DNA of 64,000 bases from positions 62,001 through 126,000 of the forward strand of contig CACKAJ010000001.1 in NCBI GenBank assembly GCA_902598125.1, in the 5' to 3' direction. A model generated the notes under the pieces. That model had not been told where the DNA came from and did no database searches. It saw nothing but the letters and a program-made list of their open reading frames with translations. Source of the DNA: an uncultured Pelagibacteraceae bacterium. GTDB taxonomy: Bacteria > Pseudomonadota > Alphaproteobacteria > Pelagibacterales > Pelagibacteraceae. Each line of letters starts with the position of its first letter. The stretch's first letter is position 1. Shown here in pieces: positions 1 through 64,000 of the stretch. The translations under genes and the position numbers were made by a program.

Positions 1-624
1 AGATCTTCTGGAATTTCTCCATCATATGAAGAGATGAAAAATTCACTCAACCTTAAGTCGAAATCAGGAATTCACAGATTAATATCAGCTTTAGAAGAGC
101 GAGGATTTGTAAAAAGATTAGCTCATAAAGCAAGAGCTTTAGAAGTTGTTAAATTGCCAGAAAATGCAAGTGCTAATGATATTTTTAATACTTTCACACC
201 AAGCGTGATTAAAGGTGGATTAGATAAAGAAAAAACAAAATCAACTGATGTATCTGTTTTAGGAAGTATTGCAGCAGGAACTCCCATAGAGGCAATTCAA
301 CAAGAAGTTGATAGAGTAGCTTTACCTGAAGATTTACAAAATAATGGTGAACATTATGGACTAAAAGTAAAAGGAGATTCAATGATTGAAGCTGGCATCA
401 ATGATGGTGATACAGTAATTGTTAAGAAAACTTCAAATGTAGATAGTGGTCAGATTGCGGTTGTTTTAATTGATGACCAAGAGGCAACTTTAAAAAGAGT
501 TAGAAAAAAAGGAAACACTATTGCTTTAGAAGCTGCAAATAGAAATTACGGTACAAAAATATACGCTGCTAATAGAATAAAAATTCAAGGTAAACTTGTT
601 TCTTTATATAGAAACTTTCACTAA
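1..624 (+). CDS. lexA: LexA SOS repressor, 5' end cut off by window
   Basis: LexA represses DNA-repair genes and cleaves itself when RecA filaments form. The frame is open from base 1: the residues before the first ATG (position 34) continue the family's N-terminal helix-turn-helix (SPSYEEM, then SKSGIHRL), so the true start lies before the window and ATG 34 is internal. The Ala-Gly self-cleavage site is in AAGTP (about 271-285). The catalytic Ser is in KGDSM (codon 379-381) and the catalytic Lys in ATLKRV (codon 493-495). Both dyad residues are present, so the protein should be active. It ends 19 bases before gltX on the same strand, so the two are probably co-transcribed. Identification is firm; only the start is missing. 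Confidence 0.96.
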   Translation, partial: RSSGISPSYEEMKNSLNLKSKSGIHRLISALEERGFVKRLAHKARALEVVKLPENASANDIFNTFTPSVIKGGLDKEKTKSTDVSVLGSIAAGTPIEAIQQEVDRVALPEDLQNNGEHYGLKVKGDSMIEAGINDGDTVIVKKTSNVDSGQIAVVLIDDQEATLKRVRKKGNTIALEAANRNYGTKIYAANRIKIQGKLVSLYRNFH

Positions 625-643
625 AATAGTCTAATTAATAGAA

Positions 644-2032
644 ATGTCTTTTAATTGTAGGTTTGCGCCCTCTCCTACCGGGCCTCTTCATATTGGTGGA
701 GTAAGAACAGCTTTATTTAATTGGCTTTTAGCAAAAAAAAATAAAGGCAAATATTTCTTAAGAATTGAAGATACAGACAAAGAACGATCAAAAGATGAGT
801 TTAAAAAACAAATTATTTCTTCATTATCTTGGCTTGGCATTGAACATGATGGTGAAGAATACATTCAATCTAAAAATATTAATAAACACGTTGCGGTTGC
901 TGAAGAGCTCATAAAAAAAGGTTTTGCTTATGAATGTTACTGTTCTGAAGAAGAAATTAATGAACAAAAAGAGAAGTGTAAAAAACAAGGTATACCGTAT
1001 GTTTATAATAGAAAATGGAGAGACTCTAAAGACCTTAAAATCCCAGATGGCGTAAAACCGGTAATTAGATTTAAAAGTAAAATTTCAGGAAATACGATTA
1101 TAAAAGATTTGGTACAAGGAGAAAGAAATATATCAAATTCTACAATTGAAGATTTTGTAATACTAAGAAAAGATAAATCACCAACATATCAATTATCAGC
1201 AACAGTTGATGACCACGAGATGAAAATAACACATGTTATAAGGGGGGATGATCATATGATTAATTCTTTTAAACAAAAACAAATCTATGACGCCATGGGT
1301 TGGGACGTGCCAAACTTTGCTCACATTCCATTAATCCATAGTGAACAAGGAAAAAAATTATCTAAAAGAGATAATGCATCTACGCTTGAAGATTATGTGA
1401 AAATTGGAATTATTTCAGATGCCTTGAGGAATTATTTATTAAGATTAGGATGGTCTTACAAAGATAAAGAGATTTTTACTAAGCAAGAAAGTATTGATTT
1501 ATTTGATTTAAGTGGCGTCGGTAAATCACCTTCAAAACTTGATATGAATAGGATTTATTCAATAAATGAAACATACATTAAGACAATAGACGAAAAAGAT
1601 CTTTTTAATTTCTTCAAAGAATACGTTTCGAAGTACAAAAAATCTATTGATCAAACAAAAGAAAATGTTCTTTTAAAATCAATGGGTTTTTTGAAGAATA
1701 AAGCAAAAACCCTAGAGGATATTTGGAATAACGCTCAATATATAATTAATGATAAAATTGCGATTGGCACAGATGATAAAAAATTAATTGATGATTTATC
1801 AAAAAAGGTAATTAATGACTTTATTAGTGAATATGAAAAACAATCCTCTTTATCTAGAGAAGTTTTAGAACCTATAATTAAATCCTTAATAGATAAGCAT
1901 AAGACAAATTTTAAAGGTGTGGGACAGCCTTTGAGAATAGCTTTAGTGGGCTCAAGATTTGGGCCAGGTCTATATGATGTAATATTATCCTTAGACAAGG
2001 CTGAAGTAATAAAAAGACTAAAATCAGTTTAA
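644..2032 (+). CDS. gltX: Glutamate--tRNA ligase (class I)
   Basis: Charges tRNA-Glu with glutamate in the cytoplasm. The 462-residue length is normal for bacterial GltX. The N-terminal Rossmann domain carries FAPSPTGPLHIGG (HIGH-type motif, residues about 7-19), and GKKLSKRD is the KMSKS loop. The C-terminal anticodon-binding helical domain ends with the typical GQPLRIAL and SRFGPGLYDV stretches. Alphaproteobacteria often carry two GltX-type genes, one acting on tRNA-Gln before amidation. I cannot tell from sequence which specificity this copy has. The stop is followed directly by the ATG of the next gene, which implies co-transcription. Confidence 0.97.
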   Translation: MSFNCRFAPSPTGPLHIGGVRTALFNWLLAKKNKGKYFLRIEDTDKERSKDEFKKQIISSLSWLGIEHDGEEYIQSKNINKHVAVAEELIKKGFAYECYCSEEEINEQKEKCKKQGIPYVYNRKWRDSKDLKIPDGVKPVIRFKSKISGNTIIKDLVQGERNISNSTIEDFVILRKDKSPTYQLSATVDDHEMKITHVIRGDDHMINSFKQKQIYDAMGWDVPNFAHIPLIHSEQGKKLSKRDNASTLEDYVKIGIISDALRNYLLRLGWSYKDKEIFTKQESIDLFDLSGVGKSPSKLDMNRIYSINETYIKTIDEKDLFNFFKEYVSKYKKSIDQTKENVLLKSMGFLKNKAKTLEDIWNNAQYIINDKIAIGTDDKKLIDDLSKKVINDFISEYEKQSSLSREVLEPIIKSLIDKHKTNFKGVGQPLRIALVGSRFGPGLYDVILSLDKAEVIKRLKSV

Positions 2033-2800
2033 ATGAAAGAAGCTGTATCTTTCAGAACAAGAAAAACATCCATTTACGATAAAAAATCAAACACACCTTT
2101 TAAAATAAGTAGGTCTAAATTTTTCAATTTTCTTAGTTGTAAACGTTGTTTTTATCTAGATCGAGTTAAGGGCCTAAAAGAACCTTCTATGCCTGGATGG
2201 GCGCTAAACGTTGCTGTAGATGAGCTATTAAAGAAAGAGTTTGATCAATATAGAAAAGAACAAAAACCTCATCCAATTATGGTAAAGCATAATTTAAATT
2301 TTGTTCCTTATCAGCACAAAGATTTGGATACATGGAGAAACTCTTTAAAAGGTGGAATTTCATATTTAGATGAAAAAACTAATCTTATTATTCACGGAGG
2401 TATTGATGATCTCTGGTTTGATTTAAATGAGAAAAAAATAGTTATAGTAGATTATAAAGCTCAATCATCAACTTATCCTGTAACAGTTTCGTCCTACCTC
2501 GATGCAGAATGGCATCTTAGTTATAAATTACAAATGGATATTTATGTTCATATTTTAAGAAAAATGAATTTTGATGTCTCAAATAGAACGTTTTTTTATG
2601 TTTGTAATGGAGAAAAAACAAATGATAAATTTGATAACAGAATAGACTTCAAAACTACACTGATACCTTATCGAGCAGATACATCTTGGATTGAAGAGAA
2701 ATTAATTGAAATGAAAGATATTTTAAATCTTGATGAACCGCCTGAAATTGAAAAAACCTGTGAGAAGTGCGCCTATTTAGAAGGTGGAAAAAAATTTTAA
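2033..2800 (+). CDS. PD-(D/E)XK (RecB/Cas4-like) nuclease-family protein with two CxxC pairs
   Basis: A 255-residue predicted nuclease of the RecB/AddB/Cas4 superfamily. Visible active-site features are GGIDD (D125/D126), IVDYKA (D140 and K142, the core D-x-K motif) and QMDIY (Q167-x3-Y171, the QxxxY motif of this group). A CxxC pair near the N-terminus (C36, C39) and another at the C-terminus (C243, C246) probably hold a metal site. The family's Fe-S version usually has one N-terminal and three C-terminal Cys, so this 2+2 pattern could be Fe-S or zinc. It starts on the base after the gltX stop, in the lexA-gltX unit, which hints at a link to DNA repair by association only. No CRISPR genes are nearby, so a Cas4 role is not supported. 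Substrate is unknown. Confidence 0.75.
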   Translation: MKEAVSFRTRKTSIYDKKSNTPFKISRSKFFNFLSCKRCFYLDRVKGLKEPSMPGWALNVAVDELLKKEFDQYRKEQKPHPIMVKHNLNFVPYQHKDLDTWRNSLKGGISYLDEKTNLIIHGGIDDLWFDLNEKKIVIVDYKAQSSTYPVTVSSYLDAEWHLSYKLQMDIYVHILRKMNFDVSNRTFFYVCNGEKTNDKFDNRIDFKTTLIPYRADTSWIEEKLIEMKDILNLDEPPEIEKTCEKCAYLEGGKKF

Positions 2801-2804
2801 TTAA

Positions 2805-3473
<669 letters not shown>

Positions 3474-3588
3474 TACTAAGTTTTAAACTTAAATTCATAA
3501 AATTCACTTACAAACATGGACAAATTGGGTGCTGTCTGTGAACAAAAAAGCTCAGATTTTAAGAGATTTTTATTTTATATTGATGTTT

Positions 3589-4047
3589 TTAATCTGGTTT
3601 GAATATTAAGCATAAACCATTGTTACAAAATCTTTTACCCGATTCTTTTGGACCATCGTTAAAAACATGTCCATGATGAACGCCGCATTTGGCACAATGA
3701 TATTCGACCCTCTGCATGCCAAAGCTATAATCTATTTTTGTTTTAAAAGCCCCAGGTAAAGCTTCAGTAAAAGAAGGCCAACCGGTTCCACTATTATATT
3801 TAGCAGTTGATGCAAAAAGTTTATTTCCACAATTTGCACAATGATAAAAACCCTTCCTTTTTTCTTTTAACAATTCGCTTGAAAATGGCCTTTCTGTACC
3901 CTCATTAAACATAATGTTTTTTTGCTCTTTAGATAAATTAGGATTAATGATTTTTTTAGAGGCAGCTAAAATGATTTTAAATTGAGAAAGTAATACCAAA
4001 ACTGAAAAACCCAATAATTTTGTGAATTTTCTTTTACTAAATTTCAT
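3589..4047 (-). CDS. msrB: Peptide-methionine (R)-S-oxide reductase MsrB, exported form
   Basis: Reduces the R-epimer of methionine sulfoxide in oxidised proteins. The 152-residue protein has a basic, hydrophobic N-terminus (about residues 1-29) that looks like a signal peptide or anchor, so it probably acts in the periplasm. The catalytic domain has the two zinc CxxC pairs (C70/C73, C118/C121), the GTGWPSF motif, GHVFNDGP and the catalytic Cys141 in KRFCNNG. No msrA is adjacent. The gene is 24 bases from the start of a divergent small ORF. Family assignment is firm; export is inferred from the N-terminus. Confidence 0.94.
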   Translation of the reverse strand: MKFSKRKFTKLLGFSVLVLLSQFKIILAASKKIINPNLSKEQKNIMFNEGTERPFSSELLKEKRKGFYHCANCGNKLFASTAKYNSGTGWPSFTEALPGAFKTKIDYSFGMQRVEYHCAKCGVHHGHVFNDGPKESGKRFCNNGLCLIFKPD

Positions 4048-4072
4048 AAAATTAGTCTAATATATTAAAAAT

Positions 4073-4195
4073 ATGAAAACAATTTTTTTATTTTTTTTAA
4101 CAATTTATATTGCATACTATCTTTTTAGACCGGTAACGAAAAAAGAAATAAAAAAATTTAATGATCCAGATAATTGGTCAAATATGGGTTTTTAA
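4073..4195 (+). CDS. Possible 40-residue single-span membrane protein
   Basis: A short open frame starting at ATG 4073, divergent from msrB and overlapping the 3' end of the deacetylase gene tail-to-tail by 18 bases. The product begins MKTIFLFFLTIYIAYYLF, a strong membrane helix of about 17 residues. A charged stretch with several Lys follows, ending DPDNWSNMGF. A clear TM-plus-tail layout and its exact fit into the gap between two genes argue for a real gene. No strong ribosome-binding site is visible and the ORF is short, so it could be chance in AT-rich DNA. Function unknown. Confidence 0.45.
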   Translation: MKTIFLFFLTIYIAYYLFRPVTKKEIKKFNDPDNWSNMGF

Positions 4196-5107
4196 AGCAT
4201 TAAGGTGTTCTATTATGCTTTCAGATAAGGCTTGTAAATCGTAACCGCCTTCGAGAAAAGAAATCACTCTACCTTCAGAATGTGTATTTGCAATATCAAC
4301 AATATTTTTTGTAATATTAAAAAAGTCCTCAGACTCTAGATTAATATTTGCTAAAGGATCTCTTTTATGAGCATCGAAACCTGCAGAAATTAAAATAACT
4401 TCTGGTTTAAACCTATCTATAGGTTTAAGTATTTTTTGGTCAAATATTTTGATAAAATCTTTACCTTTGATGCCAGCTTTTAAAGTTGCATTGAAAATAT
4501 TTCCAACTCCTGTTTCGTTTTCTGCACCAGTTCCTGGAAATAAAGGAAATTCATGAGAAGAACCATACACAACAGATTGATCTTTGTAAAAAATTTCTTG
4601 AGTTCCATTACCATGATGAACATCGAAATCAATTATTGCAACCTTATTTATATTATATCTTTTTTGTAAATATTTTGCTGACACTGCAATATTATTGATA
4701 AAACAAAATCCATTAGCCCTTAAAGTTTCTGCATGATGGCCTGGTGGTCTAACAGCACAAAAAGCTCTTTCATTGTTTTTCATAAGTCCATTAACAGCAG
4801 CCACCCCCGCTCCACATGCTCTTAAAATTGCTTTTTTGCTATAAGGACAAAGCATTGTATCCGCATAGGGTTCCTGTTCTACACCTACAATTCCATCTTT
4901 AGGAATATTTGAAAAAATTTTTTCTATATGTTTTTTTGGATGAACCAATGATATAATATCTAAATCGGCTAAAGGAGCTTCTTTAAATTTGACTTTTAAA
5001 TTTGATGATTTGATAGAATTTGTAATGCTCTCTAGCCTCTCTTTTCTTTCAGGATGGCCATTACCATTAAATTTTTTTAAACAATCGTTGTGAGTGTAAA
5101 TAATCAT
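4178..5107 (-). CDS. Histone-deacetylase-family (AcuC/acetylpolyamine amidohydrolase-like) deacetylase
   Basis: A 309-residue zinc hydrolase of the HDAC superfamily, which in bacteria removes acetyl groups from lysines, polyamines or other small amides. Visible residues are the charge-relay His pair in RPPGHHAE (H124, H125), zinc ligands D162 and H164 in DFDVHHGNG, zinc ligand D245 in SAGFDAH, and the catalytic-loop Tyr in EGGYDL. Its ATG overlaps the lpxB stop by four bases (ATGA), so translation is coupled to the lipid A operon. In many alphaproteobacteria the homologue sits near isoprenoid genes instead. Substrate cannot be told from sequence; a role on an acetylated envelope precursor is only suggested by position. 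Confidence 0.9.
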   Translation of the reverse strand: MIIYTHNDCLKKFNGNGHPERKERLESITNSIKSSNLKVKFKEAPLADLDIISLVHPKKHIEKIFSNIPKDGIVGVEQEPYADTMLCPYSKKAILRACGAGVAAVNGLMKNNERAFCAVRPPGHHAETLRANGFCFINNIAVSAKYLQKRYNINKVAIIDFDVHHGNGTQEIFYKDQSVVYGSSHEFPLFPGTGAENETGVGNIFNATLKAGIKGKDFIKIFDQKILKPIDRFKPEVILISAGFDAHKRDPLANINLESEDFFNITKNIVDIANTHSEGRVISFLEGGYDLQALSESIIEHLNALKTHI

Positions 5108-6234
5108 AAATACTTATTTAAAACATTAGCTGCTAAAGTTGAGGATGAGTTATGAGTTTTAAAATTTTTTAAAATCTCTTGAGTATTTAATATTTGCTCA
5201 TCCATCTTTTTCGGATTTTCTAGATGGTTTGAGACAACAGTAAATATATTTTTTGGATTACAATCTGATTGTAATAATTCTGGTATAATTTCTTTCTTTG
5301 CAGCAATATTGATAATATTGGCAAATTTAGTTTTAACTAACATTTTAATAATCAAAAAATTGATAAAGCCCATCTTATACAAAATTACAGAAGGAATTTT
5401 AGCATTACAAATTTCAAGAGATACTGTTCCTGATTTTGAGACTGCAAATATTGACTTTTTTAAAATATGATTTTTTATTTTATCATCACTTATAATTTGA
5501 CAATTCTTTAAATCACTTTTTTGAACGTATAATTGAATTAAATCTGAATATTCTTTAGTTGAATGAAAAACATATGAAAAATCATTATACTTTTCATTCA
5601 TTAATTTTATAAAATTTAAAAGTATTGGCATTAAAATTTCAATTTCAGACTTTCGACTGCCAGCAAAGATTGATATTAGAGCTTTATTTTTTCCTAGAAT
5701 TTGATTGATGTCAATAGCGCTTTCATTTTTAGAGTCTAGTAAAGGATGTCCTACAAAATCATGACTCATATTTTCTTTTTCAAAATAAGTTTTTTCGAAA
5801 TTAAATAATAAAAGAATATGGTCTATAAATTTTTTAATTTTCTTAATTCTACCTTCTCTCCAAACCCAAACTTGTGGAGCAACATAATGAATAGTTTTTA
5901 TTTTAGGATTTTTTATTTTTACTTTTTCAGCTACCCTTAGAGTAAAATCAGGACTGTCCACGGTAAACAATATATCGGGTTGAAAATCTTCTATTGCCTT
6001 TACTGTTTCATTAATTTTTTTTTTTATTTTGAAAATATTTAAAATTACATTAGTAAAACCAAGATATGTTATTTCTTTAAGATCATAAATTGATCTTATT
6101 CCAATTTTTTTTAGATTATCTCCACCAACTGATAAATATTCTATATTTGAGTTTAATTTATTCAAATCATTGATAACTCTTGACGCAAGTTTATCTCCTG
6201 ACGCTTCACCCGTTAAAATAAACATTTTTCTCAT
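5104..6234 (-). CDS. lpxB: Lipid-A-disaccharide synthase LpxB
   Basis: A GT19 glycosyltransferase that joins 2,3-diacyl-GlcN-1-P (lipid X) to UDP-2,3-diacyl-GlcN to give the lipid A disaccharide, at the inner membrane. N-terminal LTGEASGD and QVWVWREGR are family hallmarks, and VSKSGTVSLE lies in the nucleotide-binding half. I place the start at ATG 6234. It forms an ATGA overlap with the upstream stop and gives MRKMFILTGEASGD, whereas the longer frame would start on TTG at 6249 inside the neighbour. The length is 376 residues, as expected. It sits in the lpxD-fabZ-lpxA-lpxI-lpxB pathway block, with one foreign-looking gene between lpxI and lpxB. Confidence 0.95.
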   Translation of the reverse strand: MRKMFILTGEASGDKLASRVINDLNKLNSNIEYLSVGGDNLKKIGIRSIYDLKEITYLGFTNVILNIFKIKKKINETVKAIEDFQPDILFTVDSPDFTLRVAEKVKIKNPKIKTIHYVAPQVWVWREGRIKKIKKFIDHILLLFNFEKTYFEKENMSHDFVGHPLLDSKNESAIDINQILGKNKALISIFAGSRKSEIEILMPILLNFIKLMNEKYNDFSYVFHSTKEYSDLIQLYVQKSDLKNCQIISDDKIKNHILKKSIFAVSKSGTVSLEICNAKIPSVILYKMGFINFLIIKMLVKTKFANIINIAAKKEIIPELLQSDCNPKNIFTVVSNHLENPKKMDEQILNTQEILKNFKTHNSSSTLAANVLNKYL

Positions 6235-7298
6235 TTCTGAAGTCTCCAAATAACTCCTTCATCTGTTAAAAGAAAAATTTTTCCTGTGCTGTCTTGAATT
6301 TCAATATCCCTTATTCGGCCAATAGTGCCTTTAAATATAATTTTTTCTCCGAGAAATTCACTGTTTCTAAATTTAATTTTTCTTAAGGATTGATCTTTTA
6401 ATGAAGTTATTAAAGCATCGCCATTCCATTCTTTAAACTCAGCACCTTTATAAATAATCATGGAACTAACTGCGATTGACGGAACCCAATATTTTATAGC
6501 TTTAGTAAAACCAGGCTTCCATTTAGGACCTATTTTAGTTCCCGTATAGTTTGTTCCTCCCCATCCCAAAATTTTCCATCCATAATTTTCGCCAAATTTT
6601 GCTTCTCCAAACCAGTCCCCTCCTTTAGCTCCATGATTGGTTAGATAAATTCTATTGTCAAAAGGCGATAAAGCTATTCCTTGAGGATTCCTTACACCTA
6701 TTTGAAATATCTCTGGCTTCCAATGTTTTTTACCTTTAAACTTTGGATTATCTTTGGGAATTTTTCCATCCAAATGAATTCTAATTATACTTCCTGGATG
6801 TTTAGTTGGATCTTGAGCAATCATTCCTTCGCCACGTTCACCTGCCGTAATATAAAGTAAACCATCTTTAACTACTAACCTTGATCCAAAATGATAACCT
6901 GAGTTAATTGGTGGCTCAGCTCTAAAAATATTTTTAAAATCTAAAACGTTTTCACTAAATTTTGCAGCGGCTACCGATGTGCTAGAGTTTCCATTATTTA
7001 AATCTTCGGAATATGAAACGAAAACTTGATTATTAAAATATAGCACCTCCAGTAAGCCTCCTTGCCCATCCTCCAAAATTTTCAAATTATGTTTTATTTT
7101 TTTAATTTTTTGGTTTTTTAAATCTACAAATAATAAATTTCCTTTTTTTTCTGTGACTAACATTTTTTCATCATCAATAAATGAGAAACTCCACGGACTA
7201 TCAAAACCGTTTGTAATTTCTTGTAATTTTATTTCAGACGATGAAGCTTGAAAAGAATGAATGAAAAATAAAGAAAAAAATATAATAGCTTTAATCAT
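6231..7298 (-). CDS. PQQ-dependent aldose (soluble glucose) dehydrogenase-like protein, exported
   Basis: A 355-residue six-bladed beta-propeller of the sGDH/YliI family (GSDH domain), expected to oxidise sugars with PQQ in the periplasm. Residues 1-20 form a signal peptide (hydrophobic run ending SFQASSS). Family marks include SPWSFSF near the start, GYHFGSRL, ITAGERGEG, VGVRNPQG-like GVRNPQGIAL and NHGAKGGDWFGE. It overlaps lpxI upstream and lpxB downstream by ATGA at both ends, so it is translationally coupled inside the lipid A operon, where no sugar dehydrogenase is normally found. Whether it binds PQQ, and which sugar it acts on, cannot be told. A sugar or LPS-related role is inference from position. 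Confidence 0.85.
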   Translation of the reverse strand: MIKAIIFFSLFFIHSFQASSSEIKLQEITNGFDSPWSFSFIDDEKMLVTEKKGNLLFVDLKNQKIKKIKHNLKILEDGQGGLLEVLYFNNQVFVSYSEDLNNGNSSTSVAAAKFSENVLDFKNIFRAEPPINSGYHFGSRLVVKDGLLYITAGERGEGMIAQDPTKHPGSIIRIHLDGKIPKDNPKFKGKKHWKPEIFQIGVRNPQGIALSPFDNRIYLTNHGAKGGDWFGEAKFGENYGWKILGWGGTNYTGTKIGPKWKPGFTKAIKYWVPSIAVSSMIIYKGAEFKEWNGDALITSLKDQSLRKIKFRNSEFLGEKIIFKGTIGRIRDIEIQDSTGKIFLLTDEGVIWRLQK

Positions 7299-8083
7299 TT
7301 TACTAAAATAAACATTTTATTTTTATTGGCAAAAGAAATACATTTTTTTTTATCTAAAAAAATATTCTTTTTATGTTTCAAGACTATGCCTTTAAGGCCT
7401 ACAACTTTACATTGTTTAAAAGTATCTAAACCAACAGTTGGAAGATCTATTCTAGAGTCTTGTTTTAATTTAGGAAATTTAACAAGAATACCGTTGTTTA
7501 TATTTTTTATTTTCTTGATTCTTTTAAATATTTGTTTTGTTCCATCTTTTTTTTCTAGAAAAACCTTTTTATTTCTACTTACTGCTGCTTGTATATGGCT
7601 TTGTTGATTAGTTTTTTTTAATATCTTTAATGCAATATTAATATCTACTTTATCTTTATTATTAGGTTTGTATTTAGAATAATTCCCTCTCGATAAATTA
7701 AGTTCGGGTGTGAAAGCTGTAGAACTTATAGTACGAATTTTCTCATTATTAAAAATTTTAATAATTTCCTTTAAAAGAGCTGCATCACCTAATTTAGATT
7801 TTCTTATTATTCTTGGCATATAATATAAACCTTTAAAGTCTAATTTAATTTTTGAAAAATTGGGTTTTTGAACCTTTCCAGCAAATAAAACTTTCTTACA
7901 ATTTTTCTTTTTAAATAGAGAAAGAATTTTACCAAATTGTCCAATTGATATAGAAAAAGAATTTTTATCTTTTTTAAAAAATTTTTTTTTTGTAAAATCT
8001 ACAATAAAGTATTTTTTTTTATTTTTAATTCTTTTATAAATATATTTAGGAAATTCTGTTTCTCCAAATATAAAACCAATCAT
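7295..8083 (-). CDS. lpxI: UDP-2,3-diacylglucosamine diphosphatase LpxI (DUF1009)
   Basis: Hydrolyses UDP-2,3-diacylglucosamine to lipid X and UMP, the step before LpxB. It is the alphaproteobacterial LpxI type rather than the metallophosphoesterase LpxH. The C-terminal half carries the conserved KQDSRIDLPTVGLDT stretch and the GLKGIVL segment. The middle has a run matching the linker between the two LpxI domains. It is 262 residues, close to the usual length. It starts 3 bases after the lpxA stop and ends in an ATGA overlap with the sugar dehydrogenase gene. The protein is very Lys-rich, in line with the genome's AT bias. Confidence 0.9.
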   Translation of the reverse strand: MIGFIFGETEFPKYIYKRIKNKKKYFIVDFTKKKFFKKDKNSFSISIGQFGKILSLFKKKNCKKVLFAGKVQKPNFSKIKLDFKGLYYMPRIIRKSKLGDAALLKEIIKIFNNEKIRTISSTAFTPELNLSRGNYSKYKPNNKDKVDINIALKILKKTNQQSHIQAAVSRNKKVFLEKKDGTKQIFKRIKKIKNINNGILVKFPKLKQDSRIDLPTVGLDTFKQCKVVGLKGIVLKHKKNIFLDKKKCISFANKNKMFILVK

Positions 8084-8086
8084 AAT

Positions 8087-8866
8087 CTAGGGTTGCGGTG
8101 AGCAAATAGGTCTCTTTTTATCTTTTTCAATAAATTTAATTACCTCTGAAACGAGCTCGTTATCTTTATATTCTCCATTTATTTTGCTTAAATTTTCATG
8201 CAAATTAGTCGAAGAGAAAATTTTTTTATATGCTTTATCAAGACCAATTATTATTTTATTGTCGTATTTTTTTCTTCGTAATCCAATAAGATTTAATCCT
8301 TGTAAGTAGTTTCTATTACCGATAGACAAACCAAATGGAGGAACATCTTTTAAAACTCCTGTCATCCCACCAATCATTGCTAATCTACCAATTCTTGTGA
8401 ATTGTTGCACAGCTGAATTTCCTCCAATTACAACAGAGTCTTCAATTGTTACATGACCTCCTAAAGGAACGTTGTTAGCAATAATAACATTGTTGCCTAT
8501 TATACAATCGTGCGCAATATGAGACGAAATCATAAATAAGCAATTATTTCCTATTATTGTTTTTGAGCCTCCCCCCTTAGTTCCTGGATTTATTGTAACA
8601 TATTCTCGAATTATATTTTTTTCACCAATAGTTAGATAAGTTATTTCATTTTTAAACTTTAGATCTTGAGGTGATGTTCCTATACTAGCGAAAGGGAAAA
8701 TTTTGGTTCCTTTGCCAATTTTAGTATATCCATCTATATGCACATTAGAAATTAATTCTACATTATCTGAAATTTCAACATTTGGACCAACGTAACAAAA
8801 AGGACCTATTTCCACAGATTTGGAAATTTTAGCATTCTTGTCAATCACGCTTGAGTTATGAATCAT
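8087..8866 (-). CDS. lpxA: UDP-GlcNAc O-acyltransferase LpxA
   Basis: First step of lipid A synthesis: transfers 3-hydroxyacyl from ACP to the 3-OH of UDP-GlcNAc. The 259-residue protein is a left-handed beta-helix of hexapeptide repeats followed by a helical tail. The catalytic His is H119 in SSHIAHDC, and GGHVTIEDSVVIGG is a typical coil. Its start overlaps the fabZ stop by four bases, so the acyl-ACP-using enzymes FabZ, LpxA and LpxD are made from one message. Confidence 0.97.
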   Translation of the reverse strand: MIHNSSVIDKNAKISKSVEIGPFCYVGPNVEISDNVELISNVHIDGYTKIGKGTKIFPFASIGTSPQDLKFKNEITYLTIGEKNIIREYVTINPGTKGGGSKTIIGNNCLFMISSHIAHDCIIGNNVIIANNVPLGGHVTIEDSVVIGGNSAVQQFTRIGRLAMIGGMTGVLKDVPPFGLSIGNRNYLQGLNLIGLRRKKYDNKIIIGLDKAYKKIFSSTNLHENLSKINGEYKDNELVSEVIKFIEKDKKRPICSPQP

Positions 8867-9315
8867 TTTCTATCTACTATAGTTGCTGACCACTCTGCAT
8901 TAGCCATTCTTTTTCCGTCAACTTTTGCAATTCCTTTATATTTCCATACTCTTCCATGGGATCTTATGGCTTCTATTTCTAAATGCAATTCACAATCTGG
9001 TATTACAGGGTTTCTGAATTTAGCTTTATCAACCCCCATTAAATAAACTAATTTATTTGCATATTGTTTAGGATCAATTCCATGGGCTGTTAATGCAGCA
9101 GCTGCTTGACCAAAAGCTTCGACAATTAAAACTCCTGGCATTACAGGTTGGTCTGGGAAATGACCTTGAACATAAAATCCATTTTTTTTTACATACATGA
9201 TTGCTGTTGCAGATTTTAGTGGAACAATATTAATCAACTTATCAATAAGCAACATTGGTTCTCTATGTGGTAATAAAGCTTCGATTGCTTTTTTATCTAA
9301 TTCTGTTTTACTCAT
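8863..9315 (-). CDS. fabZ: 3-hydroxyacyl-ACP dehydratase FabZ
   Basis: Dehydrates 3-hydroxyacyl-ACP in fatty-acid synthesis. It competes with LpxA and LpxD for the same acyl-ACP, which explains the conserved operon position between them. A hot-dog fold of 150 residues. PHREPMLLID near the N-terminus and GHFPDQPVMPG are family marks. H52 and E66 are the expected catalytic pair. Overlaps lpxA by 4 and lpxD by 8 bases. Confidence 0.97.
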   Translation of the reverse strand: MSKTELDKKAIEALLPHREPMLLIDKLINIVPLKSATAIMYVKKNGFYVQGHFPDQPVMPGVLIVEAFGQAAAALTAHGIDPKQYANKLVYLMGVDKAKFRNPVIPDCELHLEIEAIRSHGRVWKYKGIAKVDGKRMANAEWSATIVDRK

Positions 9316-10282
9316 TATTATTTTTGCTCTTTTTGAGGAAATCTTTTATTGAGACTGCAGGGTAACCCATCACTATCTGATTATCCTTTATATCTTTGAC
9401 AACTCCACTTCCTCCTCCAATTTTAACATTATTACCTATCTTTAAATGTCCAGAAATACCTGCCTGTCCCCCTATAGATACATTGTCACCAATGGAGGTA
9501 CTGCCAGCAAATCCTACTTGACCAGCAATCATGCAATTAGATCCAATTTCAACGTTGTGTGCAATATGAACTTGATTGTCTAAATAAGTATTTTTTCCAA
9601 TTTGAGTATCATTAACAGAACCTCTGTCAATTGTGCAGCCTGAAGCGATTTCTACATCATCTTGTAATATAACTTTGCCAATGTGTGGAAATTTAATGTT
9701 TTTGTTTTTTATTGGAATAAAACCAAAACCTTTTTGACCAATTTTACAACAATCTTGTATCATTACCCTGTCCCCAATAATTGAATTTTTAATCACAGAA
9801 CTAGAACCTATTATACAATCTTTACCAATTACTACATTGCTTTCGATAATAGTATTAGAGCCTATTTGCGAATTTTTACCAATTTTAACATTTTTACCAA
9901 TTAAAACATTATTTCCAAATTTAACAGATTTATATTTAAGGTCTTGGGCATTTTTTAAAGCTAAATCTGGATAATCTACATCAGCATTGGGATAAATTTT
10001 CTTTAATACAGACGCTAATTCAAATAAAACATTAACTACTATAATTTTTTCAACATGCTTTGGTAAATATCGCTCAAGTTTTTTTGTAGTTATACAAAAT
10101 GAACCTGCTGTTTTTTCAGCTAATGTCTTATATTTAATATTATCAAAGAAAGTTAAATCATTTTTTTTTGCAATTTGTAAAGGCTTTACATCGTTAATAA
10201 GTGATGATTTTTTAATTTTAAGTTTTGGATAAATGTCTGTTATTTTGAGTTTTTTTTTTAAAAAAAAAAAATTTGATTTCAT
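9308..10282 (-). CDS. lpxD: UDP-3-O-acylglucosamine N-acyltransferase LpxD
   Basis: Third lipid A step: N-acylates UDP-3-O-acyl-GlcN. The N-terminal UDP-binding domain is followed by many hexapeptide-repeat coils. The catalytic His lies in VHIAHNVEIG, and PHIGKVILQDDVEI is the typical central stretch. I start it at ATG 10282; the frame could also open at a TTG one codon earlier. It is 3-6 bases below the skp stop. The first 30 residues are poorly conserved and Lys-rich. Confidence 0.96.
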   Translation of the reverse strand: MKSNFFFLKKKLKITDIYPKLKIKKSSLINDVKPLQIAKKNDLTFFDNIKYKTLAEKTAGSFCITTKKLERYLPKHVEKIIVVNVLFELASVLKKIYPNADVDYPDLALKNAQDLKYKSVKFGNNVLIGKNVKIGKNSQIGSNTIIESNVVIGKDCIIGSSSVIKNSIIGDRVMIQDCCKIGQKGFGFIPIKNKNIKFPHIGKVILQDDVEIASGCTIDRGSVNDTQIGKNTYLDNQVHIAHNVEIGSNCMIAGQVGFAGSTSIGDNVSIGGQAGISGHLKIGNNVKIGGGSGVVKDIKDNQIVMGYPAVSIKDFLKKSKNNNE

Positions 10283-10288
10283 CAAAAA

Positions 10289-10804
10289 TTAATCAAGTTT
10301 AATAGTTTTCAGTTTCTTGTTTAATTGGTCAATTATTTCTTTTGTTATATCTAAATTTTCATCAGCAAGTAATATGCTTTTTTTATCTACGACCATTCTT
10401 ATATTTTTCTCTTTCATATAATTTTTTACGATAGGATTAAGGTTTTTTAAAAGAGTTTTTTTGGCTTCAGCTCTTTGTTTAGCTACTGATTGTAAAAGAT
10501 TGTTTCTCTCATTTTGTAAGGCAGAAACTTTTTTTCTTAGTTCAGAGACCTTATTTTTATATTCCTCGTTAGATATAACTTTTTTCTGCTGAATAATCTT
10601 TTTTTCTTCATCCAAAATTTTTTTCTCTTTTTCTTTAATTCTTTTAAAACCAGTATCTAATTTTTTTTTTAAAAAATTTTGAGCTTTTTTACCAGCATCA
10701 CTCTCATTTAAAATTAGCTTAAAATCTAAAAAATATGGGCTATCAGCTGAGAGTATTGAGGAGTTTAAGATTATAAATAGAAAAATAAAAAAAAATTTTT
10801 TCAT
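10289..10804 (-). CDS. skp: OmpH/Skp-family periplasmic chaperone
   Basis: Holds unfolded outer-membrane proteins on their way to BamA. The 171-residue product has a signal peptide (residues 1-20, ending ILSADS). A long Lys/Glu-rich coiled coil (about 40-130) would form the tentacles, and the short C-terminal beta region contains MVVDKKSILLAD. It lies 5 bases after bamA, as in most proteobacteria, so chaperone and receptor are co-expressed. Confidence 0.92.
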   Translation of the reverse strand: MKKFFFIFLFIILNSSILSADSPYFLDFKLILNESDAGKKAQNFLKKKLDTGFKRIKEKEKKILDEEKKIIQQKKVISNEEYKNKVSELRKKVSALQNERNNLLQSVAKQRAEAKKTLLKNLNPIVKNYMKEKNIRMVVDKKSILLADENLDITKEIIDQLNKKLKTIKLD

Positions 10805-10809
10805 AATTT

Positions 10810-13041
10810 TTAAAAAGTTGTACCTAATTGAAAGCTAAAGCTTTGCGTTTCGTCAGTATCGGCTTTTGTAAGATCTTGGGCAAAAATAAAAGATATAGGT
10901 CCTATTGGAGAGAGCCAATTGATGTTCAACCCGGTAGATGATCTAATCTCATTGCTGTCATCAATTGAACTAGAGTAATCAACTCCCCAAACATTTGCAA
11001 TATCAACAAATATTACCGCGTCTGCATTATAATCTTCTGGTATCAGATTAGGTAAACTTGTTTCTAAATTAACTGCTGCAGCATAATTTCCTCCAACATG
11101 ATCTGTTCCATCAACTGGGCCAACTTTTCCCCTTTCAAAACCCCTTAATCGTTTTTCTGAAATAAACCTTCTTTTGCTCAACCTTACGTCATCGTCTCCG
11201 ATTCCGTTAATAGCTGATAAGTAAAGTTTTGCTGATCCAACTAGATCCTCTGTTAAAGATTTATATAAACTTCCCGATATAGTATTACCTATAAATTTTT
11301 TATCTGCATAAACTGGTAGGGTTTGACTGAACGAAGTAATTGAACCACTAGTTGGCATAAAAACTCTATCTCTTAAATCGTAATTTAATCCATAATTTGT
11401 TGTTAACTCACTAAAACTACCCTCTTGTTTTTTTAGGGATGCTGAGGCGCTACTTTCAGTTTTTAAATCATCATAACTTGCGTTCAACCCTAAGGAAACT
11501 CTGAGATCTTTATATTGTTCAAATCCAGTTCCAATCCCTGCTGAGTAAACAGAATTTTCATAACCTTGGTTTGGTTTATCATTTCTTTCACTAGCGATAG
11601 AATAATTTATTGAGTTTCCCAAAAAATCATAGTTCGGATCCGTAAATCTTAAAAAACCAGATAATGATTCTTCGTCCACTTCAACATCTAATGCTAAAGA
11701 TTTTCCCTCACCCATCCAGTTATTTTCTTTAATTCCAAAAGCTAAAGTTCCACCAGATGTACCTATACCCGCACCAGCACTAATCTCACCTGTGGATTGT
11801 TCTTCAACATTTATATCTATAATTTTCAGATTATTTTGATCACCGTCAGAAACCTCATAAGTAACATCTTTAAATATTCCTCTTGCTTTAATTTCAGCGA
11901 TTGATTTTTCTAGATTAATATTTGTTAAAGGATCACCCTCGTCCAATATAAGTTCACCTCTAATAACCTCTTCATTAGTTGTATTATTACCAGTTATGTT
12001 AATTCTTTGAATAAGACTTTTTTCTCCCTCGTAAATATTAAAAACAATATTTATTTGATCATCCTCAATAATTTCTTGAACATTATGTTCAACGAATTGT
12101 AAATTATTATCATCAATTAGAGTATCAATTTCATCTAAAAGTTTTTTTACTTTAAATGGAGAATAATAATCACCAATGTAAGATTGATAGACCTTGTTTA
12201 GTTTAAAGAAAATGTCTTTATCAAAAACTTTATCTACATTTGTAGATATTTTATTTATTGTAAATCTCGTACCCTCTTCAACTGAATAGATAATTTCAGC
12301 ATCTCCTGTCTGATTTATCTTTGCAATATTCGAATTAACTTTTATATTATAAAAACCAATAGATTTGTAATAATTTATTAGAAGTCTTCTATCGAGATTA
12401 ATCAAATTTTCACTAAAGTTAGTATTTTTTGACAATACTTTCCAAAATTTCGACTCTTCGCTAGCTATCACATCTCTAAGTCTTTTTGATCTGACAAATT
12501 TATTTCCAATAAATTTAATTGAAGAAATTTTTGTTTTTTCTCCACGATTAATTTCAAAAAGCAAGTCTACAGTTTTATCATCTAAAGTATTAACCTTAGA
12601 CTCAACTTCAGCAGAATTATATCCTAAAGATGAATATATCTTTTTTATCAGCTCAATGTCTTTTATCAAGAAGGCTTTATTAAAAGATTTTTTTTCTTTT
12701 AATTTAATTAATTTTTTTATTTCTGCCTCGTAACTTTTTCTTTTTTCACCAACTATGATTAACTGATTAATTACTGGATATTCTTTTACTTTTATTTGTA
12801 AAATATTATTTTTAATACTTAAATTAACATTTTCAAAAAATTCTGTTGAATAAAGATTATTTGTTATTTTATTTAAATCGATTTCAGAATAGTTTTTATT
12901 AATTTCAATTTCACCGTAAACTTTGATTGTTTCCTCTGAAATCCTATTATTGCCTTCTATTGAAATCTTTTTAACCACTTCAGCATTTAAGCTGGAAAAA
13001 GAAATAACATAGAATATAAAAATGAAGATTTTTTTTAACAT
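10810..13041 (-). CDS. bamA: Outer-membrane assembly factor BamA (Omp85)
   Basis: Central subunit of the BAM machine that inserts beta-barrel proteins into the outer membrane. It is 743 residues. A signal peptide (1-20) precedes a run of POTRA domains (about 22-410). The first has KISIEGNNRISEETI and later ones have IRGELI-type ends (VIRGELILDEGDPL). A C-terminal barrel of about 330 residues follows. The barrel carries the conserved lid-lock motif RGFERG and ends in an aromatic residue (GTTF), the C-terminal signal of outer-membrane barrels. It lies directly after dxr with a 5-base gap; the protease gene rseP that usually lies between them is missing here. Confidence 0.97.
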   Translation of the reverse strand: MLKKIFIFIFYVISFSSLNAEVVKKISIEGNNRISEETIKVYGEIEINKNYSEIDLNKITNNLYSTEFFENVNLSIKNNILQIKVKEYPVINQLIIVGEKRKSYEAEIKKLIKLKEKKSFNKAFLIKDIELIKKIYSSLGYNSAEVESKVNTLDDKTVDLLFEINRGEKTKISSIKFIGNKFVRSKRLRDVIASEESKFWKVLSKNTNFSENLINLDRRLLINYYKSIGFYNIKVNSNIAKINQTGDAEIIYSVEEGTRFTINKISTNVDKVFDKDIFFKLNKVYQSYIGDYYSPFKVKKLLDEIDTLIDDNNLQFVEHNVQEIIEDDQINIVFNIYEGEKSLIQRINITGNNTTNEEVIRGELILDEGDPLTNINLEKSIAEIKARGIFKDVTYEVSDGDQNNLKIIDINVEEQSTGEISAGAGIGTSGGTLAFGIKENNWMGEGKSLALDVEVDEESLSGFLRFTDPNYDFLGNSINYSIASERNDKPNQGYENSVYSAGIGTGFEQYKDLRVSLGLNASYDDLKTESSASASLKKQEGSFSELTTNYGLNYDLRDRVFMPTSGSITSFSQTLPVYADKKFIGNTISGSLYKSLTEDLVGSAKLYLSAINGIGDDDVRLSKRRFISEKRLRGFERGKVGPVDGTDHVGGNYAAAVNLETSLPNLIPEDYNADAVIFVDIANVWGVDYSSSIDDSNEIRSSTGLNINWLSPIGPISFIFAQDLTKADTDETQSFSFQLGTTF

Positions 13042-13046
13042 TTGAT

Positions 13047-14198
13047 TTAAAATTTTTTAATAATATTTTCTCTTGCCCATTTATCTATTTTTATAATTTC
13101 GTTGATATTTTTAGGTCTCTTTATAGCATATTTCTTATAATTACTATCTCTATGAATCTTCATAATGGTTTTAGAAATGCCCAAAAAAGGTATCTTTTTT
13201 TGCAAAAATTGATCAACTAATATTTCATTAGCTGCATTATAAATAATTGCAGATGACGGAAGTTCATTTATTTTTGTTTTGATTTTAATTAAAGGAAATA
13301 TTTTATTACTTACTTTTTTAAAATTTAAGGTGTTTATTTTATTTTTAAATTTGGTTTTATAAAAATTTTTTATTTCTAAATTATTTTCAAAAATTGCGTT
13401 AGCTAATGGAATAATCATTGATGTTTCATGATATATGAATTTTTTTAAACCGTTTTTCAATTCAATAATGGCATGAACTAAAGATTCCGGATGAATTATA
13501 ATTTCTAATTTATTATTGGAAATATTGAATAACTTTTCAGCTTCAGCTATTTCAAAAATTTTATTCATTAATGTAGCAGAGTCTACTGAAATTTTTTTAC
13601 CCATTTTCCATTTTGGATGTTTAAGAGCATCCTTAGGTTTTATTTTTTTAAATTGATTTTTTTTAAAATTTAAAAATGGGCCACCTGATGCAGTAATAAA
13701 AATTTTTTTTATTTGATCTAATTTCTCATTATTTATAAGTTTGAAAATTGAATAATGCTCTGAGTCAACAGGTATAATTTTTGTATTGTATTTTAAAGCA
13801 CTTAATTTTAGTATATTCCATCCACAAATAACGGACTCTTTATTAGCAACTAAAAGTTTTTTACTCGTTTTAACTGCTAAAAGTGTTGGTTTAAGGCCAG
13901 CTATACCAGGTATTGCAGATATGGTTATATCTGTTTTATAAAAATTTTTTAAGTCGTAATTATTTAAAATTTTAATTTTTTTATTTTTAAATTTTTTTTT
14001 TATTTTTTTAAAAATTTTATTGTTATTAATAAAAAAAACTTTTGGTTTATATCTTAAAATTTGTTTACAAATAAGTTTATAATTTTTATTTGCTGAAAGA
14101 TAATTTACATCAAAAAAATTTTTTTTTTTATCTATAATGCTCAATGACGATAATCCTATTGAACCAGTTGAACCTAAAATAGAAATTGTTTTTTTCAT
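13047..14198 (-). CDS. dxr: 1-deoxy-D-xylulose 5-phosphate reductoisomerase
   Basis: Second MEP-pathway step, making methylerythritol phosphate for isoprenoids, including the undecaprenyl chain made by the nearby UppS. 383 residues. N-terminal NADPH site is GSTGSIGLSSL. The catalytic metal site and loop are seen in PVDSEHYSIF, TASGGPF and the WKMGKKISVDSATLMNK stretch. C-terminal helical domain is present. One base separates it from cdsA upstream. Confidence 0.97.
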   Translation of the reverse strand: MKKTISILGSTGSIGLSSLSIIDKKKNFFDVNYLSANKNYKLICKQILRYKPKVFFINNNKIFKKIKKKFKNKKIKILNNYDLKNFYKTDITISAIPGIAGLKPTLLAVKTSKKLLVANKESVICGWNILKLSALKYNTKIIPVDSEHYSIFKLINNEKLDQIKKIFITASGGPFLNFKKNQFKKIKPKDALKHPKWKMGKKISVDSATLMNKIFEIAEAEKLFNISNNKLEIIIHPESLVHAIIELKNGLKKFIYHETSMIIPLANAIFENNLEIKNFYKTKFKNKINTLNFKKVSNKIFPLIKIKTKINELPSSAIIYNAANEILVDQFLQKKIPFLGISKTIMKIHRDSNYKKYAIKRPKNINEIIKIDKWARENIIKKF

Positions 14199-14849
14199 CT
14201 AATTAATTATGGTTAAAGATAAAAATCCCATAGGTATACCCAATAAAATACCGTCTATTCTATCTAAAACTCCTCCATGTCCTGGTAAAAAATTTCCAGT
14301 GTCCTTAACTTTTGCCTTTCTTTTAATAAGAGAAAATAAAAGATCTCCTAATTGACAGCTTATCGATGTGATAATTGCAATTAGAGGAATATTAAAATCA
14401 AATTTGCTTGTAAAAAAAAAAATAGAAATTGAAAAAATAATCGCTGAAAATATTAATGATCCGAATACTCCAGAATAAGTTTTATTGGGACTTATTTTAG
14501 TAAGTTTAGGACCCTTAAATAAATTTCCAAATATGAAACCGCCTATGTCTGAAGCTACACAACTTAATAATAATGAGAATAGAATAATCTTTAATTGTAA
14601 AAAATTACTGAAATAGAAAAATAATAAACAAAAAATAAAAATATAAACTATAAAGAGAAAATTTAAGGAAAAAAAACCAAATTGATTTTTAAAAATTTTT
14701 TTAGTTAAACTTAAAAATTCTAAAATTGATAAAATACCTAGTATCAACAAACCAAAAATTAAGATAAAATTATATCCAGCTATAAGAAAAGTGAATATTA
14801 ATAAACCCAATGAAGTATAAATTCTTTTTTTTAAGTTTCCTCTTTTCAT
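14199..14849 (-). CDS. cdsA: Phosphatidate cytidylyltransferase CdsA
   Basis: Makes CDP-diacylglycerol from CTP and phosphatidate for all phospholipid synthesis, in the inner membrane. The 216-residue protein is all membrane helices. The family signature near the C-terminus is seen as GDLLFSLIKRKAKVKDTG and PGHGGVLDRIDG. It is somewhat shorter than the roughly 270-residue family norm, mostly by loss at the N-terminal side. Start overlaps the uppS stop (ATGA). Confidence 0.94.
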   Translation of the reverse strand: MKRGNLKKRIYTSLGLLIFTFLIAGYNFILIFGLLILGILSILEFLSLTKKIFKNQFGFFSLNFLFIVYIFIFCLLFFYFSNFLQLKIILFSLLLSCVASDIGGFIFGNLFKGPKLTKISPNKTYSGVFGSLIFSAIIFSISIFFFTSKFDFNIPLIAIITSISCQLGDLLFSLIKRKAKVKDTGNFLPGHGGVLDRIDGILLGIPMGFLSLTIIN

Positions 14850-15514
14850 ATTTTTCCAAAATTTCTTTTAATTTTTTTATATTTTTCAATAATTCGCTTT
14901 AAATCTATTGGGCTAAAGTCTGGCCATAATTTTTTCAAAAAATATAACTCTGAATATGCTAACTGCCAAAGCATAAAATTGCTTAGTCTTTGATGACCAC
15001 CAGTCCTTATTAAAATCTCTGGATTAGGCATATTTTTAGTATAAAGATTTTTTTCAAAATTTTTCAAATTAATTTTTTTCTTTATATTTTTAAGTGAATG
15101 TAATATTTCATTTTTAGAACCATAATTAATAGCTAAATTCACTGTAATTTTTTTATTTTTACTAGTTAAATAAACTGTTTTATGTAGTGTTGATTTAATA
15201 TCTTTAGGTAATTTTTTATTCTCACCTAATATGTTAATTTTTATTCCTTCATTAACAATGCTTTTTATTTCTTTATCAAAATAATTTTGAATTAATTTAA
15301 ATAGAAATATTATTTCTTTTTTTGGACGTCTCCAATTTTCTGAGGAAAAAACATAAAAAGAAACTATAGGAATGTTTAATTTAATTGAATACTTTACGAT
15401 TTTTTTTACTGTTTCAACTCCCTTCAGATGGCCAAAATTTCTTCCTTTATTTCTCTTTTTTCCCCATCTACCATTCCCGTCCATGATAAAAGCTACATGG
15501 TTGAGTTTGTTCAT
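14846..15514 (-). CDS. uppS: Isoprenyl transferase (undecaprenyl diphosphate synthase type)
   Basis: Adds isoprene units in cis to make the C55 carrier lipid for peptidoglycan and polysaccharides. The catalytic Asp is D12 in IMDGNGRW. RNFGHLKG, FSSENWRRP and LIRTGGHQRLSNF are the other conserved blocks. At 222 residues it is slightly short but complete. ATGA overlaps join it to frr upstream and cdsA downstream. Confidence 0.96.
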   Translation of the reverse strand: MNKLNHVAFIMDGNGRWGKKRNKGRNFGHLKGVETVKKIVKYSIKLNIPIVSFYVFSSENWRRPKKEIIFLFKLIQNYFDKEIKSIVNEGIKINILGENKKLPKDIKSTLHKTVYLTSKNKKITVNLAINYGSKNEILHSLKNIKKKINLKNFEKNLYTKNMPNPEILIRTGGHQRLSNFMLWQLAYSELYFLKKLWPDFSPIDLKRIIEKYKKIKRNFGKI

Positions 15515-16071
15515 ATCTGGCTAATCTCTTTTTCTTTTTCTGTTAAAATTTTTTCTATATTTTCTATATTAGTATCGGTAAGTTTTTGAATATTTTTTTC
15601 ATAATTCTTATTTTCATCTTCTGATATTGTTTTTTCTTTAAGCTTTTTTTTTAATTCTTCATTTGCTTCTCGTCTAATATTTCTTATTGATATTTTTCCT
15701 TTTTCCCCCATGTTTTTAAGAACTTTTATCAAATCTTTTCTTCTTTCCTCTGTTAAATCTGGGATTCTTAATCTAATTATTTGACCGTCTATTTGAGGGT
15801 TTATACCTAATTCTGATTTTTGTATGGTGCTTTCAATTAAATTAGTATTAGCTTTATCCCATACTTGAATAGAAATTAATCTAGCTTCAGGAACGCTTAC
15901 TGTTGCTAATTGGTCTATAGGCATTAATTGCCCATAAACATCTATTTTAATTGTGTCTAACATGCTCGTGTTAGCTCTTCCTGTTCTTAATGTGGCTATA
16001 TCTTTTTTGAAAGATTGAATACTTTTATCCATCTTAGATGAATAATTTTTTTCATTGAACTCTGTGGTCAC
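15511..16071 (-). CDS. frr: Ribosome-recycling factor
   Basis: Splits post-termination ribosomes together with EF-G. 186 residues with the expected domain I helices; conserved LRTGRANTSMLD and VPEARLISIQVWD are visible. The start is GTG at 16071. A GAGGGAG-type ribosome-binding site sits about 8 bases upstream inside the end of tsf, which supports GTG over the later ATG at residue 14. Only 2 bases separate it from tsf, and the usual pyrH between tsf and frr is absent. Confidence 0.97.
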   Translation of the reverse strand: MTTEFNEKNYSSKMDKSIQSFKKDIATLRTGRANTSMLDTIKIDVYGQLMPIDQLATVSVPEARLISIQVWDKANTNLIESTIQKSELGINPQIDGQIIRLRIPDLTEERRKDLIKVLKNMGEKGKISIRNIRREANEELKKKLKEKTISEDENKNYEKNIQKLTDTNIENIEKILTEKEKEISQI

Positions 16072-16073
16072 TT

Positions 16074-16940
16074 TTAAACTCCCTCACCAACTTTATATCT
16101 AACAAAATCTAAAACTTGAAGAGGTTTATCTGATGAATTTTCTTTCAATACATCTAAAACCTTCTTTTTTGGATCCATTATCCATATTTGATTCAAAAGA
16201 GAGTTATCATTTAGAAATTTTGAAATTTTACCTTTAGAAATTTTTTCAGCCATTTCTGTGGGTTTGCCGGAATTAGTGATTTCAGCTTTAATTATTTCTA
16301 GTTCTTTATTTACGATACTCTTATCTATACTATCTTGATCAATAGCTAGAGGGTTAGAGGCGGCAATATGCATTGCAACTTTTGAACCGATATCATCATT
16401 TTTTCCTTTTGTGATCCCATCTAACTTTACTATTGAGATAATTTTACCTATCCCTTTTTCAATTGATGAGTGAACATATGAAAAGTTGCTTCCTTTTGAA
16501 TTATCAAAAAATTTTGCCCGTCTGATCGTAATTTTTTCTCCGATTTTTGCGATTAAATTAACTAAATTGTCTTTTACTAGTGATCCATTATTCATTTTAG
16601 TATCATTTAATTTTTTTATATTGCCTTTTGTTTTATAATTTAATTCTGAAAGCTCTTTGCAGAAATTTATAAAATCTTGATTTTTAGCTACAAAATCTGT
16701 TTCACTGTTAATTTCTATCAATGAAATCTGACCTTCAAATTCTTTTACCAACGCTAATCCCTCTGATGCTGTTCTGCTCATTTTTTTGGAAGCTTTAGCA
16801 ATACCTTTTTTTCTCAAAAATTCTATTGACTTTTCAATATCCCCTTTGGTTTCATCTAAAGCAACTTTGCAATCTTTGAAACCAACGCCAGTCATTTCTC
16901 TTAATTTTTTAATATTATCTAATAAATCTTTATTTGACAT
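16074..16940 (-). CDS. tsf: Translation elongation factor Ts
   Basis: Nucleotide-exchange factor for EF-Tu. 288 residues. N-terminal UBA-like domain is followed by the strongly conserved TGVGFKDCKVALDETKGD. The core has the EF-Tu-contacting stretch ETDFVAKNQDF and HIAASNPLAI. It follows rpsB by 18 bases in the same message, the universal rpsB-tsf arrangement, and so falls under the control of the rpsB leader. Confidence 0.97.
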   Translation of the reverse strand: MSNKDLLDNIKKLREMTGVGFKDCKVALDETKGDIEKSIEFLRKKGIAKASKKMSRTASEGLALVKEFEGQISLIEINSETDFVAKNQDFINFCKELSELNYKTKGNIKKLNDTKMNNGSLVKDNLVNLIAKIGEKITIRRAKFFDNSKGSNFSYVHSSIEKGIGKIISIVKLDGITKGKNDDIGSKVAMHIAASNPLAIDQDSIDKSIVNKELEIIKAEITNSGKPTEMAEKISKGKISKFLNDNSLLNQIWIMDPKKKVLDVLKENSSDKPLQVLDFVRYKVGEGV

Positions 16941-16958
16941 TGAGTTGATAATCTAAAA

Positions 16959-17717
16959 TTATTTTTCTTTTATTTTTGTTGTTACTTTTATCTTAGAAGT
17001 TTTTTCCTCTATTTTTTCCTCAGAACCTTTAATAAATTTTTCTGCATCTTTAATCGTATTCTTAATAAGCTCACAGTATAAATTTATAGATCTTCTAGCA
17101 TCGTCATTGCCTGGAATAGGAAAATCAATACCCGTAGGATCTGAGTTAGTATCTAAAACCGCTATGATAGGGATACCTAATTTCTTCGCCTCTGCAACAG
17201 CAAGGGACTCAATGTTTGTGTCTATAATAAATATTAGATCGGGAGTTTTTTTCATTTCAACTATTCCACCTAATGATCTTTGAAGTTTTTCTTTTTCTTT
17301 TCCAAATTTAAGTATCTCTTTTTTTGTAAAACCAATATTTTCTTTGGAAAGTTGATCGTTTAGTTTTCTTAATCTTTTTATTGAATTTTGTATCGTATTC
17401 CAATTTGTAAGCATACCTCCCAACCATCTGTAATTGACGTAATACTGATTTGTAACTTTAGCTAATTCGCTTATCTGTTCTGATGCTTGTTTTTTTGTTG
17501 ACACGACTAATAATTTTCCTCCACTAGCAATTACTTTATGTAATTGAACTAAAGCGTTTTTAAGAAAATCTACAGTTTGTGTTAGATCTATAATATGAAT
17601 TGAATTCTTCTCTCCAAAAATATATTTCTTCATTTTTGGATTCCATCTTAATGTTTTATGGCCAAGATGTACGCCAGCTTCTAAAAGTTGCTTTATATCT
17701 ACTTTTGGTACGTTCAT
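16959..17717 (-). CDS. rpsB: 30S ribosomal protein S2
   Basis: Structural protein of the small subunit. 252 residues. [29 protein letters not shown] and PDLIFIIDT are signature blocks. The Lys/Glu-rich C-terminal tail is typical of alphaproteobacteria. The 119-base upstream gap holds a structured leader (17725-17788) ending close to the start codon, so expression is probably under feedback control by S2, as known for rpsB in other bacteria. Confidence 0.98.
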
Positions 17718-17724
17718 ATTTTTT

Positions 17725-17788
17725 CCGGTTAATCCACCACAGTAATTCCAAATTAATGGACCGGTAGGGCAATGCCCTTGTAACTGTG
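17725..17788 (-). ncRNA. Structured rpsB mRNA leader with predicted pseudoknot (S2 autoregulation candidate)
   Basis: Read on the minus strand, the 5' UTR of rpsB folds by eye as follows. Helix a pairs CACAGT (17783-17788) with ACTGTG (17738-17743). Inside it is a perfect hairpin AGGGC-ATT-GCCCT (17766-17778) and a small TCCA/TGGA hairpin (17747-17760). CCGGT (17760-17764) pairs with ACCGG (17725-17729), which lies outside helix a, so the last pairing is a pseudoknot. The ACCGG strand and the adjacent GGA lie 7-12 bases before the ATG, so forming the pseudoknot would hide the ribosome-binding region. This is the logic of ribosomal-protein leaders. The pairings are visible in the sequence; regulation by S2 is inference. 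I recall reports of rpsB leader RNAs in this bacterial group but cannot confirm that this is the same motif. Confidence 0.65.
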
Positions 17789-17836
17789 TGCGAAATTATC
17801 ATCACATATATACAAACGAATTAAAAAATCAACCTT

Positions 17837-20800
17837 CTAAACCTTTATTTTTTGTACATATTCCTTAGCTTTTAAAGCTTTAAGATGACTTAGGTCAAAT
17901 TTTCTTTTTTCTTGCAAAGAATAATGAGCTATTTTGTTATCAACTTTCACTATTAAATTTACTTCCGTCTCGCCTTTATTGGATAATAATTTTTTAACTT
18001 CTTCCAAATTATAATTGCTCTTAAGCTCAATGGTTACTTTAGCATATGGCTTTCTTATCACCTCATCTAAACTTAGAATTTTTCTTACATTAATTCTTTT
18101 CTTTACATTATCCCCGTTTATTTTATCTTTTTGTAAAGTTAAGACAAATGACTCGGACTCTTTAAGCTTTTCACGATTAGAAATAAGAATTTCAGCAAAT
18201 AAAAAAAGTTCAAATTCAGCTTCTTTATCACTAAACTTAACTATTGCATAAGGTGTACCTTTTGCACTTTTTTTTTCCTGTATTGACATAATAGTTCCTG
18301 CTACCAAACTTTCATTAGATTCGCTTCTATAGAACTGATTAAAAGAATTAATATTTAATTGAGTAAAAATATCCTCATACTCATTTAAAGGATGGTTTGT
18401 TAAATAAAAACCAATTGATTTAAATTCTTCCGACAAAAGTTCTTTTTGTTTCCATGGAATCGAGGGTAAAAATTCGAATCCATTATGACTTATATCTTTA
18501 TTATCAAAAAGGTTTGATTGATGATTATCTTTATCATCATTTATATTTTTAATTTTTTGAATAATTTTAGGTATTGAATTTAAAATCTTATTTCTATCTT
18601 TATCAAACTCATCAAATACACCAGCTTTAACCAATCCTTCTAATTGAAGTTTGTTTACATCTTTTATACTCACTCTGTTAATAAAGTCATCTAAAGATTT
18701 AAAATTTCCGTTTTTTTCTCTCTCATCAATGATGTTTGTTATAGCTTCAAAACCAACATTTTTTATAGCCCCTAACCCATAGAAAAGTTTTTTATCGATA
18801 GCCTTGAAATCAGAAAAAGATTTATTAATTGAAGGTTTCACAATTTTAATTTTTAGTTTTTTTAATTCTTCTACAAACTCTCTAAGTTTTGACGTATTAG
18901 TAAGCTCTGTAGACATAGTTGCAGCTATAAAATCCTCTTTGTAATACGTTTTTAAAAAAGCGGTTTGATATGCTATTAAAGCGTAAGCTGCAGCATGGCT
19001 TTTATTGAAACCATATTGTGCAAAAGGCTCAATTTTTGTAAAAACAAAATTTGCTACATCTTTTGCAATCCCGTTTTTTATTGCTCCATTTATAAATCTT
19101 TCTTTTTGTCTATCTAACTCAGCTTTCTTTTTTTTTCCCATAGCCCTTCTTAAAATGTCTGCTTCACCAGCTGTGAAGCCAGCTAGGATTTGAGCAATTT
19201 GCATAACCTGTTCTTGATAAATTATAATTCCATATGTTGGCTTTAGTATTTCTTTTAAAGTTGGATGGATATAATCTGGTTCTTTCAATCCATTTTTACA
19301 ATCATTGTAAATAGGAATATTGCTCATTGGACCTGGTCTATACAAAGCTACAAGGGCAATAATATCGTCAAATTTATTTGGCTTCATTTGTCTGATTGCT
19401 TCTCGCATTCCAGCACTCTCAAGTTGAAATAATCCAGTTGTTTCACCTGTAGAAAGCATTGAAAAAACTTTTTGGTCGTTTTGATCAATTTTAGATATAT
19501 CTAAATCAATTTTTTTTGATTTTAATCTTTTTATAGTTTTATCAATCACAGTAAGTGTCTTTAAGCCAAGTAAATCAAATTTAACAAGTCCTGCATTTTC
19601 TGAAGAGTACATATCGTATTGTGTCGAAGGCAGTATTAAATTTGAGCTATGGTCAATATATAGTGGAAATTGCTCGGCCAATTTATTTCCAGCTATTACT
19701 ACGCCCGCAGCATGTGTAGCCATATTTCTGTTGAGTCCCTCTAATTTTAAAGAAAGTTCTAAAAGTTTTTTAACTTTAGAATTGTTTTTTACTTCTTCTT
19801 TAAATCTTGGTTCACGATCAATCGACTCTTGAAGAGTGAGTGGTCTAGATGGATCAAACGGGACCATTTTACAAATTCTATCAACGTGACCATAAGAAAG
19901 TCCTAAAACACGACCAACATCTCTCAAAACCATTCGGGCTTTCAATTTACCAAAAGTAATTATATGAGCTACACCGTTATTGTATTTTTTTTTTAAATAT
20001 TCAAATACTTGATCTCTTTTATCCTCGCAAAAATCAATATCAAAATCTGGCATTGAAACTCTATCTGGATTTAAAAATCTTTCAAAAATCAAATCAAATT
20101 CAATTGGATCCAAATCTGTAATATCTAAACAATAAGCTACTAGTGATCCAGCTCCAGAACCTCTTCCTGGACCAACTGGTATAGAATTTTTTTTGGCCCA
20201 TTTTATATAATCAGAAACTATTAAAAAATAACTTGCGTAATCCATAGAGTTAATAATATTAATTTCATGTTTTAACCTATCTTCATAAGTCTCTCTAATC
20301 TGATCACTTGATTTAATTTTACTTTTATTAATAAAGTTTTTAAGTCTATTTTCTAATCCTCTTTTTGCTAATTTTAATAATTCTTCCTCTGGCGTAGCGT
20401 TTTCTTCACTAGCAATAGAAGGTAGAATTGGTTTCGATTTTTTTGGTTTAAAATTAAATCTTAAATGAAAATTATAATTATTTTTAAGAGCTTCCGGTAT
20501 ATCTAAATATAATTTTTCTATTTCTTCTTGTGATTTAAGATAATGCTGATTGCTATATCTAAATCTATCTTTATCATCTACGAATTTTTTTTCTCCAATA
20601 CAGACGAGAGCATCATGCGCTTCATACATTTCTTTATTCAAATAAAATATTTCTTGGGTAGCAATTAATGGCAATTGAAGAGATTTTGATATATTGAGTA
20701 AATAATTTTCAAAGTTTTTTTCATTTAACTCATTATGACGTTGAATTTCTATGTATAGTCTATCTCCAAAGCTTTTTTTAAGAGTATTTAATATTTGCTC

Positions 20801-21247
20801 TAAATCTTTATGTTTATTTTGATAAAAAAGTTTTCCAAAAAAGTTAGTATGATTTCCAGTTAAAAATATTAAACCTTTATTGTTTTCTGTTAGGTCTTTT
20901 AAACTACAAAATGGATCGGTTAATCTGTTATTCTTCAAATAACTTAAAGAAGATAATTTAGTCAAATTTTTATATCCCTGCTCAGATGTAGCGTAAAGCG
21001 ATACTTTGCCAATTATATCGGACATATTAAGATTGATTTGTGATCCAATAATTGGGTGAGTGCCAACTTTAGCAATTTTTTCTGAAAATTCGAGAGCACC
21101 ACACAAATTATAACTGTCAGCTAAACCAATAGATTTTATTTTGTTTGACTTACAATAATCAGCCAATTCATCAATTTTTATTGCGCCTTCACATATTGAA
21201 TATTGGGTATGTACTTTAAGATGATTAAAATTCTTATTAACGAGCAT
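17837..21247 (-). CDS. dnaE: DNA polymerase III alpha subunit
   Basis: Replicative polymerase subunit, 1136 residues. The N-terminal PHP domain starts with HLKVHTQYSICEGA. The catalytic palm has PGRGSGAGSLVAY and the acidic PDFDIDFCE motif. Helix-hairpin-helix and OB-fold regions follow toward the C-terminus (KGTPYAIVKFSD in the OB fold). It overlaps the lolD stop by 11 bases, at the downstream end of the nuo-birA-coaX-rnj-proS-lol run, so it has no obvious promoter of its own. Confidence 0.97.
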   Translation of the reverse strand: MLVNKNFNHLKVHTQYSICEGAIKIDELADYCKSNKIKSIGLADSYNLCGALEFSEKIAKVGTHPIIGSQINLNMSDIIGKVSLYATSEQGYKNLTKLSSLSYLKNNRLTDPFCSLKDLTENNKGLIFLTGNHTNFFGKLFYQNKHKDLEQILNTLKKSFGDRLYIEIQRHNELNEKNFENYLLNISKSLQLPLIATQEIFYLNKEMYEAHDALVCIGEKKFVDDKDRFRYSNQHYLKSQEEIEKLYLDIPEALKNNYNFHLRFNFKPKKSKPILPSIASEENATPEEELLKLAKRGLENRLKNFINKSKIKSSDQIRETYEDRLKHEINIINSMDYASYFLIVSDYIKWAKKNSIPVGPGRGSGAGSLVAYCLDITDLDPIEFDLIFERFLNPDRVSMPDFDIDFCEDKRDQVFEYLKKKYNNGVAHIITFGKLKARMVLRDVGRVLGLSYGHVDRICKMVPFDPSRPLTLQESIDREPRFKEEVKNNSKVKKLLELSLKLEGLNRNMATHAAGVVIAGNKLAEQFPLYIDHSSNLILPSTQYDMYSSENAGLVKFDLLGLKTLTVIDKTIKRLKSKKIDLDISKIDQNDQKVFSMLSTGETTGLFQLESAGMREAIRQMKPNKFDDIIALVALYRPGPMSNIPIYNDCKNGLKEPDYIHPTLKEILKPTYGIIIYQEQVMQIAQILAGFTAGEADILRRAMGKKKKAELDRQKERFINGAIKNGIAKDVANFVFTKIEPFAQYGFNKSHAAAYALIAYQTAFLKTYYKEDFIAATMSTELTNTSKLREFVEELKKLKIKIVKPSINKSFSDFKAIDKKLFYGLGAIKNVGFEAITNIIDEREKNGNFKSLDDFINRVSIKDVNKLQLEGLVKAGVFDEFDKDRNKILNSIPKIIQKIKNINDDKDNHQSNLFDNKDISHNGFEFLPSIPWKQKELLSEEFKSIGFYLTNHPLNEYEDIFTQLNINSFNQFYRSESNESLVAGTIMSIQEKKSAKGTPYAIVKFSDKEAEFELFLFAEILISNREKLKESESFVLTLQKDKINGDNVKKRINVRKILSLDEVIRKPYAKVTIELKSNYNLEEVKKLLSNKGETEVNLIVKVDNKIAHYSLQEKRKFDLSHLKALKAKEYVQKIKV

Positions 21248-21923
21248 TAACTCGTTTTATATCACCATTAGAAATAAACAACTTGTAATCAGCCCTGTTA
21301 GCAAGTTCTCTATTGTGAGTTGCAAAAATTATAGTTTTTTTTAATTTTTTTAATTTTAAAAAATAAGAAAATATTTCTTTTGAGGTTTTATAATCCAAAT
21401 TACCAGTAGGCTCATCCGCTAAAATTAAATTTGTTTCAGCTATTAAAGCTCTAGCAATAGCTACTCTTTGTTGTTCTCCTCCAGAAAGCTCGTTAGGAAA
21501 ATGTTGCGCTCTGTCAAAAATTTTAACAGCTTTTAAAATTTTTTGAGCTTCTTTTTTAATGTTTGTTAAATTTTCACCCTTAATAATTAATGGCATCATT
21601 ACATTTTCGATAGCAGTAAAATCATTCAACAAATTATTGTCTTGAAAAATAATTGATATATTTTTTCTTCTAGTTTCGTCTTTTTTTTCTTCTGTAAATT
21701 TTTTTGTGAGTACATCATTTATTTTAATTTCTCCACTTGTTGGCTCATCTAACAGAGCTAGTAAATGAATCAACGATGACTTTCCAGATCCAGATGGACC
21801 AACCAATGCTACAAGTTCTCCCCGCTTGATTTTCAAATTTAGATTGTTAAATAATGTTATTTCACCATTTAAATGTTTATAGGTTTTTTTAAGATTAATT
21901 GTCTCTATTAAAAATTTACTCAT
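21237..21923 (-). CDS. lolD: Lipoprotein-release ABC transporter ATPase LolD
   Basis: Powers extraction of lipoproteins from the inner membrane to the carrier LolA. 228 residues. Walker [10 protein letters not shown] (42-50), signature LSGGEQQR, Walker [13 protein letters not shown] and switch His in FATHNREL are all present. It overlaps the permease gene upstream by 8 bases. MacB-type ATPases are close relatives, but the lolC neighbour supports LolD. Confidence 0.95.
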
Positions 21924-23148
21924 ATTTTAAAGCTCTTAATGTTTTCATTTTTGAAATATGTCTTGCTGGTATGTATGAGGCTAAAGCTGAAACTAATATT
22001 GAAAGGACAAAAATTACAAATATTGAATACAGATTTATTTCACTTGGTAGCTCTTCTAAAAAATAAATGTCACTCGGAAATATTTCTAATTTAAAAACTG
22101 TTGAAAGAAAAATTCTTACTTTTTCAATATTTGTTGAGAATATTGTTCCTAAAATAATGCCAGATATTGTAGCAAAAAGACCTATAGTAAAACCCGTTAA
22201 AAAAAAAGATTTCTTAATTGATTTATTATTTAAACCTAAGGTTTTTAAAATAGCTATTTCTTTAGTTTTATTTTTAATTAATATGGTTAAACCAGAAATA
22301 ATATTGAATGCAGCTACAATAATTATTAAAGTTAGTATTATAAACATTACATTTCTCTCAACTTTTAAAGCACTAAAAAAGGATTTATTCAAATCAGACC
22401 AAGTATAAATAAAATAATTTTGATTAAATTTTTCAATTTGCTTTTTATATAAATTAGCGTCAAGTGGATTTTTTAAATAAATTTCTAAGTTTTGATCTTT
22501 TGTATTCTTATCAAAAATTGACAGGGCATCTTCCGTTGTTAAAAAAATAATATTTTGATCAAACTCTATAAACCCAGTGTTAAATATACCTGCCACGTAA
22601 AAGCTTTCCTGTTTTGGCAAACTCCCTAATGGAGTAGCAATAAACGTTGATGACATTAAATTTATTTTATCGCCTTCATTTAAATCTAAATTAAATGCAA
22701 GTTCAGATCCTATAAATACTTTATTCTTTTTAAATTGATTTACATCACCACTAACAATATTATTTTCTAGAAATTCTTGTATTTTTTTTTCTTCATTGTT
22801 AACACCTTTAAAAATTATTCCTTTTGCTTGATTATTATTAATTATTACACCTTCACCCGAAAAAGTTTTGCTTAAGGAAATATCTTTAAAATTATTTTTT
22901 ATTTTACTAATATATTTTTCGTTAATATTAAAACCGTTAGATTGAATTACGATATGTGGATTTAAACCGATTATTTTATTTGTTAACTCAGTTTTAAAGC
23001 CATTCATAACTGACATAACAATGATTAAAATTGCTACTCCAAGCATAATGCCTAAAAAAGAAAAAATAGAAATAATTTTTAAAAAACCTTCCTTTTTTTT
23101 AGGTCTGAGATTTCTTGATGAAATTAGTCTTTCTACTTTTGTGAACAA
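21916..23148 (-). CDS. lolC: Lipoprotein-release ABC permease LolC/LolE
   Basis: Membrane partner of LolD. 410 residues. One N-terminal helix (FLGIMLGVAILIIVMSVMNGF, about 32-52) precedes a large periplasmic domain. Three C-terminal helices contain the LKTLGLNNKSI coupling stretch. Only one permease is found here, as in other alphaproteobacteria, so it would act as a homodimer. The frame opens on TTG (23148), 4 bases after proS; no ATG is available before residue 35, which lies inside the first helix, so a TTG (or nearby ATT) start is likely. lolE would be an equally valid name. Confidence 0.93.
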   Translation of the reverse strand: MFTKVERLISSRNLRPKKKEGFLKIISIFSFLGIMLGVAILIIVMSVMNGFKTELTNKIIGLNPHIVIQSNGFNINEKYISKIKNNFKDISLSKTFSGEGVIINNNQAKGIIFKGVNNEEKKIQEFLENNIVSGDVNQFKKNKVFIGSELAFNLDLNEGDKINLMSSTFIATPLGSLPKQESFYVAGIFNTGFIEFDQNIIFLTTEDALSIFDKNTKDQNLEIYLKNPLDANLYKKQIEKFNQNYFIYTWSDLNKSFFSALKVERNVMFIILTLIIIVAAFNIISGLTILIKNKTKEIAILKTLGLNNKSIKKSFFLTGFTIGLFATISGIILGTIFSTNIEKVRIFLSTVFKLEIFPSDIYFLEELPSEINLYSIFVIFVLSILVSALASYIPARHISKMKTLRALKYE

Positions 23149-23152
23149 AATA

Positions 23153-24466
23153 TTATTTTTTTAATTTAGATTTGATATCTTCTATACTTAGCATTTCACT
23201 TTCGGAGTTCAATTCTTTAAACTCAAATTTATTTTCTTCAGATTTTGATCCAATGATTATTTGGAAAGGAATGCCTATTAGATCATGTTTTTTGAATTTA
23301 TTTGACATATTTTCATCAACATCATCTAACAATACGTCAATATTTTGTTTTTTTAATTCTTGATAAATTTTTTCAGCTTTTTGTAAGTTTTCTTGATTAT
23401 TTTTGCTGATACTTGGAATAATAACTGTATCAAATGGTGAAATTGACTTTGGCCATTTCATTTTACCATGATTGTAATTTGCCTCAATTGTAGCGCCAAC
23501 AAGTCTGGAAACACCAATACCATACGATCCCATTTTCACGGAAATTTTCTTCCCACTTTTATCATCTATTAAGCAATTCATTGGTTTTGAATATTTATCA
23601 CCGAAGTAAAAAATATGTCCTACTTCTATACCTTTTGTTTTAATCTGATTTTTTTTATCAACTTCTAAATTGAATTTTTTTTCATCAAATTTTTCATCTG
23701 TTGCTGCATAAATATTTGTAAAATCTTTTCTCATTTTGGAGAGTGAATTATCACTAAAATCGTATTTATCTAAATTAATTTCAAATATTCTTTTATCTGC
23801 AAATATTTGGCTTTCGCCAGTTTCTGCTAAAATAATAAATTCGTGAGAAAGATCTCCACCAATTGGGCCGGTGTCTGCAGCCATTGGTATAGCTTTTAAA
23901 CCTAATCTATTAAAAGTTTTTAAATAAGAGAAAAACATCTTATTATAAGATTTTTTTGCATCATCATCAGTTAAATCAAATGAGTAGGCATCTTTCATAA
24001 AGAATTCTTTACATCTCATTACACCAAATCTTGGCCTTATCTCATCTCTGAACTTCCATTGTATATGGTATAGAATTTGCGGAAGTGATTTATATGATTT
24101 TACACTTGATCTAAAAATGTCTGTTATTAATTCTTCATTTGTAGGTCCATAAAGCATTTCTCTTCCTTGCCGATCTTTAATTCTTAACATCTCTTCACCA
24201 TAATCATCGTACCTACCGCTCTCTTTCCATATTTCAGCTGATTGAATTGTTGGCATTAGCATCTCTTGAGCTCCAATAGAATTTTGTTCCTCTCTTACTA
24301 TTTGTTCAATTTTTTTCATGACTTTAAACCCTAATGGCAGCCAAGAGTAAATGCCTGCAGAAGATTGTCTAATCATTCCTGTTTGTAACATAAGTTGATG
24401 AGATTTTATTTTAGCCTCAGCTGGTAAATCTTTAGTTATGGGAATAAATAATTGTGATAAATACAT
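23153..24466 (-). CDS. proS: Proline--tRNA ligase, short alphaproteobacterial type
   Basis: Charges tRNA-Pro. Class II synthetase with motif 2 FRDEIRPRFGVMR and motif 3 MGSYGIGVSRLVG. The C-terminal anticodon-binding domain includes DTVIIPSISKNN and a LLDDVDENM run. At 437 residues it lacks the insertion editing domain found in the roughly 570-residue E. coli type, as expected for this group. It sits 1 base after the DUF1467 gene in the conserved rnj-DUF1467-proS-lolC order. Confidence 0.96.
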   Translation of the reverse strand: MYLSQLFIPITKDLPAEAKIKSHQLMLQTGMIRQSSAGIYSWLPLGFKVMKKIEQIVREEQNSIGAQEMLMPTIQSAEIWKESGRYDDYGEEMLRIKDRQGREMLYGPTNEELITDIFRSSVKSYKSLPQILYHIQWKFRDEIRPRFGVMRCKEFFMKDAYSFDLTDDDAKKSYNKMFFSYLKTFNRLGLKAIPMAADTGPIGGDLSHEFIILAETGESQIFADKRIFEINLDKYDFSDNSLSKMRKDFTNIYAATDEKFDEKKFNLEVDKKNQIKTKGIEVGHIFYFGDKYSKPMNCLIDDKSGKKISVKMGSYGIGVSRLVGATIEANYNHGKMKWPKSISPFDTVIIPSISKNNQENLQKAEKIYQELKKQNIDVLLDDVDENMSNKFKKHDLIGIPFQIIIGSKSEENKFEFKELNSESEMLSIEDIKSKLKK

Positions 24467-24467
24467 T

Positions 24468-24722
24468 TTATTGCAAATATTTTCTTAAATTTAATAAATC
24501 AAGTTCAACAAGATAATATATTACAATAAATATTATTGAAGTAATTATCGTAGTAATTAAAAATTTTTTGGCTATTTTAGGATTATTAGGGGCTCCAGGA
24601 TCTACACCCTCTATTCTTTCTCTAAATTTTTCTTTATTTGATTGAATTCCTACAGGCAAAACAGAAAAGAAAATTATCCACCAAATTAATACATAAACGA
24701 TAATTGAACCAGTTATACCCAC
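24468..24722 (-). CDS. DUF1467-family small membrane protein
   Basis: An 84-residue protein with two membrane helices (about 5-25 and 52-74). Between them is a conserved polar loop with PVGIQSNKEK and GVDPGAPNNPKIAKK. This matches the DUF1467 pattern (YVLIWWIIFFSVLP, then GAP and KK). It starts on GTG sharing one base with the rnj stop (TAGTG). Alphaproteobacteria keep this gene between rnj and proS. No function is established; the constant position suggests a housekeeping role. Confidence 0.85.
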   Translation of the reverse strand: MGITGSIIVYVLIWWIIFFSVLPVGIQSNKEKFRERIEGVDPGAPNNPKIAKKFLITTIITSIIFIVIYYLVELDLLNLRKYLQ

Positions 24723-26383
24723 TAGATTCTCGCTATATTTATGTTTGTAAAAGGTTTTTTTCCAGTTTTTTCTTTAACGATTCTTCTACAATTTTGCTTG
24801 ATAGTCTCTATTAAATTTTTTTGTTGGTTTTTGTTATCTAAGGAGAAAGTTCTACAAATATTTAAAATTTCATCTTCCATATCAAAAATAAAATGCTCAG
24901 AATTTTCTTTTTCAGGGATACCTCTGAATGAAATAATTGGTTTTTTTATTTTTCCATTATTAGATACTAAAAGTGTGATTTCAAGGTATCCATTAATTGA
25001 TAAATTTTTTCTATCTTTAATTGATTGAGCATCTGTTTCAACGTTGATACTACCATCTAAATAAACTCTTCCTGATGGAGCTTTATCGACTACTTTAGGA
25101 GCATCTCCAGGTAAAAGTTTGATTATATCTCCATTCTCAATCAACAACGTTTTTGGAACCTGCATTTCTTTAGCAAAATTTACATGTTCTTGCATATGTC
25201 TATGCTCACCATGGACAGGGATAACACTTTTAGGTTTTACCCATTTATACATATCTTTTAAGTCATCTCTATTTGGATGACCAGATACATGAACAAAAGC
25301 ATTTTCCTCACTTATAATTTCAATATTATTTCTTACTATTTGATTTTGTAAGTTATAAAGTTTTTTTTCATTTCCAGGGATGATTTTAGATGAAAAAATT
25401 ACACAATCTCCCTCCTCTAAAAAAACATCTGGATGAGAACCATTAACAATCCTATTCATTGCTCCCATAGGCTCACCTTGACTGCCAGTTGCTAAATAAA
25501 GAATTTTATTTTTTGAAACTTTTTTTGCTTCTCTTGTTTCAATCGGATCAATTAATCCTTTTAAATAACCACATTTTTTTGCTGCTTTAAATATTCTATG
25601 CATTGACCTTCCTACCAAGCAGATAGCTCTTCCAGTTTTTTTGGCACAATTAAATATTGACTCCATTCGAGCTACGTTTGAGGCAAATGATGTAACTAAA
25701 ATTCTTTTAGTTTTTAATTCCATTATACGTAATAAACTATCTCTTACATCAGACTCTGAACCTGCTCTTCCAGGGCTAAAAATATTAGTTGAGTCACATA
25801 TCATAGCTGACACACCTGCATCACCAATTTTTTTTAATTTATCTTCATCAATTTTGTTTCCAATTAATGGATTAGGATCTATTTTCCAATCTCCTGTATG
25901 TAGGATTGTTCCGAGAGGAGTTTTAATACTTAATCCATTTGGCTCTAAAATTGAATGAGTAAGAGTAACAAAATCTATTTCAAAATCTCCTAATTTAATT
26001 TTACTATTTAAAGGCACTATTTTTAAAAAAGAAGAGATATCGATTTTTTTTTCTTTAAATTTTTCTGTGATTAAAGCTGCAGTAAATGGAGTAGCATATA
26101 AATTGCACTTCAATTCTGGCCATATGTGTGCAACTGCTCCAATATGATCTTCATGAGCATGCGTTAAAACAATACCAAGTAGATCTTGTTTTTTATCAAT
26201 AATAAATCCAGGGTCAGGCATAATTAAATCTATACCCGGAATAGAGTCGTCAGCAAAGGTGACGCCGAGATCAACAATGATCCATTTTTGATTGTCTTCT
26301 TTGCCATAAGCGTAAAGATTCATATTCATGCCTATTTCTCCTGACCCACCTAAAGGGCAAAAAAGCAATTCTTCTTTACTCAT
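24722..26383 (-). CDS. rnj: Ribonuclease J
   Basis: Metallo-beta-lactamase/beta-CASP ribonuclease with endo- and 5'-3' exonuclease activity in mRNA decay and rRNA maturation. 553 residues. The metal motif THAHEDHIGA is near residue 75. GDWKIDPNP and the CDSTN block follow, beta-CASP motifs include TGSQGEP and the VSGHPNRDD region, and VIPVHGEHRH is motif C. N-terminal CPLGGSGEIGMN is diagnostic of RNase J. ATGA overlap with coaX. Confidence 0.96.
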   Translation of the reverse strand: MSKEELLFCPLGGSGEIGMNMNLYAYGKEDNQKWIIVDLGVTFADDSIPGIDLIMPDPGFIIDKKQDLLGIVLTHAHEDHIGAVAHIWPELKCNLYATPFTAALITEKFKEKKIDISSFLKIVPLNSKIKLGDFEIDFVTLTHSILEPNGLSIKTPLGTILHTGDWKIDPNPLIGNKIDEDKLKKIGDAGVSAMICDSTNIFSPGRAGSESDVRDSLLRIMELKTKRILVTSFASNVARMESIFNCAKKTGRAICLVGRSMHRIFKAAKKCGYLKGLIDPIETREAKKVSKNKILYLATGSQGEPMGAMNRIVNGSHPDVFLEEGDCVIFSSKIIPGNEKKLYNLQNQIVRNNIEIISEENAFVHVSGHPNRDDLKDMYKWVKPKSVIPVHGEHRHMQEHVNFAKEMQVPKTLLIENGDIIKLLPGDAPKVVDKAPSGRVYLDGSINVETDAQSIKDRKNLSINGYLEITLLVSNNGKIKKPIISFRGIPEKENSEHFIFDMEDEILNICRTFSLDNKNQQKNLIETIKQNCRRIVKEKTGKKPFTNINIARI

Positions 26384-27126
26384 ATTAATTCTTTATAAAC
26401 ATTTGCAATACCTTTTACAGTTATATTTTGATCAACTGTAACATTTTTTTTAATTATTTTTTTAAAAAAATTAGCATAACCACCAGTTAGTAAAATCTTA
26501 AAATTTTTTTTGTTTTTTGAAATTATTTTATTGATGATATTATTTATTAAACCTTCATATCCCCAAACAAATCCTGCATTTAAAGCTTCTTTAGTATTTT
26601 TTCCGATTTTTTTTTGATTAGAACTTAAATTAATTAAAGGAAGTAAAGCAGTAGCTTCTCTTAAATTTTGAATAGAAAGTTTTACACCCGGTGCAATTAC
26701 ACCGCCTTCATATACACCGTTTTTAATAACATCAAATGTCGTTGCTGTTCCAAAATCTAAAACTAAACAGTTTTTAAATTTTTTTGCACTGATTGCATTT
26801 GCTATTCGATCTGAACCTAATAGTTTTTTATTTTTAATATTTATTTTTATTATTTTATTCAAATTTAAACTCTTTAGCTCTAAAATTTTATATTTTGAAA
26901 ACTTTAAACTCTTTTTAATATTTGAAAATACTTTTGGCACAACACTAGAGAATAAAAATACTGAATTGAGATCTTTATAATTTTTTTTTTTAACAATGAT
27001 CTTGATAGGATTTCCTTTCAACATTTTAATAGATTCAAAATTGTATGATTTTAAAATTTTGAATTTATTATTTAAAATACATATCTTAGTTGAGGTATTG
27101 CCTATATCGCCAATTAAATATTTCAT
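26380..27126 (-). CDS. coaX: Type III pantothenate kinase
   Basis: First step of coenzyme A synthesis: phosphorylates pantothenate. 248 residues with the actin-like ATPase fold. N-terminal IGDIGNTSTK, central GSDRIAN, LDFGTATTFDVI and GGVIAPGVKLS, and C-terminal LLTGGYA are the conserved blocks. It overlaps birA by ATGA and rnj by 4 bases. birA and coaX are often paired or fused in bacteria. Confidence 0.95.
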   Translation of the reverse strand: MKYLIGDIGNTSTKICILNNKFKILKSYNFESIKMLKGNPIKIIVKKKNYKDLNSVFLFSSVVPKVFSNIKKSLKFSKYKILELKSLNLNKIIKINIKNKKLLGSDRIANAISAKKFKNCLVLDFGTATTFDVIKNGVYEGGVIAPGVKLSIQNLREATALLPLINLSSNQKKIGKNTKEALNAGFVWGYEGLINNIINKIISKNKKNFKILLTGGYANFFKKIIKKNVTVDQNITVKGIANVYKELI

Positions 27127-27692
27127 ATTTTTTGTGTGAATTTTTTCAGTTCTAAAAAGGAATTTTGATTAGCTTTTATTATAAATTTTTCATATGTTTT
27201 TTTAATCATAATAAATAGTTTTTTATTATCTACATTTTTTTTTATAATATCTTTCAACGAAGTAGACGAAAAACTACTATTGGTTGGATCTAAGTTGGTA
27301 TTTATTCCTATTCCAACTATTAAAAATTTTTTACCTTTATTAATAACAGTCTCTTGTAAAATTCCACAAATTTTTTTTCCACTAAATAATAAGTCGTTTG
27401 GCCATTTTATTTTTATTTTTTTAGAGAATTGTTTTACAAGTATACTTTTTAGTAAATAGGCGTTTAAAACTGCAAATTTTTTAACATCTATTTTCTTATT
27501 ACTCATATCAAAGAAAATAGTTAAGAATAAGTTTCCTTTTTTAGAAATCCATTTTTTTCCCATTGTTCCTCTACCTTTAGTTTGCTTTTCAGATAAAATT
27601 ATCGTGGGTCTAAATTTTTTTTTCTTAATAAGCATGTGGGCTATATCATTGGTGCTTTTTACACTTTTAAATTTAAATGACCTTAATTTCAT
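27123..27692 (-). CDS. birA: Biotin--[acetyl-CoA-carboxylase] ligase, HTH-less short form
   Basis: Attaches biotin to BCCP of acetyl-CoA carboxylase. Catalytic-domain marks are STNDIAH, KQTKGRGTMGKKW (the biotinyl-AMP-binding GRG loop), KIKWPNDLLF and VGIGINTN. At 189 residues it lacks the N-terminal DNA-binding domain of E. coli BirA and most of the C-terminal domain, so it should be an enzyme only, not a repressor. It sits directly after nuoN (TAATG overlap), the usual alphaproteobacterial position. Confidence 0.93.
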   Translation of the reverse strand: MKLRSFKFKSVKSTNDIAHMLIKKKKFRPTIILSEKQTKGRGTMGKKWISKKGNLFLTIFFDMSNKKIDVKKFAVLNAYLLKSILVKQFSKKIKIKWPNDLLFSGKKICGILQETVINKGKKFLIVGIGINTNLDPTNSSFSSTSLKDIIKKNVDNKKLFIMIKKTYEKFIIKANQNSFLELKKFTQKI

Positions 27693-29107
27693 TAATTCAA
27701 AAATAATGTATCGACTACATTATTCAAAACTGATGGATATAAGAAGAAAGTTATTAGAATACCACAGCTAATAAAAATCGATAATTGAGCAAATTTATTT
27801 TTTGTAACATCAAAACTAATAATACTGTCATCAAAATAAATCGTCTTAATTATTTTAAGATAATAAAAAGCAGATATTACTGTAGTTAACAATCCTATTA
27901 TAGCTAAAGCATACATTTTTTGTTCAACAACAGCAGTGAAAACGTAAAATTTTGCAAAGAACCCCCCAAGCGGTGGGATGCCTGCTAAAGAAAATAAAAT
28001 TACTAAAAACGAGATGGCTAATATTGGATGTTTTTTTGAAATACCCGATAAGTCAGAAATATTTTCTTTATACTCGCCATCTTTTTTTAACAAATATAAA
28101 CATGAGAAAGCCCCAATATTCATTACAACATAAATAGCTATATAAACTATTGAACTTTCATAACCTGAAATCATCCCTGTTGCTACACCAGCTAAGGCAT
28201 AACCTATGTGTCCAATTGAGCTATAAGCCAATAATCTCTTAATATTTTTTTGTCCGATTGCAGCCACTGCACCTAAAATCATTGAGGCTATAGATATAAA
28301 AATAATTATAATTTGCCACTCCATTAATATTTTTGAGAAAGGAATTAACATAAACTTAATCAAAACTGCTAGCCCAGCAACTTTTGGAACTACTGCAAAA
28401 TAACTGGTTATTGATGTTGGGGCTCCCTCATAAACATCAGGAGTCCACATATGAAAAGGAACTGCTGAAACTTTAAATGCAAGTCCAACCAAAATAAATA
28501 CCATGGCAAATACTGCACCTGTATTTTCTTCACTCAGTTCATTAGCAATTAAATCAAAATTAGTTGATCCTGTAAATCCGTATAACAAAGAACAACCGTA
28601 AAGTAATAAACCTGATGATAGAGCACTTAATACAAAATATTTTATACCTGACTCAGAAGATCTTAAATTGTCTCTATCAATTGAGGCTAAAATATATAAT
28701 GATAGAGATTGTAACTCTAAACCTAAATAAAATAGAATTATATCGTTAGAACTTACCATAAAGAACATACCTAAAATTGAAAGTAATATAATTATTGGAT
28801 ACTCAAATTTTGCCAATTTATTATCTAAAATAAAATTTTTTGAAGAGTTGAGCACAAATAAGCTTGAAACTAAAATTAAAATTTTAAAAAAGTTTGAAAA
28901 TGTATCACGAGTAAAACTTTCCAAAAATATTTTTTCTACATTGTTTGAGCTATTTAAAATTATCGCTATGGTCAATAAAATTATTAATGAACTTAAATTA
29001 AATATTAAATTAAAACTATTTTTGATAAAGACTCCTATCATCAGAATGGAAAATATGGATAAAGTTAAAAAAATTTCTGGAAGTAATATATTTAAATTAT
29101 TTATCAT
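27692..29107 (-). CDS. nuoN: NADH-quinone oxidoreductase subunit N
   Basis: Antiporter-like proton-pumping subunit of complex I in the inner membrane. 471 residues, about 14 membrane helices. Family residues are visible in FYLGLELQSLSLYIL (the conserved TM5 Glu), FKVSAVPFHMWTPDVYEG and KRLLAYSSIGHIGY (conserved Lys region). Last gene of the nuo set; only 1 base separates it from nuoM. Confidence 0.96.
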   Translation of the reverse strand: MINNLNILLPEIFLTLSIFSILMIGVFIKNSFNLIFNLSSLIILLTIAIILNSSNNVEKIFLESFTRDTFSNFFKILILVSSLFVLNSSKNFILDNKLAKFEYPIIILLSILGMFFMVSSNDIILFYLGLELQSLSLYILASIDRDNLRSSESGIKYFVLSALSSGLLLYGCSLLYGFTGSTNFDLIANELSEENTGAVFAMVFILVGLAFKVSAVPFHMWTPDVYEGAPTSITSYFAVVPKVAGLAVLIKFMLIPFSKILMEWQIIIIFISIASMILGAVAAIGQKNIKRLLAYSSIGHIGYALAGVATGMISGYESSIVYIAIYVVMNIGAFSCLYLLKKDGEYKENISDLSGISKKHPILAISFLVILFSLAGIPPLGGFFAKFYVFTAVVEQKMYALAIIGLLTTVISAFYYLKIIKTIYFDDSIISFDVTKNKFAQLSIFISCGILITFFLYPSVLNNVVDTLFLN

Positions 29108-29108
29108 A

Positions 29109-30596
29109 CTAATTTAGACCACTTGCTTTTACAGCATTTTCATAATTATTAATCAAATTATTTACTGAAACGTTTAAAGTTTCCATTAAGGGAACTGGAT
29201 AAAAACCAAATAAAATAACTAATAACGCTAATATACCTAAAATAACAAATTCAGATTTATTGACATCTTTTAAATTTTTAATTTGATCATTTTTTGTAAC
29301 ACCAAAAATAACTCTCTTTGTAAGCCAAAGCATATAGGCAGCTCCTAAAATAACGCCAAACGTAGCTAACATTGCAACTAAATAATTTTTTTGGAAAGTT
29401 CCTGTTAAAACTAAAAACTCTCCTAAAAAGCCAGACGTTCCTGGAAGACCCAATCCAGCTAAAGCAAAAACTATGAATAAAAAAGAATATTTTGGTAAAT
29501 AAGTTACTAACCCGCCGTACGTGCTGATCATTCTGGAATGTAATTTGTCGTAAAGAACTCCTACGCAAAGGAATAAAGCTGCTGAAATTAATCCATGACT
29601 AATCATTTGAAAAACACTCCCTTCAATTCCTTGTTTGGTAAATGTAAATATTCCAAGAGTTACATAGCCCATATGAGCAACTGAGGAATATGCAATTAAT
29701 TTTTTCATATCCTCTTGCATCAAAGCGACTAAAGAAGTGTAAATAATAGCAATTATACTTAGTGTAAAAATTAATGGTGTAAAAAATTCTGAAGCTAATG
29801 GAAACATGGGTAAAGAAAACCTTAAAAAACCATATCCAGCCATTTTTAAAAGTATTGCAGCTAGTATTACCGATCCAGCTGTAGGCGCTTCGACATGCGC
29901 ATCAGGCAACCAAGTGTGAACTGGCCACATTGGCATTTTCACAGCAAAAGAACTGAAAAAAGCTAACCATAGTAAGTTTTGATACTCTTTAGGTATTTTA
30001 ATTTCATAAATTTGAGTGACGTCAGTTGTTCCTGTTATCCAATAGATCGCAATAATAGCGACAAGCATCAAAACTGATCCTAATAGAGTGAATAGAAAAA
30101 ATTTAAATGCTGAGTACACTCTCCTTGGTCCACCCCAAACCCCTATGATTAAAAACATTGGGATTAATCCAGCCTCAAAGAATAAATAAAATACAACTAA
30201 ATCTAACGAACAAAAAACTCCAATCATGAAAGTTTCCAATATCAAAATCGCTATTAAAAACTCTTTAACTCTATCTTTAACACTATTAATGCATGAGATG
30301 ATACAAATAGGAGTTATTAATGTTGTAAGGACAATAAAGAGAATTGAAATTCCGTCTATACCGAGTTTAAATTTAATAAAATCATTAATCCAGGATTGTT
30401 CCTCTAAAAATTGAAAATCTGCTGATGCATAATCCATTGAATACCAAACAAATAGAGACAGTATAAATGTTGCTAAACTACTAAATAAAGAAATGTAAAT
30501 TGCGCTATTGTTGTTTTTTTGCCCTCTGGATATGAAAATAAATAAAGAACTTACTAATGGTAAAAATATAAGAGTAGATAAAATTGGAAAGTCCAT
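29109..30596 (-). CDS. nuoM: NADH-quinone oxidoreductase subunit M
   Basis: Second antiporter-like pump subunit, 495 residues with about 14 helices. FYLFFEAGLIPMFLIIG holds the TM5 glutamate. KMPMWPVHTWLPDAHVEAPT and KKLIAYSSVAHMGYVTLG are hallmark blocks. It follows nuoL by 2 bases. Confidence 0.97.
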   Translation of the reverse strand: MDFPILSTLIFLPLVSSLFIFISRGQKNNNSAIYISLFSSLATFILSLFVWYSMDYASADFQFLEEQSWINDFIKFKLGIDGISILFIVLTTLITPICIISCINSVKDRVKEFLIAILILETFMIGVFCSLDLVVFYLFFEAGLIPMFLIIGVWGGPRRVYSAFKFFLFTLLGSVLMLVAIIAIYWITGTTDVTQIYEIKIPKEYQNLLWLAFFSSFAVKMPMWPVHTWLPDAHVEAPTAGSVILAAILLKMAGYGFLRFSLPMFPLASEFFTPLIFTLSIIAIIYTSLVALMQEDMKKLIAYSSVAHMGYVTLGIFTFTKQGIEGSVFQMISHGLISAALFLCVGVLYDKLHSRMISTYGGLVTYLPKYSFLFIVFALAGLGLPGTSGFLGEFLVLTGTFQKNYLVAMLATFGVILGAAYMLWLTKRVIFGVTKNDQIKNLKDVNKSEFVILGILALLVILFGFYPVPLMETLNVSVNNLINNYENAVKASGLN

Positions 30597-30598
30597 TT

Positions 30599-32506
30599 TT
30601 AATTTAAAATCAAATAAGTGAGAAGAATTGATAAACCTATCAACATCACAAAAGCATAATCATATATAAATCCTGTTTGAAAAATGCCTGCTTTGTCAGA
30701 AAGTTTCTTTATTAATTTTGAAATACCGTCAGGGCCAAATCTATCTATAAAACCTAAGTCACCTTTTTTCCAGAAAAAAGAGCCAATTTTTTTAGCAGGT
30801 TTTACAAATAATAAATCGTATAATTCATCTATATACCATTTATTAAGTAAAAAACTATAAAGTGGTGAATTAGTATTTTTAAATTCCTCTAGAATTTTAG
30901 TGTTAGAAATAAAATAGTAATATGAGACAGGTATAGAAATTACTACTAATACCGGTGTTAAAATTAAAAACCATAAAGGGATCGGATCGTGTTTTATTTC
31001 ATTTAGAAAGAATATTGATGACTGCCAGAATTCATTACTGGAATGACCAATAAATGTCGTTTTAAAAAAATAACCGGCAAAAATTGCACCTACAGCTAAA
31101 AATAATAAAGGACCCAACATTACAAAAGGAGACTCATGAGTTTCATTTATTGGTACTTTCAAATTATTATATGGACCGTGGAATGTTTTGAAAAATAATC
31201 TCCAAGAATAAATTGAAGTTAAAAATGCTGTAAAAATTCCAATAGTTGCCGCATAGTTTCCCAAGGAAGAATTTCTTAAATAAGTAAATTCAATAATTGC
31301 ATCTTTAGAGTAAAAACCAGATAAAAAAGGAAATCCAGTTAACGCTAAAGTTCCTATCAACATAAAAATATAGGTATAAGGAAGTTTTTTTCTCACACCA
31401 CCCATATTTCTTATATCTTGTTCATCTTTAAACGCATGAATTACAGATCCGGAACCTAGAAATAATAAAGCTTTAAAAAAAGCGTGAGTGAATAAATGGA
31501 ACATTGCTACATGGTAAGCACCTACACCTGCAGCAAAAAACATGTAACCTAATTGGCTACAAGTTGAGTAAGCAACTATTTTTTTGATATCATTCTGAAC
31601 AAGAGCAACTGATGCTGCAAAAATTGCTGTAATCATTCCGATTATTGTAACTAGGTTTAAAGCAGTTTGAGAATATTCAAACAACGGAGAACATCTCACA
31701 ACTAAAAACACACCGGCTGTCACCATTGTAGCTGCATGAATAAGTGCTGATACTGGTGTGGGCCCTTCCATGGCATCTGGTAACCAAGTATGTAATAAAA
31801 ATTGGGCTGACTTACCCATCGCTCCAATAAATAAAAATAAACAAATCAATGTGATTAAAGTTGTCTCAAAACCAAAGAATACTAATTTTTTTTCAATAAA
31901 TTGTGGAGCTAGGTTAAAAACTTCTTGAAAATTTATCGTACCGAAATAAAAAAAAATAAGAAAAATTCCAATCGCTAAACCAAAATCACCCACCCTGTTT
32001 ACGATAAAAGCTTTTATTGCTGCATTATTTGCGCTCTCTTTTTTATACCAAAAACCAATTAACAGATAAGAACATAGCCCTACTCCCTCCCAGCCAAAAA
32101 ATAACTGAAGAAAGTTATCTGACACAACAAGAACTAACATTGAAAACGTAAATAATGATAAGTAAGACATAAATCTTGGTTTGTGCGGGTCATGGCTCAT
32201 GTAGCCAATGGAATAAATATGTACCAATGCTGAAACAAAAGTGACAACTACAAGCATCACTGAACTTAAAGGATCAATATTTATTGACCAATTAGCAACA
32301 AAATTTCCTGAGCTAATCCATTCAAATATTTTAAAATTTCCGTATGTATTATTTTGAATTCCATTCCAAAACAAAATTATTGAAAACACTGCTGAAATAC
32401 TTACGAATAAGCTCGTGGTAATTTCAGAAAAATATTTAATAAATGATTTACCTAAAAAGCCAAGTATAGATCCAACTAAGGGTAAAAAAATTACAGCGTA
32501 CTCCAT
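30599..32506 (-). CDS. nuoL: NADH-quinone oxidoreductase subunit L
   Basis: Largest pump subunit, 635 residues. The antiporter core has FFGWEGVGLCSYLLIGFWY, GKSAQFLLHTWLPDAMEGPTP and KKIVAYSTCSQLGYM. The C-terminal part should form the long lateral helix of complex I and a final anchor helix, and the length agrees with that. Adjoins nuoK without a gap. Confidence 0.97.
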   Translation of the reverse strand: MEYAVIFLPLVGSILGFLGKSFIKYFSEITTSLFVSISAVFSIILFWNGIQNNTYGNFKIFEWISSGNFVANWSINIDPLSSVMLVVVTFVSALVHIYSIGYMSHDPHKPRFMSYLSLFTFSMLVLVVSDNFLQLFFGWEGVGLCSYLLIGFWYKKESANNAAIKAFIVNRVGDFGLAIGIFLIFFYFGTINFQEVFNLAPQFIEKKLVFFGFETTLITLICLFLFIGAMGKSAQFLLHTWLPDAMEGPTPVSALIHAATMVTAGVFLVVRCSPLFEYSQTALNLVTIIGMITAIFAASVALVQNDIKKIVAYSTCSQLGYMFFAAGVGAYHVAMFHLFTHAFFKALLFLGSGSVIHAFKDEQDIRNMGGVRKKLPYTYIFMLIGTLALTGFPFLSGFYSKDAIIEFTYLRNSSLGNYAATIGIFTAFLTSIYSWRLFFKTFHGPYNNLKVPINETHESPFVMLGPLLFLAVGAIFAGYFFKTTFIGHSSNEFWQSSIFFLNEIKHDPIPLWFLILTPVLVVISIPVSYYYFISNTKILEEFKNTNSPLYSFLLNKWYIDELYDLLFVKPAKKIGSFFWKKGDLGFIDRFGPDGISKLIKKLSDKAGIFQTGFIYDYAFVMLIGLSILLTYLILN

Positions 32507-32818
32507 TTATCCTTTCATTCCATGGATATCTTCAACTCTTATTGATCCTCTGTTTCTATAATAAATAACAATTATTGCTAATCCTATTGCTGCTTCTGCT
32601 GCAGCTACTGTTAAAATTAACATTGTAAATATTTGTCCAACTATATCTCCAGAAAAAATTGAGAATGATATTAGGTTTATGTTTACTGATAATAATATTA
32701 ATTCAATAGACATCAATATAACTATTACGTTTTTTCTATTTAAAAAAATTCCAATGACACCTAAAAAGAATATAATTGCACCTAGAGATAAATAATGACC
32801 TAGTCCAATTTCAATCAT
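32507..32818 (-). CDS. nuoK: NADH-quinone oxidoreductase subunit K
   Basis: Small membrane subunit with three helices. [16 protein letters not shown] carries the conserved intramembrane Glu of helix 2, and [13 protein letters not shown] the second one. Start placed at ATG 32818; a TTG one codon earlier is also open. It overlaps the end of nuoJ by 8 bases. Confidence 0.96.
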
Positions 32819-33437
32819 CAATTTTTACCCCTTTATTACTCTCTACATTTCTAAGCTCAATTGATGATGCTGGATTTCTGGAAATTTGATTAAAATAACT
32901 TTGTTTTTTTACTCCTTTTCTTTGTCTAAACGTTAAAAGTATAGCTCCTATCATTGATAATAAAAGTATGACTCCAGCTAATTGAAAATATAAAATGTAA
33001 TCAGTGTACATAACCAAACCTAACTGATGTGTGTTTGAAATATCTGATAAATTTAAGGTGCTGCTTGACATTAGATCATCTTTGTATTTCCAACCACCAA
33101 CTACCACTAAAAGCTCTAAAAGAATTAAAACGCTAACAATTAATCCTATTGGAATGTGAGTTGATTTTTTTCCAATAAACCAAGACTGTTTCTGTTCAGC
33201 TACGTTAAGCATCATTACTACAAATAGAAATAAAACTGCAACAGCTCCGACGTAGACAATTAAAATAATCATTCCTAAAAATTCAGCACCAACCATTATA
33301 AAAAGACATCCAACTGATATAAAATCTAAGATTAAAAAGAAAACTGAATTAACAGTGCTTCTTGATGTGATAACCATTAAAGAAGAAAAAATTGCTATAA
33401 CGGAAAAAAAATAAAAAAATACCGAATGAGCTAACAT
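32811..33437 (-). CDS. nuoJ: NADH-quinone oxidoreductase subunit J
   Basis: Membrane subunit with five helices, 208 residues. The conserved third helix is in [22 protein letters not shown], which forms part of the link between quinone chemistry and proton pumping. The last 40 residues are polar and poorly conserved. Adjoins nuoI with no gap. Confidence 0.95.
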
Positions 33438-33923
33438 TTATCTATAAGGTTTATCTAGCTTAATATTCTTAGCCAAGACTGTCTCCCACCTATCGCCGTT
33501 GTCTAAAAGTTTTTCTTTATTATAATAAAGCTCTTCTCTTGTTTCTGTCGCAAATTCAAAATTTGGTCCTTGAACTATAGCCTCCACAGGACATGACTCT
33601 TGGCATAAACCGCAATAAATACATTTCAACATATCGATATCGTATCTTGTTGTCTTTCTGCTGCCATCTTCTCTTTCAGCAGACTCAATTGTAATAGCTT
33701 GGGCAGGACAAACTGCTTCACAAAGTTTACAAGCTATACATCTTTCCTCACCATTTGGATATCTTCTTAAAGCATGCTCTCCTCTCATACGAGGACTTAT
33801 TGGACCTTTTTCAAACGGATAATTGACAGTTTTAGATTTTTTAAACATTTCTTTAATGGCCATTAATAAACCCTTAATAAACTCAACTAAAAAAATAGTT
33901 TTAAAAATTCTGCTTAGAGTCAT
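33438..33923 (-). CDS. nuoI: NADH-quinone oxidoreductase subunit I (two 4Fe-4S clusters)
   Basis: Carries clusters N6a and N6b in the arm joining the membrane. 161 residues with two ferredoxin motifs, [12 protein letters not shown] and [12 protein letters not shown]. The N-terminal amphipathic helix and [16 protein letters not shown] match alphaproteobacterial and mitochondrial NDUFS8. TAATG overlap with nuoH. Confidence 0.97.
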
Positions 33924-34930
33924 TAAAAATTTCCTTTTGGTAATTTATCAAAATAAAATAAAAAACTCGCTGTGAATACTAGATATATTAAAGAAAACGG
34001 AAGAAATATTTTCCATCCTAGTCTCATTAATTGATCATATCTATATCTTGGTACTATTGCTTTTATTAAAGCAAATAAGAAAAATAAAAATAAAATTTTT
34101 AAAATCATCCAGACTGGAGCTGGTATTATATTAATTGGATAAATATCAATTATTGGCAACCAACCACCTAAAAAAAGTATAGATCCTATCGCACACATTA
34201 AAAGAATGTTTGCATATTCACCAAGCCAAAACATAGCATACATCATTCCAGAATATTCAGTTTGATATCCAGCCACTAACTCAGCCTCGGCTTCAGGTAA
34301 ATCAAAAGGAGGTCTATTAGTCTCTGCTAATGCAGAAATAAAAAAAATAACGAACATTGGAAATAGTGGAATTACGTACCATAGTTCTTTTTGCGCTAAG
34401 ACAATGTCTTTTAAGTTTAATGATCCAACGCATAATAAAACGTTAATAATAATTATTCCGATAGAAACTTCATAAGAAACCATTTGAGCTGCAGACCTAA
34501 TTGCGCCTAAAAATGGATATTTGGAATTTGAAGCCCACCCACCCATTATAATGCCGTAAACACCTAAAGAAGAAACAGCAAATAAATATAATATGCCGAC
34601 ATTAATATCAGACAATACTAATTCTTCACTCATTGGAATAACTGCCCAAGCTACTAAAGCAAGGGTCATCGTTACAATAGGGGCAAGTATAAATACTGTT
34701 TTATTAGCGCTAGCTGGAATAATTATTTCTTTAAAAATATATTTTAATGCATCAGCCAATGTTTGCAGTAAACCAAATGGACCTACAACATTTGGTCCTT
34801 TCCTTTTTTGCACTAAACCCCACACCCTTCTATCCAACCAAACAATCATGGCCACTGAAACTAATATCGGTACTAGTAAAAATAAAATTTTATAAACTTC
34901 ACTACCTAAAATTTGTATGTACTCCATCAT
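33923..34930 (-). CDS. nuoH: NADH-quinone oxidoreductase subunit H
   Basis: Membrane subunit that forms the quinone entry site with NuoB and NuoD. 335 residues, eight or nine helices. Conserved segments include [18 protein letters not shown], the acidic loop [19 protein letters not shown], and [13 protein letters not shown] near the C-terminus. Two ATGs in tandem at the start; the first overlaps the nuoG stop (TAATG). Confidence 0.97.
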
Positions 34931-36984
34931 TAATTATTTGTCCCATCTTTTTTAATTTTTTGACGAATTTGACGACACTCGCTCATTGTTTTTGATGAAC
35001 GTGAAATAGAGTTTGTGTAGTAATAATCAAGTTCTCTCACAGAAATCTTCTCATTGAAAAAACTTGTTTCAATATTATTAGTTTTAATTACTGATTTTTT
35101 TGGAAGTTCGTTTATCTCTGAAAAATTTTTAACAGTTTTTAAAACTTCTTTTCTTAGTTCATCAAAATTTAGTGATTTTTCATTTATGTTTAATTTTTTT
35201 ATAATTCGATTGAAAATTTTCCAATCTTCTAAAGCTTCTCCAATTGGGTAAGATGCTTTTTTACCTTCTTGTATTCTTCCTTCAAGATTTTCATACAAAC
35301 CATTTTGTTCTGTATATGTTGCACTTGGTAAAATTAAATCTGCAATCTCTGCACCTCTATCTCCATGGCTACCTTGATAAACAATAAATTCATCATTTTT
35401 TTGGAATTCTAAATTATCGGAACCTAATAAATATAAAAGTTTGAATTTTCTATTTTTTAAATTATCAAAAAAAGAAGAAGATTTTTCTTTTTGATCTTGC
35501 AAAATTTCTAAATCTAAAAGACCTACTGTTGAAGCATTTTGTACAAGTATATTTAATCCATTCCAGTTTTCGTTTATTAAATTATTTTTTATTAAAAATT
35601 TTTTAAATTCTTCAAATATATATCCTCCACTTTTTAGCTCTAAAGCTGACTCCCCAATGATGATCATTGGTTTTTTTGCCGATAAAAGTTTTTGAGAAAA
35701 GCCATGTTCATTATTTACAATTTTCTTAATATCTTCAGTGCTATCACCAATTATTTCATATTCATAAGTTAAGTCTCCTGGATTTCCTATTGAGAAAATT
35801 GGGATTTTTTTTTGTACAAATGTTTTTCTTATTCTAGCATTTAAAATTGATGCTTCATGTCTCGGGTTAGTTCCAACTAATAGGATTAAATCTGCATCTT
35901 CAATTCCTGCTATAGAAGTGTTAAAAATATAGTTTATTTTTTCATCTGAATTTATGTAAAAATTTTTTTCTCTAAACTCCAAATTTTCACTTTTTAGTGT
36001 TTTAAAGAAATTCTTGAAGCTCAAAGCATTTTCCATATTAATCATATCGCCGATGTGGCCAGCTATTTCATTTGGCTGAACTGATTGTATTTTATCAACT
36101 AAAAGATTTATAGCTTCATCCCAGGAAGATTTTTGTAATTTATTATTTTTTTTAATATACGGAACATCTAATCTTTGCTTTAATAAACCATCGCAGGAAT
36201 ATCTTGTTTTGTCGGATATCCACTCCTCATTAATTTCGTTATTTAATCTTGGTAAAATTCTTTTTACTTCCCAGTTATAAGTATCAACTCTTATGTTTGA
36301 GCCTACTGCATCCATTACATCTACACTTTCCGTTTTTTTAAGCTCCCATGGTCTTGCTTCGAAGGCATAAGGCTTAGATGTTAGTGCTCCTACAGGACAC
36401 AAATCAATTACATTAGCAGATAACTCTGATTCCATTGATTTTTCCAAGTAAGTTGTGATTTGCATATCTTCACCTCTTCCAATAGCACCAATTTCTGGAA
36501 CTCCAGCAACTTCTGTTGCAAACCGCACACATCTAGTACAATGTATACATCTTGTCATCTGAGTTTTAATTAATGGCCCCATGTACTTTTCTTTTACATC
36601 TCTTTTATTTTCAACAAATCTAGATTTATCAACTCCATAATAAAGTGATTGATCTTGCAGATCACACTCACCACCTTGATCGCACACAGGGCAATCTAAT
36701 GGATGGTTTGCAAGTAAAAATTCCATCACACCTTTTCTGGCTTTTTCGACTAAAGTTGTATTTGTTTTAATATTCATTCCTTCAGTGGCTGGCATGGCGC
36801 AAGAGGCGATTGGCTTAGGTGATTTCTCCATTTCGACTAAACACATCCTGCAATTTCCGGCTATTGAAAGCTTTTCGTGATAACAAAATCTTGGAATCTC
36901 AACATCTGCTAGCTCGCATGCTTGAAGGACTGTCATTCCTTTTTCAAACTCAATCTCTTTTCCATTTATTGTTATCTTAGGCAT
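34930..36984 (-). CDS. nuoG: NADH-quinone oxidoreductase subunit G (Fe-S subunit)
   Basis: Electron-transfer subunit with one 2Fe-2S and two 4Fe-4S clusters. Ligands are seen in [15 protein letters not shown], the [15 protein letters not shown] region (His plus three Cys) and TRCIHCTRC. The remainder is a molybdopterin-oxidoreductase-like domain without cofactor. I start it at ATG 36984 (MPKITING), which has a GGAG ribosome-binding site 7 bases upstream. The longer frame to 37011 would overlap nuoF by 35 bases and adds non-conserved residues. The length is 684 residues. Confidence 0.96.
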
Positions 36985-38308
36985 TTTTATTCTCCAATAA
37001 ATGTTGATCAACTAAATAAGGATTATTCAATTTTTTCTTAATTAAAGGCTCCTCTCTACAACGGCTTTCCACTTCTTTCTTAAAATGTCTTAACAAACCC
37101 TGAACTGGCCAAGCTGATCCTTCACCAAAAGCACAAATAGTATGACCTTCAATTTGTTTAGTTACATCAGATAGTAAATCTATGTCACTGAAAGTTGCTT
37201 TTCTTTTAACTACTCTATCTAAAATTCTCCACATCCAACCTGACCCTTCTCTGCATGGAGTACATTGACCACAACTCTCGTGTTTATAGAACCTGGCAAT
37301 TCTAGCCATGCACTCAACAATATCTTGGTCTTTATTAATAACCACTACTCCAGCAGTACCTAATCCACTTTTATTCTCAATCAAAGAGTCAAAATCCATT
37401 GTTAACGTATCGCAAACTTTTTTTGGTAATAAAGGCATAGATGAACCACCTGGTATAACTGCTTGAAGATTATCCCAACCTCCAACTACTCCTCCAGCAT
37501 GTTTTTCTATTAAATCTTTTAGAGAAATCCCCATTTCCTCTTCGACATTACATGGAGCATTTACGTTTCCCGAAATACAAAATATTTTAGTACCAGTATT
37601 TTTTGGTCTACCTATTGAAGCAAACCATTTTCCGCCTCTTCTTAAAATTGTTGGTACAACAGCAATAGTTTCTACATTATTAACTATTGTAGGACACCCA
37701 TACAAACCAACTAATGCTGGAAAAGGAGGTTTTAACCTTGGTTGACCTTTATTTCCTTCAATACTTTCCAATAAAGCAGTTTCCTCTCCACAAATATATG
37801 CTCCCGCTCCATAATGAATATGAATGTCAAAATCCCATCCAGAACCACAGGCATTTTTTCCTAAGAAATTTTTGGCATATGCCTGATCAATTGCTTCTTG
37901 TAATCTTTCACCTTCTCTAAGATATTCTCCTCTTATATATATATAACAAACATGGGCATTAACTGTGTAACCTGCAATTAAACATCCTTCGATTAATTTT
38001 TGAGGCTCAAATCTCAAAATATCTCTATCCTTACATGTTCCAGGTTCTGATTCATCGGCATTAATTACTAAATAGTGTGGTCGTGAACCAACTTCTTTTG
38101 GAGCAAATGACCATTTTAAACCAGTTGAAAAACCTGCTCCACCTCTACCTCTTAGTTCAGAAGTTTTTACTTCATTTATTATCCAATCACGGCCTTTATG
38201 AATTAAATCTTTAGTATTCTTCCAATCATCACGCTTTAATGAATTTTCAATATCCCAACCAAATTCGTTATAAAGGTTTTTAAAGACTCTATTTTCTTTT
38301 TTAAGCAT
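36977..38308 (-). CDS. nuoF: NADH-quinone oxidoreductase subunit F (NADH/FMN subunit)
   Basis: Binds NADH, FMN and cluster N3. Marks are [19 protein letters not shown] (FMN/NADH loop), the [13 protein letters not shown] block, and cluster ligands in [13 protein letters not shown] place the start at ATG 38308. It gives [14 protein letters not shown], the usual beginning, with a GGGGA-type site just upstream. The alternative ATG at 38320 would overlap nuoE by 20 bases. The length is 443 residues. Confidence 0.96.
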
Positions 38309-38906
38309 GTTTTTCCCCATTACTAATTAATATTTTTTCTGGAGAGGTATTTTTTCTACCACGATATGAGCCAGGCTTTAAAGGTTTATCATTTATTAAA
38401 GAAATAAGTATTTCTTTTGTGCTTTTTTCATCTAAGTCTTCATAGTAATCGTCATTTATTTGAACCATCGGAGCGCTGACACAAGCCCCAAGACATTCCA
38501 CTTCCATCCAAGAGCAATTACCTTTTTTTGAAATTTCGTTTTCATTTGGAGAAATATTTTCTTTACATAATTTCACGATTTTATCAGCACCTCTAAGCAA
38601 ACAAGGTGTTGTTGTGCATACCTGTATAAAATGTTTACCTACAGGTGAAAGGTTATACATTGTATAAAAAGTTGCAACTTCATAGACTGATATGTAAGGC
38701 ATAGCTAAATAATTTGCTATGTATTTCATTGCTGCCAAAGGTATCCAATTATCATTTTGTCTTTGAGCTAAATAAAGTAAAGGCATCACTGCACTTTTCT
38801 TATTTTTTTTCGGATATCTTTTTAAAATTTCTTCAACCTTTTTTAAATTTTCATCTGAAAATTTAAATTCTTTTGGTTGTTTGTCATATACTTTTTTTAC
38901 ACTCAT
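38301..38906 (-). CDS. nuoE: NADH-quinone oxidoreductase subunit E
   Basis: Thioredoxin-like 2Fe-2S subunit (cluster N1a), partner of NuoF. 201 residues. The four ligands lie in CTTTPCLL and [12 protein letters not shown]. The N-terminal helical part has [12 protein letters not shown] and [16 protein letters not shown] overlap with nuoD upstream. Confidence 0.96.
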
Positions 38907-40078
38907 CTATCTACCTCTCCAAAAACTATGTCTAGTGAACCGAGCACAGCAGGCACATCAGCCAACATGTGGCCGCGAATAAGGTAATCCATTGCTTGCA
39001 AGTGGGAAAATCCGGGAGCCCTTATTTTACATCTATAAGGTTTATTGCTACCGTCAGATATTAGATAAACACCAAACTCACCTTTGGGAGCTTCTACTGC
39101 CGTATAAACATCTCCCTTAGGAACTCTATACCCTTCGGTAAATAATTTGAAATGGTGAATTAGCGCCTCCATAGATTGTTTAATATCATCTCTATTAGGA
39201 GGAGAAATTTTATTATCAATAGATATAACTGGACCTTTCGGCAGTCTCTCAATACATTGAAGAATAATTTTTACACTCTCTCTCATTTCCTCTATTCTAC
39301 AAAGATATCTATCGTAACAGTCGCCATTTTTTCCAACTGGAATTTTAAAGTCTAAATCTTTATAAATTTCATAAGGTTGTGATCTTCTGAGATCCCATGG
39401 AACTCCAGAACCTCTCAACATTACACCGGAAAAACTATGATCAAGTGCCTCTTGTTTTGAAACAATACCTATTTCAACGTTACGTTGTTTAAAAATACGA
39501 TTATCAGTAAGCAAGCCTTCTAGATCATCAATTATTTTCGGGAATGACTTACAAAATTTTTCAATATCTTCAACAAGTTTCATTGGTATATCTTTGTGAA
39601 CTCCTCCGGTTCTGAAATAATTTGCGTGTAATCTTGAACCGGATGCTCTCTCGTAAAAAGTCATTAAAGTTTCTCTTTCCTCAAAACCCCATAAAGAAGG
39701 AGTTAAAGCCCCAACATCTAAGGCTTGTGTAGTTACATTTAAAATATGACTTAAAATCCTACCAATTTCACAAAATATTACTCTAATGTATTTAGCTCTT
39801 ATAGGTACTTCTACATTCAGTAATTTTTCAGCTGCCAGAGCAAAGGCATGCTCTTGATTCATAGGTGCCACATAATCTAATCTGTCAAAATAAGGTAAAG
39901 CTTGGGTATAAGTTTTTTGTTCTATTAATTTTTCTGTTCCCCGATGAAGAAGACCGATATGTGGATCAGCTTTTTCAACTATCTCTCCATCCAATTGTAA
40001 TATTAATCTTAGCACTCCATGTGCCGCTGGATGTTGAGGGCCAAAATTAAGGCTTAATGATTTAGTTTTTTTTACCAT
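38903..40078 (-). CDS. nuoD: NADH-quinone oxidoreductase subunit D (49 kDa)
   Basis: Forms the quinone-reduction pocket with NuoB. 391 residues. [14 protein letters not shown] carries the conserved His-loop near the N-terminus. [10 protein letters not shown] and the [15 protein letters not shown] stretch (quinone-site Tyr) follow, and FGEVDR is the conserved C-terminus. It is a separate gene, not fused with nuoC as in E. coli. It overlaps nuoC by 17 bases. Confidence 0.97.
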
Positions 40079-40676
40079 CTTTTTCTAAGTTTTTTATCTC
40101 TTTAATATAATTTGTTCCTTCCCAAGGACTTTCGAAATCAAAATTTCTGTAATTTTGCTCAAGCTTTACTGGCTCATATATAACTTTTTTTTCTTTCTCA
40201 CTATACCTAACTTCATTAAAGCCGGTTAAAGGAAAATCTTTTCTCAAAGGATGTCCTTTAAATCCATAATCAGTCAAAATTCTTCTTAGATCAGGATGGT
40301 TTTTAAATTTAATTCCGTACATATCAAAAACTTCTCTCTCCATCCAATTGGCTGATGGAAAAATTTTCGTTAAGGAATTTATTGGTTGACTAATTTGAAA
40401 TTTGATTAAAACTTTTATTCTTAAATTATGCTCATGAGACAAAAAAAGATAAACTAATTCAAATCTTTTTTCATTTTCTGGATAATCTACCCCAGCAATA
40501 TCAATAAGTTGTTTAAACCTACAGCTTTCATTTGATTTTAAAAATTGAACTACATCAATTAAATCACTTTCATCAACTTCAATGAGCAATTCAGTGTTTT
40601 CAATTAATGAGTTTTTTATTTTGCTTGATAGCTCTGAATTAATTAATTTTTCAATTTTCTGAAGATTTAAAATCAT
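40062..40676 (-). CDS. nuoC: NADH-quinone oxidoreductase subunit C (30 kDa)
   Basis: Peripheral-arm scaffold subunit. The family signature is [22 protein letters not shown] followed by [19 protein letters not shown]. The frame can extend to 40733, but that would overlap nuoB by 56 bases. I choose ATG 40676, one base after the nuoB stop, giving 204 residues, near the family norm. Confidence 0.93.
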
Positions 40677-40677
40677 T

Positions 40678-41214
40678 TTATCTTTTGAAAGAACCTTCTC
40701 TTCTAATTTTTTTTTGGAGTTGTAAAATCCCATATAACAAAGCCTCTGCTGACGGTGGGCAGCCTGGAATGTAAATATCTACTGGAACGATTTTATCGCA
40801 TCCTCTTACAACTGAATAAGAGTAATGGTAATACCCTCCTCCATTAGCACAGCTTCCCATTGATACAACGTATCTTGGCTCTGGCATTTGATCGTAAACT
40901 TTTCTAAGAGCTGGTGCCATTTTATTTGTTAACGTTCCAGCTACAATCATCACGTCTGATTGCCTCGGTGAAGCTCTTGGAGCTGCCCCAAATCTTTCAA
41001 GGTCATATCTTGGCATCGAAGTTTGCATCATTTCTACTGCACAACAAGCCAAGCCAAATGTCATCCAGTGCAAAGAACCTGTTCTTGCCCAATTAATTAA
41101 ATTATCACTTGATGTTGTTATGAAACCTTTTTCAGCGAAATCTTTAGCTAGATCTTTAAACTCTTCTGGAATTTTTTTCTGTTTCTCATCAAATGGATTA
41201 ATTTTTATTCCCAT
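40678..41214 (-). CDS. nuoB: NADH-quinone oxidoreductase subunit B (cluster N2)
   Basis: Holds the terminal cluster N2 that passes electrons to quinone. Ligands are the tandem Cys in LACCAVEMM, plus Cys in MGSCANGGG and in [11 protein letters not shown] start it at ATG 41214 (MGIKINPF) because an AGGAG site lies 7 bases upstream. The longer frame to 41235 would overlap nuoA by 31 bases. The length is 178 residues. Confidence 0.97.
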
Positions 41215-41573
41215 TCTAACGCTCCTTTTTTCCACTCATAAATAAATCCTATTGTAAGCACTCCTAGAAAAAACATCATCGACCAAAAACCCAAGGCGCC
41301 AATCCCGCCTAAAGAAATTGCCCATGGAAAAAGGAAAGCTATCTCTAAATCAAATATAATAAAAAGTATTGCGACTAAGTAGAATCTTACATCAAATTCC
41401 ATTCTAGAGTCATCAAATGCTTCGAATCCACACTCATAAGCAGATAATTTCTCAGGATCTGGATTAGAAGGTGAGGCTAAATAATTAGCAATAATAAAAC
41501 CTATGCTTAAAAATAAAGCTATAAATATAAATATTATTATAGATAAATATTCAGATAAAAAGTTATAAATCAT
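41205..41573 (-). CDS. nuoA: NADH-quinone oxidoreductase subunit A
   Basis: Small membrane subunit with three helices, first of the 14-gene nuo operon. 122 residues. The conserved loop [16 protein letters not shown] holds the Cys next to the quinone channel. [22 protein letters not shown] is the hallmark second helix. A 162-base gap upstream separates it from tRNA-Asp and holds a Fur-box-like dyad; a possible -10 TATACT lies at 41655-41660 with no clear -35. Confidence 0.97.
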
Positions 41574-41710
41574 TTTTAATTAATACCTACCTCAATACCG
41601 TAGTTTGAGGATTCTTATATTAACAATGACTACTTATAACATTTATCTCCAATAAGTATAGGACAGATAGAAGCATTTTTGTTGATGAAAAAATGTGAGT
41701 TTGCAACTTT

Positions 41711-41735
41711 CTAGATGACAATCATTATCAACTAG
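41711..41735. promoter_or_regulatory. Fur-box-like dyad upstream of nuoA
   Basis: The core TGACAATCATTATCA (41716-41730) matches 14 of 15 positions of the 7-1-7 Fur consensus TGATAATnATTATCA. The symmetry extends outward to CTAG on both sides, a 25-base dyad broken at five positions including the centre. It begins one base after the CCA end of tRNA-Asp and lies 138 bases before the nuoA ATG. A second 14/15 match sits at 61599-61613 near the SUF operon, and both share the 12 bases AATCATTATCAA. Protein binding is not shown. With no T-run after it, it is not an intrinsic terminator. Confidence 0.5.
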
Positions 41736-41812
41736 TGGCGGGAGTGACGGGACTCGAACCCGCGACCTCCTGCGTGACAGGCAGGCGCTCTAACCAACTG
41801 AGCTACACCCCC
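41736..41812 (-). tRNA. tRNA-Asp (GTC)
   Basis: Read on the minus strand it folds into a full cloverleaf. The acceptor is GGGGGTG/CACTCCC with one G-T pair, and the D arm is GCTC...GAGC. The anticodon stem is CCTGC/GCAGG with loop CTGTCAC (anticodon GTC). The T arm is GCGGG TTCGAGT CCCGT. Discriminator G (an Asp identity base) and an encoded CCA end are present. It follows tRNA-Val by 17 bases. Confidence 0.97.
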
Positions 41813-41829
41813 ACAGTTATCGAATTTAA

Positions 41830-41905
41830 TGGTGGGCGGTAAAGGACTCGAACCTATGACCCTCTCGGTGTAAACGAGATGCTCTACCAACTGAGCTAAC
41901 CGCCC
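41830..41905 (-). tRNA. tRNA-Val (TAC)
   Basis: Minus-strand cloverleaf with acceptor GGGCGGT/ACCGCCC, anticodon stem TCTCG/CGAGA and loop TTTACAC (anticodon TAC). T loop is TTCGAGT, discriminator A, encoded CCA. The Val-Asp pair next to nuoA is a conserved alphaproteobacterial arrangement. The two tRNAs are probably one transcript from the promoter at 41922-41950. Confidence 0.97.
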
Positions 41906-41921
41906 TATTAAATAAAATCGA

Positions 41922-41950
41922 GATATACATTAAAAACTTTATAAAGTAAA
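41922..41950 (-). promoter_or_regulatory. Predicted sigma-70 promoter for tRNA-Val/tRNA-Asp (and possibly nuo)
   Basis: On the minus strand TTTACT (41945-41950) and TATATC (41922-41927) are separated by 17 bases. The start would fall about 10 bases before the mature tRNA-Val. Each box matches the consensus at 4 of 6 positions, so support is moderate. A perfect 14-base palindrome lies directly upstream of the -35 box. Confidence 0.45.
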
Positions 41951-41952
41951 AA

Positions 41953-41993
41953 AGTATTTAAATACTGATGTAATTTCGATAAATATCAGTATT
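41953..41993. repeat. Nested inverted repeats in the tRNA-Val / zinc-ribbon gene intergenic region
   Basis: Two overlapping dyads. AGTATTTAAATACT (41953-41966) is a perfect 14-base palindrome. AATACTGAT (41961-41969) and ATCAGTATT (41985-41993) are perfect 9-base arms with a 15-base loop. The AATACT element is shared, so the two structures exclude each other if formed in RNA. As DNA, the AGTATT-type half-site occurs three times. It lies between a divergent promoter and the ATG at 42005, consistent with an operator or a leader hairpin. Confidence 0.6.
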
Positions 41994-42004
41994 ATTGTAA
42001 AATT

Positions 42005-42529
42005 ATGATAATAACTTGTAATTGTGGTCTAAAAAAATTTTCTCTCCCGGATAATTCTATACCTGCTGCTGGACGAATGGTTCAATGTGGTTCTTGTGGA
42101 CTGAAATGGAAACAATTTCCTGTTAGTGAAATTAAAAAAACTCAACCAGTAGCAAGTGTTAAAAAAATAGTTTCAAAAACTCCAAAAATTCAACAAAAAA
42201 CACAAGTGCCAAAGAAAGCTAAAAAAACTAAAGTTAGAAAATCTAGAGAAATAAATTTATATTCTCCAGAGTACCTTGCAAAAAAACACGGTATTAAACT
42301 TAACAATGATAATGATAAAAAAACTTTACCGAGGAGTAAAGTTTCATTTGGTTTTTACAATTCATTACTACTATTTATTGTATTGATAATTTTTTTATCT
42401 AGAGGTCTGTATTTCTTTCAAGACTTTGTTGTTCAAAAATTACCCTTTACTGAGTTTTACATAGATTACTTTTTTGAAAGTATGAGGAATATTTTTGAGA
42501 TATGGAAAAATCTAATTACTGGTTATTAG
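42005..42529 (+). CDS. MJ0042-type zinc-ribbon protein with one membrane helix
   Basis: A 174-residue protein. The N-terminus has the MJ0042/zinc-ribbon pattern common in alphaproteobacteria: CNCG at residues 5-8, then about 20 residues later QCGSCGLKW. A Lys/Pro/Gln-rich linker and one membrane helix (LLLFIVLIIFLSRGLYFF, about 120-138) follow, with a short tail outside. Related proteins with DUF3426 tails are known in this class, but their role is not established. It converges on the next gene with a 14-base stop overlap, and its upstream region holds nested inverted repeats. Function unknown. Confidence 0.75.
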   Translation: MIITCNCGLKKFSLPDNSIPAAGRMVQCGSCGLKWKQFPVSEIKKTQPVASVKKIVSKTPKIQQKTQVPKKAKKTKVRKSREINLYSPEYLAKKHGIKLNNDNDKKTLPRSKVSFGFYNSLLLFIVLIIFLSRGLYFFQDFVVQKLPFTEFYIDYFFESMRNIFEIWKNLITGY

Positions 42530-45071
42530 ACTCTAACTCTTTAATATTAACAAAATTGTCCGATAAATTTAAATTGTTCTTTTTAATATCGTCATAAAAA
42601 TTCCAGGCTAAAACTAACAAAACATTTTTTTTATTCTTTATTTTTGATTTATTCTTAATAGGAATATTTACACCTGGGATAAATTTATTATGTTTTAGCT
42701 TATTGTCTTCGACAATAAAATCAATTTCTTTTGATACTCCAAAAAAATTTAGGGCTGTAGTAGCTTTAGCTGGTGCCCCATACCCTATTATTGTTTGATT
42801 TTGATCTTTAAGTTTTTTTAAATTTGCCAAAACATTTTCTCTAATTTTGTAAACTTTTTCTCCAAATTTTTTATAAGTTTTAAAATCTTTGATTCCATAT
42901 TTTTCTTCCTCGAGAAGCATTTTTTTGACACTAGTTTCAATTTTTACTTTTTGATCTTTTTTTACATAAACTCTAATCGAACCTCCATGAGTATCTATTT
43001 TTTCTGATCTGTAAATCTTAGCCTTAAATTGATTAAAAAAATAAAACAATGATGTTAATGACCAGTAATTATAATGTTCGTGATAAATATTATCAAAAGT
43101 AAGATCTTGCAAAGTATTCATTAAATATTGAACTTCTATAACAATTGTCCCTTTTTTACTTAAAAGTGTTAACATGCATTCAGCCATTTCTTTAAGTTTA
43201 TCTGAATGAGCAAAAACGTTTGAAGCTAATATTAAATCTGCATTTTTTTTAATTTTTTTTAAATTTTTTTTATCTAAAAAACCATTAAATGTTTTTATCT
43301 TATTTTTATTTGCTAGTTTTGCTAAATTTTTTGCTGGCTCAACTCCAAGAACTTTTTTAAATCCCAAATCTAGAAATGGTTTAAGTGCTACCCCATCATT
43401 ACTACCTATATCTATTATATAAGATTTTTTTTTATTTAGTTTCAATTCTTTTACGTATTTTTTTGCTGCTCCAACAAAGTGATTTCTAAATACTTTTGAT
43501 GTTGATGAGGTATAAAGATAATTTGAAAACATTTTTTTTGGGTCTACTGCAACAGACAATTGACAGTTATGGCACTTATTGCAGTAATTTACCTCTAAAG
43601 GATACAAATCACATTTTTCACTTTTTTTTTTTATTAAATTATTTGCTAATGGTTGATATCCTAAGGAAACAACTCTTTTTAAGTCAGTGCTTCCACATGA
43701 TCTACAATCAAATTTATAACAACTTAACAGTAAATTTTTTTCTTTTTCATCTACAAAAACATGTTTAATTGTATGCGTGATACCATAATTTTCATGATCC
43801 CTCTCACCCCTTACTAAATTTAAAAATGTTGTGTCTTTTGTAAAAACCATTGTATGGGCTACATTAGGTTTTATAATTGATAACTGCCCTTCATTGACTA
43901 CTTGTGTTATTTTTGGAGCGTTTGGATTTAAAATATCTTGAAAAATTTCTATAATCTGTCCTTTTGTGAATAAGCACTTTTGTTCTTGCTGAGGATGATA
44001 GTGATTAGCTCTTATTGTACCTTTCTTTGACTTAATCATTCCAATTAAATTAATTGGCTCAGTTAATTCATGATTGCTGATTATACCTCTTTTATCAATA
44101 AATAAGTTTTCTCCATCTTTTACGTGCTCCAATTCTTTTATTAAATCTTGCTCAGACCACTTTTCTATCATCTCTTTAATATTTTGATCCAAATTATAAA
44201 GAAATTCAAAACCAGTTTTGAGTAATTTTTCATTTGATAGAGAAAAACCTAAATTAGGTACTTCGTCGTTAGTTTCTTTTAAAATAATTTTAGGATTATG
44301 TTTTTTGCATATTTCAGCAACTTCTTTAACCGTCAAAGATTCTTTAGTTAAATTAAATATTTCAGAGTTGATTTCATTTTTTTCCTCCATGAACTTAAAA
44401 CATCTTGCTACGTCAATTAAAGGAACGAGACTTTTAATTTGCCTTCCACCAGCAAAAAGTTTTAGTGTCCCATTTTGTGATGCTATTTTAGAAAACAAAT
44501 TTGGCATTATATCTACTCTCATAGAGTCGGTTGAATATCCATAAACTGACCCTAATCTTAAAATAATAAAATTCTTACCAGATTTTTTTAATTGATCTTC
44601 ATTTACAGATTTTGATGAAGAATAAGATAAGATCGGGCTAGTGGTTTCATTTTCTTTAATATTTTTTTTTACATCATTGATGCCTTCAAAAACAACGTGA
44701 GTTGATGGGAATATAATTTTACATTTATTACTTATAACATCTAAAATATTTTGAGTACCCTTTTCCCCGACTTCTTTTATTTTTTCATCATGAGATGATG
44801 ATGACTCGCTTTTGGTTCTAGGTACATTAGTGATACCTGCTAAATGATGAACTACGTCTGCATCTTTACAATATTCGTTAATTAAATTTTTATCCAAAAT
44901 ATCACCTTGTATAAATTCCATATTCCAATTGCGAATCTGGTTTACCCTTTCGGATATAAATCTATTATCAATAACAACAATTTTGTGGTGCCAACTGACG
45001 CCAGAATATAATTTACACAGTTCTGTGCCTATATAACCAAGGCCTCCAGTGATGACTATTTTCTTTTTCAT
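42516..45071 (-). CDS. Three-module sugar-modifying enzyme: SDR + cupin + SAM C-methyltransferase
   Basis: An 851-residue continuous frame with three enzymes in one chain. Residues 1-305 are an extended SDR (NDP-sugar epimerase/reductase type) with Rossmann GGLGYIG (9-15), S123 and Y150-x3-K154. Residues about 325-440 are a cupin with RANHYHP (H357, H359), resembling the second half of CapF or the WxcM/FdtA sugar isomerases. Residues about 453-851 are a NovU/TcaB9-type NDP-sugar C-methyltransferase. This part has zinc Cys at 456, 459, 497, 500 and 503, a SAM site in IIDIGSNDG, the catalytic YHEH motif (663-666) and the C-terminal IGYGAPAKA domain. Such modules are normally separate or paired genes. 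Together they suggest synthesis of a C-methylated branched deoxysugar for a surface glycan (inference). The divergent GT17 gene is 48 bases away. Confidence 0.85.
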   Translation of the reverse strand: MKKKIVITGGLGYIGTELCKLYSGVSWHHKIVVIDNRFISERVNQIRNWNMEFIQGDILDKNLINEYCKDADVVHHLAGITNVPRTKSESSSSHDEKIKEVGEKGTQNILDVISNKCKIIFPSTHVVFEGINDVKKNIKENETTSPILSYSSSKSVNEDQLKKSGKNFIILRLGSVYGYSTDSMRVDIMPNLFSKIASQNGTLKLFAGGRQIKSLVPLIDVARCFKFMEEKNEINSEIFNLTKESLTVKEVAEICKKHNPKIILKETNDEVPNLGFSLSNEKLLKTGFEFLYNLDQNIKEMIEKWSEQDLIKELEHVKDGENLFIDKRGIISNHELTEPINLIGMIKSKKGTIRANHYHPQQEQKCLFTKGQIIEIFQDILNPNAPKITQVVNEGQLSIIKPNVAHTMVFTKDTTFLNLVRGERDHENYGITHTIKHVFVDEKEKNLLLSCYKFDCRSCGSTDLKRVVSLGYQPLANNLIKKKSEKCDLYPLEVNYCNKCHNCQLSVAVDPKKMFSNYLYTSSTSKVFRNHFVGAAKKYVKELKLNKKKSYIIDIGSNDGVALKPFLDLGFKKVLGVEPAKNLAKLANKNKIKTFNGFLDKKNLKKIKKNADLILASNVFAHSDKLKEMAECMLTLLSKKGTIVIEVQYLMNTLQDLTFDNIYHEHYNYWSLTSLFYFFNQFKAKIYRSEKIDTHGGSIRVYVKKDQKVKIETSVKKMLLEEEKYGIKDFKTYKKFGEKVYKIRENVLANLKKLKDQNQTIIGYGAPAKATTALNFFGVSKEIDFIVEDNKLKHNKFIPGVNIPIKNKSKIKNKKNVLLVLAWNFYDDIKKNNLNLSDNFVNIKELESNNQ

Positions 45072-45119
45072 AATAACGTAATATTTACTTATAATAACTT
45101 TTGCTATAACTCAATTATA

Positions 45120-46001
45120 ATGAAATTTATTGATTGTTTCATGTATTATGATGAAGATATGATTTTAGACATACGTCTAAACATACTTAATAAATATGTA
45201 TCTTATTTTGTCATATGTGAGGCAAATTTTAATCATAATGGTACAAAAAGAGAATTTAAATTCGATATAAAAAAATTTTCTAAATTTAAAGACAAAATAA
45301 TTTATATCCCTTTAAATTATCAACCTAATAATATTAAAATAATTTATGATGAGGATAGTAAATTAACAAAAAATTCAAAAATTTTAGATAACGCTCTTTT
45401 AAGAGAAAACTTTCAAAGAAATTATTTACAGAAAAAAATTAAAGATTTCCATAAAGATGATTTGATAATTATAAGTGATGTAGACGAAATACCAAATTTA
45501 GCAAAATTTACTTATAAATCAAAAATAACATTTTTTGAACAGAAAATGTTTTATTACAAATTAAATTTATTACATAAAGATTTTGTATGGTATGGGTCAA
45601 AAATTACGAAACAAAAAGATCTAATAAGTCCTCAATGGCTTAGAAATGTTAAATCTAAGAAATATCCAATTTGGAGACTAGATACATTATTTTCTAAAAC
45701 AAAATATAATAATATTAATTTTATTAAAGATGGTGGTTGGCACTTTACTAACATTAAATCAGCTGAAAAAATTGATTATAAAATGAAAAATTTTTTGCAC
45801 CACTTAGAGTATGAAGAGAGTGGTCTTAATGTGGAAGATGTTAAAAAAATCATCGCAGAAAAAAAAGTTTTTTATGACCACAATGCTGATAAAAAAGAAA
45901 AAAAATGGAATGCCAAAATTAAGCTTGTTAAAGAGGATGATAAATTGCTACCTAATTATATTTCTCAAAATAAAGAAAAATTTAATGATTGGTTTGACTA
46001 A
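45120..46001 (+). CDS. Glycosyltransferase family 17 protein
   Basis: 293 residues resembling GT17 (beta-1,4-GlcNAc-transferase-like) enzymes. The N-terminus has FIDCFMYYDED and FVICEANFNHNG. The metal/sugar-nucleotide motif is SDVDEIPN (119-126), preceded by the helix with RENFQRNYL. GGWHFTN lies further on. No membrane anchor, so cytoplasmic or peripheral. It is divergent from the three-module sugar enzyme and convergent with lon, so it belongs to the small glycan patch. Acceptor and donor are unknown. Confidence 0.85.
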   Translation: MKFIDCFMYYDEDMILDIRLNILNKYVSYFVICEANFNHNGTKREFKFDIKKFSKFKDKIIYIPLNYQPNNIKIIYDEDSKLTKNSKILDNALLRENFQRNYLQKKIKDFHKDDLIIISDVDEIPNLAKFTYKSKITFFEQKMFYYKLNLLHKDFVWYGSKITKQKDLISPQWLRNVKSKKYPIWRLDTLFSKTKYNNINFIKDGGWHFTNIKSAEKIDYKMKNFLHHLEYEESGLNVEDVKKIIAEKKVFYDHNADKKEKKWNAKIKLVKEDDKLLPNYISQNKEKFNDWFD

Positions 46002-46004
46002 AAT

Positions 46005-48389
46005 TTAATGGGTGCTTAACTCTTTTTTTAATTTATCTTTTTTAGATATTTGATCTACCTCAACCCATTCAACTCTTTTTAAAGGTTTTGTTAGTGCTAT
46101 TTTTAAAACTTCGTCAACATTTTTAACTGAGATAATTTCCATTGAGTCTAAAACTGTTTTGGGAACTTCTATTAAATCTTTCTTATTTTCTATTGGTATT
46201 AAAACTTTCTTTATTCCTGCTCTATGGGCTGCTAAGAGTTTTTCTTTTAAGCCTCCAATTGGAAGTATTAAACCTCTTAATGTTATCTCTCCGGTCATTG
46301 CAACATTTTTATTAACTGGAACTTCCGTTATTGCCGAAATAATCGACGTAACCATTCCTATACCTGCCGAAGGTCCATCTTTCGGTGTAGCTCCCTCTGG
46401 AACATGAATATGAAAATCTTTTTTATCGAAGATTGGCGGAATTATACCGTAATCTAAACTTTTTGATCTGATATATGACTTCGCTGCTTTAACAGACTCT
46501 TGCATCACGTCACCAAGTTTACCTGTGATTTGCATTTTTCCTTTTCCAGGCATTACTGCTGACTCTATTTTTAGAATCTCACCACCTACTTCAGTCCATG
46601 CTAAACCAGTTACTACGCCCACTCTATTTTCCTCCTCTATCTCACCATAATTAAATTTTTGAACTCCTAAGAGATCTTTTAAATCTTTCTCATTGATTGG
46701 GTTATTTACAATTTCATTATTATCAATTTTTTTAACCAGCTTTCTTGCTATTTTTGAAATTTCTCTTTCAAGATTTCTCACACCTGACTCTCTTGTGTAA
46801 TGTCTAATGATCTCCCTATTAATTTTTTCGTCAATGGCCCATTCATCTTTTTTCAATCCATTATTCTTACTTTGGTTTGGAATTAAAAACTTTTGAGAAA
46901 TATTTACTTTTTCATCCTCAGTGTAACCAGATAATCTTATAACTTCCATTCTATCTAATAACGGTGGAAGTATGTTGAGAGTATTTGCTGTAGTCACAAA
47001 CATTACATCCGACAAGTCATAATCCACCTCTAAATAATGGTCATTAAATTCTTTATTCTGCTCTGGATCTAGTGCCTCTAATAAAGCAGACGAAGGATCT
47101 CCCCTATAATCATTTCCAACTTTGTCTATTTCATCCAATAAAAAAAGAGGATTTTTTGTTCCAGCTTTTTTCATCATTTGGATTATTTTTCCAGGTAATG
47201 AACCAATATACGTTCTTCTATGACCCCTTATTTCAGCTTCATCTCTTATACCGCCTAATGAAATTCTAATAAATTTTCTATTAGTAGCTTTTGCAATTGA
47301 TTTCCCAAGTGAAGTTTTTCCTACTCCAGGAGGTCCTACTAAACAAAGAATAGGGCCTTTCATTTTCTGAATTCTTTTTTGAACTGCTAAAAACTCGATT
47401 ATCCTTTCTTTCACCTTCTCTAGCCCATAATGATCTTCGTCAAGTATTTTTTGAGCATTTTTTAAATCAGTATTAATTTTTGATTTATTTGACCAAGGTA
47501 GTTCTGTCATCCAATCTAAATAATTTCTTACCACAGTAGCCTCTGCTGACATTGGGCTCATTGATTTAAGCTTTTTTAATTCAGATAAGCATTTTTCTTT
47601 AGCAATTTTAGGCATTTTAGCGTCAGCAATAGCTTTAGATAAAGAGGTTAATTCATCTTTTCCTTCATCAATTTCTCCCAATTCTTTCTGAATAGCTTTT
47701 AATTGCTCGTTTAGATAATATTCTCGCTGAGTTTTTTCCATTTGGTTTTTTACTCTACCTCGTATTTTTTTCTCAACTGAGAGAACACTTGTTTCTTTTT
47801 CGATTAATTGATGAATTTTTTCTAATCTTTTTTTTAAATCAATTATTTCTAGCAATTCTTGCTTTTCAAATATTTGAATATTTAAATTTGATGAAATATT
47901 ATTTGCTATTTGAGATGGGTCTTTCAAATTTTTTAAATTACCTGATCCATCATTTAGATCTTTTTTGCTTAATACTTGAAGCTTATCAAATTTCTTAATT
48001 AATCCTAAAGCTAAAGGCTCCAAATCTTTAGATATATTTTGATCCTCAGCTACTTCAACTTCACAAGTTAAAAAGCTATTATCATTTTCTTTATGACTTA
48101 GAATTTTAATTCTTTTTTCACCTTCTACTAAAACTTTTACAGTTCCATCGGGTAATTTCAAAAGTTGCAGCACTTTACTTAAGCATCCATATTGGTAGAG
48201 ATCTTTACTACCAGGATCATCAATTTCTGAATTTTTTTGAGTAACTAAAACTATCGATTTATCTGTTTTCATTACCTCTTGAAGAGCTTTTATCGACTTT
48301 TCTCTTCCTACAAATAAAGGAACTACCATTGAGGGAAATATAACAATATCTCTTAAAGGTAGAAGCGGTTTTAGGTAAGATGCTTTCAT
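46005..48389 (-). CDS. lon: ATP-dependent protease Lon
   Basis: Degrades misfolded and regulatory proteins. 794 residues. The N-terminal substrate domain begins LLPLRDIVIFPSMVVPLFVGREKS. AAA+ Walker A is GPPGVGKTSLGKS, and the Walker B region is FLLDEIDKVG. The protease domain has the catalytic Ser in DGPSAGIGM and Lys in GGLKEKLLAAHRAG. It lies downstream of clpX in the usual tig-clpP-clpX-lon order. A separate heat-shock-type promoter lies directly before its ATG. In many relatives hupB follows lon; here a glycosyltransferase gene does. Confidence 0.98.
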   Translation of the reverse strand: MKASYLKPLLPLRDIVIFPSMVVPLFVGREKSIKALQEVMKTDKSIVLVTQKNSEIDDPGSKDLYQYGCLSKVLQLLKLPDGTVKVLVEGEKRIKILSHKENDNSFLTCEVEVAEDQNISKDLEPLALGLIKKFDKLQVLSKKDLNDGSGNLKNLKDPSQIANNISSNLNIQIFEKQELLEIIDLKKRLEKIHQLIEKETSVLSVEKKIRGRVKNQMEKTQREYYLNEQLKAIQKELGEIDEGKDELTSLSKAIADAKMPKIAKEKCLSELKKLKSMSPMSAEATVVRNYLDWMTELPWSNKSKINTDLKNAQKILDEDHYGLEKVKERIIEFLAVQKRIQKMKGPILCLVGPPGVGKTSLGKSIAKATNRKFIRISLGGIRDEAEIRGHRRTYIGSLPGKIIQMMKKAGTKNPLFLLDEIDKVGNDYRGDPSSALLEALDPEQNKEFNDHYLEVDYDLSDVMFVTTANTLNILPPLLDRMEVIRLSGYTEDEKVNISQKFLIPNQSKNNGLKKDEWAIDEKINREIIRHYTRESGVRNLEREISKIARKLVKKIDNNEIVNNPINEKDLKDLLGVQKFNYGEIEEENRVGVVTGLAWTEVGGEILKIESAVMPGKGKMQITGKLGDVMQESVKAAKSYIRSKSLDYGIIPPIFDKKDFHIHVPEGATPKDGPSAGIGMVTSIISAITEVPVNKNVAMTGEITLRGLILPIGGLKEKLLAAHRAGIKKVLIPIENKKDLIEVPKTVLDSMEIISVKNVDEVLKIALTKPLKRVEWVEVDQISKKDKLKKELSTH

Positions 48390-48397
48390 AAGATAAT

Positions 48398-48426
48398 TAT
48401 ATGGCGATTAACACACAAATTTCAAG
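48398..48426 (-). promoter_or_regulatory. Heat-shock (RpoH, sigma-32 type) promoter of lon
   Basis: On the minus strand CTTGAAA (48420-48426) is followed after 13 bases by CGCCATATA (48398-48406). This closely fits the sigma-32 pattern CTTGAAA-N11-16-CCCCATnT, and lon is a classic heat-shock gene. The -10 element ends 9 bases before the lon ATG (48389). Transcription would start within about 2-4 bases of the ATG, giving an almost leaderless message. Confidence 0.7.
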
Positions 48427-48439
48427 AAACAAATTAGGT

Positions 48440-49693
48440 TCAGGCTACCGATGTTGATGACTTTTTACCGTATGTGACAATGGGTTCTGAAGCACCTTTT
48501 ACAGCATTGTTGTCTACTGTCACTTTTATCACGTTTTCCATATCAGGTAATTCAAACATAGTTTTGAGTAGTATATTTTCAAGAATCGATCTCAAACCTC
48601 TTGCACCTGTTTTTTTGGAAATAGCTTTTTTTGCGATTTCTAAAATAGCGTCATCTTTAAACTCTAATTCCACTTCCTCGAACTCAAATAATCTTTGGTA
48701 CTGTTTTATTAGAGAATTTTTCGGTTCTTTTAAAATTTTTACCAAAGATTTTTCGTCTAAGTCATCTAGGGTAGCAATGATTGGCATTCTCCCAATAAAC
48801 TCTGGAATGAGACCATACTTTATCAGATCCTCTGGTTCTAGCATCTTCATAATTTCAGAAAGCGGTTGCTCTTTATAGTTTTTTACTTTTGCACCAAAAC
48901 CTATAGAACTTCCTTTGCCTCTACTATCAATTAATTTATCTAAACCTGCAAACGCGCCACCACAAATAAATAAGATGTTAGTAGTATCAACTTGTAAAAA
49001 CTCCTGTTGAGGGTGTTTTCTTCCACCTTGCGGAGGAACGCTAGCAACAGTACCTTCCATTATTTTTAACAAAGCTTGTTGAACCCCTTCACCAGAAACA
49101 TCTCTAGTTATGGATGGGTTTTCTGATTTTCTACTAATTTTATCAACTTCATCAATGTAGACTATACCTCTTTGTGCTTTTTCGACGTTGTAGTCAGCTG
49201 CTTGTAATAGCTTCAGAATAATATTTTCGACATCTTCACCAACATAACCAGCTTCGGTTAATGTAGTAGCATCAGCCATTGTAAATGGAACATCTAAAAT
49301 TCTCGCTAGAGTTTGAGCCAATAAAGTTTTTCCACATCCTGTTGGACCTACTAAAAGTATATTTGATTTTGATAATTCTATATCTTTGTTATTTTTTGTT
49401 TCATGGTTTAATCTCTTATAGTGATTATGCACTGCAACTGATAAAATTTCTTTTGCAAATTTTTGTCCTATTACATAATCGTCCAACACATTACAAATTT
49501 CTTTAGGAGAAGGAACTCCATCTTGATGTTTTACTAATGAGCTTTTATTTTCCTCCTTTATTATATCCATGCAAAGCTCAACACACTCGTCACAAATAAA
49601 TACAGTTGGACCTGCTATAAGCTTTCTTACTTCATGTTGGCTTTTTCCACAGAAGGAACAATACAAAATATTTTTATTATTTTTTTCAGACAT
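48440..49693 (-). CDS. clpX: ATP-dependent Clp protease ATPase subunit ClpX
   Basis: Unfolds substrates and feeds them to ClpP. 417 residues. The N-terminal zinc domain has CSFCGKSQ and [11 protein letters not shown]+ Walker A is [12 protein letters not shown], the Walker B region is [10 protein letters not shown], the pore loop lies in AGYVGEDV, and the RKH loop is GGRKHP. It follows clpP with its own predicted promoter in the 79-base gap. Confidence 0.98.
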
Positions 49694-49710
49694 ATCGAAT
49701 CAATAAATCT

Positions 49711-49739
49711 AATATAAATCTCCACTAAATACTTAGCAA
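49711..49739 (-). promoter_or_regulatory. Predicted sigma-70 promoter of clpX
   Basis: Minus-strand TTGCTA (49734-49739), a 17-base spacer and TATATT (49711-49716) match the consensus at 4/6 and 5/6 positions. Expected transcription start is about 10 bases before the clpX ATG at 49693, so the leader is very short. This would let clpX be made apart from tig-clpP. Confidence 0.5.
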
Positions 49740-49772
49740 GTTGAAGTTGTAAATTTAGCTATATATTGTGTT

Positions 49773-50384
49773 TTATTTTCGTTTCTCCACAACAGAGTCT
49801 ATTAAGCCAAATTTTTTTGCTTCTTCTGCGGTCATAAAATTATCTCGCTCCAAGGCATCTGATATTTCATCAATAGTTTTACCGGTATGTTTGGAATAAA
49901 TTTTATTTAATCTTTCTTTTAAAGATAAAATTTCTTTGGCATGAATTTGAATATCTGTAGCTTGACCTTGAAATCCTGCTGAGGGTTGATGAACCATAAT
50001 TCTCGAATTAGGTAGTGAGTATCTTTTGCCCTTTTCTCCAGCTGCTAAAAGAAAAGAACCCATTGATGAAGCTTGGCCTATACATAAAGTGGAAACCGGT
50101 GAATTAATATATTGCATTGTGTCATAAATTCCTAAACCAGCTGTCACTAAACCTCCTGGACTATTAATATAAAAATTAATTTCTTTATTAGGATTTTCTG
50201 ACTCTAAAAATAATAATTGAGCAGTTACCAGAGATGCTACCGCGTCATTAACTGGACCAACTAAAAAAACAATTCTCTCTTTTAAAAGTCTTGAATAAAT
50301 ATCATAGGCTCTTTCTCCTTTGCTTGTTTGTTCAACAACCATTGGAATAAGGCTATTCATCTTTTCCTCAAATTCGCGACTCAT
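49773..50384 (-). CDS. clpP: ATP-dependent Clp protease proteolytic subunit ClpP
   Basis: Serine peptidase barrel partner of ClpX. The catalytic triad is seen as Ser in GQASSMGSF, His in IMVHQPSAG and Asp in [13 protein letters not shown] start it at ATG 50384 ([10 protein letters not shown]), giving 203 residues. The frame also opens at a TTG at 50399 that adds five non-conserved residues. It follows tig closely, as is usual. Confidence 0.97.
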
Positions 50385-50406
50385 TATTGGTTTATACAAC
50401 TATTGG

Positions 50407-51777
50407 TTACTTTTTACTAATTTTTTTTGATTTCGACTTATTTTTTGTAGGAGATGTGGTTTTAGATTTCTCAATATCTATATTTGGTTTATTAAATTCG
50501 GCGATAATTTTTTCAGCCTCTTTAACATTTATTTCTCTAGATGTAAGATTTATTTTTGATTTAATTAAATCTATAATTTTTTCTTCATACAGTGAGCCTT
50601 TTAAACTTTGTGTTGCACTAGGATTTTTTTGATAATATTCGAGAACCATTTTTTCTTGACCAGGCATACCTTTTATTTGTTTTTGTATCTCATTTCTCAC
50701 TTCATCATCAGAAACTTTAAGATTATTTTTTTCTCCAAATGTGTTAAGTAATAAACCAAGCTTAATTCTAGATTTAGCTAATTTTTCATTATTAGATTTA
50801 TGTTTCTCTTTATCCTCCGGTTTAAGATTTTGAGTCATGATAGATATTTCTTGATCAATTAAGTTTTGAGGTAAATCAACCTGATGGTTTTTTTCAATTT
50901 GATCTAGTATTTCTTTTTTAGTAATTGAGTTTAAGGCTTGAGAATATTGACTAGAAATTTGTTTTTCAATTAAAGATTTTAAATCTTTGATATCTTTTGC
51001 CCCCATTAATTTCGCAAAATCATCGTCAATTTTACTAGCTTTAGGTTTTTTTACGTTTAAAATTTTACAATCAAATTTAGTTTTTTTGTTAGCAAGTTCT
51101 TTCTTGGGATGATTAGCTGGAAGTGTAGCATCTAACATTTTTGTATCATTCTTTTTTACACCAATTAATTGCTCATCGAAACCTTTTAGAAAAAGATCTT
51201 TTCCTAATTCTATCTGCACTCCTTTTCCTTCACTTCCTTCAAACTTATTACCATCTACTGTAGCTGAATAATCAAACGTAACTTGATCTCCTTTAATAGC
51301 TTTTTCATTTTCATTTTTATCTTCAAATTGTTTATTTTGATTTGCAATTTCTTTTAATTTGTCTTCAATAATTTTATCTTCAATTTTAACTTTGAAACTT
51401 GTGGCTTTAAATTTATCAAAACTTTTTAAAGTTACACTAGGTAAACAATCTACCTGTAATTCATAGTTTAAATCTTTTCCCTCACCAAACTGTTTCAAAT
51501 CTATTTTTGGTTGACCTGCAACTTTTAATTTTTTTTCATCTATAGCTTTTGAAGAAGTTTCTCTTAAAATTTTATCTACTACTTCTCCATAGATAGATTT
51601 TCCAAATTGACTTTTAATTACTTCTGGAGGAACTTTACCTGGTCTGAATCCTTTCAAAGCTACTTCTTTTTGTAATTCTTTAAGTCTTTCATCCATTTTT
51701 ATCTGTATATTTTTTTTATCAACTATTACAGATAAAATTGTTCTTAGACCTTTTTTTGATTTTACTTCTATTTTCAT
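50407..51777 (-). CDS. tig: Trigger factor
   Basis: Ribosome-bound chaperone and prolyl isomerase. 456 residues. The ribosome-binding N-domain has the signature region GFRPGKVP. The FKBP-type PPIase domain (about 155-245) contains GDQVTFDYSA and LFLKGFDEQLIG. A long helical C-domain ends in a Lys/Ser-rich tail. The gene starts 7 bases after tRNA-Leu and leads into clpP, the typical quality-control order. Confidence 0.97.
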   Translation of the reverse strand: MKIEVKSKKGLRTILSVIVDKKNIQIKMDERLKELQKEVALKGFRPGKVPPEVIKSQFGKSIYGEVVDKILRETSSKAIDEKKLKVAGQPKIDLKQFGEGKDLNYELQVDCLPSVTLKSFDKFKATSFKVKIEDKIIEDKLKEIANQNKQFEDKNENEKAIKGDQVTFDYSATVDGNKFEGSEGKGVQIELGKDLFLKGFDEQLIGVKKNDTKMLDATLPANHPKKELANKKTKFDCKILNVKKPKASKIDDDFAKLMGAKDIKDLKSLIEKQISSQYSQALNSITKKEILDQIEKNHQVDLPQNLIDQEISIMTQNLKPEDKEKHKSNNEKLAKSRIKLGLLLNTFGEKNNLKVSDDEVRNEIQKQIKGMPGQEKMVLEYYQKNPSATQSLKGSLYEEKIIDLIKSKINLTSREINVKEAEKIIAEFNKPNIDIEKSKTTSPTKNKSKSKKISKK

Positions 51778-51784
51778 AATATTT

Positions 51785-51869
51785 TGGTGGGCAAGAAGAG
51801 ACTCGAACTCTTAAGCCTTGCGGCACTGGTTTCTAAGACCAGCGCGTATACCAATTCCGCCACTTGCCC
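51785..51869 (-). tRNA. tRNA-Leu (TAG)
   Basis: 85-base class II tRNA on the minus strand. Acceptor is GGGCAAG/CTTGCCC, and the anticodon stem is CTGGT/ACCAG with loop CTTAGAA (anticodon TAG). The long variable arm is TGCCGCAAGGCTT, the T loop TTCGAGT, with discriminator A and encoded CCA. It lies 7 bases before tig and may share its transcript. Confidence 0.97.
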
Positions 51870-51898
51870 TCAACTTAACCGTTGCTTTATATATCAAA

Positions 51899-52960
51899 TT
51901 AATTTTTTGTTAAACGATAAAGTCTAGAATAAATTAGTAGATAAATTAGCAATAAGATAAAAAACCAATACCTGCTCAATTGAGGGTCGTACGCTAAATA
52001 CAACCCAGGTATTATTAAAACCAAATAAAAAAGATTAATAATAATTGAATTTAAATAATTACCTTTATCTTTCCCATAGCTGCTAGAAATTTTGTAAAAA
52101 CTTAACATATGTAAATGACTATCATCTGGATAAATCGGAGATTTTTTTTGTAAAATTTTTCTCAAAAATGAAAAAAACACTTCAAAAAAAAGATAAAATA
52201 AAAGCGTACAAAAGAAAAATGAGGAAATATTAGGATTTAAGTTATTAGTAGTTATTGTATTTAACGCAGCTAGTGCTCCCATAGTATAAGCCCCACTGTC
52301 ACCTAAAAAGATTTTTGCACTTGGAAAATTAAATAATAAAAATGATAAAAGAATTATAATTTGAAAAATTATTAAAATTGAAAACTCCAAGTTCCCGTTT
52401 TCCATATTAATGTAAGCTAATATTATATTTATAATAATTAAATTAATTGTTAATAAACCATTAAAACCATCTATTAAATTAGCGCCATTAATTACAAATA
52501 GAAAACAAAGAAGTACAAATATTGAAGAAAACATATGGCTCGTCATTAAAGTGATTAAAAAAGGAATATCTATGTTAAGAATTTTTATTGGCAATATATA
52601 TATGAAAGTGAAAAGAAGAAGTACCATAATTATTAATCTGCTCAATGGTTTTATATTAATTTTTAAGTCATCTAAAAAACCAACTATAAACACTGAGTAA
52701 CTTATTAAAATATAATTATATAAAACTTCTGCATACAATAAGTAATAAATATAAAAAGAAATACTTAAAGTTATAATAGTTCCTATCCCTCCACTTCGAG
52801 TGACAGGAGTATCATGGAAAGCTTGTGGTTTTAAAAAATCTTTATCAAGTAAAGTGCCACCTTTTATTCTATGTGAGTATTTACTTACAAGCAAAAAAAC
52901 AAAAAAACTAATTAAAGCGAATATTGACAAAAAGCTTGCTTCAATTGACTCTGTACCCAT
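51899..52960 (-). CDS. WecA/TagO/MraY-family phosphoglycosyl transferase
   Basis: Integral membrane enzyme that moves a sugar-1-phosphate from a UDP-sugar to undecaprenyl phosphate. It would start a cell-surface glycan. 353 residues, about 10-11 helices. Family motifs are all present: GFLDDL (D97/D98), NGANLIDGFNGL (N158, N161, D164), FLGDSG (D221) and the C-terminal DDSHLH (279-284). The last is closer to WecA-type than to MraY, so I favour O-antigen or exopolysaccharide initiation. It is upstream of tRNA-Leu on the same strand and 7 bases after the EamA gene. Confidence 0.88.
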   Translation of the reverse strand: MGTESIEASFLSIFALISFFVFLLVSKYSHRIKGGTLLDKDFLKPQAFHDTPVTRSGGIGTIITLSISFYIYYLLYAEVLYNYILISYSVFIVGFLDDLKINIKPLSRLIIMVLLLFTFIYILPIKILNIDIPFLITLMTSHMFSSIFVLLCFLFVINGANLIDGFNGLLTINLIIINIILAYINMENGNLEFSILIIFQIIILLSFLLFNFPSAKIFLGDSGAYTMGALAALNTITTNNLNPNISSFFFCTLLFYLFFEVFFSFLRKILQKKSPIYPDDSHLHMLSFYKISSSYGKDKGNYLNSIIINLFYLVLIIPGLYLAYDPQLSRYWFFILLLIYLLIYSRLYRLTKN

Positions 52961-52967
52961 TTATTTT

Positions 52968-53846
52968 TTATCCTTTGTTATTTTTTTTAAATATATAAAT
53001 TCCAATAAGTATTACAACTAATGATGCTATCACTTTCCAAGTAATTACTTCGTCCATAAGAAAATATCCAAAAATAATTCCAAATATTGGTATTAAGTAG
53101 GCAACTTGAGTTTGAAAAACTAAACCATTTACAGTTAGAATTCTAAATCTTATCAACCATGCTAACCCTGTTGCAATTACACCTAAATATAATAAAGAAA
53201 GAGTTGAAACTAAGCTTGGAGAGGACTCCCAGGGTGTTTCAATTATTAATGAAAAAGGTAAAAGAAAAATTACTGACCATAATGTTGTAGACGTGGTTAC
53301 ATTTTCATTTATTTTATTTTTTAATTTTAAAGTTAATAAACCCCCGATGCAGTAAAATGTTGATCCTAAAATAGTTATGAGGGCATACATATAATTTTCA
53401 TTATTAATTATAACTTTATCAAAAAATAATAATACAATTCCACTAAAACCAATCAAAACACCTAATGACTTCATATAAGATAGTTTTTCATCTTTAGTAA
53501 AAAAATGTGCGAGTATTGATCCACTCAAAGGTGTTGTGCTCATCAATATTGCTGCAAGATAACTATTAATTTTTGCTGTGCCGATTGCAATTAAAACAAA
53601 AGGAATTGCAATATTGCAGAGGCCTATCAAAGCATACCATTTCCAATTTGTACTAAAAGCTTCGATTTTTATTCCGCTTATTTTACAAAGAATTAATAGA
53701 GGTATACTTGCAAAAATTACTCTTACTAATGCAAGTGTGATAGGGTCATAAGAGTAAGTTGCTATCTTAATGTTGAAGAAAGATGAACCCCAAATAACAG
53801 CTAGTAATATTAACAAAGATAAATCTAGAGTATTTGCTTCTCTCAT
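52968..53846 (-). CDS. EamA/DMT-superfamily transporter
   Basis: 292 residues with ten predicted membrane helices in two EamA repeats. The N-terminal repeat has VIWGSSFFNIKIA and VRVIFASIPLL. The second has LGVIATGLAWLIRFR and YLIPIFGIIFGYF. Members export amino acids, metabolites or drugs; substrate cannot be told. It is divergent from glnA across a 118-base gap, and a link to nitrogen metabolism is only positional. Confidence 0.9.
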   Translation of the reverse strand: MREANTLDLSLLILLAVIWGSSFFNIKIATYSYDPITLALVRVIFASIPLLILCKISGIKIEAFSTNWKWYALIGLCNIAIPFVLIAIGTAKINSYLAAILMSTTPLSGSILAHFFTKDEKLSYMKSLGVLIGFSGIVLLFFDKVIINNENYMYALITILGSTFYCIGGLLTLKLKNKINENVTTSTTLWSVIFLLPFSLIIETPWESSPSLVSTLSLLYLGVIATGLAWLIRFRILTVNGLVFQTQVAYLIPIFGIIFGYFLMDEVITWKVIASLVVILIGIYIFKKNNKG

Positions 53847-53964
53847 TAAAAGTCTGCGGTGTGGATATGTGATAAATGCATAGCTGCTATATTTATTTTA
53901 TTATACTATAAAAAGCTTCCTTATATATGTTCGCATCATTTATACAAAATTTAAAAGGAGCAAA

Positions 53965-55371
53965 ATGAGTTCAAAAGACGTCTTAAAGCTTATTAAAGAC
54001 AAACAAGTCGAATTTGTGGATCTAAGATTCACTGACCCCAAAGGTAAACTTCAACATTTAACTATGGACTCAACAATTGTTGATGAGGATTTGCTCAGCA
54101 ATGGAGTGTTCTTTGACGGCTCCTCAATAGCTGGATGGAAAGCGATAAATGAGTCAGACATGATTTTAAAACCTGACTTAGATAGACCAATTATAGATCC
54201 ATTCAATTCTCATACAACCTTAAATATTTTTTGCGATATTTTAGACGCGGTAAAAAAAGATCCTTATGAGAGAGATCCTAGAGGAACAGCAAAAAAAGCT
54301 GAAGCGTATTTAAAAAAATCTGGTATTGGAGATAAATCTTATTTCGGACCTGAGCCTGAATTTTTTGTTTTTGATGATGTTAGATTTAAAAACGAAATGA
54401 ATGAAACAAGTTTTAATATTGATAGTTCTGAGGGACCTTACAATACTGGAAAAAAATATGAAAATGGTAACATGGGTCATAGACCTGGAATTAAAGGTGG
54501 TTACTTCCCAGTTCCTCCAGTCGACAGTGCTCAAGACATGCGAGGTGAATATTTAAAAGCTCTAAAAGATATGGGTGTAAAAGTTGAAAAACATCACCAT
54601 GAGGTTGCCCCAAGTCAACATGAGTTAGGAATGTATTTTGGTACACTTACTAATCAAGCTGATAACGTACAGTTATATAAATATGCAGTTCAAATGGTAA
54701 CTCATTCTTTTGGAAAAACAGCCACGTTTATGCCTAAGCCGGTGAAAGGAGATAATGGTTCAGGTATGCATTGTCACCAATCAATCTGGAAAGGTAACAC
54801 TCCAGTATTTATGGGTAAAGAATATGCAGGACTCTCTAAAGAGGCATTATATTACATTGGTGGAATACTTAAACACGCTAAAGCGATCAATGCATTTTCA
54901 AACGCAACAACTAATAGTTATAAGCGTTTAATTCCTGGTTTTGAGGCACCAGTAATTTTAGCTTATTCAGCTAGAAACAGATCCGCTTCATGTAGAATAC
55001 CAGTAATAATGAATCCGAAAGCAGCAAGATGTGAAATTAGATTCCCAGATGCTGCTGGAAATCCATATTTGACATTTGCTTCAATGCTGATGGCTGGAAT
55101 AGACGGGATTAAAAATAAAATCGATCCAGGTAAATCTTTTGATGACGACTTATACTCTTTATCTGAAGATGAAGTTAAAAAACTTCCAACTGTTTGCGGT
55201 TCTTTAAGAGAAGCCATGCAAAATCTTGATAAAGATAGGAAATTTTTAACTGAAGGTGGAGTATTTACTGACGATCAAATAGACGCCTATATCGAGTTAA
55301 AATTCCAAGAAATTTATAAATTCGAACATACACCTCATCCGATCGAATTTGAAATGTATTACAGCGGCTAA
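53965..55371 (+). CDS. glnA: Glutamine synthetase type I
   Basis: Makes glutamine from glutamate, ammonia and ATP; the main ammonia-assimilation enzyme. 468 residues, standard GSI length. N-terminal FDGSSIAGW, active-site GPEPEFFVFD, HHHEVAPSQHE, and GSGMHCHQSIW (metal and ammonium site) are present, as is NRSASCRIP. The DDDLYSLSEDE stretch keeps the Tyr that GlnE adenylylates in related enzymes, so covalent control is possible. A strong AAAAGGAG site lies 4 bases before the ATG. No glnB or glnK follows, unlike many proteobacteria. It ends tail-to-tail with the SUF operon, overlapping by 4 bases. Confidence 0.98.
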   Translation: MSSKDVLKLIKDKQVEFVDLRFTDPKGKLQHLTMDSTIVDEDLLSNGVFFDGSSIAGWKAINESDMILKPDLDRPIIDPFNSHTTLNIFCDILDAVKKDPYERDPRGTAKKAEAYLKKSGIGDKSYFGPEPEFFVFDDVRFKNEMNETSFNIDSSEGPYNTGKKYENGNMGHRPGIKGGYFPVPPVDSAQDMRGEYLKALKDMGVKVEKHHHEVAPSQHELGMYFGTLTNQADNVQLYKYAVQMVTHSFGKTATFMPKPVKGDNGSGMHCHQSIWKGNTPVFMGKEYAGLSKEALYYIGGILKHAKAINAFSNATTNSYKRLIPGFEAPVILAYSARNRSASCRIPVIMNPKAARCEIRFPDAAGNPYLTFASMLMAGIDGIKNKIDPGKSFDDDLYSLSEDEVKKLPTVCGSLREAMQNLDKDRKFLTEGGVFTDDQIDAYIELKFQEIYKFEHTPHPIEFEMYYSG

Positions 55372-55703
55372 ACTTTAAAAGATTCTCCGCAACCACAACG
55401 CTCAGTTTCATTAGGATTCTTAAAAACAAACTGAGATGAAAATTTCTCTTTCTTATAATCCATTTCTGTTCCTAAAAGATACATTATTGCTTTAGGGTCA
55501 ATTAAAACTTTTACTCCTTTATCTTCTACAATCTCCTCATTAGGTTTGACGTCTTTTGCATACTCCATAATATAAGACATTCCGGCACAACCACCAGATT
55601 TTACACCCACCCTTACGCCAATAGTTTTATCTTCAGCTTTAGACATAATTTCTTTAATTCTTTCAGCTGCATTTTGACTTAATTTTATTACTTGTTCGCT
55701 CAT
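55368..55703 (-). CDS. sufA: A-type Fe-S carrier (SufA/IscA family)
   Basis: Delivers Fe-S clusters from the SUF scaffold to targets. 111 residues. The three conserved Cys are in SGGCAGMSY and ERCGCGESF. It is the last gene of the operon and overlaps sufT by ATGA. ErpA or IscA are alternative names within the same family. Confidence 0.92.
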   Translation of the reverse strand: MSEQVIKLSQNAAERIKEIMSKAEDKTIGVRVGVKSGGCAGMSYIMEYAKDVKPNEEIVEDKGVKVLIDPKAIMYLLGTEMDYKKEKFSSQFVFKNPNETERCGCGESFKV

Positions 55704-56002
55704 AAATTCAATTCTAATTTTGCGGCTTCAGACATTTTATCTTTAGTCCAAGGCGGATCCCAGACTAATTTTAAATCAACATCGTCAACACCGACTAGTT
55801 TTAATATATTATCTTTAACCATTTTAGGCAAACTTTCAGCTACCGGACAATTTGGAGAGGTCAAAGTCATTTCTATATTTACTTTTTTCGTATTTTCAAT
55901 GTCTATTTTATAAATTAGACCCAATTCATATATGTTCACCGGTATTTCAGGATCATAAATTTTTTTAATCTCTAATATTACTTTATCTTTTAGTTCACTC
56001 AT
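55700..56002 (-). CDS. sufT: SufT / MIP18-family (DUF59) Fe-S maturation protein
   Basis: 100-residue DUF59-type protein that helps mature Fe-S proteins. Marks are YDPEIPVNIYELGLIYKI, TLTSPNCPVAESLP with the single conserved Cys, and VWDPPWTKDKMSE. Its place between sufU and sufA is typical of the alphaproteobacterial SUF operon. ATGA overlaps on both sides. Confidence 0.92.
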   Translation of the reverse strand: MSELKDKVILEIKKIYDPEIPVNIYELGLIYKIDIENTKKVNIEMTLTSPNCPVAESLPKMVKDNILKLVGVDDVDLKLVWDPPWTKDKMSEAAKLELNL

Positions 56003-56439
56003 TTTTTTTCAACTGCTGACAAACAAGTATGCCAAGCCATGGTGGCACATTTAACCCTCATTGGAAATTCTTGAACTCCGGATAAAGAAGTAATCGTAGT
56101 AATCTGATCTTCGGTAAGGCTATTTAATGTAATTTTTGTTTTATTTTTAATCATGTTTATAAAATCCTCATTAACTTTCTTCAAAAATGATAGATCTTTT
56201 CCTTTAACAGTTTCTGTCAAAATAGATGCTGAAGCCAAAGAGATAGCACACCCTTCTCCCTCAAAACTTAAATCTTCAATTTCCTTTTCTTTGTTAAGTT
56301 TTAAGAAAATATGAACTTTGTCACCACACAAAGGATTGTGAGCTTTTGCATCATTAGTGTAGCCATCGCACTTTCCTTTATTTCTAGGATTTTTTCCATG
56401 ATCTAAAATAATTTCTTGATATAGCTCTTTAAGTTCCAT
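55999..56439 (-). CDS. sufU: SufU (IscU/NifU-like) sulfur-transfer protein
   Basis: 146 residues of the IscU-like fold. Cys ligands are in NPLCGDKV, EGEGCAIS and VKCATMAWHTC, the SufU pattern. SufU usually binds zinc and takes sulfur from SufS rather than acting as the scaffold. No sufE gene is present in the operon, so SufU is the likely SufS partner here (inference). It starts directly after the sufS stop. Confidence 0.92.
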   Translation of the reverse strand: MELKELYQEIILDHGKNPRNKGKCDGYTNDAKAHNPLCGDKVHIFLKLNKEKEIEDLSFEGEGCAISLASASILTETVKGKDLSFLKKVNEDFINMIKNKTKITLNSLTEDQITTITSLSGVQEFPMRVKCATMAWHTCLSAVEKK

Positions 56440-57657
56440 TTAATTTTGAAATACTTTCTGACATTTTTGAATTGCATCTGATAATTTATCTATATCCTCT
56501 TTATCATTATAAACTCCAATCGAAGCTCTAGCTGTTGCAGGTATACCAAGTTTATCATGTAATATTTGACAACAATGATGTCCTGCCCTTATTGCAACTC
56601 CATCGTCATCCAAAATAGTTGCAATATCATGAGGGTGAATGTCCTTTAAAGTAAAACATAAAACTGACCCTCTTTCTTTTGGATCACCAATTATATTTAC
56701 AGAATTGTTTTTTCTTAATTTTTCTAAACCATATTGTAAAATCTCGTTCTCATGAGAGGCGATATTTTTAATACCTAGATCCTCAATAAAATTTAGAGAC
56801 TCAGCGAATGCAACTACTTCTGCTGTTTGCATTGTTCCAGCCTCAAATTTAGTATAAGCATCTGCAAAAGTAATATCTTCTTTTTTCACTTCATTAATCA
56901 TGCCACCACCACCTTGATATGGCGGCAAATCATCAACCCATTTTTTTTTCATGTACAATATACCAAGACCGTTTGGTCCGTACATTTTATGACAGGATAT
57001 TGCATAAAAATCACATCCAATTTTTTGCATATCGATTTTAGAATGTGGCGCACCTTGTGTCCCATCAATCAATACAGGAATTTTTTTTTCTTTTGCAAGA
57101 TCTACAATTTTTATAATTGGTAAAACTGCTCCTGTTACATTTGATATATGAGTAATAGCAATCATTTTAGTTTTATTAGTGATAAGTTTTTTAATTTCTT
57201 CTATCTCGACATCGCCACCTCCATTAACTTGAGCAAATTTTATTACAGCCCCTTTTTCAGTTCTTAAAAAATTCCAAGGAACATAGTTAGAGTGATGTTC
57301 TAATTCTGTTATTAATATTTCATCTCCTTTATTAATATATTTTTTACCATAAGACGAGGCTACTAAATTTATTGCTTCTGTTGCACCTTTAGTAAATATT
57401 ATTTCTTCTCTATGGTTGGCATTTAAATATTTTTGAACTTTATCTCTTGTAGCCTCAAATCTATTTGTTGCTTTTACTGCCAGAGTATGAACGCTTCTCC
57501 CAACATTAGAAAACTCTGTTTCATAAAAGTTCGAGATTTTATCTATCACAACTTTTGGTTTTTGAGACGAGTTAGCGCTATCCAAATAGACCAAAGGTTT
57601 ACCATTAATTTTTTGTTTAAAAATTGGAAACTCTTTTTTTATATTTTTAATATCCAT
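56440..57657 (-). CDS. sufS: Cysteine desulfurase SufS
   Basis: PLP enzyme that takes sulfur from cysteine for Fe-S assembly. 405 residues. The PLP-Lys is in ISCHKMYGPNG, THISNVTG lies in the substrate region, and the catalytic Cys is in RAGHHCCQ. The short loop before this Cys is of the SufS (group II) type. It overlaps the sufD end by 11 bases. Confidence 0.96.
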   Translation of the reverse strand: MDIKNIKKEFPIFKQKINGKPLVYLDSANSSQKPKVVIDKISNFYETEFSNVGRSVHTLAVKATNRFEATRDKVQKYLNANHREEIIFTKGATEAINLVASSYGKKYINKGDEILITELEHHSNYVPWNFLRTEKGAVIKFAQVNGGGDVEIEEIKKLITNKTKMIAITHISNVTGAVLPIIKIVDLAKEKKIPVLIDGTQGAPHSKIDMQKIGCDFYAISCHKMYGPNGLGILYMKKKWVDDLPPYQGGGGMINEVKKEDITFADAYTKFEAGTMQTAEVVAFAESLNFIEDLGIKNIASHENEILQYGLEKLRKNNSVNIIGDPKERGSVLCFTLKDIHPHDIATILDDDGVAIRAGHHCCQILHDKLGIPATARASIGVYNDKEDIDKLSDAIQKCQKVFQN

Positions 57658-58891
57658 TAATTTGTCTTTCTAATTTTTCTTTTAAAAAATTTTTTATTTT
57701 TCCTTCAGATAATTTTTCTAAGATTTCACATAAAAAACCATTAATTAACATTTGATAAGCTTCCTTTTCAGGAATGCCTCTAGATTTTAAATAATGTATT
57801 GAATTTAAATCAATACTTCCAGAAGTAGAACCATGAGAGCATTTAACGTCATCTGCATAAATTTCTAACTCAGGTTTTGCATCAAATTCGGCTGCATCGT
57901 TTAAAATTAAAGCTTTACTTAATTGATAGGCATCTGTTTTTTGTGAAATATTTTTTACAAAAATTTTTCCTTGATAAACGCCTTTGCTTTCATCGTTTAA
58001 AACATTTTTTACCTTCTGGTAGCTATTACAATTTGGGGCGTTATGATTTATTCGAGTCTTAATTTCTTGATGCTCTTTATTTATTAAATTTAAAGCTGAA
58101 AAAACACTGCTATTTGAATTTTCTTCATTAAGATTAATTTCAATATCAAGCTTATTAAATTTCAAACCAGAAGATAATAAATAATTTTCAAAATTTGAAT
58201 TTTTTTCTAGGTCACTCTTAATATATTTATAAAAATAACAATTACATTTTGAATTATTAATTAAAATATTATTTAACGAAGAATCTTTTTTGACTTTTAT
58301 ACTTTCTAAGATGTTTGCCATAAAGTTTTCTTTTGAAGAATTATTTATATAATTAATTAGATTTAATTCTGAATTTTCATTTAAAATTATTGAATTTTTA
58401 TAATTTACTATTTTCTCCTTCAATGAATTAGAAAAATTATTATAAACAACTAATGGTTTTTTCAATTTATAGTTTTTGGAAATCTCCAAAGAAAAGCCAC
58501 CTGTAGCTAAAGCATTGTTAAGAAAGTATAATGAATTTTTACTATCTAAAACTAAATTATCCTTATAATCAAAATTTTTTATTAAAATTTTATTTTTTTC
58601 TTCATAAGAAAAATCTTTAGATATAAGTTTTCCGTTAAACAATGAAATAAAATTATGTTCAAATTCATCAATTATTTTAAATTCTTTCTCTCTTGGCAAA
58701 AAATCATTATTAGCAATTTTGTTGAAGTTATTACTTAAAATTGAATTTAGATCAGAAAATTTCCAGTCTTCATCTTTTTTATTGGGAAAACCAGTTTGAT
58801 AAAAAAGATCTAAGTTTTTTTTTCTTAAACTTATTTCCTCTGAAGTAAGATCTTTAATTTTGTCTATTTTAAAATCGTAATTTTGTTTCAT
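57647..58891 (-). CDS. sufD: Fe-S assembly scaffold subunit SufD
   Basis: Forms the SufBC2D scaffold. 414 residues. The N-terminal part is divergent and rich in Asn/Lys. The C-terminal beta-helix and helices are conserved (VYQGKIFV, PELEIYADDVKCSHGSTSG, LKSRGIPEKEAYQMLINGF). The EIYADDVKCSHG segment carries the conserved Cys-His region. It begins 1 base after sufC. Confidence 0.94.
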   Translation of the reverse strand: MKQNYDFKIDKIKDLTSEEISLRKKNLDLFYQTGFPNKKDEDWKFSDLNSILSNNFNKIANNDFLPREKEFKIIDEFEHNFISLFNGKLISKDFSYEEKNKILIKNFDYKDNLVLDSKNSLYFLNNALATGGFSLEISKNYKLKKPLVVYNNFSNSLKEKIVNYKNSIILNENSELNLINYINNSSKENFMANILESIKVKKDSSLNNILINNSKCNCYFYKYIKSDLEKNSNFENYLLSSGLKFNKLDIEINLNEENSNSSVFSALNLINKEHQEIKTRINHNAPNCNSYQKVKNVLNDESKGVYQGKIFVKNISQKTDAYQLSKALILNDAAEFDAKPELEIYADDVKCSHGSTSGSIDLNSIHYLKSRGIPEKEAYQMLINGFLCEILEKLSEGKIKNFLKEKLERQINGY

Positions 58892-59626
58892 CTAAACTAT
58901 ATTTGAATAACCTGTTTTTTCTAATTGAACTCCGAGATCTGCATCACCAGTTTTAATAATTCTCCCATTAGATAGGACGTGGACATAATCAGGTTTTATA
59001 TAATCAAGTAATCTTTGATAGTGTGTAATTATTAAAAAAGCATTTTCTTTACTTTTGTAAGAATTCACTCCATCAGCCACGATTCTAAGTGCGTCAATAT
59101 CTAGACCTGAGTCTGTCTCATCTAAAATTGATAACTTTGGTTGCAAGAGTTTCATTTGTAAAATCTCATTTTTTTTCTTTTCTCCGCCAGAAAATCCAAC
59201 GTTAAGTTGACGTGATAAAAATTTTTCGTCGATGCCAAGCTCTGAGGCTTTTTCTTTAATTAATTTTAAAAAAGTTAAAGTATCTAACTCTTTCTCACCT
59301 TGGGCTTTTCTAACTGAGTTTAGGGAAGTTTTTAAAAAAGTGTTTGTATTAACCCCTGGTATTTCTAAAGGATATTGAAATGCTAAAAAAATCCCTTTTT
59401 GTGCTCTTTCTTCAGTTGAAAGCTTACTTAAGCTTACTCCATTATATTTGATTTCGCCTTTAATATCGTAGCCGTTTTTACCTGATAACACATTTGCTAA
59501 CGTACTTTTTCCAGAACCATTGGGACCCATTATTGCATGAACTTCCCCAGGCTTAATGTTTAAATTTAAACCTCTCAAAATATGCTTGTTATCAATAGTA
59601 GCTTGTAAATTTTTGATATTTAACAT
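58892..59626 (-). CDS. sufC: Fe-S assembly ATPase SufC
   Basis: ABC-type ATPase of the SufBCD scaffold, soluble. 244 residues. Walker A is GPNGSGKSTLA, the signature region LNVGFSGGEKKKNEI, Walker B LSILDETDSGLD and the switch His in ITHYQRLL; all are SufC-typical. TAATG overlap with sufB. Confidence 0.97.
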   Translation of the reverse strand: MLNIKNLQATIDNKHILRGLNLNIKPGEVHAIMGPNGSGKSTLANVLSGKNGYDIKGEIKYNGVSLSKLSTEERAQKGIFLAFQYPLEIPGVNTNTFLKTSLNSVRKAQGEKELDTLTFLKLIKEKASELGIDEKFLSRQLNVGFSGGEKKKNEILQMKLLQPKLSILDETDSGLDIDALRIVADGVNSYKSKENAFLIITHYQRLLDYIKPDYVHVLSNGRIIKTGDADLGVQLEKTGYSNIV

Positions 59627-61062
59627 TATCCAACACTTCCCTCTAAACTTATCGCTACAAGCTTTTGTGCTTCTACTGCGAATTCCATTGGTAATTGCTG
59701 CAAAACTTCTTTGCAGAAACCGTTTACAATTAAACTAACCGCTTCTTCTTGATCTAGACCTCTTTGATTGCAGTAGTAAAGCTGTTCTTCATTAATTTTA
59801 GTAGTAGTTGCCTCATGCTCTATTGTTGAAGTTGCGTTATTATTTTTGATGTATGGAGTTGTGTGTGCTCCACATTTATTACCCATTAGTAAAGAATCGC
59901 ATTGAGTGTAGTTTCTTGAGTTAATTGCTTTATTTTTAATTTCAACAAGTCCTCTATACATATTGTCCGCATTCCCTGCTGATATTCCTTTTGAGATGAT
60001 TTTACTTTTTGTGTTTTTGCCCAAATGTATCATTTTTGTGCCGGTGTCTGCTTTTTGAAAATTATTTGTAATTGCTATTGAATAAAATTCACCTACAGAG
60101 TTATCACCTTGTAAAATGCAACTGGGGTATTTCCACGTAATTGCTGAACCGGTCTCAACTTGAGTCCATGAAATTTTAGAATTTTTTCCTCTACACGCAC
60201 CTCTTTTAGTAACAAAATTGTAAATTCCACCAACTCCTTTTTCATCTCCTGGATACCAATTCTGAACAGTTGAATATTTTATTTCCGCATCATCTAATGC
60301 CACTAATTCCACATTTGCGGCATGGAGCTGATTTTCATCTCTCATTGGGGCAGTACAACCCTCTAAATAACTTACGTAACTTCCTTTATCAGCGATAATT
60401 AAAGTTCTTTCAAATTGACCAGTTTCAGATGCGTTAATTCTAAAATAAGTAGATAGTTCCATTGGACACTTTGTATTTGGCGGAATGTAAACAAAAGAAC
60501 CATCAGTGAATACAGCTGAATTTAATGTAGCAAAATAATGATCACTTATAGGTATTACAGAACCAAGATATTTTTTAACAAGATCTGGATGCTTTTGAAT
60601 AGCCTCTGATATTGAGCAAAAGATTATTCCTTTTTTTGTAAGTTCATCCTTAAAAGTAGTTGCAACAGAAACCGAGTCAAAAACTGCGTCAACTGCTATT
60701 CCATTTAACCTTTTTTGTTCAACTAAGGGTATTCCAAGTTTTTTATAAGTCTCTAATATTTTTGGGTCTATTTCGTCTAGACTCTTTGGTTTATCAGAGG
60801 CACTTTTTGGTGCTGAATAATAATATAAATCTTGATAATCTATTTTTGGATATTTAGGTTTTTGCCAATCCGGCTCTTTTAAAACTTTCAACCTATTATA
60901 AGCTTTTAATCTCCAATCTAACATCCACTTTGGTTCTTTCTTAATATTAGAGATAAATCTTATTGTTTCTTCAGAAAGACCTTTTGGAGATCTTATGTTT
61001 TCAACATCAGTTGTAAAACCATATTTATATTCTTTATTATTTTTCAAATCTTCTGTTTTCAT
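59626..61062 (-). CDS. sufB: Fe-S assembly scaffold subunit SufB
   Basis: Main cluster-building subunit of SufBC2D. 478 residues. Conserved blocks are [41 protein letters not shown] (conserved Cys), [21 protein letters not shown] and the C-terminal [20 protein letters not shown] overlap with iscR, so regulator and scaffold are translationally coupled. Confidence 0.97.
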
Positions 61063-61484
61063 TTGTTAAAAATTTGGTTTTTTTTTACTAAATCTTGTAA
61101 TTTAACTTTTTCAAAAAAATTATTAATATGCTGGTCAAGTTGATCCCATAAATTGTGAGTGATGCATTTTGAAGACTTATTGTTACAACCTTTTTTTGAT
61201 TCTTTTTTACAATTTAAAGTTTTTACTTCCTCATCTACTGCTGAAATAATATTTGAAATTTTTATTTCCTCTGGTGAGATTTCTAAAACATAACCGCCTT
61301 TTGCCCCTCTAACGCTTTTTACTAGATTTTTATTTTTTAACTTAATAAATATTTGCTCTAAATAAGCTAAAGAAATATTTTGCCTTAAAGATATGTCAGT
61401 GAGACTTGTAGGACCTTTATCTTTAAATAAAGCAAGGTCTGCCATAGCCATTACCGCGTATCTGCCTTTAGTAGTTAATTTCAT
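61059..61484 (-). CDS. iscR: IscR-type Rrf2-family Fe-S regulator
   Basis: Transcription factor that senses cluster supply through a 2Fe-2S cluster. 141 residues. Winged-helix N-terminus starts [15 protein letters not shown], and [12 protein letters not shown] lies in the wing. Three Cys follow in the C-terminal half in the spacing C-x7-C-x5-C ([11 protein letters not shown], then [10 protein letters not shown]), as in cluster-binding IscR. It is first in the SUF operon and is preceded by a palindrome fitting the IscR site, so self-control is likely. Confidence 0.93.
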
Positions 61485-61497
61485 AAATTATTGTTGT

Positions 61498-61535
61498 AAT
61501 ATAACATTTTTTATTTAATTCCTACTATTTTAGTA
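61498..61535 (-). promoter_or_regulatory. iscR/SUF operon promoter with overlapping IscR-type palindrome
   Basis: TACTATTTTAGTA (61523-61535) is a 13-base dyad with 5-base arms. Read on the minus strand it gives ACTAAAATAGT, which fits the core ACTRWWWYAGT of the E. coli type 1 IscR site at every position. On the same strand AGTAGG (61521-61526), a 17-base spacer and TATATT (61498-61503) form a weak -35 and good -10. The palindrome covers the -35, a repressing position. Binding is not shown. Confidence 0.6.
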
Positions 61536-61598
61536 TGATTTAAAAAAAAATATTTGCCGCATAAAAACATGTTATAAAACATTACTTTTTTTTAAAAA

Positions 61599-61613
61599 TA
61601 ATAATCATTATCA
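61599..61613. promoter_or_regulatory. Fur-box-like site between iscR and the hydrolase gene
   Basis: TAATAATCATTATCA matches 14 of 15 positions of TGATAATnATTATCA. It ends 3 bases before the ATG at 61617, so a bound protein would block that gene's start region. It is about 70 bases upstream of the iscR -35. It shares AATCATTATCAA with the site upstream of nuoA. Confidence 0.5.
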
Positions 61614-61616
61614 ATT

Positions 61617-62273
61617 ATGAAACCAAAAAGTTTAGAAATTTTTATCCCGGGCCCAGCTGGCAGACTTGAAGCAAAATATTATAAAAATCCAAAATTTGGT
61701 TCACCAGTGGCAATAGTCTTACATCCTCATCCTCAATATGGAGGCACAATGAATAATAGAATTGTTCAGCTTATGTATAATATCTTTTTAGAAAATGGTT
61801 TTTCTGTGATTAAAGTTAACTTTAGAGGTGTTGGAAAAAGTGACGGTGTTTTTGATAATGGTCAAGGTGAGTTATCTGATGCTGCCGCTGCATTAGATTG
61901 GATCGAAAGACAAAATTTAGATTACAGCCAATGCTGGGTTTCTGGGTTTTCATTTGGTTCGTTAATTTGTATGCAGCTAATTATGAGAAGACCAGAAGTA
62001 AATAATTTTATTGCTGTATCACCACAACCAAATGTTTATGATTTTTCTTTCTTAGCCCCTTGCCCAACCTCTGGACAGGTAATTTATAGTGAAAATGATG
62101 AATTGGTTACTAAAGAAAGTATTAATGAATTAGATAACAGAATCAAAAGTCAAAAAGGAGTTGAAGTAATATTTTCAAAAATTAAAAATTCAAATCATTT
62201 TTTTAAAAACAAAGAAAAAGAACTTACAATTGAAATTGAAAAATATCTAAAAGATAAAACAGCATTAATTTAA
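61617..62273 (+). CDS. Alpha/beta-hydrolase fold protein (COG2945-like)
   Basis: 218 residues. The oxyanion region is LHPHPQYGGTMNN, the strand-helix motif FRGVGKSDG, and the nucleophile Ser lies in SGFSFGS (GxSxG). A likely acid is in YSENDELV and the His in SNHFF, completing a Ser-Asp-His triad. Relatives are annotated as predicted hydrolases or small esterases without a known substrate. No good ribosome-binding site is visible; the Fur-box-like site occupies that region. It is divergent from the SUF operon and ends 4 bases into the anmK stop. Confidence 0.88.
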   Translation: MKPKSLEIFIPGPAGRLEAKYYKNPKFGSPVAIVLHPHPQYGGTMNNRIVQLMYNIFLENGFSVIKVNFRGVGKSDGVFDNGQGELSDAAAALDWIERQNLDYSQCWVSGFSFGSLICMQLIMRRPEVNNFIAVSPQPNVYDFSFLAPCPTSGQVIYSENDELVTKESINELDNRIKSQKGVEVIFSKIKNSNHFFKNKEKELTIEIEKYLKDKTALI

Positions 62274-63388
62274 CTTTTTATAAAATCTCCTCCGACACAA
62301 GGTTTTTTGCAACCTGTTGTATTAGGAAAAGATATTGGTAATTTCAAAATAGATCTAATTGCTAAAAATGCAAAAGCCTGTGATTCTACAAAATCTCCGT
62401 TTATTTCGAAATCATCCAAATTTTTAAAATTAATATTTGATGTTAAGTTTTCTTTAATTTTTTTTATTAATATTTTATTTTTTCTACCACCTCCACAAAG
62501 TAAAACATCTTTAATATTTTCTTTTAAATTTTTAAAAGATAATTGTAGTTCTTCACCTATTATATTGGCAGTAAAATCTGTAAGAGTTGCAACACCATCC
62601 TCAAGATTTAATCCTCTTACGAAGGATATATCAAAATCATTTGTATCAAATGAAAGTTTGTTCTTATTTTTTCTGTTCATGTATAATTCTTGCGCTTGTT
62701 CAAAAATAATTTCATTTTTGGTCCCAATAGATGCAAGTTTACCATCTAGATCAAATTTATTTTTTGAATTATTTCTTACCCAAGAGTCAATAAGGCAATT
62801 CCCTGGTCCAATATCTTTACTCACTAATTTTGACATATCATTTTTAGTTTTAACAATAGTAATATTTGAAATCCCCCCAATATTTAAAAAACATACAGGT
62901 AAATTGATTTTATTTTGAAAAGCAATCAATTGATGAAATACTGGTGTTAAGGGTGCTCCTTGTCCTCCATTTAAAATATCATTTTCACGAAAGTTAAAAA
63001 CAACATTTTTATTTGTTAATTGATTTAATAATTTCCCATTACCTAATTGTTTTGAAGTCTTCTCATTGGGATTATGGTAAATAGTTTGACCGTGAAAACC
63101 AATAATTGTGTCTTTAGTTAAGTTAAAATTTTTTACTACTTTAGCATGAAAAATTGTTATTTTTCTTTCCAAATTATTTAATTCTTTATTGAAAGTTTTT
63201 AAATGTTCGATTTTATGAATTTTCTCTTTTAAATTGTGAATATCTTTGTAAATATCTATATCATACTCAAAATATTTATCTCTAATAGACTCATATTCAT
63301 TAGTTCCGTTAGTTGAAATTAGAGAGGCGTCTACTCCATCTCCAGAAGTGCCGCTCATTAAACCTAAACAGTTCCATTTTTTTTGCAT
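62270..63388 (-). CDS. anmK: Anhydro-N-acetylmuramic acid kinase
   Basis: Recycles cell-wall anhydroMurNAc to MurNAc-6-phosphate. 372 residues, ASKHA fold. N-terminal [14 protein letters not shown] (ATP loop), [28 protein letters not shown] (catalytic Asp region) and C-terminal LLCGGGRKN are the hallmarks. It is divergent from tyrS. Confidence 0.96.
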
Positions 63389-63443
63389 ATTTTTATTTAT
63401 TTATAATAATTTTTGTATAATAGTTACTTTAGTAAATATCTCT

Positions 63444-64000
63444 ATGAAAAATAGATTTTTAGATGAAATGCAAGAAAGAGGATATCTAAATCAATGCACT
63501 GATTATGATAAACTTAGTGAAATTTGTAATAAAAAATCCATATCTGGCTATATAGGTTTTGATTGTACAGCTAGCAGCTTGCATGTTGGTAGTTTACTGC
63601 AAATTATGATCTTAAGATTAATGCAGAAACATGGTCATAGACCAATTGTGCTGTTAGGTGGTGGTACTACTTTAATTGGTGATCCCTCTGGAAAAGATAC
63701 GACAAGAAAAATTCTTAAAGAAAAAGAAATAAATAATAATATCAAAAGTATAAAAAAAGTTTTTAATAAGATTTTAGATACATCAAACAAAAAAACAGCT
63801 CCAATATTTGTTAATAACGCAAAATGGTTAACAAAATTAAATTATATTCAATTCCTAAGAGACATAGGGAGTCATTTTACAATTAATAAAATGTTAACAT
63901 TTGATAGTGTAAAACTAAGATTAGAAAGAGAACAATCTCTTAGTTACATGGAATTTAATTATATGATTTTACAAGCATATGATTTTTTTAAACTTTTTAA
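63444..64000 (+). CDS. tyrS: Tyrosine--tRNA ligase, 3' end cut off by window
   Basis: Charges tRNA-Tyr. About 185 residues are visible, to the window edge. [19 protein letters not shown] holds the tyrosine pocket and the HIGH-type motif (HVGS). [13 protein letters not shown] is the family's next block, and YMILQAYDF contains conserved substrate-binding residues. The KMSKS loop and S4 domain lie beyond the window. A TATAAT-like -10 lies at 63416-63421. Confidence 0.97.

Follow-up and report, generated by a model that had tools for sequence, protein, structure and literature searches.

A pseudoknotted leader RNA, confirmed here as real, precedes rpsB on the minus strand of the window, the 64,000-nucleotide stretch of an uncultured Pelagibacteraceae genome that was analysed. 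An earlier note had read it correctly from the sequence. The element is already known: it is the SAR11 copy of the 'rpsB motif', which was found in the dnaE-rpsB gap of Candidatus Pelagibacter ubique with helices P1, P2 and P3 and a pseudoknot, and was listed for most Alpha- and Gammaproteobacteria (Meyer et al. 2009, PMC2704228). This publication went unmentioned in the earlier note. As the SAR11 form of the known leader, the element probably serves control by S2: excess S2 would stabilise the pseudoknot, the fold would deny the 30S subunit access to the start codon, and rpsB-tsf expression would fall. To the 2009 motif, the analysis adds many more genomes and a two-sided pseudoknot change inside SAR11, and it shows that the SAR11 copies tried fall below the Rfam cut-off. 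Only for the compact SAR11 variant was no earlier description found in the text consulted.

Fold and family of the leader

The leader lies between dnaE, which ends at 17837, and the AUG of rpsB at 17717. The inner helix of P1 pairs CACAGU (17783..17788) with ACUGUG (17738..17743), and it encloses two hairpins, as the earlier note had described with the correct coordinates. Past a bulged A at 17789, an outer part missing from that description pairs CGC (17790..17792) with GUG (17735..17737), both in the minimum-energy fold and in SAR11 leaders. The bulged A is conserved, and the same point is unpaired in the Rfam model RF01815. Inside P1 stand the P2 hairpin AGGGC-AUU-GCCCU (17766..17778; AGGGC 17778-17774 with GCCCU 17770-17766) and the P3 hairpin CCA...UGG (17748..17759; CCA 17759-17757 with UGG 17750-17748). 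In the junction between them, CCGGU (17760..17764) forms the pseudoknot with ACCGG (17729-17725), whose 3' end falls 7 nt short of the start codon, in the position expected of a Shine-Dalgarno sequence. U17760 is used by P3 in the minimum-energy fold and is also needed by the pseudoknot, so only one of the two pairs can form. All these strands are on the minus strand.

The window leader and the published motif (PMC2704228) have in common P1, P2, P3 and the dnaE-rpsB context, as well as a pseudoknot of roughly 5 bp that joins J2-3 with the P1 3' extension, and the element stands directly upstream of rpsB. P2 has 5 bp and P3 3 bp in the window leader, versus 3 bp and 2 bp in P. ubique. The comparison with Rfam that the earlier note had proposed gave a divided result. 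RF01815 matches the leader over its full model length with 31.3 bits (E 3.6e-4), the sole match in the genome, but the score stays below the gathering cut-off of 40 bits and hence below the level of Rfam annotation. Four of six further SAR11 leaders scored 31.9-38.1 bits and two had no match at E <= 0.1, whereas three leaders from other Alphaproteobacteria exceeded the cut-off (43.5-46.8 bits). With scores under 40 bits, the SAR11 copies tried are missed by annotation. Since the motif itself was discovered in Pelagibacter, the low score is read as a limit of the model and not as non-membership.

Taken alone, the folding energy of the leader is unremarkable against shuffled sequences (z -1.4 to -1.95) and weak as evidence, so the reality of the fold is decided by comparative evidence. 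Fortuitous pairing within a short, AT-rich intergenic region might give such a z score. That explanation is nevertheless of negligible probability, as dinucleotide shuffling of the 75-nt leader reproduced the whole topology at the given helix lengths in only 5 of 20,000 sequences, and relatives carry compensatory changes.

Conservation and covariation of the helices

The comparison used 147 SAR11 leaders with 120 distinct sequences, on which the per-pair counts are based. The order of P1, P2, P3 and the pseudoknot is kept in 147/147. Of the six inner P1 pairs, five are present in all 120 sequences and the last in 119; for the three outer pairs the counts are 120, 102 and 120. Aligning SAR11 leaders, as had been suggested with the earlier note, revealed the compensatory changes sought there in both P1 and the pseudoknot. 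Each of the six inner P1 pairs has changed on both sides at least once, with lineage variants such as ACAACU/AGUUGU (L020), CAGAGAA/UUCUCUG (L030), GAGGAAA/UUUCCUC (L053) and CGAAGAAA/UUUCUUCG (L079). Under a null in which the changes of each column were replayed along the tree of the same leaders, P1 pairs took ranks 1-4 among all column pairs, and the only two pairs to reach E <= 0.05 were P1 pairs (E 0.03 and 0.05). P2 scored 10.5 in the 120 leaders versus 6.3 (sd 0.23) in shuffles, and its stem varies as GGU/ACC, GGGC/GCCC, GAGC/GCUC and GGAU/AUCC. P3 is short, with 2-5 bp in relatives.

The crossing pairing CCGGU/ACCGG, which the earlier note had placed beside the ribosome-binding region, is found in 118/120 SAR11 leaders. 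One leader (L085) has lost the outermost pair, and a single Pelagibacteraceae assembly (L147, AG-447-O23) carries the two-sided change CCUGU/ACAGG. Because the pseudoknot is nearly invariant inside SAR11, its covariation within the clade rests on this one genome. Outside SAR11 it covaries, with GGGGU/ACCCC in Escherichia coli and UCGGU/ACCGA, CUGGU/ACCAG and AUUGU/ACAAU elsewhere. In a strictly anchored strand-match test, which skipped 33 of 136 leaders and misplaced a few, the leaders' own strands matched in 61/70 other Alphaproteobacteria (maximum 56 in 5,000 permutations), in 11/33 non-alphaproteobacterial leaders (maximum 10 in 5,000) and in 15/44 leaders lacking ACCGG (maximum 13 in 5,000), all uncorrected for relatedness. 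A duplex-energy test across the phylum without strict anchors favoured own over swapped strands slightly; outside the Alphaproteobacteria the difference was not significant because wrong sites were picked. A group of leaders outside the Alphaproteobacteria (L218, L222, L224, L253-L255) has a different pseudoknot before rpsB, e.g., CCAUUGU/ACAAUUGG or CCGUUGU/ACAAUCGG.

The earlier note had also offered a lengthening of the pseudoknot by CCA/UGG. This extension was rejected: all three pairs are available in only 48/120 SAR11 leaders with no compensatory trend, it competes with P3, and most leaders in which it pairs already use the CCA as the P3 5' strand.

The pseudoknot beside the start codon

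From the pseudoknot to the AUG, SAR11 leaders mostly have 6-9 nt, compared to about 16 nt in other Alphaproteobacteria. In the latter, this linker alone carries a Shine-Dalgarno sequence (median -5.6 kcal/mol), whereas in SAR11 its pairing with the anti-Shine-Dalgarno has a median dG of +0.4 kcal/mol. Together with the 3' strand of the pseudoknot, the SAR11 linker reaches a median of -4.3 kcal/mol, and -3.5 kcal/mol or better in 95% of the leaders. A Shine-Dalgarno four-mer after the pseudoknot is kept in 7/120 SAR11 leaders, and the 3' strand is nearly always the sole sequence near the AUG able to pair with the anti-Shine-Dalgarno. The 16S rRNA ends in GGATTACCTCCTTT and not in the usual GGATCACCTCCTTT in six SAR11 genomes (L300, which is from the genome of the window, and L298, L299 and L301-L303), with the anti-Shine-Dalgarno CCUCC intact in all six ends. 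By exact search, the tail GGATCACCTCCTT was not found in 13 of 14 SAR11 genomes.

With the 3' strand of the pseudoknot in the place of a separate Shine-Dalgarno, direct obstruction of the ribosome by the fold is to be expected. Two observations temper this expectation. At -3.5 kcal/mol or less, a Shine-Dalgarno precedes 18% of the 49 genes of the window, versus 16% in shuffled upstream stretches; with so few genes using one, the GG(A/G) of the pseudoknot strand may not act as a Shine-Dalgarno. In E. coli, moreover, the S2 operator does not include the ribosome-binding site (PMC10931766), so direct occlusion need not hold in SAR11. In either case, the fold falls inside the footprint of the ribosome. 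One might tentatively suppose, though it is doubtful, that compaction in SAR11 put the 3' strand where the Shine-Dalgarno used to lie, perhaps with the same function. A repressor-binding leader whose ribosome-binding site is separate, as E. coli and other Alphaproteobacteria have it, would thereby have become a direct occlusion switch.

The near absence of a separate Shine-Dalgarno from SAR11 leaders, and the participation of S1 in E. coli (PMC10931766), would also suit a fold that aids translation without S2, serving as a standby platform or as one that binds S1, where S2 would be only one of several inputs. This is unlikely, as a pseudoknot over the site beside the AUG should hinder translation and not help it. 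Quite unlikely, too, is a leader that works by transcription attenuation or RNase processing. Repression in E. coli does lower the mRNA level as well (PMC10931766), but a pseudoknot ending 7 nt before the AUG fits translation, and the stretch from the element to rpsB showed no terminator-like site.

Regulation by S2 and the downstream genes

In E. coli, excess S2 represses rpsB-tsf via the leader, for which S1 is needed, and a conserved leader bulge is required for regulation (PMC10931766). The bulged A of P1, present and conserved in SAR11, may or may not be the counterpart of the bulge deleted in E. coli. The E. coli leader (RF00127, t44) likewise has a long P1 with GUGGAGG at its 3' end and a pseudoknot, and it precedes the same genes. 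In contrast, it forms a separate Rfam family, its pseudoknot reads GGGGU/ACCCC, and that pseudoknot stops roughly two dozen nt short of the AUG with a GAGG Shine-Dalgarno between them, compared to 7 nt in the window. Among the matches listed up to E 10 at the window leader, RF01815 appeared and RF00127 did not. One leader element appears to have been split into RF00127 (gamma, L226 313-448) and RF01815 (alpha).

Both families are typed as sRNA by Rfam, and the E. coli element is annotated as 'putative small RNA T44', which would suggest a free small RNA. It is very unlikely that this describes the SAR11 element: it adjoins rpsB on the 5' side in all SAR11 genomes examined and in the majority of other genomes of the phylum, it extends to the ribosome-binding region with no terminator-like site found, and E. 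coli work treats its counterpart as a leader (PMC10931766).

In the preferred reading, control by S2, P1 with its conserved bulged A positions the P2-P3 junction for the pairing of CCGGU with ACCGG immediately 5' of the start codon. By analogy with E. coli, S2 in excess of 16S rRNA would bind the leader, there with the assistance of S1, and stabilise the pseudoknotted fold. Judging from the spacing, the stabilised fold would prevent the 30S subunit from reaching the start codon, and the output of rpsB and then of tsf would drop as in E. coli. We infer S2 autoregulation of SAR11 rpsB, with lowered tsf. Pseudoknots also occur in other ribosomal-protein leader RNAs, where a protein-bound leader controls its own operon. 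Those leaders differ in fold, protein and gene. The compact SAR11 leader, with almost no separate Shine-Dalgarno, offers a simple test object for the repression by S2 of its own mRNA.

Downstream of the leader, rpsB for ribosomal protein S2 (16959..17717, minus strand; TIGR01011, 311.8 bits) is followed after 18 nt by tsf for elongation factor Ts (16074..16940, minus strand; TIGR00116, 253.8 bits) and then by frr and uppS. The UMP kinase gene pyrH (TIGR02075) is absent between tsf and frr (15511-16940 of the window), and none above the TIGR02075 cut-off was found in this genome or in any of 14 genomes, complete or nearly so, from its family. The arrangement rpsB-tsf-pyrH-frr-uppS is retained in a sister family within the order, where pyrH exceeds the cut-off in 7/8 genomes. 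An ADK-family kinase is present as a single copy in each of the four SAR11 genomes checked.
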